DNA of 64,000 bases from the NCBI RefSeq assembly GCF_020921035.1, contig NC_063151.1, forward strand, positions 6,510,001-6,574,000. Direction: 5' to 3'. Position numbers and translations under genes: made by a program. Positions 1 through 64,000 of the stretch are shown here, piece by piece; the stretch's first letter is position 1, and each line of letters begins with the position of its first letter. This DNA is from Rhodamnia argentea. Its lineage: Eukaryota > Streptophyta > Magnoliopsida > Myrtales > Myrtaceae. The notes beneath the pieces are model-generated. The model searched no databases and was not told the DNA's origin. It saw nothing but the letters and a program-made list of their open reading frames with translations.

Positions 1-2888
1 TGCTTCTCTGCCAAGGATCAAACATCTCACTTTATACGGAGTGCGGGAATAATTGTCCAAAACGTTCCAAAACCTATTATACAGTATATTTGATTCAAAA
101 TCTTTTAATTGTGCTAATTTAATATTAAATATTTTGATGATTTGTTTATTTTGACAAGTTAGTCACAAATTTATTATTTGGATAATAGGCCGAAGGAACT
201 ATCTTGATAAATCGTCAAAAGGTTTATAACTGAATGGACACAATTAAAAGTCTTAAGTTGAATTGACAAATTATCAAAAGATTTAAAACTCGATTGATAT
301 AATTAAAAAGTTTAAAATTAAATTAATCGTCGTATAATAAATTTATAAATTTTTAGACAATTTTCTCCCACCTGCCGGATCCGTCTTGTTTGCTGATACA
401 TTCGGCTTAGAAAACCGCACTAAATTTGGGGTTGGTCTTAAAGCATTAATCAATCGTTGCTTGAACCTTGATACGCACAGAAAAAAAAATAATAAAAAAT
501 AAAAAGGAGAACATTGAACAGGATAATCGTCTGGCTGGCAATTCCGCCTTGCTTGAACATCTATCAGCTTTGGGACATCTGTAAAGCCATCAACTTCATC
601 TTTCCTTTGCCGACAGGCGAGACAGGTAGCGATTGGACAGGGGAGGCCCACGCCGCCTGAACCGCGACTATAGCCAACCACGTCCAACGTTACATAAAAG
701 CGAACGAGGACAAAGAAATTCAGCCAAAAAATGCACAAAATCTACCGACATAGAAAGCGAAAATTATGTCGACACAAAAAAAAAAAAAAAGCGAAAGATT
801 AATTGCTTATCCTCATCTAAATCCTTTTGAGAAAATCTATTATATCTCTACTAATTCAATCATAATTTTTTTTAATTTTATCAATTTAATCTTGATAATT
901 TATCAATATAATTATTTCGATCAATTGATGTGGACGTTATTTCTTTTATGTGACTCAAGTGACATTAACATGAGTAATTTTTTTATCGTGACGTGGATAC
1001 ACGAGTGATGTTAACACTCTGTGCCCATCATTAATCACGCAGCGACGTGGCAACTCGTAAGTTGTCGACAAGGCATTCATGTCATTGTCTTATCGGGATC
1101 CGAGGGCCATCGTACGTGTACATCCATCCACACATGGCGTCTCAAATGAACCGAAGCCCGGATAGCTTCGATCCTTCTTGAATTGACATTATTCCGAGAG
1201 GGGATTAGACTAGTCAAGCAGATGATAAGATCATGTCGATAATGACGCCGACAAACGAAGCGCTCCTCTTGATTTGGACAAAGGAAAATACGCGATGACC
1301 GTGACTAATACGACATAGGCATGCATCAATAATGGACAACTTTTAGCGAGAGAGAGAGAGAGAGATTGTAAAGATTACTAGTGTATGCTTTTTCAGTGGG
1401 GAACATGGAGCTTCAAGTTGAAGAGAACGAGTCAAGGAGTTTGCGGGGAAAAAAAAAAATCTTAATTTTAGTGAAGGATATGTTTGTTTTTACATGAAAA
1501 TTCCACAGAACTTGCAAACTGTAACCAAACAAAAGTCAAAACAAAAAAATAATAAGGTCAACGAGTAAATTTTTTTTCTATCATCAGAATTTAATAGATT
1601 ATGCAATTAGGTTTTCAAACTTCAATTCCAATCGCCCAATGCATCGAGTTCTCGATTCGTTTTGCAATTTGATGCACTATTCAAAACTCCGTATGTTGAC
1701 GGGAGAGAGACTCACGCGACGACTAGAAAATGTGTGGCCTGCCCGTCACATCAAAAGCCCGTCCCAAAAGTATGCTTTCTAAAAAAATCGCAATGCGCTT
1801 AGGTATTAATTGAAAATGAAGATTCAATAGTTTGATTATAAAACCATGAAATGGTATTATAACTGAGATCGGTCCTAACCCGCACCAGCCTCTTCGGTCC
1901 ATCCCTGCATATGCTATGATGGGTTTATACTACTGATAGTTGGGACATAAGCTATGAATTTAAGCATCACTTTTTGACATAATTTAAGGCAGGTCCATTT
2001 TATTTATTTATATGCTAAGTTGGGGGGGGTGGGGAGGAGGAGGGTTGGTGTTACTTTAAAGCAAATTTTAAAGGGCGGCCCCTATAAGATGCGCTGGCAG
2101 TCTTTTTAGCACACCCTTAAAAGCGATAACTATTCATAAATGAATTGTTGTAGAACTAAGGGCCATTAATAATAAAACTTGATTATACAACAATTAAACA
2201 AAATTAAACATGATTATGGTATCTACTCTTTCAAAAATTTGTGGTTATTGATATATCGTTATTCTCACGATCACCCAAAAACCGTTATGCTAGCAAAGTT
2301 TATAAAACAACTAGACATGAAACCAAAAAAAAAACACATGGTAAATTTATCATTTCTCTATCTGTCAGCTGATAATCAAGTTAGGTAAGTGCTAAAATGG
2401 GAAGTGATTTTTTTTATTATTAATGCATGAGAAGTTAAAATCACGTATAAGAATAGCCTAAGTCAAATGAAAGATGTACTTTTGTCAATTGAATAGGTGA
2501 ATAAAACTTAGCATAAACTTCAACAAAAAACGTTTACTTACTTCTTGTTCGGCCAAAAGTGAACTTCCTGCGATTTTACCCATGATAAATTACCATACGC
2601 AGTCTCATGCACAGTTGGTGCATTTTGTTGTAAGACCGCTCATGGAGAACACTTTTTTCCACCGTTCGTTAGATATTATCATATTCCCAATACTTATCGA
2701 TCTCTTTCTTGAAAGGACTTTACCGGCATATCAATCTTCTTTAGTGATCGTGAAAATAACAATACATTATGAACCGTAAATTCTTAAAAGAGTGGATCCC
2801 AAAATATTTTATTTTTTATTTTTTGTGGCAAAAAATAAGCTATCACATAATCAATAAATATAAAAATTAGAAAAAAGAATAAAACGAT

Positions 2889-2892
<4 letters not shown>
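1..2892. other. AT-rich intergenic DNA, no gene seen
   Basis: The open frames here are short and resemble no family I know. The stretch is AT-rich with long A and T runs. The segment at about 180-360 contains several loosely repeated phrases of the kind seen in old non-autonomous repeats. A short GA run lies near 1349-1365. Confidence 0.6.

Positions 2893-2919
<27 letters not shown>
2893..2919. repeat. (AG)n microsatellite
   Basis: An uninterrupted AG dinucleotide run of about 27 bp lies about 160 bp downstream of the stop codon of the phytocyanin gene, so it may be in or near its 3' flank. Confidence 0.9.
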
Positions 2920-3081
2920 ATACAAGCTGCCGTGCATTTTCCTTTATTTCCTATTTACATGTACATCCATCTAAATGGATCCACCTATGGAAAAATTTTA
3001 TAAACACGATCAAATTCCATCCCGGAAGATGTATATCTATATATTCAAAATACTGCACCGTACTTCGTCCCAGAATCTCCA

Positions 3082-4337
3082 TTAAGTTTGCCCCAAGACC
3101 ATCATCAAGAATGCCGATGCCCACATACTAAGTCTAAGAGGATCCACCACTTGGGCGGCTGACTGGCCCGGCGGAGGCGAGGTCGAGTTCGCTGGGACAC
3201 CGCTTGGCGTCGCTGCTGGTGGAGACGACTGGGCTGACCCACCACCCGGAGCTGGTGAGGTGGTGGATGACGCCGGCGGCGACGCTCCCGACGGCCCGGG
3301 CGCGGTCGGACCTGATGCTGGAGCTGTTGCTGTTGGAGCAGATGACGGCGACGCAGACGACGGTCCCGTCGCCGGCGCATGTGTTGGAGTTGTAGCTGGC
3401 GATGTGGACGGGGACGGAGATGTCGCCGGAGTACTTGACCCTGGTGCCGCGGTCGGAGACGGCGAGAGAGACGACGGTCCCATTGCCGGCGCATGTGCTG
3501 GAGTTGTAGCTGGCGATGTCGACGGGGACGGAGACGTCGCCGGAGTACTCGACCCTGGCGCCGCGGTCGGAGACGGCGAGAGAGACGATGGTCCCATTGC
3601 CGGCGCATGTGCTGGAGTTGTAGCTGGCGATGTCGACGGGGACGGAGACGTCGCCGGAGTACTCGACCCTGGCGGTCCCGAACCCGGAGCCTTCCCCGGG
3701 GCCATCGCAGGAGTACTCGATCCTGGCGGTCCCGAACCCGGAGCCTTCCCCGGGGCCATCGCCGGAGTACTCGACCCTGGCGGTCCCGAACCCGGGGCCT
3801 TCCCCGGGGGCAGAGGGAGAGGGCGAGGCTTGAAGGCGAGGACGACGACGATCAGCTTCTGGCCTTTCCGACAGTTGCCATCTCGGCCGCTGATGAAGTA
3901 GAAAGGGCCGAACCGGTCGAACTGGAAGACGGTGTCGCCGTCGTCCCATTTCTTGATGGGGTCGTGGGCGTCGCACTGGTCGTAGCCGTCTTTGTTCACC
4001 AGCAGCACCGAGTCCTTTCCTTTCTTGTATTTGAAAACTGAGGCAGACAGAAATTAAGAAACAGGAAAAGAACGTCAAACATAAGACGCGATCCACCTGC
4101 TTCCGTCGAAACTAATCGAAGCCGAAATACTGGGGACTTACGGAGAGTGTCGGTGATCAAGAACCGGTTCCGACCAGCCCAGTGGTTGTAATCCTCGGCG
4201 GGATGAACCACCCAGCCATCTCTGCCTCCGACGTAGAACTGGCGAGCTCGGACTTGAACCAGAGACGACAGAGAACAGATGACGAAGATGCAGACGGCGG
4301 AGAAAGAGGGGAGAGATTCGCGAACGGGAAGATTCAT
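3082..4337 (-). CDS. Early nodulin-like protein (phytocyanin family)
   Basis: Two exons on the minus strand, 4337-4142 and 4037-3082, joined by a GT-AG intron in phase 1, give 383 aa. Residues 1-31 form a signal peptide. About 33-135 are a plastocyanin-like domain, with the FYVGG start, the NHW-GRNRF segment, and the FYFISGRDGNC segment with its disulfide cysteine. Where copper-binding phytocyanins have Cys and His in this last segment there are Ser and Asn, so copper binding is unlikely, as is usual for early nodulin-like proteins. A long Pro/Ser/Thr/Ala-rich stretch follows, typical of arabinogalactan-type glycosylation, and then a hydrophobic C-terminal tail expected to be replaced by a GPI anchor. 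The predicted place of action is the outer face of the plasma membrane. The Pro-rich part is built from tandem repeats, making the protein longer than most relatives. It resembles Arabidopsis ENODL1/ENODL2. Confidence 0.9.
3431..3820 (-). repeat. Coding tandem repeats in the Pro-rich domain
   Basis: Two in-frame arrays lie side by side in the early nodulin-like gene. One has a 114-bp period (38 aa), with equivalent points at 3431, 3545 and 3659. The other has a 54-bp period (18 aa), with equivalent points at 3659, 3713 and 3767. Both periods are multiples of three, so copy-number change would keep the frame. Copies are nearly identical, which suggests recent expansion. Confidence 0.9.
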
Positions 4338-4410
4338 GGAGATGGGTGGTAAGAACTAAGAAGAGAACTATGCAATCGAGCTCGAAAAACTGGTGAGAAC
4401 CGGGCGAGGA

Positions 4411-4418
4411 CTTTTATG
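4411..4418 (-). promoter_or_regulatory. Possible TATA box of the early nodulin-like gene
   Basis: The minus strand reads CATAAAAG about 75 bp before the start codon, a spacing that would allow a short 5' leader. This is sequence resemblance only. Confidence 0.3.
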
Positions 4419-4587
4419 ATGCTTGGAGAGATATTACCGACCTTTGATGTGTATACTCGTGTAGCCATTAACGCCGTCGTTTGATGTCCTCTGCCTCAAT
4501 TGACAATACCCACGTGGCAGAATTAACTGAAGTTCGAAGGAGACGAAAGAAAATAATTTAAAGCGGGCTGCACTTTTGCAATCATAA

Positions 4588-5325
4588 GGATGGGCAAATC
4601 GGACCGTCCGAATCAGAACCGGTAGTCTAGTTTCCGATTCTAAAATGCAGCAATCCGATTCGCGGTTCTTAAATTTGAAGTTGATAACCGGACAGTCCAA
4701 TTCTCGATTTCAAGGGACATAAAATCGGATCGGATTGGTTGATTTTTTTTATTTAAAAGTAACCCTAAAAAGATTTATATTTCCCTACAGTAATCAAACG
4801 GTTTTCTGCAGCAACTGATTCCCTGGGAAAATCCAAAACCCTGCCTCCCTGCATTAGTTTACACTGATTAGAGCTTGGAAATAGGAGGAGCCATGTGCTC
4901 ACATCTGAGCACAACACATGGCACTTTCCTTCCAAAACACCAAGCTCAAGCAGAAGCAGAGCAACAGTGACAAGAAAACAGCCGAGGTCATTACATCAAG
5001 TGCTCGTCCTGCCACTTTCTCTGCACCTGAAAAGATCCTCATATCAAAACCAATACCTGAAGCTTCACCATGCACGAGAAAGGAGAGTCACATGAGACCC
5101 GTTTGACTTTCAGGCTTTTCAAACACTTCGTGAGAAATTTGTCATCTTAGTGGTTTTTTTTAAACCCCCTAAGAACGGGACAGGACCGATGGTCTGATCC
5201 GATTCCCGATTCCGAAAAATGGCAAGTCCAATTCCCTATTCCGAAAAATGATAATCGGAACCACCGGTCCGGTTTCCGATTCTTAAGAAGAACTGGATCG
5301 GATCGAGAACTAGTCACTCCTAGCT
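4588..5325. mobile_element. Possible hAT-like non-autonomous element
   Basis: The left end (about 4588-4740) and right end (about 5160-5325) both carry runs of the CGGACC / TCCGATTC / AACCGG type in opposite orientation, beginning GGATGGGCAAATCGG on one side and ending GTCACTCCTA on the other. Such GGGTG-start, subterminally repetitive ends are common in plant hAT elements. I could not find a clean 8-bp target duplication. An internal open frame (4918-5106) has gene-like base use but no family I recognise. No transposase is present. Confidence 0.3.
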
Positions 5326-5326
5326 C

Positions 5327-6713
5327 AGACACTCTCATTTTTTGTGTTTTGACTATTTTATCATTTACATAGTCCCACACTTCTAATACAATTTTATATG
5401 GTCACTATTTTATTATTTGATCAAATCATTTTATTTTGTTTCTTTTTTTTTTTATGGGACCACTTTTCTTCTTCTTTCTTTTTTTTCACTCTTCCCACTC
5501 GCCTGTCTGTTCTCTCGGCAAGCATGCCATGCCATTCTCTTCTTTCAACGCCTCCTACTCCTCCTTCCACACACCCCGTCGTCCTCAATTTATCAGCGGA
5601 GGCTTCAAGCGGCGACACACGTGTTGAAAAAGCTCCCAACAAAGCCTGCAAGAATTTACTTATTTTAAGGAAGTCACACAACCGGATTCATGGATAGTGC
5701 GCGAGAAGACGATTCCAATAATTTTATCAAACATGGAATACGATGAGAGAGATCAGGCAGAGCAATCATCAATGTACCTTTCTCCTTTGCATATGGCACC
5801 CTGATTTTGTTTCCCTCAAGCATTCTGGAGACCTTTTGCCAGACTCAGAAGTCCTGAAGAATCTGTGCTCGGACGTCCCTTATGCCTCGGAAGGAAATCT
5901 TTTTGCCCGGAAGGGTCCTCTCTTTAACGCCTAAATCTTTGTTTCTCGCGGTCATTTCTACCTTAGAACTCGAACGTCCAATGCCGCCCTCGTCCTGCGA
6001 ACTTCCGCAAGGATCATCGGCGCTAATCTTCTGTCCCCCACCCGTCTCGCCTCGTTAGCTGTTTCTTGCTTCGAACCACCTCGCGGACATTGTGGAATGA
6101 TCGATTTACAAGTGATCTCCACCGCTGAACAGAGGCCGTTACTTGTAGCGGACATATCACCTGATTTCACACAATCTTTCCCTTTTTTTTATTTGAGGAC
6201 TGGCTTTGCATCATGATATACGGCGGTTTCACTTGAATTTACCTTTAAACGGTCGACCTTTTCACCCTTTAAACTGCGACCAATCTCCGAAGCTCTCGAA
6301 ATATATCAACTCCACTTCATCGTCATCCAAAAATCTCGCACTAGCAAGAGGATTCAAATAGATGGTCACAGAAGTCGAGCCCTCGTATTTCATCAAACAC
6401 GTTCTGGTCGTGGGCTTCCATTGTTCATTGGGAAATCCGATACATCCGAGGATCGGTGAAGGAAATGGGGACGGGTGCGGGGAATGCGAAGGAGTTTTCT
6501 CGATCTCGGTGGAGGAAAATGGAGAAAACTAATGGGAGGTGCGGAATGGAAGAAGAAGAAGAAGAGGAAGAAAAGTGGTCCCACAAGAAAAAAAAATAAA
6601 AATAAAAAGAGGTGACCAAATAATTAAAAAAAGGAGCCATATAAAGTTGTAAAGTGATGGCCTATACAAGGAAGATGATTGTCAAAACACACACAAAAAA
6701 AAAAAAGATGTCT
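5327..6713. mobile_element. DNA element with ~170-bp terminal inverted repeats (Mutator-like candidate)
   Basis: The arm at about 5327-5495 matches the reverse complement of about 6540-6713. The match starts at GACA, goes through TGTGTTTTGAC, TTTATATGG and the ATTATTTG segment, and reaches a shared GGGACCACTTTTCTTC block. Divergence is clear, so the element is not new. The interior (about 5500-6540) is less AT-rich and has no transposase frame, so it is non-autonomous; its origin is not recognised. Long inverted repeats suggest a Mutator-like element, but no 9-bp target duplication was seen, so the class is an inference. Confidence 0.6.
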
Positions 6714-9150
6714 AAGTCATAAGGAGAGTGGAAAAAATGCCGTCCTTTAAAATTATAGAGAATTTACTTATTTATAGGAAAAGTCATTCTTCAGTTTTCA
6801 TGCTATAATTAACTGAATTTGTTGAATTAGACTTAGGAGGAAGCAATCGTTAAAAAGATCGAATAAATGCGAGGGTGCGAAATCATGTACATCTAAACAG
6901 CTCGGAAAGCAATAGGAAATCGGATTGTTCCCCCGGCATTTATGATACCCGTGGATACCGGATGGTAAAATTGCTCGACAAAAGAAGCGAAGAGAAAAAA
7001 AAAAAAAAGACCGGACACGTCCCGATTTGAGGGCTGACCATGGTGTCGGTAATTATCATAAATGCTAAACTTTGAGCGAATCTTCCTCATTCGGCGTATT
7101 GAAATTCATTTCCTGAAATGTGATCAAAAGAAAAAAAAGAAATTCATTTCCTGAAAAAATCAGAATCAACCATTCGGATAAAAACGAAAACCCATTCAAA
7201 ATACGTTTATTTTTCTCCAATTTCTTATAGGCTTGTACAGTGTGTTAGCCTGCTTTTGGGCCGGTTAGCAGAAAACCAAAGGGTCCTGTCATCTTGAAGA
7301 AGAAGAAGAAGAAGAAGAGAAACACTTCCGACAAAGGAGACTAGGCATTGCACGTCCTCGGACAAAACTTGGTCCCTCTTGCATGCAATTACGAGCGCGT
7401 GCCTCTAAATTCATTAAAACATACGTGCCAAGAAAAACAAAAATGGAGCAGTTTTTCCACTTTTTTTTTTTTTTTGGCCCTTGTTTCACTCTGGATTGAG
7501 CATCATCACGCGCACTATCTTCGTGGGAAAAGCATGTAGGGGAGTTCATGCAATGATATTGAACCCCGCAAGCCTCGCATCAACGCCAGACTGGCTCATG
7601 ACGTCATTCATCCGTGAGGCACCGCGTTCTAAAATCTCGTGTCGGATTTGCAAGGATCTATCAAGTGAACAGCTCCCGATCGCCGCCTTATGTGGCCATT
7701 CAAAGAGCTCTTTTCGAAGACTGGCCTACTTGAGACGGGTTGAGACTGTATTTATAAAACGGTATCGCTTCAATAATTGTGTGGTTCTTGGACCGGTTTC
7801 AAACGATGATAGCTTGGGAACTATTTTACAGGGGGCTTAGCCCACTTTCAAGCACGTAGAATGCCATTTTCGACAAGAAATTGTCTGATATTCATGTAAT
7901 CCGGCTAGTTGCGTGTGAAAAGACAACCGTTGATTTCCTTTTACTTTGGCACCACGTGTCAATGTGGCCCGAAAAGCATGGTAAAAGATGGAAATGAACC
8001 TTTGACAATTTCCGCGAGTGTTGGCGAGCCCAAGCCCAGCCCGGTTGACTAGGGGGAACATGGGCCCCGAAATGGAACGGGCTTCTTTTTGTGGCCGACT
8101 GATGGGCCGGGTTTCATGACTCGATTTCACTTTGCAAGATTCGTCCAAGGATAATGGTCGGCCGGTTGAATCTCACAAAACCAAACTTACATACTTAGCT
8201 CCTTTGTTTCACGAAAGATCATTGATTAGAAAAAAAAATTTATTCCTAATTTTAATCTTTACCGTCTCTTAAGAAAATGGGAAATGGGAAATATTCTTAT
8301 TATAAACCCAAAATTTAAGAATGAGTAGTCAATTATAATAGAAACATCTCTTATTGAATCTCAAATAAGGGCTCTAAGTGGACCTTATTTCAAATAAAGG
8401 CCTCAAGTAACTATATCAATTTCAAAGAAGGGTCTGACCTTTCAGATAGTCAAGAGCATTTTAGTCTTTTACTTTTTTAAAATATTTTTTCCTTGTTTTA
8501 TTTCTTTTATTTCTTTATCTATTTTTTCTTTTCTTTTTGGTGGTGGCCGGTCTGCCACCCGGACCGTCCATCGGCAATGCCCGGAGAGGGCTAGGCAAGG
8601 GCCACCTTAGACGGCCACAAACGATCCCTGGGCAAAGGTCGTCTTGCCAACGACCAGAGAAGGACGGCCTCAAAATGCCGCGGAATTTGCTATGAAATTT
8701 GTGTTGAATAATCATGTCCATGTTATTTAGGCTCTTTCTGAATCAAATCAAAATCATGACGCTCTCAATATAGTAAATTACGATATTATAGGATGATTAC
8801 CAACGAGGACATTCTCAAAGTTATGAAGTGCCATAGGATTCATCTTGCGAGTTTAAAGATATTTCAAACCATCCAAATTGGCTTTTGTGTTAATTTTAAC
8901 AACAGGAGAACTTCACGTATTAGAATCTTTCTTAGGCTGGTAAATTGCTTCTAGCCACGGTCATCAAAATGAATGGTGTGCCTTCGAAGCAGGAACATCT
9001 CTTCAGACAAAGTAATCCGCCTCTGAAGTAGTAATTTCTCTTGTAATCAGCAAATCGACTGGTAGTTAATCCTCGTCCATCTTAATTGTACTCACTCTTG
9101 GCCAAACGCTATCGAAATATAATCATCATAATGAACCTCATGGCGTCGTA
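6714..9150. other. Intergenic DNA, no gene seen
   Basis: No frame here looks like a gene. A (GAA)n run lies at 7295-7319. A short direct duplication of an AAATTCATTTCCTGAAA phrase lies near 7104 and 7139. The segment about 8370-8690 (a 'rest of frame' AT part followed by a GC-rich GGCCGG part) resembles the GC-rich cores of the dispersed repeats at 31.4 and 57.8 kb and may be a repeat fragment. Confidence 0.5.
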
Positions 9151-9158
9151 AATGCAAA

Positions 9159-10248
9159 TTTAATAGGTGTCTAATGGGTAGGTCGGATCGGGTTTGGATT
9201 GGGTCAAATATGGTCCGATTCATATTTTGACCCATTTAACTCACTTTAACCCATATTCATGTAATGAAAATTCAATGGCTCATAACCAACCAGACCCGCA
9301 TCCGACATGTATCCGATCTAACTCATATTAATACCTCCCGCTCGCCCGCCGCTGCCCACCCGCCGTCGGCGCCGCCCTCCCACCACTGCCATCGAATTAA
9401 TATCTCAACAAGAAATTCAACGATGAAGATACGGTCCGACGTGTGCGAGAGAGCCCAGGCGACAGTGATCTGCTGTGCCAACGAGGCCGCACTCTGCGCC
9501 AAGTGCGACGTTGAAGTCCACGCCGCGAACAAGCTCGCGAGCAAGCAACGGAGGCTCCTCCTTCAGTCCCTCTCCTCGAAGCTCCCTGTTTAGGACATTT
9601 TCCAAGTGAGTCGATGGCTTCGATTCGATTTCTCCGTTTCTCTGTTAACTTCTTTTCTTTTACTTTTTCATGTGGTTCACGTTGGGGCATGCACGAGATT
9701 GAGCGACGCGACGTCGTTCTGGATTCTAGATTTATGCCTTCAACGCGTCGCTTCTTCTTCTCTCTGAAGCTATGAGAGGGACTGTACTTGGTGAATCGCG
9801 TGAGTCGTTTGGGGGATCTCTGTGACTAGTTGTTATTGAGGAAAGAGGGCTGGCGGCGGGGGCGGTCAGTGGCAGTAGTGGGGTGGCAACGGGGCAAGCG
9901 GAGCGTGGCAGAAGGCCGTGGGCGGCGGCGGTAGTGGCGAGCGGAGGGGGCGGGTGGCGGAGGGTAGTAGGTGGCCGGCAGGGGCGGGCGGCGGTGGTAG
10001 TGAGGGAGTGGCGACAGGATGGGCGGAGGTGGTGGGCGGCGACAAGGGAGCTGCGGGGAGCTTGGAAAGTTATAGCCCACGGGTAAAAAATGGGTTGAAA
10101 ATGGATTTTGTTAAAACTCATATTTGAATAGATTTTATAATCTTATATCCATATTTGACCCATTTTCTAAATCTGGTGAATCCATATATGACCCGAATGT
10201 AAAAAAATGAGTTAAAAAGGTGGGTCAATGACCCATACCGACACCTCT
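9159..10248. mobile_element. hAT-like non-autonomous element carrying a host gene fragment
   Basis: An exact 8-bp direct repeat, AATGCAAA, flanks the segment at 9151-9158 and 10249-10256, which fits the 8-bp target duplication of the hAT superfamily. Just inside, both ends read AGGTGTC followed by an ATGGGT phrase in inverted orientation, and the subterminal DNA is full of GGGTC / GACCC words, also typical of plant hAT ends. The 5' end has a few extra bases outside the inverted repeat. The interior contains a B-box zinc-finger exon fragment (9423-9605) and GC-rich low-complexity DNA (about 9340-9400 and 9850-10070). No transposase frame is present, so it would need one from elsewhere. Confidence 0.7.
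9423..9605 (+). pseudogene. B-box zinc-finger (BBX24/25 type) first-exon fragment
   Basis: The frame from the ATG at 9423 gives 56 residues closely matching the first B-box of the BBX18-25 group, with VICCANEAALCAKCD and EVHAANKLASK intact. It is degenerate. The first zinc-binding Cys (normally in the C-D-V-C motif) is Ser, the second His is Gln, and a TAG at 9591-9593 interrupts the point just before the second B-box. The next codons still spell the end of the normal first exon (D-I-x-Q), followed at 9606 by a GTGAGT donor, as expected at the usual first intron of these genes. It was therefore copied from genomic DNA, not from mRNA. It lies inside the hAT-like element, so capture by that element is the likely origin. 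No second exon was found. Confidence 0.85.
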
Positions 10249-10256
10249 AATGCAAA

Positions 10257-12903
10257 ACAATACTCGTTAATTATATTTTGTGTCCGTAAAATAAGTTTCG
10301 ACTTTAAAAAATTACCAATAAGTGTGTAAGCATATGTAAATAAAAATCATCTCACAAGTTGTGCGTTATTTAGGACCCGAGTAAAGTTCTTAAACTACTT
10401 TGTCTGATCTCCGGAACATTAAATTCAGGGATATTCTTTGGGATGAAGGGAAGAAAAATATTTTTTAGGAGGTGATGGTAGGAAAGGTAAGCTCTACGTC
10501 ATCTTCAAGTGGCTATCATCAGGTGGGATCGTATAGTAGTGTCTTGCATCTAAAGTGAATTATCGGAGCTTCGACTCTTACATTATCAATCTCTGCTTTG
10601 CATAATATCTTGAATTGACTTATCGACGACGTATTTCTAATTCAGGGCACTGTATGAGGTCCTGTTTTGCCGAGAGCACATGGAATGTCGACGAATTGAT
10701 TGTCGATGGGTGGTCGACTAGAAGTCTCCCGTGGCGGACAGGGACTTGAGATGGACCTATCTTTTTCCAAGTAAATGACAACCAAAATGAGAGGAGTCAG
10801 TGGGGAGAGCTGGTCTAGTTGAAGTCATTTCAGACATCCTTCAAGGCTACCATAACGTGGAAGTTGGGAGTAGATTTGTGGACGAATACCAAGAACATGG
10901 CATCATTGTTATGGCTCATGTCAAGGGAAAATTATCTTACCACTTCTAAATTTATTTTATATATATACACCAATTTAGTTATAAACTTTATAATTTTACC
11001 AATTTAGTCATAGATCTTTACGCGAATTTTCAATATAATCATTCCGGCCAGCTTTTGTCAACGTGGAGGTGTGCTACGTAGGACGACCGGTGATGACTAG
11101 ATTGTTATATCAGCGATTTCCGGTAGAAATTTACCAGAATGATTCTACTGGAGTTTCGCGCAAAGATTTAGAATTAACTTTGCAAAATTGTAAATTTCGG
11201 GACTGAATTGGCATCCGTTCAATACAATAGGTTTAAGATTGACCATGTAATTTTTTCTCCCAAATCACCATTCCTTGCTCCAATCTTTTATAGGAGATAA
11301 ATCCCACAAAAAATCCTAAACTTTCTTTCGTGATACATAAATTATCTATACGTTACGTCGGATTTTTTTAACGGTCGATAGGGATGGAATAATGACAGAA
11401 TCTTTTTCAAAACTACTATTTAGGGCATCAGCGATATGGAAAACGAGTTTGGTCTATTAGGGCACGCATGATAATACTTATGGAGTAGAATTTCTGCACC
11501 AGAAATATTTCTCAAGCGAAAAATCCGTTTGGTTATGCAACTTCATTTTTCTATTTCTAAAGCATTTTTCTGCTCCGGAAATAGTTTTGAAGCCATTTGA
11601 AAAAGTAAAAAAAAAAATTACTTCTCTCCAAAAAATAAAAAAGTCAATTTCTCGCTAAGAAAAGAAGTAGAAAAATCAACTTTTGGTCGGAAGTTGATTT
11701 TTAAAGCAGAAGTGTTACCATGCGTGTCCTAGTATCCACGCTGACGAAAAGTTTGAAACATATCGTGGGATTTTTTCCTGATATTAATTAATAAGTGAGT
11801 GAGGAATTGCTCTTAATTCACAAGGGGGCAAGTTTTATTTTTGTCTTTTTAAGGTTCTTTGGGCCAGGGCAAGGGGAGGACTCCTCCTCCCGGAGGAGTG
11901 ACTGGTATTCAATGTTTCGCCATTTATGTCCGATATGGACAACTCCGACCGCACCTCCTCAATCACAAAGTTCAGCTTGCCCGCCCATCGACTAATCAGT
12001 ATTTAATTTTTAATCTTAAAATTGGCGAGATTTTGTAAAAATAATGTTAATTACTTCAAAAAATTTTAATTTATTAGATTAAAGCGTAATCATTATTGGA
12101 ATATTTCAACACATATTTAGAAAAAAAAAAATTAAGGGATTAGATTTGTTCCCACTTATCACGTCTCTTTGCCTTCCAATCACAACATCGAATCACGTCG
12201 CAATTAAAATTTCGGTCAACCGATTAATATTAATATAGTCTCAGCGGTCAATCCTGTCATGGTCAACACTGGCGATTCGCACACCCCAACTCCAGGCATT
12301 GAATTCAGGGCCGTTCGTCCAAAAGGGCAAAAAAAAAAACTAGGGCTGCGCTAGGAGAACGGCACGGTTACTTCCGACAACTAACGGCGCAATTTGGGAC
12401 AGGCATTTTGCTTTGTGGGTGCAATTGCAAGGTGTAATAACCCCCGTCGTCAAATAATGATGAACGTGTTGAGGCCTTAATTTTTCTTTTCCTTTATTAA
12501 AATAGATGGACCAAAAAAAAAAAAGATAGGCATGTTGACAAAGTCACGGTATCATGTAATGTTTGATTTGTTTTTTGAGCAAATAGAATGATTACGTTAC
12601 TGTATTGAACAAATTGAAAGTTTAAAGGTGAGATTACACTTTGAGTTAAAATTTAGAATTATTTGTACAAATTTTTTTTTTGGCCTTTTTCCAGCGCCCT
12701 CAGTATGACCGGGTCATATTAATTTCTTCTGCTGCCACCTTCTTTAGACTGATTGTCCAGGGGAATACAAATGAAACAGAGAAACGACAAGGGGATCAGT
12801 ACTTGTCGATCCACAACCAGAAGCAGAAAAAGCTGGAGGTGGTGGGTGGGGAACCTTAAGAGAGGATAAGTACGTCCAATTCGCCATCATCGAAAACGAA
12901 ACA
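10257..12903. other. Intergenic DNA upstream of the MATE gene
   Basis: No coding frame is convincing. Apart from the repeat-like segment at about 10960-11270, the stretch is AT-rich and unremarkable. The last few hundred bases must include the promoter of the MATE gene, but I could not place a TATA box with confidence. Confidence 0.5.
10960..11270. repeat. Degenerate member of a dispersed inverted-repeat family
   Basis: Phrases of the type CAATTTAGT-TAAACTTT on the left and GACTGAATTGGCA ... CAATAGGTTTAAGA on the right, around a centre with a 'GTCAACGTGGAGG ... TACGTAGGACGACCGG' style core, match the layout of the elements at 18904-19477 and 31108-31709. The ends are too worn to define a target duplication. 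Confidence 0.4.
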
Positions 12904-15900
12904 ATGAGTTCAGATCATTCCTTGCCCCTGCTACGACCTGCTCGTCATGAAGAAGGAGGAGGAGAAGATCACTCCATCCCAAGGAGACTCGAATGGTGGC
13001 AAAGGGTGTTGGACGTGGAAGAAGCCAAGAGGCAAGTGCTGTTCTCCATGCCCATGATCCTGACCAACCTCTTCTACTACGGGATCCCCTTAGCATCCGT
13101 CATGCTTGCCGGCCACCTCGGCGATCTCGAGCTCGCCGGCGCCACCCTCGCCAACTCCTGGGCCACCGTCACCGGCTTCGCCTTCATGGTAACCGCCCAA
13201 CATGACAATTTCTCCTCTCTTTGTTCTCTTGAGTATGCAGGTGTAGCAGCTAACATTAGTTGCCATTTTCCTGGTACAAGAAAAGAAATATAAGAGAATT
13301 CAACTTGGCCTGGTGCTACAAATACTTAACAAGAGTTGAATAACAGGAGGAAGGAAAAACTGTTGCAGAACGAGGAATTAGTCAGGCATGTGTCTGTTGC
13401 TTGTGCATGTACCTAACCTGCTTTTGATTTCTTTTTTTATTAGAATCTTAGATTTTCATAATATTTCTCGGCGGCCTGATGAATGCGTATCCAAGCTGTT
13501 CTTTGCTTCTTCTTAGAAATCTTTCCAGAAAGGACAAGTTGTGCCTCGCCACTCATGCCGCCGTTGTTACATTCACCCAGGGACAGCAAATTGTACCATC
13601 CACATATCACCAGAAACGTGTTGGAACATATATTAATGTTATTGCTAATGTTTTGATCAATTATTTTCCACAAAAAACCTATCGCCGGCTTTAGATTCCT
13701 CCGATTAAGTATACCACGCATTGATATGAGAGTTCAACCTCGCGCCGAGTAATTGTTAAGGCTCAACTCGTGACAGTAATCACTTGCCGAAGATCACAAC
13801 CGCTTGACATCTTCAACTTGGAAACTATGATATCAGTATGGTAAAGTAGATTTCGTAGATGGATAGCTGCAGATTAGAAAATTAGAAGACTGCATAGACT
13901 CTGCAATGACATGGAAGTTTTGTGACTCTCATGTGCCCATGGACATATGAAGAATCGATCTGAGTTTTACTATGAAATGATTCCTCTACATGCACGATTG
14001 CTCATGTCATGCGATTTGTGTTATACTTAGTTTTTGCATTCTCTGTTCATCTTAGACCGGCTTGAGTGGAGCACTTGAAACTCTATGTGGACAAGGATTC
14101 GGCGCAAAGTTATATCGAACATTGGGAATTCATCTGCAAGCTTCCTGCATTGTATCCTTGTTCTTCTCCATCCTAATCTCCTTACTTTGGTTCTTCACCG
14201 AGCCTGTACTGATCCTGCTTCAGCAAGATTCGCAAATTTCGAAAACGGCGGCTCTCTACATGAAATTCCTCATCCCGGGAATTTTCGCGTACGGGATTCT
14301 GCAGAATATCCTGAGGTTCCTGCAGACGCAAAGTATTGTACTACCACTGGTGATTCTCTCGGTCGTTCCGTTGGTTATTCACATAGGCATTGCATATGCC
14401 TTGGTCCACTGGACAGTGCTCGGTTTTGAGGGAGCTCCATTGGCGGCTTCAATTTCTTTGTGGCTATCAGTTCTTGTGTTGGCCATTTATGTGATTTGGT
14501 CAAAGCGATGCAAGAATTCATGGGACGGACTTTCGTTCGAGTCATTCAGCTACATCTTCACTAATTTGAGATTGGCCTTGCCTTCAGCCGCAATGGTTTG
14601 GTACGTGAGCTTCCTGAATTCTTATCTGTCATTTACCATGTCGAACTACTACTCATCATCAATGCTTAACAGTTAACACTTCTAGTGACTTATCTGCCTA
14701 TAGTTATCTCATGAGTCTTTGCCCTCATGGATAATCTTCTGATGGCTTATGTCACGTTGAGATCTAATTTTCAAGTTCATATTCTGCTGAAGGAGCATGG
14801 GGAATGAATAGTTTTCACTGTTCATTTCATCATCGTAACGTGTCCTAGTCGTATTCGACAAGTCGATAATCTTCTGGTGAAAATGTTTAGTACGCATATT
14901 GATGTTCTTCCCCAAATCTACTGCCTTCATCAGCTTGGAATATTGGGCCTTCGAGATTCTGGTGTTCCTAGCAGGAGTAATGAAGAACTCCGAAACAACT
15001 ACTTCCTTGATCGCAATGTGGTAGGTATCACTGTTGCATATCTTGTAATGCTTCTGCGTTTCTCGTCGCAGAAGGATAAAACTATCATTCTCAGTTCTCA
15101 TGTCTGTTCTTTGCTTTGAAATTTTTAGCGTGAACACGGAAACTATTGCGTACATGATTACATATGGACTCAGTGCTGCGGCGAGGTTTGTACGCACACT
15201 TGTTGCCGTTCTTGTTGTCTTACATCCTCCGATGGCTTCATTTTGTGAGTTTCATTTAGATTAATCTGCTAAAAGAGAAGGGTTGTGCAGCACAAGGGTG
15301 TCCAATGAATTGGGAGCTGGCAACGGTGACCGAGCAAGGATCGCGATGGCCGTGACACTTAAGCTCTCTATCTTGCTAGCAGTAGCATTTGTACTCGCTC
15401 TAGCCTTTGGACACAACATTTGGGCGGGTCTGTTCAGCGACAGCAGCTCGATCATAACCGAATTCGGCTCGATGACGCCCCTGCTTGCCATCTCCATCAC
15501 AGTTGATTCTGTCCAAGGGGTCTTATCAGGTACAAATATTGCAGAAATTTGAATGAAGGGCATATCACAAGCTCATCACAATTCGTTTCCGTTCCTCTTC
15601 TAATCGCCGACGAGGATTCAAACTTTTTTGCCGAGTCAGGGGTGGCTAGGGGATGCGGGTGGCAGCACCTGGCCGTGTACGTCAACTTGGCGACGTTCTA
15701 CTGCATTGGGGTTCCGATCGCAGTCCTTCTCGGGTTCAAGCTGGAGCTACATGTCAAGGTGAGAGCAACCTTTCGACGAGCACCCCTCTGGATGGTGAAT
15801 GGTCTGCTTTGAAGCTTCCGCATTTCCTAACTTAACTGTGTCTTCTGTTTCCTGCGCAGGGCTTGTGGATAGGCCTAATCTGCGGTCTCTCCTCACAAGC

Positions 15901-16012
15901 GGCCACGCTTCTGGTGATCACCCTCCGGACAAAGTGGAACAGTTTGGACCTCTCGGTCGACATGGATAAGGAAGATCCTACTACACCACGCAGTCAAACA
16001 TATGTAACGTAG
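12904..16012 (+). CDS. MATE efflux transporter (DETOXIFICATION/DTX family)
   Basis: Seven exons fit GT-AG sites and phase: 12904-13188, 14056-14600, 14934-15020, 15129-15185, 15291-15529, 15640-15758 and 15860-16012, giving 494 aa, the usual length for plant DTX proteins. A short hydrophilic N-terminus is followed by twelve expected membrane segments. Family signatures include [17 protein letters not shown], the [16 protein letters not shown] block, LEYWAFE, and the second-half [16 protein letters not shown] motif created across a splice junction. MATE proteins export organic solutes, often coupled to proton or sodium movement, across plasma or vacuolar membranes; the substrate cannot be read from sequence. 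The protein looks closest to the Arabidopsis DTX16-19 group. The C-terminus is short and polar. The frame is intact in every exon, so I take it as a working gene. Confidence 0.92.
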
Positions 16013-16633
16013 CAAATTTCCAAAACAGTTCATTTGTCTTCTTCCCTGACATGTTTAGAGCGTCAAGTCCTAGCAAGCGACATTTTCACTTGGCTCGAAC
16101 GTGTATGTTAAAAGCAGAGAAACCATTCGAAATCCATGCCCTATGGCTGTGGATATTGGCATCTGGGATGCAAAACGTGTTGGTCAAGTAGACAGATTTT
16201 AGTGGATTAGCGTCAATAGCATGCCAAAGAAAAATGAAAAGATAGAACGAGGAATTGATGTACATAGCCGTTGAGTTTTCTAGATTTCTCTTTTGCGTGT
16301 CCGTGACCACAAATTATCGTGGACAGAGTATGTTCTACACTCAACTAAAGATTCTCGCAAAATTTTCCCAAATTAGAATCTATTTCTCTTGATTTTGACA
16401 CAAGGATCAAAAGGTCTTTGTGAGCAAATTGCAAAACCAAACTCCCACTTGGGATTTTACCTTTTTGTTTATCTTGCTGAGAACCAGCGGACCTGGCCGT
16501 GAAAGACGGGCCCCTACTAGGCCTCATGACGGAGTAGAGAACGAGAAAACTTAACACCATACACGGCCCACGGCCCACGACAGGCACGGCTTTAAGGAAT
16601 GTACGAGACACTAGTAAACGACAATCATAAAAT
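16013..16633. other. 3' flank of the MATE gene, no further gene seen
   Basis: This stretch should include the 3' UTR of the MATE gene. I recognise no other coding sequence or ordered repeat in it. Confidence 0.5.
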
Positions 16634-16900
16634 GCGTTTGGATCGCCTAATATTGGAATTTCCGTGGCATGGATGACATTACTCAAATCAGGCCGTCCAA
16701 ATGAAAATGAACAGCTTGATTTGAGCCACGCCGTATATTGAAAGGGAGGGAAAAAATGTAGGTGGGAATTTTTTTGGGGTTTAAAAAATTTCGAATCCCA
16801 AACGTGGTTCAAATTAGGTTGTCCATTTTCATTTGGACGACCTAATTTGAGTAATGTCACGCATGTCACGGAAATCCCAATATTAGGCGATCCGAATCCC
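16634..16900. mobile_element. Foldback MITE
   Basis: Two arms of about 95 bp (16634-16730 and about 16800-16900) are close reverse complements, sharing GGATCGCCTAATATTGG at the outer end and GTCCAAATGAAAATG further in, around an A/G-rich loop of about 70 bp. The element is flanked by ATAAAAT at 16627-16633 and 16902-16908 (7 of 8 if one base further out is counted), as expected of a target duplication of 7-8 bp. It has no coding capacity. RNA copied from it would fold into a long hairpin. Confidence 0.8.
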
Positions 16901-17501
16901 TATAAAATATCAACATTCAACATAAGATGAGATAATGCTATCGGGATCCGCCACGTTTTGGATGGCGATCGTTCCTTCGACTAACACTCATTTCTCTCGA
17001 CCCAAATCAAATCTTGTGGCTCATTTTTTTTTTCTCTCTTTAATTGACCATCGCTCGATACACTTTTTCCAACTTGATTTACCAATTAGAAGACCCGCGT
17101 ATGAACTATCGTCCAATTTGGTGTGCGATACGTGAGTCCGCGGGTCACTGAAGCCGTGTCATATTACTTTGTCGATTCGATATGTTGCTTTGACCGCACC
17201 GGATCTAGTCGGGCCTCGCCTATGCATGCCGCCACTCAAAACTCTAGCATGGAAAGATTGATTTGAACTTCAAAAGGAATTGAATGAAGTTAAGAGGGTC
17301 AAAGTGCTGAAGAGACAGAGAGAGAGAGCGCGCGCGCGTGTCTAAGCATGTCCCTCGAAAGCGAGGACAGATTAGAACAAAGGTTAGAAAATCCACTCAT
17401 ACTTCACCTCCATAATCCACCATGCATGATAACAAACGTGTTGAGGAGACGAAGTATACCATCTTTTTCTTTTCCATCAAAAGCCGACTTATGTGAGAGA
17501 G

Positions 17502-17504
<3 letters not shown>

Positions 17505-17546
<42 letters not shown>
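17505..17546. repeat. (GA)n microsatellite
   Basis: About 42 bp of GA dinucleotide, almost uninterrupted, in intergenic DNA. Confidence 0.95.
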
Positions 17547-17548
<2 letters not shown>

Positions 17549-18256
17549 CGTTGCAACTTTGGACAAAACCCTAAAAAGCTAAAGGCGAGGAAAAAGCAAG
17601 GAAAGTCTTATCATTCATGGTGGCTTTACGTGAAGGAACTCCCCAATGCCCATCAAAGATTGAAGGGTGAAATCTCCATGGAACCTTAGTGCACAAGTTT
17701 GGTTTTGAATCATGAGTCCTTTTTCAACAAAGGTGGCTAAAGTGTGGAACCACTGCGTGGTGAATGCCATGCCATTGCCAAATTACAATCATTCCACCCT
17801 TTTGTCAAATCTTCCAACCCCTCCTTTCATTTGCTTTTCACCACAAACTTATAAGTCACAAACCATAAATAAAAAGGAGGGGGAGACACCCCAATCATAA
17901 TTCCTTTGCCAGGGAAAAAAGAAATTATCTTTTTGGTATGTAATCATATCTCTAGTGACATGATCCGATAAGCCAGAAGGATGCGATGTTAGAAAATTAT
18001 GTCGGAATATAGTAATTTGTTGAGCATCGAATCGAAGTTGCGTCTCGTGGTTCATTTACTTTGCTATTTGGCTCAGATTCGAACGAACCGGCCCGTTTCA
18101 TGCGAATTGAATCCCCGGAAGAGTGTTTCGACTAAGCGCAAAAAGTACGATCATTTAAGGATGGGTACGTCTTACTTATGGATAACATCACAAGGTTTCG
18201 TCCATCCTATGGATCTTACTCAGCTGTACTGATAAAATTGAAAATGTCAAAGAGGG

Positions 18257-18259
<3 letters not shown>

Positions 18260-18299
<40 letters not shown>

Positions 18300-18301
18300 G
18301 G
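18260..18301. repeat. (AG)n microsatellite
   Basis: About 42 bp of AG dinucleotide with a single GG interruption, in intergenic DNA. Confidence 0.95.
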
Positions 18302-18903
18302 GAAAGAGGAGGAAGTCGCTCCATAAGTGACACTACGATCCGTACGGCGACGAATCACGCTTCGTTTGAGTAACAGGATTTCAATAGACCTTGGATGCAT
18401 TTCCTCTCCTCTACCAATGTGATTTAGGATTCAAAATTTCACAAAGTGGGAAATGATACAACTGGAGAGCTTTTCCCACTTACTAGGGTGTATGTAATTC
18501 TCTACTATCCACCGATAGCAACTACGACTAAAAAGTCGCATGGGTTGGTCTAGCGGCTGCTAGCTAAATTGACAATTCTGAACCCCGATCTTCAAACTTC
18601 AACAGATTAGGTAAATTCGCACAATCCTAGCTGCAACTAATGGTCGTGATTGCAGCCTGGAATTCAATGCATGCATCGCCAAATTCTATGCTCGATGTTT
18701 GGGTGTCTCCGGAAAAAATGAGACGAAAAGACAGGGAAAAAGAGTTCCGTTGACATTGCGTCGCTTAATCACCGGTAGTATAGATGAATCGGGACACTCG
18801 GCTGGAGAAATGATCGTTTGGACATGTATATCACGTGATTTGTTTTTCTCAAAAGTCATGTCAACAAATGTCTCGGATACGCTTTTCAAGCATGCTTAAT
18901 TGG

Positions 18904-19477
18904 GGGATAATTACAGCAACAAAAATCGTAAACCTACATGACAATTTGTTATAAAATTTTTAATTTGGCCAAATTAGTTCTAAACATTTTGACAATTTGT
19001 CAATGTAGCCTTTTCGGCCAATTTTGACCAGAAGTCACATACATAGCGGTCTAGTCAATGCCGACTATCTTAAATGATACAATAAATGCCGATGTGGATA
19101 ATTTTTGCAAGTTTTTTTTTAAAAAAAATCTTCTTTTTCCTTTTTTCCTTCTTCATCTACCAATTGTTGGGACTTCGATGAAGGCTGCCCGTGCCATACC
19201 TAATATGGCGAGTGTTGATCTCGCCGGCTCTCACTTGTGACTGATGACCGGCAAAGGAAGAAAAAGAAAAAGAGAGAAAACAATAAAAACTAAGGAAATT
19301 ATAAAAATTAAAAAAAAATTATCAACATTAGTGGACGTACCATGTAAGACTCCCCGGACAAGAAAGACTATATCTACAAATTATAAAAAAAAATATTAAA
19401 TTGATCAAATTGAAAAATATATAACTTAATTAACATTCGTACAGTAGATTTATGACCTTTTTTTAAGCATTTTTCCC
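18904..19477. mobile_element. 574-bp MITE with target-site duplication
   Basis: The exact direct repeat TTAATTGG flanks the element at 18896-18903 and 19478-19485 (9 bp if the preceding C is counted). The termini are GGGATAATTA and the inverted GGGAAAAATG type, followed by matching AAATCGTAAACCTAC / GTCATAAATCTACTG phrases, so the terminal inverted repeats extend for some 40 bp or more with divergence. The centre is AT-rich. It shares termini, inner AATTTGGCC...TTAGTTC phrases and layout with 31108-31709. No coding capacity was seen. An 8-bp duplication suggests hAT origin; a 9-bp duplication would suggest Mutator. Confidence 0.75.
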
Positions 19478-19485
19478 TTAATTGG

Positions 19486-22480
19486 GAATGATTCTATTTT
19501 CAAAATTAATGTCGCACAACGTGAAAATAGTATGTGCATTAAAAACTAAAAAGAAAATTTTAATTGATTATTCATAAAATAATTTTTTCCCAACTTTCTA
19601 TTCCATTAATTTTTGCACACAAATCCGGGGATGAACATAGTTCTAGGGTAGAATCGAATTGATGAGATTCCGGGTTCTAAGGCATCCAAGGTAGGTTACA
19701 AGCTTTAAAAATTGAGGAATCAATTTCGATAGGTAGATCACAGATTCTAGATACAAGTTTTTGTGTTTTTCTTATTCTATGCATTCATATGACCTTATAG
19801 TATTTCAAGGCGTTTGATGAGTAGTGTGTAAACTGGAACTACTAGTTCAAGTTTTCATTTATGGTAACATCAATAGTCGAGACTTTTACGTTGTTAATAT
19901 TTCATATTTTTCATGTGCCTAAATATAAATTGTCATTGTAATAGTAAGTGGTTGTCATTAGCGGTAATGATCACCGCAATCGTTCAATTAAGAATACGGG
20001 GTGAAATGCGAGTAGATCCTATAATCGACCGTCGAACATGTGACAAGGGTTTTAGATTTCGGATTATGTATAGTAAGTTTCAAGTTTTAAAAATTAGAGA
20101 ATCGATTTCAACATGCCACCTAAAACCTGGACCGACTCTTGAACTGCACACCTCTACACAAATCTTTGGAATTCACGTACCATTTTTGAGATTTTTTTTT
20201 TATATCCTTTTTTTCTTCTTCCGGAGAGTGTGGTAAGCAGTGAAGGAATAAGAGGTGGGTTCGGTGAGAGATCACGTGAAAGTAGGTAACGAGTGGTTGA
20301 CCCAACAATGGAGTGGCTGGGGACTGTCGGACACATTTGCTCAGATCACGGCCGCGGAATCCCCCGCCCGACCCCGTGACGTCCGCTCACCGCCGTCCGT
20401 TCTCTTTCCACCGGCTGCTCCCGGTCAACAAATCTCACGTCACCTCTTTGACTTGACAACTCCCCCTCACTTCTCACCCTTGTTTTCTCCCGCTCCCTCG
20501 GTCCCCGTTCCACCACTTTCAGGTCGGGCGCGTACACGACACGCGCCGCTAAAAGCAATGTACTTCGGCACGTTGCACACCTCCATGATGGGATGCACAT
20601 AGAAGTACTCATTTTGCTCACAAGCATGGTCGAGGTGTGGCCGTATTTGTAAATCGATTTCGTCTGCGTTTCATCATGAGAAGTTGACACTTGCCAGCGC
20701 TGTTTTGATCGGGAGGTCCTCCTCCACGTGGCCTATTGATTGATATTTGCACTGCGCATTAGGTCGCGCATAGTCGGACCACGATCTTCTGAAACTGATG
20801 TTTGACCGGTTCTTCTCGAGCCTAAGAAGTCTCACCCCGTCGTTCGTACCTCCGATATTGACTGAATTACTAAGGCCAATATTAGTCAGGATTAGACATG
20901 GGCACCAGCTATGGTCGTGTATGATAGTGGGTATTTGTACCTTTATGGTAACCTATATGGCGTTGTAAGATTGTTATAGCTGAAATCCACGTTCGGGTCA
21001 TAAACACTCTTGCTGCAACAAGTTCACTGGCTCTCGAAAAGTTTTGACGATAAAGCATTTCTATCTCACCAATGCGTTGCAACTTTTAACCTTCGTTAAC
21101 TCATATTCTATGTTTCATTCACCCAAGGATAACGAGTTTTGACATTGACCCTATGTAGATTTAATGAAATCGATCAATTTAACCAATTAAAATTAAGATG
21201 TAATGACGATATTTCTTTGCTTGTGTCACGAGACACAGAATTTGTGCATTCATGCGCGCCTCAATTTTTGTTTAGACTTGGAACGATTAAAAGATGAAAT
21301 CACAATTGTTACATTCTTTTAAGACCATCCTTTTGGACTGATCCAAAGAAAATTGGTTGGCCAAGAAGATCAAAGAAAGCGCCTTCTTTGCACACAAGGT
21401 TTTACCCTAAAAAACCCAATCTTTAGATTTAGACCCATTTTTATCTCGTATTTTTTTTTGTCTAGAATAATTTAAATTTTAGGTGTAGTTTCAATTCTAT
21501 CTCGAACTTTTTTTTTTTTTGCTTAAGATAAAACACCGACTTTAGGTTTAGTCTCAATTCTACTCTAAGCTTTTTTTTTTTTGTCTAAAAGAAATCAGCA
21601 AGTTTCACTCGAGTCCTAGATTTATCCCCAATTAACATGCTATCCAAGTAGCCATTGGTTATTCGACGTAGCATACACGTGTATCCGTTAATATGAAATT
21701 TAGGTGTCACATCAGGTTTTTTAAGGCAAAAAAAAAATGTTCGAGATAGAATTGGAATTGTATCTAAAGTTAACGAGTCTTTTAAGTTAAAAAGTTCATA
21801 CAAATTTAGAAAGGAGTCTAAAGGTGAGTTTTCTTTTTTTTTTTCTCAGGGCAATGAACCCATGAGCTTCAACCCCCCCTCCTTGATTTTGTCTCCACAC
21901 GCGCATGATGGAAACGAGGACGAGCCAAGCCGGTGCTCCTGCTTGCGGAGAGCACTAGTTAGACCCGCACCAACCAAAAACATGTCCCGGAAACCCTCTA
22001 TAATCTCCCTCCAAACCCCGCCACTTTCTCCCTAATCAATCACATTACTCTCTTGCCCCCACAGAGCGACATCGACAAGAGGACAAACGTAGGTGTTGAC
22101 AATCAGACCAAACCGGGGTCTGCCGTGTGAAGCCAAAGAAGGAAAATTGGATTAGATAAAGAATTTAGCAGGAAGACGGGTCCAAAGAAAAGTCAGCTCT
22201 TGGGCCCCCATTTCAAACAATCATCACTTTAGAATCTCAGTGCCAATTTTAATTTTGAATTCGTGTGGAGACGAAAGAATTTAGTTCTCGTTTTCGCATG
22301 AATCGGATGAGTATCGCGCATTTTATGCGCTGTCGAAGGCGACCTAAAGAGATATATGCCAACGCGACGATTCGAGTTCGAAAAAGGAGAAGGAGCTTAT
22401 GAAGTTGTAGTCTTGTTGCTTAATCCGATTGAATATTTGATTTTTAACTAGGATTTTCCTTTTCTGTGTTGCACTTCCGA
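19486..22480. other. Intergenic DNA, no gene seen
   Basis: No coding frame is convincing. Two loosely similar segments (about 19640-19760 and 20030-20150) share AAGTTT..AAAAATT-GAGAATC-ATTTC style phrases in the same orientation and may be parts of one old element. The GC-rich stretch at 20340-20600 has many CACGTCA / GACGTCC and TTGAC words and could be promoter-like, but no gene follows it. Confidence 0.45.
21420..21800. repeat. ~60-bp tandem repeats with an inverted copy
   Basis: Three direct copies begin near 21420, 21477 and 21539. Each reads TTTAG(A/G)T-TAG--TCAATTCTATCTCGAACTTT and ends in a long T run plus GTCTAGAA / GCTTAAGA. An inverted copy lies at about 21716-21800 (AAAAAAAATGTTCGAGATAGAATTG phrase). 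The arrangement suggests a decayed foldback or MITE-like unit. Confidence 0.6.
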
Positions 22481-23496
22481 GTTGCGACCAACCCCATTTC
22501 CGTTCTTTGTCCTCGCTCTGATTTTGAGATATCGGCTTTGCTTTCCCTTTTGTTTTCTTTATACCTCCAACCCCTCCCTTCTTCTTTTTCGCAATGTCCG
22601 TTTGACAAAAGGGAAATGCAGCGAGGGCGACGTCTTTGTTTGAATTCACGAGCAGGGAATCAGGACCCACGAATAAAAACAAAGAAAGAGAGAGAGAAAG
22701 AGAGAGACAGAAAAAGAGAAGAAGAGAATTCGCCCACTGTCGATGTTGGGTTCTCAGGAAACTCTTGCTTCACTTGCAAGTGACGGTGGCTGCGCGATAG
22801 CAAGTCTCAAGGTCTCTAACGGCGGCCCCTCTTCGCCGGTAAAATTTCATTTCTTTATCGTTGTTTTCAACCCCCCGTCTCTCTCTCCTGCTCTCTCACG
22901 CTCTCTTTTGGTTTTGCTGCTTCAAGATTCAATTCTTTTTTAACCACTCAACTGATCTTGGGATCTGATATTGAGTGGAGCGCCATTTGATCGTTGTTGC
23001 TGGCTTGTTGCTTCGCTTGCAAGCGCCGTATTCTTGGCGGGGGGTTTTCTGTCTCGTGGGTCTTTGTGTTTTGGGACGCGCGGGTTGAGGCAAGCTTCTT
23101 TCAGAGGGTTTATTATTTTAACTGTGCTCCGAAGAGAGGTTTTAGCTGCTTCTGGTGCTAATTTACATTCAGTGCCATTGCTTCTGTGGTTCCTGAGGCA
23201 CTTGCTGAGCACCCAAAAAAGAGGAAGAGCAAGTCCAGTGTGTTGTTTCTTCATGGAGTGACATTTGAGCTCTGCACATGCACCGTTGAGCTCAGTTGCT
23301 TTTTTGCTTCTTTCCTTGGTTCAAGGTCTGAGGATTTGTTGTCGGATGAGCATTGGCGGAAGCAGGTGATGCTCTCGCTGTTTCAATTTGTCTGTGAGAT
23401 GCAATTCGGCATGTGGATGTGCAAGTTTCTCCGTAAGAGTTGATGGGAGTGTTGGCCTTGATTTGAGCTCAAGATCCGAGTTGAATAATAATAATA
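22481..23496 (+). other. Probable promoter and long 5' leader of the PSKR2-type gene
   Basis: A TATA-like TTTATAC lies near 22560. Downstream is purine-rich DNA with GA runs (about 22680-22730), followed by several ATG codons that open short frames, among them one at 22617 (55 codons) and one at 22743 (about 66 codons). If transcription starts near 22590 these are upstream open reading frames in a leader of about 0.9 kb. A leader intron cannot be excluded. No start site can be proved from sequence. Confidence 0.4.
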
Positions 23497-26400
23497 ATGC
23501 TGCTGCAGCTTTTTCCAGGGATTTTCCAGAAATGGGTCTTCCTGGCCTTCTCTTTGTGTTCATTTCTATGTCTGAAAACCCCAGCACAATCTTGTGATCC
23601 AAATGATCATTTGGCATTGAAGGAATTCGCCGGTAACCTCACCGACGGGTTAATTATTGCTGCTTGGTCCAATGATCTTGTTTGCTGTAAGTGGGATGGC
23701 GTTTCCTGCGAGTATTTAAGTAACTCATCAACTCCCTTCAGAGTTACTAAGTTGATTCTGTCGGACCGAGGCCTCAAAGGCTTTGTTTCTCGCTCCTTGG
23801 GCCGTTTGAGTGAGCTGAAATTGCTTGATCTCTCGCACAATTATCTCAAAGGTGATTTGCCTGCCGAACTTTCGCTCTTGAAGAGGTTGAAGTTTGTTGA
23901 TTTGAGCCATAATATGTTGTCAGGACCAGCTTGGGGAGCATTATCTGGTATTTCATCCATCCAATCTCTGAATATTTCCAGCAATCAGTTCACTGGGGAT
24001 TTGCTCCAGCTTGGGAATTATCCTAATCTTCTTGTGTTCAATATTAGTAACAATTCTTTCTCAGGAAGCTTCAATTATCATGTCTGCGTTTCATCTAATA
24101 GTATTCGTGCCCTTGATTTATCGATGAACCATTTGGTGGGGGGTCTCGATGGCTTGGAGAAATGCGGGCTCTCTCTTCAGCAGCTACATCTGGATACTAA
24201 TTCCCTTTCTGGCCATCTCCCAGAATCTTTGTATAGTATGTCATCTCTGGAGCAACTCTCCATATCTGGGAACAACTTCTCTGGCTCATTGAGCGCAAAC
24301 TTAAGCAATCTTTCTAGCCTCAAAGCCTTGATTGTATGTGGGAATCGGTTCTCGGGCCCTTTTCCTGATGTTTTTGGAAACCTTAAGCAGTTAGAACGGT
24401 TAATTGCGCATTCAAATTCATTCTCAGGCCCACTTCCCTCTAGCCTGTCTCTCTGTCCAAACCTTCGAGTGCTTGACCTTCGGAACAATTCTCTTACTGG
24501 CCAAATTGATCTAAATTTCACCAGGTTGTCCCGTCTCTGTACAGTTGAGCTAGCCTCCAATCATTTCTCTGGCCCTCTTCCAGATTCCTTGTCCAGTTGC
24601 CGTGAGCTGAAAATTTTAAGCCTTGCCAAGAATAGTTTCAGTGCAGACATCCCTGTAAGTTACGGGAAGCTCACATCGCTCTTGTTCCTCTCATTGTCAA
24701 ACAACAGTCTCGTTAACTTATCCGGTGCTTTGTCCGTGCTTCAGCAGTGCAAAAATCTGAGCACTCTTATCCTCACAAAGAACTTCCATGGGGAGGAAAT
24801 TCCTGGAAATGTGACTGGTTTCGATAGTCTGATGGTTTTAGCTCTTGGAAATTGTGCTCTCAGAGGTCAAGTCCCTGTGTGGCTATTGAGTTGCCCAAAG
24901 TTACAAGTTCTTGATTTGTCGTGGAATTATTTTGATGGAAGCGTCCCTTTTTGGATGGGGAAGATGGAGAACTTGTTTTATTTGGATCTCTCGAACAACT
25001 CTCTCTCTGGGGAGATCCCCAAGAGTTTAACGCAGTTAAAGTGCCTTGTTTCTTCGAACCTTGTCTCGCCAAATGTCACTGCTTCTGCCGGAATCCCTCT
25101 ATATGTCAAGAGAAACCAGAGTGCAAATGGCTTGCAATACAACCAGGTCTCGAACTTTCCTCCCTCGATATATCTGAGCAATAACAGACTGAATGGGACT
25201 ATATGGCCTGAAATTGGTCAGTTGAAGCAGCTTCATGTCTTGGATTTGAGCAGGAATAACATAACCGGAACGATTCCTTCTTCCATCTCAGGTATGGAGA
25301 ATTTAGAAGTACTGGACTTATCTGATAACAATCTCTATGGATCTATCCCGGATTCACTTGAGAAGCTCAGCTTCCTCTCGAAGTTTAGTGTGGCCAATAA
25401 TCACTTAACGGGTCCCGTTCCTACCGGGGGACAATTTGGGAGCTTTCCAAGCTCTAGTTTTGAAGGGAACCCTGGGCTTTGCGATGAAATAGATTCTACA
25501 TGTGGTGGAGCTGATAATACGGGGATGAGGCCTAATATTACAGCCGGGCCCCAGAACAAATTCAGCCGTAGAAGCGGCATTCTTGTCATAACAATCAGTG
25601 TCGGGATAGGGGTTTCACTACTGCTGGTTGCCATTTTGCTAAAGATCTTGAGGAGGGACATTAGCGATCACATAGATGACTTACATGGGGAACTAGGCAG
25701 GCCTCATAGGTTATCTGAAGCTCTTGAATCTTCCAAATTGGTGCTTTTTCCAAATTCAGACTGCAAAGATCTTACAGTTGCGGACTTATTAAAGTCAACA
25801 AGCAATTTTAGCCAAGCGAACATTATTGGTTGTGGTGGATTCGGTTTAGTTTACAAAGCGAACCTCCCAAATGGCACAAAAGCTGCAATCAAGAGGCTTT
25901 CTGGGGATTGTGGTCAGGTCGAACGCGAATTTCAGGCCGAAGTGGAGGCTCTGTCAAGAGCTCAGCACAAGAATCTTGTTTCTCTCCAAGGTTATTGTCG
26001 CCATGGTAACGATAGGTTGCTGATCTATTCGTACATGGAGAATGGAAGTCTAGATTACTGGCTGCATGAGTGTAATGATGGAGGCTCTGTTCTTGCATGG
26101 GATATCAGGCTCAAGATAGCTCAAGGAGCTGCGCGGGGATTGGCGTACCTGCACAAGGTTTGCGAACCAAATATTGTCCATCGAGATGTGAAATCCAGCA
26201 ACATACTATTGGATGAGAAGTTCGAGGCTCATTTAGCTGATTTTGGCCTCTCGAGGCTGCTTCGTCCCTATGATACTCATGTGACTACGGATTTGGTCGG
26301 AACTCTAGGGTATATTCCTCCAGAATATAGCCAGATGTTGACAGCCACCTTCAGAGGCGATGTTTATAGCTTTGGCGTCGTTCTTCTCGAGCTTCTCACC

Positions 26401-26658
26401 AGTAGAAGGCCTGTGGAAGTTATCAAAGGCAAGAATTGTAGGGATCTGGTTTCTTGGGTGTTTCAGATGAAGTCCGAGAAGAGGGAGGAAGAGATCATCG
26501 ACCCGTCGATCTGGATCAAGGATCACGAGAAGCAGGTACTGGAAGTGCTCAGTGTGGCGTGTAATTGCACTGACAGGGATCCCAGGAGGAGACCCTCGAT
26601 TGAGCAGGTCTTGTCGTGGCTTGACAGGGTTGGTTTGCAGGGCTCTCCAGGATCTTGA
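23497..26658 (+). CDS. PSKR2: Phytosulfokine receptor 2-type LRR receptor kinase
   Basis: A single exon of 1053 codons, intronless like known PSKR genes. A signal peptide (about 1-31) precedes the [15 protein letters not shown]-cap and paired-Cys motif. About twenty leucine-rich repeats follow (roughly 85-660), interrupted near 515-560 by an island domain containing [11 protein letters not shown], the hormone-binding insert of this group. A membrane segment lies at about 693-715. The kinase domain has [11 protein letters not shown] (from 778), the ATP-binding Lys799, HRDVKSSN (from 895) and DFG (from 915), all intact, so it should be active. The family binds sulfated pentapeptide phytosulfokine at the cell surface, with SERK co-receptors, and promotes growth and modulates immunity. 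The match to Arabidopsis PSKR2 as I recall it is strong along the whole length. PSY1R is the main alternative but fits less well in the island and juxtamembrane parts. Confidence 0.93.
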
Positions 26659-28140
26659 CTCAATCACCTCTCTTTGCAAACTGAAGGGGTTGATCCATGG
26701 AGATTGTACATGTAAAGCTACAAAAGTGTTCCTAGTTCCTGCAACGCTGGTATAGTGTCGACAGACCATGTCATCACAGCAGTTATAGGAAAACATCTTT
26801 GGCTATGCATACTGAAAGATAAAATCTTTTGGATCTTTAGGCTGTTTCGCCGTTTATATTGTATAAATAAGAAGTTTCTCCCAATATTCTTTTGCATCAG
26901 CATATGTTCCTGCATATCTGTGTACAAGCTATTCAGATTAATATGTCGAATCTGCGTTGCATTGTGTCAATATTATCTATTCTCTGTAAACTTGTATAAG
27001 TAAAGGGTCTAATGACATTCGTCCAAATCACTGCTAGAACTGTTGGACTGGGACAACATATCACATTATAATCTGAGGATTTTTATACAGCTAAAAGGGA
27101 AGGTACGCTCATTGGTTCAGGAGCGGAATCAAGGACACTTCTCTTTTTTCGAGTGTCCCTTCAGCTGAGTAACATTCAGAGACTTGTTGGTTAGTGGATC
27201 TGCGAGACTGAATGGGCTATGCAAAACTTGAAAAGGAAACATTTCTGTAAGGCGGTACTGAAGTTAACTTTGGAATATTGTCATTTTACTACACTTTGGA
27301 ACGAGAGAAATGCTGCTTTGCATGGAGGGGTTACTCCTTCAGTTGACAGGAGTCATTGAGAATGTCTTTATTTGCAGTTCTCATATCTCTGTCTCACTTA
27401 TGAATATGTCATTCTTATTGAAGCATACATTAGTCATTACAAGAGTAAATTTCACTTGACATAAATAACTTCACTTACGTTTCTTATGACATAAAAATTC
27501 GTGGAAGAAATTAAAAATACCCATCTCGTTGCCATAATATATAAGTATGATCTATTTCGTCAATTGAACGTCTTTCAATTTTGCCAATATAATCTTAAAT
27601 ATTAATGTGAAATTCCAATGAAGTCCTTTCGGCTCACTTTATATGTACATTTCACTCGAATCTAACGAAAAAAATCAAATTAATACATAATATTTATTCT
27701 GACGGTTGACTCAACTCAAGTGCCCCTTGGGGAATTACTAATCGGTTAGGGGGAGGAGAAAGGCTTGGGACTACTGATCCCAACAAGATCATTTTACGTT
27801 ATTTCGAAGATTTCGTCTAATAAGTACTCACCCCGGACGAAAGACATCTTATCCTAAGACGATATAATTTATAGCTTATTCAAATAATTTATCTATAAGA
27901 TAACTTAAATTGAGAAAATATAGCATTTTATATATAAATTCCGACAATGATAACATTGAGAAAAATAAAGTCTTGTGAAAAAAGAAGGGGATTCTTTTTA
28001 GTGGCAAAAGGGAAACATTTCGTGGTGTACTCCTCGTGTCGGGGAGAAAAAGGAGAAAAAAGGAACTTAATGGGCTATAACCACAATTAAGCAGATATTT
28101 GAGGACCATCTTAGTAAAAGCCCAAAGTTCGGGGCAAAAT
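26659..28140. other. 3' flank of PSKR2 and intergenic DNA
   Basis: The first 350 bp or so are probably the 3' UTR of the receptor gene. The segment at about 27440-27720 has worn phrases of the 'TTTGCCAATATAATCTTAAA' dispersed-repeat type. No gene is seen before the next transcript at about 28.15 kb. Confidence 0.5.
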
Positions 28141-28232
28141 CAAAAGTTCACTCCAGTTTCAGAGTCGTCTTCTCCGAGTCGATCGAGAGGGCACAGCGAA
28201 AGCGGTCGTGAAACCCCTTGAACATCACTCAG

Positions 28233-30306
28233 GTACAATTATCTCTTCGCAAAGATCGCTTGATTCATCCTGTATTTCCATCCTCGTTGTTTTGTTAGGT
28301 TCGAGAAGCGAACAACTCTTCGTTGTACCTCGCTCTGTGTGGAACGTAAACGAACTGTGTGCGCTGTTGCTTGTTGTTACAGACGAGGCACAGGCAGTTG
28401 ACATTACGGTTTAAGTCTTATTCTATCTTTGACATAACTCGCGGACGACTGACTGCAATCTTTTGCCCGCGCAATTTGGTTATTACGTTCATATTGTTGC
28501 AATGATGGGTTTAAGCTGGGATGGAGTCATGGGCAGTCATCTGTAAGTGCTGGTAGTCGTTTATTGATCGAGGGTGGCTTTGAAATGTGATAAGTGTGAC
28601 CTGGGGACGCGTGCTTCCTGATACGAATGGTACGCGCTAGAAAGTTGAGGGTGCCCATCAAGTGTTTGGTTTAATGTCTGATAGAAACTTGGTTACACAG
28701 GCTATCGATGTGATTATAAACAGATAAATTGCGAGGTAATATAGTTCCTCTGCCAACATAATTCTCTAACGAAGTATGACTTTGGTACTAGATCATGTAA
28801 GAATTTCATTTAGGACCCACCCATTTGCCACCTCTACTTGTACCCATTTAGTATAGAGGGTTCGGAGATGGCAGGTAAGGTTCAGACGTTGTCTATATGT
28901 TGGCTGGGAGGTTGATATAACATATTTCTGTTGCTAAAATAAGCCACGTGAGGATGTGTCCTTCGGTCAATGCTAGTCATTGGTAGTGCCGGAGTAAGCC
29001 TTGTGCTGGCCTATTGTGCATGTACTATTTCATGCATTTAGCGTAGCGACCAACACCTATGAAGTTTCGTTAGAGTCCAAGCCGAATAGTCGAAAGAGTA
29101 CTGATCACGAACGTTGATGATTTACTCCAGTGCTTCCCATGGCCAGTGGCATGCAGAAGCTCAGTTATGTGAAACTGTGCATGCCAATTGTTCTTATCAA
29201 TACCTTTTTTATGCCATGTTGTCTCTCTGCTTTATTTTGAGAATAGGCTCTATGATTCTTTAATTCAGAAGGGGTCAAGGTACAAATACAATGCTTCATT
29301 CTTGAAACAATTTATCAAGGCAAATAAGAGCTCCAGTGTAAGATTTGCTGTCACTGTGTTACAAGTTTCTTCAAGATAGTGAAAAGTCTATACTGAAGCA
29401 TTGGCAAAGCATTCACTCATAGAATGCATGAGATGAGACCGAGGCATGGTTGCCGATTCTTCTTTTATTGGCTAGGCTCTAAATGGATATGACAGAGTTT
29501 CCACTTTTCTTTTTGAGGAATATCCAGTAAAAGTCTTCAAAAGGGCTCAACCTCTCTCTAGGACCTGACACCAGGAGCTTCATCAAGAACGGTAAAGTCA
29601 AAATGTACTAATGCAAGTGGCCATTTAGCAGCTGATTCGATAACAGTAGTGGACGACTTCTAGGCGGTCAGAAGGGCCATCACTCTGTCTATATTCTAGT
29701 TTTGTTAGAGATTTCCTACAATTTCCAGCTTCTAGCTCCTATATTTTGCAATCCTGGAGAGTGTGGAGCCTTTTGTGGTATTATCAGAGTGACCTGATGT
29801 TAATTGGGGCGAAATCTAAAATAGGCAGGCTGAAGCAATTTGAAGATTGAACATACTATGTAATTCTTCCTCAGATTAATGCTATTTATTGGAGATGTTT
29901 TACTCGTACCAACCATGAGTGGTAATTTGGTATCAGTTGTAGACACAATAACATTTAAGTGCCCTAATTGGATAACATTTACTTCATTGAACTGCTTTCT
30001 GCTTGTGAGCCATGTTTAAATGATTATGGTACTACTTTGGTATCGCATATTCAAGTTGTGGCATGTTCATATCAATCCGATAATTCTAGAACCCTAGAAA
30101 GGGTTGAAGCAGTCCTTTCATCTCAAATTTCTCAATTGTTTCGTGTAATTATTGAAGTTATGTTGGAAAAGCTATGATTTGCAGACTCCATCTGCATATA
30201 ATTTGATACTTAGGTTCGATTTCCTTGCAGTGGATTATCACTTGAAAGGCTAATTCACGGTGCCTTTGAGGTGAAATAATTTGTTAATTTTCTTTGTGGT
30301 GCATAG
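28233..30306 (+). other. Probable 5' UTR intron of the mL59-like gene
   Basis: GC-richer DNA ending CACTCAG is followed by GTACAA at 28233. An acceptor GTGCATAG ends at 30306, 19 bp before the start codon of the small basic protein gene. The 2-kb interval has no coding frame of note. This is inferred from splice-site resemblance and from the position of the coding frame; a promoter just upstream of 30326 is the alternative. Confidence 0.45.
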
Positions 30307-30325
30307 AGAAGCTCGACACGGGCTG

Positions 30326-30706
30326 ATGGCTGGTAAAGCTGCCCAATCTGTGGTGAAGACTATTACAGAGTACCAATACCCATGGCGCGAGAAGTTGGTG
30401 AAATACAAGAGCGAACTATCCAAGGGTGTGTGGGGTTACTGGGAGTTGGGAGCATGGAAACCACTGGGAATCAGTGCTCGTCGCCGAGCTAGGCTTCGCA
30501 AGGAAGTCCTGCTTGCCGGTGAAGATTGGCCTTATGACCCCGAGAGGAAAGAGATGAGAACCAAGAGGAAAGGGCACAAGTGTGACAGGATAGCTGCCGA
30601 GAGACGGGAAAACACTGCGAGACTGATGGAGAAAATGCCGGACATGTTGCTGGCGTACAGGAAGCGGAGATGGGAGAGGAAGATGAAGGAAGAAGACAAG
30701 AAGTAG
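30326..30706 (+). CDS. Small basic protein, possibly mitochondrial ribosomal mL59-like
   Basis: An intronless 126-aa frame starting MAGKAAQSVVKTITEYQYPW. I chose this ATG because the sequence upstream of it (from 30307) looks like the end of a 5' UTR exon. The protein is strongly basic, with a central W-x-P-GISARRRARLRKE segment, a GEDWPYDPERKEM segment and a Lys/Arg-rich helical C-terminus (MPDMLLAYRKRRWERKMKEE). The 'W-P-x-ISxRRxAxLRK' pattern recalls the mL59 (yeast MRPL25) family of the large mitoribosomal subunit, and its size suits that; this assignment is from memory and tentative. There is no obvious cleavable targeting peptide. Base use and an open frame without defects indicate a real gene. 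Confidence 0.8.
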   Translation: MAGKAAQSVVKTITEYQYPWREKLVKYKSELSKGVWGYWELGAWKPLGISARRRARLRKEVLLAGEDWPYDPERKEMRTKRKGHKCDRIAAERRENTARLMEKMPDMLLAYRKRRWERKMKEEDKK

Positions 30707-31099
30707 TGACAAATTCGTCTCGTCTTCTAAACGTCCTGGCTCCTGTGATGTTATTTGTATGGAGAAATCTTTGGTGATAACACTCCTGGCTCACTCGGAC
30801 CCAATTTTGGCCTTTTTTCTTGCGTTTTCAGTTCCATGGTACAGATTGACTGAATGGTTCAGGCGTAGGCTTCTACTCATTTTACGAGCGAAATGTTCAA
30901 CCGTTTTCTTGGTCAAAAAGAGATTTTTAACTTGGATTTGTGATTTTTCTTGACTCTGTACTTTTGTATTCTACAACTGCACGTATGCCGAGTTTTCTGC
31001 AGCAAGCCCATTAAGTGATTTTTAAGGCAAAGCTGTGTCCTGATAGTGTTCCCAAAACGCACGACACATTGGATCCAAGTTCTTGCCTCGGGCCTAAGG
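30707..31099. other. 3' flank of the mL59-like gene
   Basis: Probably the 3' UTR plus a short spacer before the MITE. No other gene is seen. Confidence 0.5.
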
Positions 31100-31107
31100 C
31101 TTTTTAT

Positions 31108-31709
31108 GAGAAAAGTACTAAAAAGTCCTTAATTTATTGTATTTATATCAATTCAGTCCTTTCAGTTGGCTTAATTTAGTTTTAAACTTTTTGTAAGGTA
31201 CTAATTCAGTTCATTAGGCCAATTTAGATAGGAAATCGCTAATGTGGATTGCGGTTGTCACGCCGATCGTCCTACATGACACCGCCGATGTTGACATGGC
31301 ATTTTTAAATAAATTTTTAATTTTTTATTATCTTTTCTTTTTTACTATTACTCTTTTTTTTCTTCCTCCTATTCTTATTGAGGGTGGCCAGCCCCACCTA
31401 TGGCCGGTGAGGGTGACTTTGCCCAACCTTGGCTGGCCGACCACAAATAGGGGGAAGAAAAAAAAAAGTGAGGGAAAAAAAAATAAAAATATAAGAAAAA
31501 TAAAAAAATTGTTCAAAAAATTATTTAAAAATACGTCATGTCGTGCCACATCAGACGACCAGCATTAACGTCGGCCTAAATTAGTTGGATGGACTACATT
31601 GATATCAATACAAAAAGGTTGAGGACTAATTTAGTCCAATTAAAATATTTAGGACTGAATTAATACTAATACAACAAATTTATGACTTTTTTTAAGTATT
31701 TTTCCCCGA
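31108..31709. mobile_element. 602-bp MITE, same family as at 18.9 kb
   Basis: CTTTTTAT flanks the element at 31100-31107 and 31710-31717 as an exact 8-bp direct repeat. The ends are GAGAAAAGTACTAAAAAGTC and, inverted, GGGGAAAAATACTTAAAAAA. The inverted similarity continues for over 50 bp through TTATTGTATT...TCAATTCAGTCCT. The centre includes a 'TCGCTAATGTGGATTG ... CGATCGTCCTACATGAC' part and a GC-rich GGCCAGCCCCACC core between AT-rich runs. It is non-coding, so any open frame within it is chance. Confidence 0.8.
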
Positions 31710-31717
31710 CTTTTTAT

Positions 31718-32066
31718 AGGGCATTGAGCTCAGCATCGGGAGACTGCCAAAAGGATCTAACCATTGTCCTATCTCTCAGGTTTTCAGCTTATTCTCCGCT
31801 ATAAGACATAAAGGTAACGAGGACAAATTGTTTTAAGAGAAGAAGAAACATGTGTCGAGCACATGAAAATCCACCAACATGAGCATTGAAAAGTCCCAAT
31901 GAGACGCCCTACGTGTCCGATTCTTGCCATTGTCCGGTCACTGGACTTTGCCACCTTTCACACGCTCCGTGCATGCTGTGGGCGGTGGCTACTGGCTGTG
32001 CTGTATATCCCAAGATATAGCAGGAACCAAATGGGGGAAGGCAAAGGCAAAGGGGACAGACGAGAA
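31718..32066. other. Probable promoter region of the LEA-like gene
   Basis: The stretch includes ACACGTGTC-like and CCACGTGT-like fragments (an ACATGTGTCG word near 31850 and CTACGTGTCC near 31911), which resemble ABRE or G-box elements of stress genes. This is weak evidence. No other feature was seen. Confidence 0.3.
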
Positions 32067-32690
32067 ATGGCCAATATGTTCAGGGCAAATAGAGCTCTCC
32101 TCAACAACAGCTTCAGCACTTCGTCCGGAGACCCAGCTTTCTTTGTCCAACGCACTGTCGGCCCGACCAGGGCTTGCTTCCTTTCCACTGCTTTTGAACG
32201 CGCAGAAGTACATATTCATATCTCTCTCTATCCTCCAACTTTTTAGCCTAGGATTAATAGGTGGGTTTGTCCTTGGAACTTCAGGGCTGCGATGCCGTGG
32301 CCGAGACGAGCACGGGTGATCGCGGGACGGGGATCCCCGAAATGGGGTCCGACCCGGTGAGGGAAGGGATGTACGAGGCCAAGCAAGAGGCCCTCGGCCT
32401 GGACGAGGGCCGGGCGAGCGTCCTGACCGGATATATGGCCTACAGAGGGAGGGACGGGCCAGAGACGGCGAACGAGATGTCCCTGAGGGTGGGCGGGGCA
32501 GCCCAGAAGACAGATGGACGGCGCCTGGAAGGCCGCTAGGGAGACCGCCGAGGAGATTATGGAGGAGGAGGCGGCGGCGGCGGGCTGCAGCAAGGAGGGG
32601 AGGAGAGGGCCGAATCATGAGAACTTGGAGGGTGACAGGAACGTGGAAGATTTGAGGAGGCGTGCAGGAGGATATGATAAAGCGGAGTGA
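32067..32690 (+). pseudogene. Mitochondrial LEA-like protein gene with a shifted frame
   Basis: Exon 1 (32067-32207) starts MANMFRANRALLNN and is rich in Ser, Arg and Ala without acids until its end, like a mitochondrial presequence. A 77-bp GT-AG intron in phase 0 leads to exon 2 at 32285. This reads EMGSDPVREGMYEAKQEALG and ...ETANEMSLRVGGAAQKT, then stops at 32539 (132 codons counting the stop). One base on, from 32514, a second frame reads MDGAWKAARETAEEIMEEE and runs to a stop at 32688, ending DLRRRAGGYDKAE. Both halves have the amphipathic Ala/Lys/Glu-rich character of LEA-like proteins, and the second seems to continue the first, so an extra base near 32508-32513 appears to have shifted the frame. 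It may instead be a shorter working gene or a sequencing error. LEA assignment is by composition and motifs only. Confidence 0.45.
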
Positions 32691-33589
32691 GAGTATAAAG
32701 GAAGCCCTTAACGTAGAATCTCTGGATCCATTTAAAGTTAAATTCTTGTTGCCAGATACGTAATCCAACTTTTGTCGTTTCGAGTCTTGAATGAAACATA
32801 AAGAAAAAGGACACCCCGGGATTAATGACGGTGCTTATTTTCAGTAGCCCTGAAGAACTTGAAGTTATAAGACAGGCCAGGCTCGGCCGGGCCCGAACAT
32901 TGATTGGGCCTGAGAGAAATTCTAGGCCCACCCTAACGGCCCAAATTTTCCGTTCAAGCCCGCCCAATGAGCAGGTCCCAACCCGCAGTCGTCTAACTAA
33001 TCTACTCATTAAGGGAGAATATGTGAAAATTGTCGAGGATCATGACAATAACCACTTTTGTTCTTGTCCGATGCTTTTAAGAAAACAAAGACTTTTCCGG
33101 TTAATGATTCGGCATACCTTTTAGTGGCCAGCACGTATTTTCAATAAACACAGTATTATTAGATAAGATCCGATTCAATATCGAAAAAAGACAAATGTGA
33201 CGGCTGATATATCAAGAGAGAAATGATGAGGAAAAGAAAAATTAAATGAAAATGTATAGCCAATAAATATTATTAAAACTTAGATGCTTATTAATCTTAA
33301 ATTAAAGCTAAGCTGTAAAGATTATTGAATTAATTACCTCCAGCTTGCTTTCCTTATTTTATCACTTCATCAGAATTTCGGACAATGGAAAGACCTTTTT
33401 TTTTTTTTGGGTGCAATTTCAATTAAACGCGATGTGTTTTTTCAGATAAATTTCGTATTTATACCGGACTTGCATCTAAATCAGAAAAATTAAGCACGAC
33501 GATTAGTTTGTCCTTGCGAGAAAATTGATTTCTTTGAGGGACAAAAAGAAAGCAGAAAACGCAAAAACTCCGTTAACATAGCAACAGGC
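32691..33589. other. Intergenic DNA between the LEA-like and MAP4K genes
   Basis: It should contain the 3' end of one transcript and the promoter of the next. The segment 32870-32990 has several GGGCC / GGCCC words. No gene was recognised. Confidence 0.5.
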
Positions 33590-33639
33590 GCTCTCTCTTT
33601 CTCTCTCTTTTCTTCTTCTTCTTCTTCTTCTTCTTCTTC
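33590..33639. repeat. (CT)n(TTC)n pyrimidine tract
   Basis: A CT-rich run passes into about ten TTC triplets. Pyrimidine tracts like this are common near the transcription start and in the 5' UTR of plant genes, and this one lies about 110 bp before the inferred first intron of the kinase gene. Confidence 0.85.
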
Positions 33640-33747
33640 GATCCATTGAACCATCCGAAGTTCCTATAGGCGAAGACTTCCAATGGCGGACGAGAAGAAG
33701 CAAACGAGATCCATGTCTTGAGCCTTCTGCCGTATCTCCTCCGATAG

Positions 33748-34327
33748 GTACAACTTCTCCTGAAATCTCTCCTCTGTTCACGACACGAATGGCGAAACGG
33801 ACGAGTCGAATCGTTAGGTTTCGCGACACTAGTGAAGAAGCCTCAGTTCGAAGACACGTGCAAGCTGCTCTCTCGCTTTCGCTGGCAATTGAACTTTTGT
33901 TTAGCGCTGAATCTCTGATTCTTTCGTTTTTCGGTTGAGCCGTCACTTTTGCACTGTTCCACTTCACCTAACGTATTCTACGGGGAAATTTGTGTGCGAC
34001 AGCTATTATCCTTTGCTTCCAAGTGCTTCTCCGCATATTGACGTATGCAAATTGAGTCTTGCTTGAACTTTTTAATGTTTCTCTAGATCCTTTGATTACG
34101 GTTGATCTGTGAATATGTGGTGTCGTTGCTTGAGAATGTTTCTGGGTTTGATGGCGATAGTGGTTGAAGAGCTTGTGTTATGAGATTATTTATCGAGATT
34201 GCCGTTTGAGCTTTTTGTGAGTTTATGTAATGTTTGGAGGTAGTTTCGCAAAGAAAATATGGAACGTTGATGTCGTTGTTGAGTTTAATAACTTAGTTTT
34301 GTTCAGCCTCTTGGTTTTTTGTGGCAG
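33748..34327 (+). other. Probable 5' UTR intron of the MAP4K gene
   Basis: A donor CGATAG/GTACAA at 33748 and an acceptor TTTTTGTGGCAG ending at 34327 bracket 580 bp of T-rich DNA, 16 bp before the start codon. Splice-site resemblance and position are the only evidence. Confidence 0.5.
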
Positions 34328-34343
34328 AACAGTGAGTGTGGAA

Positions 34344-43858
<9,515 letters not shown>

Positions 43859-44973
43859 GAGAGAAGACGGGAATAGTACCTATTTATTTGTATTGTGCTT
43901 CATATCGATGCATTTATTCTGATTCAATGTACATAGAAATGATAGTGTATTTGTTAGCAACCAACCTTTGTCTGAGTAAATTTGCCTCTGATGGTAGAGT
44001 TGCTGCGTGACTAAGGAGTTTGTTCTTGATGCACTAACAGTGTAAAAAAAGAAAGAACCACCATTCTTATTCATCGATGGTTGATTTTTGGCTTTGATTG
44101 TCTCATCGGTGCTTTCCCTGATGATTTCAATCGAAACAAGAGTAATACCATAGATTCGACAGAGTAGTCTCTCACTCTCCCCCGCTCTATTGTTTTTGCT
44201 CGTGCTTGTACTCGGAGGGCGTGAGTTTGTGTTCATAGAGCAGGCTTCTTGGCCTTCCATCATCCACAGCTAAGCTGCTGTCGGCAGCGTATCACCGCTG
44301 TTTGGATTGACATGGACCTGAACTGGCTGATGACTTTTTCCTTTGAAACTAGACTAAATATGTTCAGGCCTCCTCGAGCTCTTTGTCTCCTTGTGAAAGA
44401 CTTCCCAATTACCAGACATAAGTATTCGTATAAAGAAAAAGGCCCTCCAATCAAAGTAACAAACTCAAAGCTGTTTGAACAATGGAGATGACCCCTCCCT
44501 TGACAGTTCTACTGAGAATTTTAAATGGCTTTCGCGACCCTTGCTTGCTCATGTGACAAAGATCAAGCTAATGAATCCATACATTCCGACCAAAAAAAAA
44601 ACCATACGCAAACTGCTTGCTCCCGCCTATTAGAACATTGATTGCCTCAGCTAAAAAACAATTTACAGCCGATTGCCCAAGCAAAAGCGCAAAAAACTCA
44701 CTCAACACGGTTACCCTATGAAACTATTAGACAAATTAGCAGAGCAAAATTCGACATTTAGCACCATTCCGCGAAGCAATAATTCTTATCACCGTCTTCA
44801 TTGTGGTATATGACATGTACCACGCAAAGGAGCACTAAGTTCTATCACGTCTTCACGTTCAGCACTATCGCGGTTAGGGGGGGGAAGCATGAGTTTGCAT
44901 AGAAGAGCGCATTAATCCTGGCAAATCTGCACCCAGTCAGACAGCAAGTTTCTCCTTGTTTGGCTCAGGGTTT
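43859..44973. other. Convergent 3' flanks of the MAP4K and PRA1 genes
   Basis: The kinase gene (+) and the PRA1 gene (-) end toward each other here, so the 3' UTRs of both lie in this stretch. I saw no further coding region. Confidence 0.5.
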
Positions 44974-47900
44974 CTACTTCCTCTTTTTGTGAGGAGGTTT
45001 TGATGGCGTCAGTTTCCGGAACGCAGCATGCAACATCAAGGCTACAGAGGTGTTCAGAGTTATTAGAAGGCTCACAATTAAGGAATAGAAATGAACAAAA
45101 GAAAGGAATTTTTTTTTTTTTGGTCGAAACCGAGAGAAAGGAAGTTTACTCACCAGCATAACTGACACAGAGCGCACAGAAAAGTGCCATTTGGACATTG
45201 CACCATATCAAAATAAGAGCAGTTACTGCAAAATTTCAGATAGTCCTATTATGATTTGTAGATGTAAGCACAAAGAGGTTAGCTATAATAAAGCTGGTGA
45301 GTGAGAAGCAAACATCGGAACACTGTGAGAAGCAAACATCAAGAACACGTAAGAAGCAAACCTCAAGAACCACAGCAGCAAGGTACATCTGTCGGACACA
45401 CAATCCATAGAACCACAGGTATGAAGAGAATGTATGGCAAAACATGGAGGAAGAACCGCATATATATACAGGGTAAAAGGGGGTGGAGGTCTAATATTAA
45501 TTCAAAGGCACGAAAAACAGCCCTACAAAAAAGGAAGGTGCATTCAACCAGTCACTAGACAGCAAGGAGTACATTAGAAAATTGAGGATGAATATAAAAA
45601 TCGCTAGGGGCTTCAGTATAATTAAACCTATGGAAAGACAATTTTTCATTTTCAATTCATTATAGTAATAAGAGAATAAAAGCAGCAATGCATAACACAA
45701 AGAACCTCAGGGATTCAAACCAGATCTAAAGCCAATTCAAAATAAGTGTGTGGATATGAATATAACACCTGAAATTCTAGAAAGACAGACCCCATTATTT
45801 CAAGTGCCGGATACAAACTTAAACTGGCAAATGTGATTATCAAGGTACTTAGTCATTTACTCCAAACATCAGCAAATTCCCACTTAAAAACATGACATAT
45901 CCAATCAGCCTGGGTCGGTAGCCAATTACTCCATGATAGTAGAATGCTGGTGCTTAAAAAACACCAAAAGGTATCCATCTGAAACAGAACAAATGAATTG
46001 AGATCTCAAAAACATTTAAGACTAGTTCTCCTGCAGATTGTATCAGAAAAAGACGTCCAAATAAGGAATAGCAAAGTAAAATACTCATTCCCAAGCAAAC
46101 ATCTTAAAGCTCAAGAATGTAAAATAATATTGCTATGCAAGTTTAGATCAATCTGACAGGCAGTAGTCCAAAAGTCCTTTAATATTAATAACACATCATA
46201 CTCCTATAGGACCAATACAGCTCATCCTTTTTATCATCTCAACAATTTCAATCCTAGCAGCATGACAAAGTAACCACATGCAACAGAAGAGGGCTTAACG
46301 TTCTGAAAATCTGGTATCTTATTAATTGCTCAAAACACATAGATTTACTTTCTTATTCTAAAAGTCAATCATTCAGGCAAGCAAAAGTCCACAGCGCTCA
46401 AGATTTATCACATATCGTAATCCCTAAGATCCAAGACTCTTTATTGTTTTTATCCATAGGAGCTTACTTTCAGCACTTCCAATCCTAGAAGAACAGAGGA
46501 GTAATCCTATATAACTAGAGAAGAGACTGGCATTTTCAAGAATCACCTCTCAAGATATTTGCATATTGTGAATCCCTCAAAATGTGAAGATATTGGACAT
46601 GAATCCGTGCAGATGATAAGGCCATATGTGCGTATCTGCATCTGTTCCATCACTACGATCCTTCACCACTACCACAACTCCTACTCAAAACCAATCATCG
46701 CCTCTTGGAGACGAACGTTATGGTGGAGATGGGAGCCAAAGTCTAATCCCAGTGGCATTGATTGCAAATCAGATCTCACTGCTAGGGTTTAAAAAACCCT
46801 TATTGCCTTCAGCAAGATACCAAGCCTTTAGCCATACAAATCCAAGTTGGACTTTCAACCCAACATAAAAGTCCTAATCAATTGACGGCATTTCCTCATA
46901 AACCAAATCCAACATAAAGCAGGCTTGCCCTTTGAATCTCATAGCCCATTAGCTTAAAAATTTATCACCTAAATTTATCGTTCATAAGCAACACTGATAG
47001 CACCTGAAAAGCCACTTTTCATATCCAATCATTCTACCAAAAATAGGCCCACAACTTTTTCTCTCTCCAAGATAGCCTCATCGCCAAGTCCAATAGCATG
47101 GGAGGCATGAGGTACATAATAGTTAAGCATTCTCGCTGTATCATGAATGTGAGGCTGGCCAAGTTTTAGTACTAACAATCTCACGGAAAACTAGGCAAAA
47201 AGAAAGCAGATGAAACTAGATCATGCGTAACAAGAACGATAGGTTGTGACCAGTGAGACATGAAGCTTCTGAAACCCAGCTTCAGTAAGGGCTTATAACA
47301 CATAAAGTGACTGCCAAAGAGTGAAGCATAAAGTGCCTTTTTATCTATTCCCATATGATAATGAAAAGACACAGTTCAAAAAGAAGAGAACTATCACTTT
47401 TTTTTTCCTAAATGTTAACTGAAGGGGGCCAACAACATACCAATCTGGGCTGTGCGAACCAAACATTGGCGGATTGCAGGGCGTTGATCCAATCCCCACT
47501 TATCACTACTGAACTTAAGAAAATCCCAGAGCGCCAAACTTGACAGCAGTCCGATAAGAGCGAATGGCATCTGGTACCTACAGCCCCCAAAAATTTGATA
47601 GAAGCAAGCAATACATCAGATGTCGAACATCTTAATCTAGCCAAACCAAGGTCAAGAGAGAGACGAACAAGTCGATTCGTGAAAAAGACACTATAAGAGG
47701 GAGAAATAGTGTGTTTGGAATGTGTGACTGAAAAATCTCGATCCAGCACAAAGCATTCAAACATATAGAACGAGTTCAATCATCTTTCCTTTCAAGAAGA
47801 TAATTCCATCTGCCGTCTGTAGGAGAACCGTACTGAAATCACTCGACAGGATAATAAGATAGCTGAGGCTGTTCTAGATGTTAAGAGCAAAAGCCATGCC

Positions 47901-49014
47901 ATCAAATTGATATCTCCACTTAAATATTAATCAAGTTGTTTCATCCGTAGTACAAATTTTGGGGAAGTAATTATCCTGATGAACTAGTAGTGATTTTCCA
48001 CATTTCCACAGTAATCTTCCCCAGCTTCTTTTCTGACACGACAAGGTCAAGAGAGAAACAAAAATGTTCATTTTTGCATAATAGACCCAACAAGATGAAG
48101 AAATAATGTGCACCACTGAAGCGTGTTACCTAGAAATACTGATCCACAATGAAGCATTCAAGCTAAAACGAGTTCACTCATCTTTCCATAAAAATAAAAA
48201 TAAAAAAAAGAATCACCTGTAATCTGTAAAGAACACAATGAAATGACCCAACAGGAGAGCATAGGTGGCTGAGGCTGTTCTATATGTCAAGAGTAACAGT
48301 CATAACATCAAACTGATATCTCCACTGCCATATAAATCAAGTCCTTTCGTCGGAAGTATAAATTTTGTTTTTTTCTTTGATTCATTATCCTTATGAATCG
48401 GTGATTTGCCTTATTTCATCAGTAATTCTCCTAGAAAAATAGTTCTGACATGAAAATTTTCCTAGTTTTTTTGTGACTCATACCGATACACAGAAAGGCT
48501 CAACAATCAAACAAGCACAAACTATCACCATGGACACTCTATCGCGCGAACGTGTGATCAAGGAGAGAGAGAGAGAGATGCATTACAGAGCACAAGCGAG
48601 GAAGAGGATGAACAGAGTGGCGTAGTTGCGAGCGAAACGCTTGACATTCTCGTGAACCCTAAGCCGAGCCTGAGTGGGCGACGAGGGGAACGAGTACGAG
48701 TCGCAGGAACCGATGAAGCCGTGGGTCCAGGACGGGGTCTCGCCGGACAAATCGTCGGTGGTGAGCTTCGACAGGGGGTTGAGAGTCACGAGAGACAGCA
48801 GGGTTCCCAAACCAGAGAAAACGGAGGCAAAGAACCCGGGGCCGTAAGGGTCGGAGGCGGCGTCGTTGCCGGAGGAGGAGGTGTCGGCGGCGGTGGCGGC
48901 TGCCAAGGAGGAGGATCGCTGGTCGAGGACCTCGAGGTAGCCGGAGTCACGGAGCCAGGACTCGAAGGCGTGTTCGGGCACGGTTAGAGAGAAGGGATTC
49001 GCTTTGAATGCCAT
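44974..49014 (-). CDS. PRA1 family protein, clade A
   Basis: Four minus-strand exons, 49014-48587, 47577-47441, 45225-45154 and 45041-44974, join in phase to 234 aa. I chose MAFKANPF at 49014; an ATG further up (49095) would add residues unlike the family. Residues 1-100 are hydrophilic. Two long hydrophobic hairpins follow, one from RNYATLFILFLACALYQMPFALIGLLSSLALW and one from VTALILIWCNVQMALFCALCVSYAALMLHAAF, given here in pieces across exon joins. The C-terminus ends in KKRK, a dilysine-like or basic tail. PRA1 proteins sit in ER, Golgi or endosomal membranes and act with Rab GTPases in vesicle traffic. The plant A clade is distinguished by its longer N-terminal part and this RKLTPSKPP tail. 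Introns 1 and 2 are 1.0 and 2.2 kb. Confidence 0.88.
45301..45372. repeat. 24-bp minisatellite, three copies, in PRA1 intron 2
   Basis: Units 45301-45324, 45325-45348 and 45349-45372 share GAGAAGCAAACATC with a few changes. They lie entirely inside an intron. Confidence 0.85.
47650..48440. repeat. ~395-bp tandem segmental duplication in PRA1 intron 1
   Basis: GGTCAAGAGAGA occurs at 47650 and 48045, and ordered matches follow at the same offset: GCATTCAA, ACGAGTTCA(A/C)TCATCTTTCC, GGCTGAGGCTGTTCTA, ATCAAATTGATATCTCCACT and TTATCCT-ATGAA. Copies differ by many substitutions and small gaps. The first copy runs to the edge of exon 2's intron side; no exon is duplicated. Confidence 0.75.
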
Positions 49015-50809
49015 CGTCGGATAATTTTCGTGGGTTGGTGGTGGTCCGTCGCAGTATTTGGCGCGAGAGAGACAGAATCGAAGGGCTGTACGCACTGCGT
49101 ATAGTTTTCGGCAATGGTGTGGGAATATAATAAGAGATCCTAGAAGATTTCTATTTAATTTAGGTTAATACCTACCACAAATTTTATCCCAAATTATTTT
49201 TTCGATCACTATACTTGACAAATGTACCTCGATACTAATTTTTTTACCACTAAAGACTCAAATCGGTACATATGACAAATTTACCTTCCGTTAGTTTTCG
49301 TTAAATTGAGTTAATTTCACGAAAATAGTAAAAATCTCCAAATGTATACATCCGATTATTACCATATATCATCCAACTCAACAATTTAATAATAAAATTT
49401 AATGTAAACTAACGGAGGATAAATTATCACAAGCATACCGGTTTGTGATTTTTTGTGATAAAAAAATAATTTTAGATCAATTTATCACGGGTGTATTAAT
49501 TTGAGTTCTTTCGTGATATTAACCATTTTATTTATGTGATATTATAGCTTCTTTTCATGTAGATATACGCCAATCAAAAATAAGGGATACCATAGAGGAA
49601 ACTAATGCAAACAAATCTGCTCATGGTTCAAATAGTCTTTGAAATTTATGCCCAGCATTATCAATCATAAGAATGAAAGAAATCGATAGGGATACGGGTT
49701 GTCGACGTTTACTTTCTATTCAAGTAAGCATTTATCCAATTCTTTTATGATACGTGTTAAGTCTATTTAATTTATTAAGCCTCTTTGCCTTTAATGGCCA
49801 ATGTAGAGATGACAAGATGGGCCATTGACCATAATAAAATATAAAATTAAATTGGATTTAATGAAGCAAATCCCAATAATGACTCTTGATAAAATGGGCC
49901 GTTGACTTTTTGCAGACCTCTACATGTGCACAAAAATCGGTTTGATCGGGAATCGAACTGAACTCTTTGATTATGCGCAGTTCACTGCTGTTTCGAGTAC
50001 GAAACCAAATCCGTTTGTTTATTTATTTATTTTTCTTCTTTTCAAGAGTAAAGAAAAGGAAATTGACATAAATCTAAATCAAATCGGTCCAACCTAAAAA
50101 CTAAACCGGAATCTATCGGTCCGATCCCTATTCTAAGGATGGAATCAATCCAACTCGATGACCAATCACCCCTAGCTATATCATGGTTCCTACTCAAGGT
50201 GTCATCCATCTCAAAAGTAGATTTTGCTTTGCATGAAGCATGTCGATTGGATGCTTCGAATTTGGACTATTGCATCTTTTGACCATCGTCGTTGCTTATC
50301 TCTATCAATTTTTTCTTTTGAGATTCATTTATTTTACAATAAATGAATGATTTGAAAAACTATTCTCCTAAAATCGGTCACTTGTGCGGTCGAACAAATA
50401 AGTCGATGAGAAATATTTTTATTATCGACAATAATCAATGTCCATATATTTTTCATGAACTGCGAAAAATATTGTCGATTCGCTCGTTTCTATAAAGAAG
50501 ACAAGAGATCGATTTAAAAAAAATAAATATTTTTTTAAATTATCAATTGTTTCAAAAACCGAACGGAGGCTCTAAACTTTATTGGAAGGACAAGACAATC
50601 ATCCTTTCACAAAAAATCTGTATGTCTCCATGGAAATTGTGGACCTTCTCTGTGGACGAAAAGTCTTAAGACATAATTACGCTTTTTTTAAATAAATTTA
50701 TCGGATTACGGGAAATTATTTTGAGAACGGCAGGCGTTGCTCGCCACACAACGAAGGTGGTTGCCTACGCCACCACTCTAGACTGGAGACCGTGGTTCAG
50801 CTTACGAGG
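49015..50809. other. Divergent promoter region between PRA1 and PrmA-like genes
   Basis: The two genes start in opposite directions 1.8 kb apart. The stretch contains a MITE-like segment at about 49165-49540, with GGTTAATACC near the left and the inverted GGTTAATATC near the right, and a hAT-end-like segment at about 49920-50180 (AATCGGTTTGATCGGG on the left, ATCACCCCTAGC on the right). No coding region was seen. No TATA box was placed with confidence. Confidence 0.45.
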
Positions 50810-53766
50810 ATGTCGGTGGTGAGTCGATTCGTCAAACACCTGGTGAGCTCCAGCCCCCGGCTTCTCCTCCGACCACCTCCATCTCCATCGCCGCCACCGT
50901 ACTGCCCCTCGGCTCTCTCCGTGACCCAAACCACGGGCATTCCCGATCTCGTCGCCGCCACCTTCTCATTCTCCACCGCTTTTTCCAGTCCTTCGCTTTC
51001 CTCGTCGGACGGTCCCGCGGTGGAGCCCTCCTCGCCTTCTTATCTCTCCGTCCGTATTCGGTGCCCGAAGGACGTCGCAGTGAGTTTCACGTCTCTCGGA
51101 ACTCTAGACTTCTTTGAAGATCGAAAAAGACTTGAAATTTTCAAGTTGCATTGTGCTGCGCCTTGTTACTTTGTCACTGACAAGCAACAGTCTGATGTTT
51201 CTCGCTTCTAAACTGGGTCAGGATGTGCTTTCAGAAGCTCTTTTATGCTTTGGTGCGAGTTCGGCAAGTATGGATGAGGAAGATGGATCTGAAAGTCCTG
51301 ACGAGGTAGCACCACATTAAGAAACAAGTTTCATTTTCTTGTCAAATCGAGTCAAATACATTCTCCGAAGCATCAGATTCCATTCTAGTTTGCTGCACTG
51401 AATTTCTAGTTGTACAGATTCTATTTGTTGATATTGTCCCTAGTGAGATTGTTTTTGTTAGCTGTCTATTTGAAAAGAAGCCATCTCTTGTGTGAACTTA
51501 TTGCGCATCATCACAACGGTAAAGTCTATTCAAATTCTAAACCTTTCATACTTCTAATCTGCATAAAACATCTTGCGCCTGCTAAAAGAAGCGCCATGAG
51601 ATTGCTTGAAGAATAAAAAGATAAGGAAATGGAGCATGTAAATGTATCAACCTCATTGTTTTGAAGTTGACGACTGCTTGGTCGTTGCAGATTTCCATCA
51701 ATTCCATATTTCTTCCTAGTGAAGATGTGGATGCATCCGTTTCAAACGCTGCTGATTCGATAGGCTTAAAGGACGTACCTGTCTATGATATTGAAGTGTG
51801 TGAGCAAGAAGATTGGGTGACGAAAACTCAGGTTTGGTTACTTCTCTTCAAAAATTTCCCTTTGAACTTCTGTATAAACCAATTTTTGCATTCTGTGAGA
51901 CCACAATGGCAGCGTGACAAATGAGTTTAGGCCTTCTAGATTTTTTCAATTGTTTTCCAGCGTTGTTCATCATGCACAAGCTACTAATTGATTTAGTCTG
52001 ACAAAATCATCAGTTTCCAAGCACTTGCAAAGTGATCTACTGTGATTAAACTGTCTTTTTTTCTGTTCTTTTGGACCGGTGTACTCATGCTCAAAGATGT
52101 GCTCTTTCGAACTTTTTCTGTCTGTTGCAGGAATCGTTTCATCCTGTCGAAGTGACTGAAGGACTTTGGATTGTCCCCGAGTGGAAAACTCCTCCGGTAT
52201 GAGTTCCTCGGCAATGTATATAGAAAGTGTAGACACTACAGCATCTAATAAATCTGTTCCTGTTCAAGGCTGAGCATCCTACTCCTTCTCTAAATTATAC
52301 TTTTAAGTCGATAGTAAATTAAGACGGGAAGATCCACCATATTCAACACTGCTATTCGAGTTGGAATAACTACAATATTAGATTGCATCTTTATTCACTG
52401 CACAACTAATCACTCTGTTGCTTTCATAGATTATTGAAGCTACAAATATAATTCTAAATCCTGGATTGGCATTTGGAACTGGGGAACACCCGACTACAAG
52501 ATTATGTCTATTGCTGCTTCATGACCTGATAAAGGGAGGAGAACACTTGTTGGATTATGGAACTGGTTCTGGCATTCTTGCAATAGCAGCGCTTAAGGTA
52601 CCTGAAATTTGAAGTGATGTCGTGGCTTTATTTTCATACTGATATGACCTTTGGGATAACAAATCTAAAGCAGTAGACAAGTTTGGTAAGGACTGATTTA
52701 GGTGTCTCCAGCTGGCAGCTACCCAATGTTTACTTGTTATAGAATTATTTGACGACAAAATTGTTTAATTAGCAATCTATTGCTGCATTATAATGAGCTT
52801 CTATGAGATGGGTTATCTAGCCTGATAAATTTGATCCTGCAAAAGTGACAGCTGCTTCTCGTTCCATCCAAATTACGACATATTTTATAGAATTATAGTT
52901 AGTTACATAAAGCTAGGAAAAACCTATTTTTGTGGCAAATTTTAAATACTTATTGTGGACATAGTTAGGTGATGCAGCTGCAGTGGGATGGCCTATTTTC
53001 ATTGCAAATTTTAAGTACTTATTGTGGACATAGTTAGGTGCTGCAGCTGCAGTGGGATTCGATGTAGATCCTCAAGCGATATCATCTGCTCGTCACAATG
53101 CTGCTCTAAACAACATTGGATCGGACAAGATGCAGCTAGAGCTGGTCCCTAGCAAATTGTGCCCTCAAACAACCAACGAAGGGATAGACAAAGATCCAGG
53201 ACAGACCTTGGATAAACAGGGACTCATTTCGGCAACAGAGAAATATGATGTAGTGGTTGCAAATATTCTCTTGAATCCTCTGCTGGAGTGGGCAGATCAT
53301 ATAGTATCTTACGCCAAGCCAGGAGCAACCGTTGCTGTCTCCGGTATCCTGTCTGACCAGGTATTCTCTGAATCCCGAATACAGTTGGTCTTGCTTAAAC
53401 AATTATAATGCAATGTAAGTACGAATAAGGGAGTGCTGATTGCAGCCTAGATTTATTCCAATGTGTAAAGAGTCCTTAGTTTTCGTTTTTTTTTTTTTGG
53501 TTGCCGAACTTGTTCAAAAGTTTTTAACAAGTTATAGAATAAGAACCTCTAATAGTACTTCCAACTTCAGCATCGAGAAGTTTTAGAATCCACGCTGCTT
53601 TGACGATTTCCTTGAGGACAGATTAAGAAACACGAACCGCGATTTGACCCTTACCTGTCTCTTTATGCAGCTCCCATTAATCAGAAGCCGATATTCTCGT
53701 TTCTTGGAAGACATATTGGTCTCGGAGCTGGATGATTGGGCATGCTTGAGTGGCAGGAAAAGATGA
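50810..53766 (+). CDS. PrmA-like ribosomal protein L11 methyltransferase
   Basis: Seven exons, 50810-51079, 51222-51305, 51691-51831, 52131-52196, 52430-52597, 53034-53360 and 53671-53766, all phase 0, give 383 aa. Residues 1-60 are Ser/Pro/Arg-rich with few acids, as in an organelle targeting peptide. The C-terminal two thirds match bacterial Prm[10 protein letters not shown] (202-210), the S-adenosylmethionine loop [17 protein letters not shown] (227-243), a GFDVDP acidic motif ending the next strand, and [10 protein letters not shown] around Asn320. PrmA enzymes methylate lysines and the N-terminus of ribosomal protein L11; this one presumably serves plastid or mitochondrial ribosomes. The start is the first ATG (50810) in a frame open upstream. 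Exon 6 begins just after the second copy of a 69-bp duplication (see the repeat at 52923-53060). The Arabidopsis counterpart, as I recall, is At5g53920. Confidence 0.9.
52923..53060 (+). repeat. 69-bp tandem duplication of a splice acceptor
   Basis: Units 52923-52991 and 52992-53060 match at a constant 69-bp offset. Each holds intron sequence, a GGACATAG acceptor and the first 26-28 bases of exon 6 (TTAGGTG(A/C)TGCAGCTGCAG). The second acceptor (ending 53033) joins in frame to the rest of the gene. The first (ending 52964) would read 23 codons and end at the TAG of the second acceptor. Confidence 0.9.
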
Positions 53767-54249
53767 ACTTTAACATAGATTGGAGAATATTGTAGCTTTT
53801 AGGAACTGGATATGCAGGAGTGCAACTTGCTCGAATGTCCTTGGTGGCAGCATGCTCAAAGGGTGTTGGGCAGGCCGGCAGCAGATTCGAGTACCCGTTC
53901 GGTCCGAAACACAATCTCATGTTTTATTTTTATTCCGTTTGTAATGCCCGACATATTGTACATGTATCACAGTGACTTATGGACGGGACTCCAGCAAATT
54001 GCCCTTAGGATTTCACAGACAATGAGACCGGGACAAATCTTTTCCACTGGGCCGGCTCTATCAAGCAAATTAATGACAACTTTATTAAGTAAAGGTTTAG
54101 TCCTTTTACATTGCAACAATACTCTAAATCTGTCGCAAAAATCAAGGTATACACTCCGCTGAACTCGGCCTTCTTTACCTTCATGTTGGTCAACTGAAAA
54201 AGAAAAACCAAAAGCGGCATCCTTACGGAGCGAAAGCAAAGATCCGGTA
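53767..54249. other. Tail-to-tail spacer between the PrmA-like and basic-protein genes
   Basis: The two genes end only 483 bp apart on opposite strands, so their 3' UTRs may overlap. No further gene was seen. Confidence 0.6.
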
Positions 54250-56829
54250 TCATCGCTTAAGTTGCCTCCTCGCCAGAGCAGGGGCTCTCTTGGGGATATA
54301 AACCTGGTAGTTCACCTGTGCACAAATGAATCACATCGGATTATGTAACACATCGAACATCCATAATCTTATAAACTAGTTGCTCCATTCAGATTTTCAC
54401 AGCACGCGGACTTCAGGATAAATAAGTAGAATAACATTTCACATTTGCTCCTCACCTGTATCGTTTCACCACCCCGAGTAACAGACATTGTCTTTTGTTG
54501 GTATTGGGGACCATCCTTAGCATCATTCCCATCTTTGTTTGAGCTCACAGCTCCAGATGTGGACTCGGAACGAGAAGGCAGCTCAGGAGTGGGAGACGCA
54601 TGCTGCTCGTGGACTTCATTTTCGTCAACTTTGTTCTCAGTTACGACAGTTTCACTAGCAGTTTTACCACCGATAACCTTTGTCACCAGAGGCTTTGCCT
54701 GAGGAGGTCCTGAGGAAGGACACAATTCCTTGGATGGGGCTTGAACCTTTGCCGACTCTCTCCTCCATGTATATGACATCACCGTTGGATTACTAGTATT
54801 GGAAGCAAATGTTGGTATGACCTCTTGTTTGACATTAGCGACGCTAGTCCCCCCGTGCAATAGTTTCAACAAAGATTGCCTAGTAGATCCACCTTCTTTG
54901 AAACCACTGTTCCCATGATCTGGCCTGACCTCAGAGGACTGTCTCCTAATGGCAGGCACAATTTTACCGCCTTTATCACCTAGACTAGCATCATTCGAAT
55001 TTATATTAATAAATTCTCTCTTCATAGAAGGATCAGAATTGGCACCATTGCCTTCAACTGGAGGTGCATTGGCTACATTGTCTTCAGGAAACTTATGGTG
55101 AGACAATTCTGAAGAAGCAATTAAAGATTGCTCCTTATTACTATCCACATTTTCTTTGTGAGCTGACAAAGCTGCTGTGTTTTTATGGACACCTCGGAAC
55201 TTTTTGAGATTATCCAATGCCCTCTGTCTCAATATTGACTCCAAATCATTACTATCTGACCCACCAGAAATATTATTTTCATTGTCCCCTATGGCATGGA
55301 TGGTTCCAACTATAACAGAGCTTATATTGTTTCCATTCTTCTGACCATCTTCAGTTATTGCAGTAGTATTCATATCTGAAACAACAGCCTCTTCATTTTT
55401 TTCAATATCTACCTGCCTCTTCACCTCAGATTCAATCAGTGGATGATGGGTCAATTCCCGCTTGCCCCCCGAATCATTACTGTCATTGCTTTTGCAAGAA
55501 GGATAATCATCATTTTCATAAGAAATTTCTTCCTTATGTCCATAAGCATGCAATTCTCTGTCCTCATTGTTAACCATTATAACAGACCTTAATCGCATTG
55601 AATTGTTGCTGCATCTCATTTTCTCATCACCACTGCTTATGCTGCGATGATTAATGGGAGAATAACTCCTCGGACTATATCCGCACTCTTTTAATTCAGT
55701 TTTACCCTTCTCTGCTGTCCACCTATCCGCATCTTTTCTCTCAGAACTGGCCCTATAACTTTGAGATTCACTCTGTCCACTGTCACTACTCAATTCCGCA
55801 CAGGTTGAGCAGTTTGAACCACTGCTCACGGAACTTACACTCACATGTCTCTTAGATTTCTTTCTAGTTCTCTGCATCCTTGGACTGAGCTTACCATCTC
55901 TTTTGGACCCTTTTCTTTTCTTACGAGAAGGCAAGTCTTCACTGCTTTCAGTACCATACGACTGTCCTCGAGACCTCTTCTTGCTTCGCCGACTACTCTT
56001 CTTAGAAGAGGATCTTGCCCGTCTTTTACTTTTTTTCCTGTAATCCTCCTCAGAACTCGCGGTCGATGGACTCAGAGAATCATAATCGCTGGAATAAGAA
56101 TCTGAATCACGATGACGGCGAAAACTCTTCTTCAACTTACTTCTCTTTTTAGTCTTACTTCTCTTCTTGATTCGAACCTGAACAATCAAACCTTATAGAG
56201 CATTAAAACCACATTGAATGTATAACTAAAATCTGACACATTCAAATAAAAAATTCATCTCATTCAAATTGCCTAACAAAGTCCAGCACTTCTGAATCCA
56301 TAGCAACAGATTTTCTCCCTTCCCAGACACCAAAACTTGAGCATCAATAACGTGATTATCGGTGCCGTGTCGTGTCAAATTGTGTTGAAACAACTAAGCT
56401 AACTCAGTCGGCTAGCGATTCCAGTGAGAACATGGCGGCGAAAGCACTAATGCTAGAAAGTAATGCGATTACAACTTCTAGTTAGTTCTAGACACCGAGA
56501 ATGACAGACCAGCGACCGGTAAAGCCACCGGAGAAGTTCGCCCGTTGAACTCATACAATAAATCATGAAACTTCCGATTACCCACTTCTTCTCGAACTGT
56601 GCGTTTGTGGGAAAAGGCAAAACCGACTCAATATCGTATCATCGTGAAAACAACATCCAATCGAATCGTAACGGATCAAGAACTTCGGGATTAACCGAAC
56701 AATTACAGCAAACCCTAAACGAACACGCCCCCCACCAAACCCCCCCCAAAACCCCCAAAGAGACGGTACCTTAGACGAAGCCTTGGGCCGCTTTTTCTTC
56801 AGGGAAGTAGAAGAAGAAGGTTTTCCCAT
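54250..56829 (-). CDS. Conserved plant protein of unknown function, basic and Ser-rich
   Basis: Three minus-strand exons, 56829-56770, 56177-54456 and 54315-54250, all phase 0, give 615 aa. The protein starts MGKPSSSTSLKKKRPKASSK and for its first 120 residues is dominated by Lys, Arg and Ser with Arg-Ser and KKRS runs, suggesting several nuclear localisation signals and an RS-like domain. The middle is acidic, Ser/Asn-rich and probably disordered. It contains the short segment LRQRALDNLKKFRG and a SLLKLLHGG segment that look conserved in kind. The C-terminus, on its own small exon, ends GGETIQVNYQVYIPKRAPALARRQLKR in two blocks. I recall a similar Arabidopsis gene (At5g53930) next to the Yippee gene, annotated as unknown. 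A role with nuclear RNA or chromatin is a guess from composition. Confidence 0.8.
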
Positions 56830-59087
56830 CTCCAAGCACCAAATCGCGACCTGCAATTATCAATCAACGCCACAGAGAGAGAGAGAGAGAGAGGAGATTA
56901 TGAGATAATAACGGGGAACGGGAAGGGCAAAACCGGAGAGGAACTCGGAAAATCTCGAATCGGAGCAGGGGAAGCGAAGATCGCCGCAGATTGCCGAATT
57001 TAAAAGGAGCGACTCTCTGCGGGGTACGAAATCTGAACTATGGGCTCTATTTCGGAAAGGGGCCCACGTTGGTGAATCTTGTGATAGGAGGGTGAGACAC
57101 CCGTCTCATTACGCTTCTTCACACCTTCCTCCACTTTTTCTTTTTCTTTTTCTTTTTTTCGTTTTTTTTTTTCCTTTTTTCTTTTTCGAAACACAGAAAT
57201 TACTATAGAAATTTAATGCTTAATTTTTTCAATCAATCCCAGATTATCACTCGAAAGATCAGTTTTCTTGACCTCACCTCACAGCTCCTCTTATCAATTT
57301 TGACCTAAAAAAAGCACAAAAAAAAGTCCTAAACTTATTGCATTGATGTCAATTTAGTCATAGATCATTCAATTGTGACAATTTAATCAGAAATATTTTG
57401 TATTTATACCAATTTAATCTATATGGGAAATTTTGATTGAAAATTATTGACATAGACACCATCCGTTTTACGTTACGTGACCGGCGCTAATATGGACGTT
57501 TTTTTAATTTTTTTTTTTAAGTTAATTTTTTAACTGTTTCTTTCTTTATTTTTGGCCAACGAGGCCGCATTCAATTGTGCCAAATTTAGTCCTAAATCTT
57601 TTGCATTTATGCCAGTTTAGTCTATATGGACAATTTTGACTGAAAATCATTGGCGTAGACACAATCCGATTTACGTCACGTGGCTGGCGCCGATATGGAT
57701 ATTTTTTAATATTTTTTTAAAAAGTTAAATTTGTAACTGTTTCTTTCGTAATTTTGGCCGGCGAGGCCACAATGGCCTATCATGGCCGTAGAGGCTCGCC
57801 AGCCATAACCGCAAAGGCCCTCGCCCAGATTTGGTGAGGGTTGCCAAAATGAAAGCAAAAAAAAAAAAAAGATAAAATTCAATTTGCAAAAAAAAATTAA
57901 AAATATGCACGTCGACGTCGGTCACGCCATGTAGGACGAACGGCTCGGGAGCTGGGCTATGGAGTCGTCATCGTGGTCCATTTCATGTCAACTCTAATTA
58001 ATTATCAAAAGGCCTGCTTTACAAAGAGAACGTCCTTTCCCGAGAACCATTCAACCTTGCGGTTCCCAAGAACAGGCCAACCGCAACCGGCCGCATCGGA
58101 ACGATGCCGTCTAGATAAACAGAGAACCGAGAACGGATAACTTTTTCCTATTTTCCCTTTTTCCAATCTACTATTTAGCATCTGTCCAAAAAAAAAATTC
58201 TAGTATTTAGCATTAAAGATGTCGATTCCGGTGCTGAGGGATAGGGGACAAAAACTGACTATATTTGCCACGAGCGATGTTCGAATCTAGTTTCTAAGAC
58301 CATTATCTCAAGAATAAAGAGCATGCTTTTATTTGCCATTCGACTCGATTCCTATACCTTCCAAGCCATAAAAAAAGAACCTCAGCTGTACAGCTTTCCT
58401 TCATTCAAAGAAAGAAAGTGACTGAACAGTCTTCCATCTTGCTCCGCCTCTGCCTTTTCTTCACCTCGACTCCAAACCTCACATACAAGCTTCCCTTCCG
58501 AATGTGTACGAGTAATTCATAATCTGCTGTGAACATTATGGCGCCGACTCAAAAGGGAGAATCCTCAGCGATGGTCGCGCAATCAGTCCATGTGGCCAGA
58601 TAACTCGGTAATTGTTATTGCGGCCTTTCCGGCCCCGTCGTGACTAGAAAGTTTTGAGAGGTTCGACTCTCTCCTACGAGGGGTTTGGGGAATCACACAA
58701 ATTGCTCGCCAGGACAAGAAGAAAAGAACCAAGAGGGTCATCAGAATATGTCATCCATCCGCTGCTACCCACCAAGCGGCCGCGAGATTACATCGAGAAA
58801 AATGGACCTTCTAGTCACCCCCTGTCAAAAAGCTAGTCATGTATAAATCTGTACTAATCTGAAATCATCGGCAAATGCATGACGCTCGGGTTTTCCTTGC
58901 AAGGTAATCTTTCCGAGTACGAAAAAGTTAGTTTATAAGTGCTCTAGTGACAATAAGAAGCACATACTTCACATGGATATATACATCTACACTTATTCTT
59001 GATCATACTGAGCATGTACTGAAGAAGTATCCGCTATTTCCGATGATGCCGACTCTGATGCCACTAAATGTACAGACGGAAACCAGT
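56830..59087. other. Promoter region of the basic-protein gene and intergenic DNA
   Basis: Starts with the 5' UTR of the basic-protein gene, which has a (GA)n run at 56873-56893. A T/C-rich low-complexity block lies at 57134-57187, then a dispersed-repeat fragment at about 57310-57930. The last part should hold the 3' UTR of the Yippee gene. No other gene was seen. Confidence 0.5.
57310..57930. repeat. Dispersed-repeat fragment with an internal ~203-bp duplication
   Basis: The left edge (AAAAGTCCTAAACTTATTGC...TCAATTTAGTC) matches the left end of the MITE family at 31108 and 18904. Then a block beginning TCTATATGG at 57418 recurs at 57621, with matched phrases TTTTGA(T/C)TGAAAAT(T/C)ATTG, GACAC(C/A)ATCCG and the GGC(C/G)A-CGAGGCC core. 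The right half of the family, with its closing inverted repeat, is absent or unrecognisable, so the copy is truncated and rearranged. Confidence 0.65.
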
Positions 59088-61474
59088 CTACACATCTTCA
59101 CCGTCACTAACATTGGGACATGTGTCAATGTAGAACTCGGAGCAGAAGTCAGATTCATCCACAATACATCCCCTGTTTTACATGGATAGGTCTTGTTCTT
59201 AAGAATGAAGAGCAAAAAATATATACAGAAACAAAGACTTGATGCCAAACAAAGGGATGGTACCTCTCAAGCACGAACTTTCCTTCTTTGTACTTTTGGC
59301 TATTCTCAGTTGCTGCCTCCTGCAAAGAAATGAAATGCCCGGGAAAGCAGATGACCATATAAATAATAACTCTGCCAAAAATGTCTGTTCACTATATTAA
59401 TATTACTATCATTGTATGTGCGGTGCGCCCATACGCATATGTGTGAAGCTATGCCTCTGAAATGCAGTAAGAGATTACACAATCTTAGCTGTACCACTGG
59501 ATATTGTGTCTACTGAAGGTGGGCGGAGAAGAGGACAACATAGTGCTAAGAGCTATCTAGGAGTTTTACCCTGTGCTAGTCCATGCTTGAACCAATGTCA
59601 GATTTCAGGCGATATGCAACCAATTAGTACCAATTTGATGCAATTTCATGGAACTTTATATCTGATATACACCATAGGTACTATCCTCATATTTCATCAG
59701 GAAGGTTCGTCATATGGGTCTTCTTTGCATGACTCCTGACCAACCCATGAGCCTCCTCAGAATTGGTGTGCATGTGTAGAGAGAGAGAGAGAGAGAGAGA
59801 GTATACATATTTCCACCCAACAATTTGGCCACAACAGCAACAGAATATGTCTCCCACAGTGTGCAGTCCTGAAAGCATCAGCCTCTCTTCTAGAGTTCCC
59901 ACTGTGACATTCACCCTACAGCACAAATCAACAGACAAATGGGAAAAATTCACGGCTCATTAGGCAAACATTTTGCAGATGGGAAACAACAAAAGTAATT
60001 GAAATTGCAGCGTCGATAAACACAACCTTCGTGACACTAAAAACTTGGAATGAGGACATCTATTTCCACATTCCCTTCCCCAGAGAAAAAGTGGTCTTCC
60101 TTTTCTCTGGACAAATGAACCTCGGTACTCTTGCATTGACAACCAATGAATACTAAAATTAAGATGTCTTATAAGGTCAGCTAAAAACGAGGACCTATTT
60201 ACAATGGTAGTGAGAACTTAAATGCGACTCTTTTTACACTTTGCATCTTTGGATGAAAACCTTATCATACTTGCGATCATAAGAGACCTAAGAGAAGTCG
60301 CTTTAGAAGTCATTAGGCGATGCAATCTGTGTTGATGAAGAAGGCAATATGCCGTGAGAATCTCCCACATGTAACCTCATTCTTCTCATCCTCGATAAAC
60401 TATGACTTCTACAACTAGATTCTCTTACTAAAATGCTCCAACAAGCATCAGTTGAACCTGTACCATTATCCACTTCCTCTCTCTCGCTACTATACTTAGA
60501 AAACGAGAGGAAGGGAAAAAAAATGAAATAGTGTAAAGACCTAAGACCACATAATGTGTACTGTCATTTGCCTAGATCTCGATTCTCAATTCTCAACCCA
60601 TCTAGGAAGACATCCTAATGCAGAAACTCCCGGAAAAAGTTGGTGAGAATAATTAGAGCTATAGACAAAGTAAAAATTTCGTATATAGAAAGAAACAATC
60701 TCCATAGTACTAGTGAAGCTAACAAATGGACATGATATCACCATCACCCTTGCAAAAAGCAGCAAGAAGATTATTCATCGTCCTAATATCATAACACGAA
60801 AGCGGTACAACAAGATCATAGGGGCAGCAATCAGTTGGCATAAATCTTATAGCCAGCATGCAATCACGCAATCTTGGTCCCGAGGGGTTCTGAAAACCAT
60901 GAACACTTCCATCACCATTAGAAAGAAAAATCCCAAACTGCAACTACAGTTGAGAAGAACTTACGCCTTTTTGAAGAGGTACGCTTTTCCTCGGCGACAA
61001 TGAAACGCCTGAACAAATTACAGAAGAAAAATTATATCAGGGTTCAACATCCTTGAGACAGGACCTCGACATAACACGCTGTTCTACTCAAATCAGTACT
61101 TGTAGTAACAACTATCGCAGGTGATAAAGTTCATTGCTTTCCTTTCAGTTCCCACTTTCAAGAAACAATTCAGCAGTAAAGCAATCCGCCCGAAACTAGT
61201 CTCACCAAAAACAAAGCAACAATACATCAGATGAAACACATCCAGTCCAATTTATCAAAACAAAGCACCCTAAGTTCACCCAGCTGAGGCTCGAAAAAAG
61301 AACCGACTTTTATTCAATCAACAACGCACGGAACAAATCCCGCTTCACTGAGCGAGAAATTAGAGAGAGTAGAGTTACCCGAGAGATGAGATCCTCGGCG
61401 AGGGCCAAGTGGGTCTTGCAGTACTTGCACCTGTAAGATCGCCCTTCTAGCTCCACCAAGTATATCCTCCCCAT
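59088..61474 (-). CDS. Yippee-like zinc-binding protein
   Basis: Five minus-strand exons, 61474-61379, 61008-60965, 59915-59807, 59319-59264 and 59172-59088, give 129 aa, the usual length for plant Yippee proteins. The Yippee fold's two Cys pairs are present: C16-x2-C19 in [15 protein letters not shown] and the second pair in the [15 protein letters not shown] segment. [10 protein letters not shown] follows and the acidic tail is [12 protein letters not shown]. The family is found throughout eukaryotes and folds around one zinc ion; its biochemical role is still poorly defined, though relatives act as cereblon-like or ubiquitin-linked factors. This gene neighbours the basic-protein gene in the same orientation, as I recall for Arabidopsis At5g53930/At5g53940. 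The LFKKAVNVTVG segment replaces the commoner LFNSVVNVTFG. Confidence 0.92.
59778..59801. repeat. (GA)n microsatellite next to a Yippee splice donor
   Basis: About 24 bp of GA on the + strand (TC on the transcript strand) begins right after the GTATAC donor of intron 3 of the Yippee gene, inside the intron. Confidence 0.9.
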
Positions 61475-61901
61475 GGTGGTTTCCACCACCCCTTCTTCAA
61501 CTCCACTCGCTACTCACTCGCTACTCACTCGCCACCACCCGAGTTTTTTTAGCTATCGCACATTGGCGTTGGATAAGAACGAGGAACAAACCCTTCGTCG
61601 TTCGTAACTGGGCTATCTCGAATCTCGGAAACTGGTGCAACCAGCTGCAGACAGCGACGGTCGCGAACCCGCACCGCACGTGAGCTGAACGTGAGAGACG
61701 GTTTTGGGTCTGCAAGGCTAGCGTGGAATCGAACGACCGACCGATTCGGGCCGGGCCTGCTAATAGTGGACAGAATCCGGCCCTTTGGACCATAATTAGC
61801 CCATTCTTTCACATTTGGGCCCAACATGCTGGCCCAAATGGAATTTCGTATGCTTCACTTCCCCTCGAGACTCTTTCTTTTTCGGCATAAGGGCTTTAAA
61901 T

Positions 61902-62304
61902 TAGGGTTAATAACATTAAAAACCTTAAACCATTATATTCGTGTCAAATTTTCCCAAAACTAATTTTTTTGTCACAAAAACTTCTAATCCGATATACTCG
62001 TGCCATATTTATCCCAAACTAATGTACATGTACCATATTTACTCAAAGTAATTTTTACGCTTAAAAAAAATTCCTAAACCAGTAAACACATGCCATTTTT
62101 ACCTCAAAATGATGTACCTATGGCACATATTACCCTAAAAAATCTCAAATTTACCAAAATTTGAGGTTGATGTGACACAAATATATCGGTTTGGTGTTGA
62201 TGCGGTATGGGTGTTCCGGTTTAGGATACTTTATGACACAAAAAATTAGTTTAAAGTAAATATTGTATAAGTCTATCAATTTGAGATTTTGGTGATAATT
62301 AGCC
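61902..62304. mobile_element. ~400-bp MITE-like element
   Basis: The ends read TAGGGTTAATAACA and, inverted, AGGGCTAATTATCACC. They are flanked by CTTTAAAT (61894-61901) and CTTTAAAA (62305-62312), 7 of 8 matching. The inside is AT-rich with repeated phrases of the type 'AAACTAAT.TACATGTACCATATTTAC', also found in inverted form. Its ends resemble those of the segment at 49165-49540. No coding capacity. Confidence 0.5.
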
Positions 62305-62312
62305 CTTTAAAA

Positions 62313-64000
62313 TTATGCATCGCCCGACAATTTCGTTCTATCTCACTTTCGGTTCCTTATCAAGTACGCTGTCAGGTCGTGGGACACTGTACCATGTAAT
62401 AAGCCATGCGTGTACGTATCTAATCCACGATATGATCCCATTTTACTACATGAAAACTGTTATGGCACGAGTCGAGAGGGATTCTAATCCCACACCGCTC
62501 CGATTGAGAGGCAAACTTAGTCATAAATTGATAATGTTATGTGTTTTCCACATGATTGGATACTGCATGATCGCTAATTTTTTTTTAAAAAAAAATTTCG
62601 TGTTTACTAATAAAAATCTAACACACCTAAACATCGGCTTCCGTCATCGGACAGAAGCATCAAACGTCCGGCGAAATTGGACAATCCGAACAAAATAATC
62701 GAACATAAGGACGTCACGCGCTCCACTTCCCCCTTCACTGTCACATGACCACATACACTAATGTTTTCGAGATTGAACAAAGAAGAACTCTTTGTTTTTT
62801 GTCGCTCTACGTCACACTTTTTCAAATCAAATTCATCTGCTTTTCTAATTTTTTATTAATTATATTTTCGTAATTTTTTTAATAAGTCCCGACACGAAAT
62901 CCATCTAAGTTCAACCGACATGACCATCAAAAGATCCGAAAGCATATCTTGGATGAAATGCGAGGATGTCCACCTGATTAAGTACTTCTCTCTGCCGTTG
63001 ACCCAATCGCTAGCTCTGAACAAATGTTGCTTGTCAACACATGATTAGAGATAACAATGTATTTGAAATACTCAAGAAACATGGAGACATTGCCAGTTAA
63101 AAAAAAAACATTTTTCGTGGATCGAAAATGAGAGAAAACGACTTTCCCTTCTCGCTAAAGGAAAACCCTTTCCCTAAACCACTCGTGGAAGATATTTTCA
63201 TATATCGTGAAATTTTAAGTGAACCAAACACTCACTACACAAGCTCAACGCACCGCGATCATTAGATTGGATGGATTTTCACTTTTACGGAGAATCCATC
63301 ATCAAATTAATGAATATCTTGCAGTGGACATATCTAAGTACGTTTTCAAGAAAAGGGCGGTGTCCGGGGTTCTATACTGTCTAGAATCGAGTATAGGAAA
63401 TAGTTTACATTATGTCCAAGAAAAAGTTGGATTCGTTTCTCAAAACTTTATAAGAAAATGGAAGTATTATAACTCGATTAGACAAATTAAATGTATGGAG
63501 ATACGATTAAAGAAAAGGGTGAAAGTACGTAAACGGGAATTGGAGAAGACTTTAAATCTCAGCATAAAAAAGAACAGATTCTTTTTTCTTCTTTTTTTTC
63601 ACTTTCTAGCACTCTGCTCCAATTATTTTTAGAACTATTAAAGAAGAAGAAAAAAGAAGGTAGGCGTCCGCGAAACGAATGTGACTTTAATATTCAATGA
63701 GCTTTAACCGCACTTAGGGAAAGTAAAAGTAAACAAAAGCGGGTCTCCGTCTCCCTAAACTCCAGTCAAAACCGGACCCCGGAAAAGAGAACCGATTCGA
63801 CCGGGTCCAAGACACCTGACAGCCCGACAAGCCGTTACGCAGCCAAGCCGCCCCATCCCTCAGCACCGAGCCACGCCACGTACGCCAAGAAACCAAAAGC
63901 CAAAGCGACTTTTCCCACCCCCCCCGCGGGGCTTTGAGTTACGTCTCATCCTCGCGTGGGGCCGACACGTGTCGTCACATCCCTCAACTGCCCCCCGTGG
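62313..64000. other. Intergenic DNA to the window end
   Basis: No coding frame is convincing; the one at 63219-63632 is Lys/Arg/Phe-rich low-complexity sequence. The last 300 bp become GC-richer, with CACGTGTCG near 63967 and ACGTACG-type words, so a promoter of a gene beyond the window is possible. Confidence 0.4.

Follow-up and report, generated by a model that had tools for sequence, protein, structure and literature searches.

We consider it highly probable (about 0.85) that the window, by which we mean the whole 64-kb stretch analysed (G000:C2:6510001-6574000, from a 347-Mb assembly of 74 contigs), contains a member of a Pack-hAT family at positions 9161-10249, which bears the beginning of a B-box (BBX) gene copied at the DNA level, captured during repair by template switching and then moved to its present site. 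The parts of the element are listed in Table 1.

Table 1. Positions in the window of the Pack-hAT element, its flanking duplication and its captured segment
Feature	Position	Strand	Remarks
Pack-hAT, a non-autonomous element of hAT type holding captured host DNA	9161..10249	+	1089 bp
Left target-site duplication ATGCAAAT	9152..9159	.	7/8 vs right copy; in relatives the 8-bp duplication abuts terminal TA
Left terminal inverted repeat, damaged, TAATAGGTGTC	9161..9171	+	Family consensus TAGAGGTGTCAA
Left subterminal region common to relatives	9172..9330	+	Left-side genome matches mostly stop near 9341
C-rich arm	9331..9392	+	
14 bp between arm and captured DNA, no match at source locus	9393..9406	+	Alignment to source locus
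Captured B-box gene segment (source C1:590 kb)	9407..9849	+	89% identical
Sub-parts of captured segment	leader 9407-9422; exon 1 9423-9605; intron 1 start 9606-9849	+	
Premature stop TAG in captured frame	9591..9593	+	Codon 57; source gene has Cys
Intron donor GTGAGT, retained	9606..9611	+	
G-rich arm, adjoining captured DNA directly	9850..10060	+	
Right subterminal region common to relatives	10061..10237	+	
Right terminal inverted repeat CCGACACCTCTA	10238..10249	+	Family consensus TTGACACCTCTA
Right target-site duplication ATGCAAAA	10250..10257	.	

The preliminary description of this DNA had placed the element at 9159-10248, between exact 8-bp direct repeats and inverted ends of the AGGTGTC type. 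The element proved real, but its ends were moved to about 9161-10249 because in 18 relatives identical 8-bp flanks directly abut the family ends. The repeat AATGCAAA is indeed exact at 9151-9158 and 10249-10256; the last of its eight matching bases, however, is the A in which the element itself ends, and the true duplication is the 7/8 match given in Table 1. The inverted ends were present as described (AGGTGTC at 9165-9171 and GACACCT at 10240-10246), and ends of the family type recur genome-wide. Because the left end is damaged, the window element is probably no longer mobile.

When the genome was searched with window positions 9100-10300, at least 46 matches were obtained (40 of 354 candidates scored), comprising the element itself, one B-box locus (C1:590365-590811) and 44 matches that covered the left or the right part only. 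Because these 44 match one side of the element and the B-box locus matches the cargo, ends and cargo have separate histories. No second BBX-bearing copy was present among the 46 matches listed. The 20-base left and right ends gave 460 and 401 genome matches, respectively, at ≤2 mismatches, compared with 2 and 0 for reversed-pattern controls, which is more than a chance resemblance. Relatives typically start with TAGAGGTGTCAAATGGGTGG and finish with GACCCATATTGACACCTCTA, with changes in many copies, and the terminal consensus is the same on both sides, with terminal repeats of about 12 bp. Other copies with the same ends and different cargo, which the preliminary description had proposed to look for, were thus found: hundreds of loci share the ends, and the sampled copies differ in interior and in 8-bp duplication.

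Target-site duplications were evaluated in 38 distinct relatives with both ends, after removal of repeat fetches of one element, loci with no acceptable right end and the long elements L062-L064. The flanks were identical at 8 bp in 18 relatives, whereas identical 5-, 6-, 7-, 9- or 10-mers abutting the ends were found in none of the 38. In these 18, the 8 bp directly adjoin ends that resemble TAGAGGTGTCAA and TTGMCACCTCTA and contain 0-4 changes. Flanking 8-mers were alike at ≥7/8 positions in 25/38 relatives but in only 1/114 control 8-mers taken 20, 35 or 50 bp farther out, the pairing of ends having favoured matching 8-mer flanks where more than one end was possible. The 41 perfect left ends in the sample yielded 27 paired elements <2 kb, 3 longer ones and 11 left unpaired; among the 27, the flanks agreed at 8/8 in 14 and at ≥7/8 in 19.

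The captured segment had been described as a B-box exon still followed by its intron donor, and both parts of this description were substantiated. Alignment with a 9.9-kb locus (L009, C1:586000-595900) identified the donor gene, with a match over 448 columns containing 6 gap positions. Beyond exon 1, the cargo extends into the leader (16 bp) and into intron 1 (about 244 bp). Because the intron is retained, the segment must have been copied from DNA and not from spliced RNA. The Pfam zf-B_box domain is clear in exon 1 of the source (E 2e-06) and weak in the decayed copy (E 0.0038, below the cut-off). The source locus holds, in order, exon 1 with its B-box, a further B-box exon, whose match (E 0.0003) stays below the curated cut-off, and then a downstream exon, where the open stretch finishes in EEFFTVPDLG, an ending that we take to be typical of BBX24/25; judged from its sequence, the source gene is apparently complete. 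Relative to the source frame, 3 of the nucleotide differences in the 61 captured codons are synonymous and 11 are non-synonymous (unpolarised, the stop being among the latter), and besides the cysteine replaced by the stop at codon 57, those at codons 5 and 60 are lost. The BBX copy is today most likely a non-coding passenger free of constraint.

Our assignment of the family to the hAT superfamily draws on its ends and duplications. Terminal inverted repeats of hAT elements are short and begin with YARNG, and the consensus TAGAGGTGTCAA has this form at both ends. The rice nDart/Dart system (hAT) is similar in comprising non-autonomous elements with short terminal inverted repeats, and its repeat, presumably TAGAGGTGGCCAA, resembles the family ends here. 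A second family-like left end, TAGAGGTGGCAAATGGGTGG, with 1 mismatch, lies on the minus strand of the window at 28817-28836; we take it to be nearer to the rice nDart end. Helitrons make no duplication and have TC...CTRR ends with a 3′ hairpin, and they were excluded by the target duplications and inverted ends. According to Table 1 of PMC4423477, target duplications measure 8 bp in hAT and 9 bp in Mutator elements, and CACTA elements combine CACT(A/G) ends with a 3-bp duplication. The ends and 8-bp duplications of the family contradict CACTA; at 8 bp the flanks of 18/38 relatives are identical and those of the window element agree at 7/8. The terminal repeats and duplication enclose a host gene fragment with an 89% identical source, the configuration that defines Pack-TYPE elements.

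To find an autonomous partner, we examined ten long loci, each beginning with a perfect left end (L059-L068), and applied Pfam to L060-L063, L065, L066 and L068. Ten long frames from L060, L061, L063, L065, L066 and L068 contained no transposase by Pfam and gave only weak matches, to KIP1 (L068) and to a retroelement (L063, outside the paired element). Two of these loci hold long elements with family ends: L062 (119-4356, 4238 bp, flanks 7/8) and L063 (130-4160, 4031 bp, flanks 3/8), the latter with a stretch like the L029 interior; no Pfam match was found in the 33 frames scanned from the two. In L067, all six frames are open from about 910 to 6110 (about 1700 codons), which most probably reflects a run of N (a gap or withheld stretch) rather than a gene. 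The genome contains at least 150 matches to the hAT dimerisation domain, and none of them lay within 8 kb of a family end when 150 of 1077 candidates were compared with 200 of 861 ends.

To describe the cargo across the family, we grouped the interiors of 37 elements >600 bp, including the window element. Of the 21 groups obtained, the largest had 11 members and the next 3, four were pairs and 15 were single within the sample, so that five groups have interiors common to 2-3 sampled elements. The 11-member group (L031, L034, L039, L040, L043, L048, L049, L053, L058, L071 and L073) shares an interior that is GC-rich in part, and this may represent either an older amplified cargo or the ordinary form of the family. 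Ten interiors were searched in the genome (window, L003, L005, L006, L017, L023, L025, L029, L038 and L045). A central 220-base piece served as the query for L005, L006, L017, L023, L025 and L029, and L005, L006 and L017 were searched again with nearly the whole interior. Low-copy sources elsewhere were found for 7/10 interiors (window, L003, L005, L006, L017, L025 and L038). We took these sources to be non-element DNA because the matches stop at the arms in the nearly whole-interior searches and because they are distant from the family ends that were listed (200 of 861); apart from the B-box gene, they were placed by match coordinates alone. L003 carries a fragment of a trehalose-phosphate synthase/phosphatase gene (Glyco_transf_20, E 5.5e-38; Trehalose_PPase, E 4.6e-08), 91% identical to its source at C4:18845634.

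In five of the seven elements (L005, L006, L017, L025 and L038) the cargo consists of two pieces from different contigs, with edges that are BLAST edges and may be off by a few bases. In L005 a C3 piece (86%) is followed by a C2 piece (85%), the two matches overlapping by 8 bp. In L006, 34 bp separate a C7 piece (87%) from a C3 piece (91%). L017 joins a C1 piece (86%), which also matches C5 at 84%, to a C9 piece (87%) with 2 bp between; L025 joins a C10 piece of only 48 bp (86%) to a C8 piece (93%), again with 2 bp between; and in L038 a C5 piece (86%) and a C6 piece (83%) lie 8 bp apart. The smaller pieces in two-source cargo are short (48-160 bp), and one has two candidate sources. Among the remaining interiors, that of L045 gave an 80% match over 322 bp with short weak ones in addition, while those of L023 and L029 matched several loci at 81-91%, L029 with one further 66-bp match at 86%. 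Because L023 and L029 match several loci, one of which is near a family end and another inside L063, these matches may be other element copies. At G000:C5:30445658-30446330, 461 bp separate a family right end from one of the C5 matches to the L023 interior, which suggests a locally amplified cargo group. L054 contains a stretch that resembles an O-methyltransferase dimerisation domain, with a match (E 4.9e-05) slightly short of the curated cut-off. A control search with one flanking stretch (n=1) gave no source near 90% and only matches at 71-76% to an old dispersed repeat. Window positions 10373-10653 are part of an old dispersed repeat with at least 39 other matches at 71-76% (429 candidates).

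In the window element, the cargo lies between a C-rich and a G-rich arm. We scored as an arm any 60-base window with G+C ≥65% in which C was at least twice G (C-type) or G at least twice C (G-type), and applied this criterion to the seven elements whose cargo edges were set by their sources (window, L003, L005, L006, L017, L038 and L045). L025 was omitted because it was searched with the central piece only and its cargo edges were not set. A C-rich arm within 30 nt to the left of the cargo and a G-rich arm within 30 nt to its right were found in 6/7 elements, the left arm being absent from L045. In the background, 12 and 23 of 5174 windows qualified as C-type and G-type, respectively. The source B-box locus, scored at every base, had 40 of about 9840 windows qualifying as either kind; within L009 3900-5300, the qualifying windows begin at 4475-4478, inside exon 1 and away from the cargo edges.

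Both arms were present in 17/26 elements outside the 11-member group and in 0/11 inside it, although the former figure is biased because 14/38 relatives were fetched by similarity to the window element's own ends. When only perfect-left-end elements >600 bp were counted (n=25), both arms were found in 7/14 versus 0/11 (Fisher P 0.008), and in 5/11 versus 0/11 (P 0.035) after exclusion of the three elements first fetched by similarity. Elements ≤600 bp (L036 and L042) lie outside these arm counts. Pairing between the left and right arms was better than that of 3-mer-shuffled arms in 3/7 elements (L003, L006 and L038) and not clearly above the shuffles in the window element (18/200 shuffles as good), L005, L017 and L045.

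We weighed several other origins for the window element. A B-box gene that decayed in place, with transposon-like ends arising by coincidence or by later nested insertion, would explain a recognisable exon 1 with its intron donor, and a larger decayed BBX gene nearby was the outcome that the preliminary description had named as fatal to its reading. No such gene is present: none of the remaining exons of the source gene was found in the 64-kb window, and outside 9407-9849 the source matches it only trivially (21 bp at 59781-59801, plus one weak B-box-to-B-box protein match within the fragment itself). Of the source gene, the window has no more than the leader, exon 1 and the first part of intron 1, both edges of the fragment join DNA unlike the source gene, and the ends, arms and duplication agree with the family; we give decay in place almost no credence. 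Membership of a different superfamily, for example as a Mutator-like element with short ends, is also very improbable. Pack-MULEs are the best-known gene-capturing elements with terminal inverted repeats in plants, and some have short repeats; Mutator-like elements otherwise have long ones. The repeats here are about 12 bp, and the identical flanks are 8 bp and never the 9 bp given for Mutator in PMC4423477, on which grounds we rejected a Pack-MULE.

Fusion deserves closer consideration. In the published Pack-TYPE model, two elements come to flank a host segment, their inner ends decay, and transposase moves everything between the outer ends. PMC8903248 puts this model forward for the Pack-TYPE elements of every DNA transposon superfamily and cites hAT examples, and the model accounts for internal cargo and shared ends. 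Matches to a 12-mer terminal remnant (≤3 mismatches) were present in the cargo of L005 (two) and L006 (one), but were absent from that of the other five of the seven elements (window, L003, L017, L038 and L045). Within the 9.9 kb around the source B-box gene, no 20-mer family end was found at ≤5 mismatches; the locus contains just three weak end-derived matches of 15-25 bp (E 0.001-0.005). Two pieces from different contigs, ≤34 bp apart, in five of the seven elements with low-copy sources also speak against fusion, which we regard as unlikely. Template switching fits better, because most elements with two-source cargo bring two unlinked sources together with no more than a few bases between them, and because the BBX segment has 14 bp of unmatched DNA at its left junction and a direct right junction, while its source locus is devoid of 20-mer family ends.

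In the template-switching reading, a copy of the element would have captured its cargo while being repaired or replicated. Synthesis would have stopped inside the GC-rich arms or in the interval between them, continued on another locus or several as template and returned to the element at the arm on the other side, and transposase from an unseen hAT element would then have moved the loaded element to its present site. Repair with filler after excision has been described in rice (in the text of PMC4423477), and template switching has been described for animal Pack-TIRs (in the text of PMC8277862). That the arms promote the template switch is a proposal. More tentatively, the arms may be a built-in capture site with a fragile GC-rich centre, at which repair synthesis repeatedly stops and switches template, so that the family keeps loading inserts and acts as an exon-shuffling device; we hold this to be possible but doubtful.

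Gene capture by hAT elements has already been published for maize Ds elements (PMC3260210) and for Pack-hATs of maize and rice (PMC8903248). As described by Du et al. 2011 (PMC3260210), maize Ds2 and Ds-l4 are, like the present family, non-autonomous hAT elements of around 1 kb with short shared ends, 8-bp duplications and variable filler, including intron-containing host gene fragments from other chromosomes. Their ends differ (C/TAGGGATGAAA as against TAGAGGTGTCAA here). Their account of gene fragments in 2 Ds2 and 9 Ds-l4 elements mentions no C-rich and G-rich arms, and neither 'chimeric' nor 'GC content' appears in the main text. The Pack-hATs of maize and rice described by Gisby and Catoni 2022 (PMC8903248) likewise have terminal inverted repeats, 8-nt duplications, internal gene fragments and amplified cargo groups. 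Fusion of neighbouring insertions is invoked in the text of that paper, whereas here the two-contig cargo, lying between GC-rich arms, leads us to template switching. For animal Pack-TIRs, the text of PMC8277862 proposes gap filling and FoSTeST, with template switching, microhomology and de novo insertions at breakpoints, multicopy cases having then transposed; these are animal genomes, and 'gc-rich' is absent from its main text. A limited search of the open literature returned nothing about the present family and no account of C-rich and G-rich arms flanking hAT-family cargo. Pack-hATs as such are known; what appears to be new is the presence of the arms and the filling from two sources.

Two explanations are in print for the pick-up of host genes by cut-and-paste transposons: fusion of neighbouring insertions, and template switching in repair. 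The present family, with its hundreds of ends, its GC-rich arms and its two-contig cargo, offers many junctions for telling these two mechanisms apart. A survey of maize (text of PMC3260210) called gene capture by hAT elements a rare feature; the present family suggests that capture is frequent in the hAT superfamily. If the capture-site reading is true, one hAT family would constitute a standing exon-shuffling device that places inserts, often from two sources, between fixed arms.
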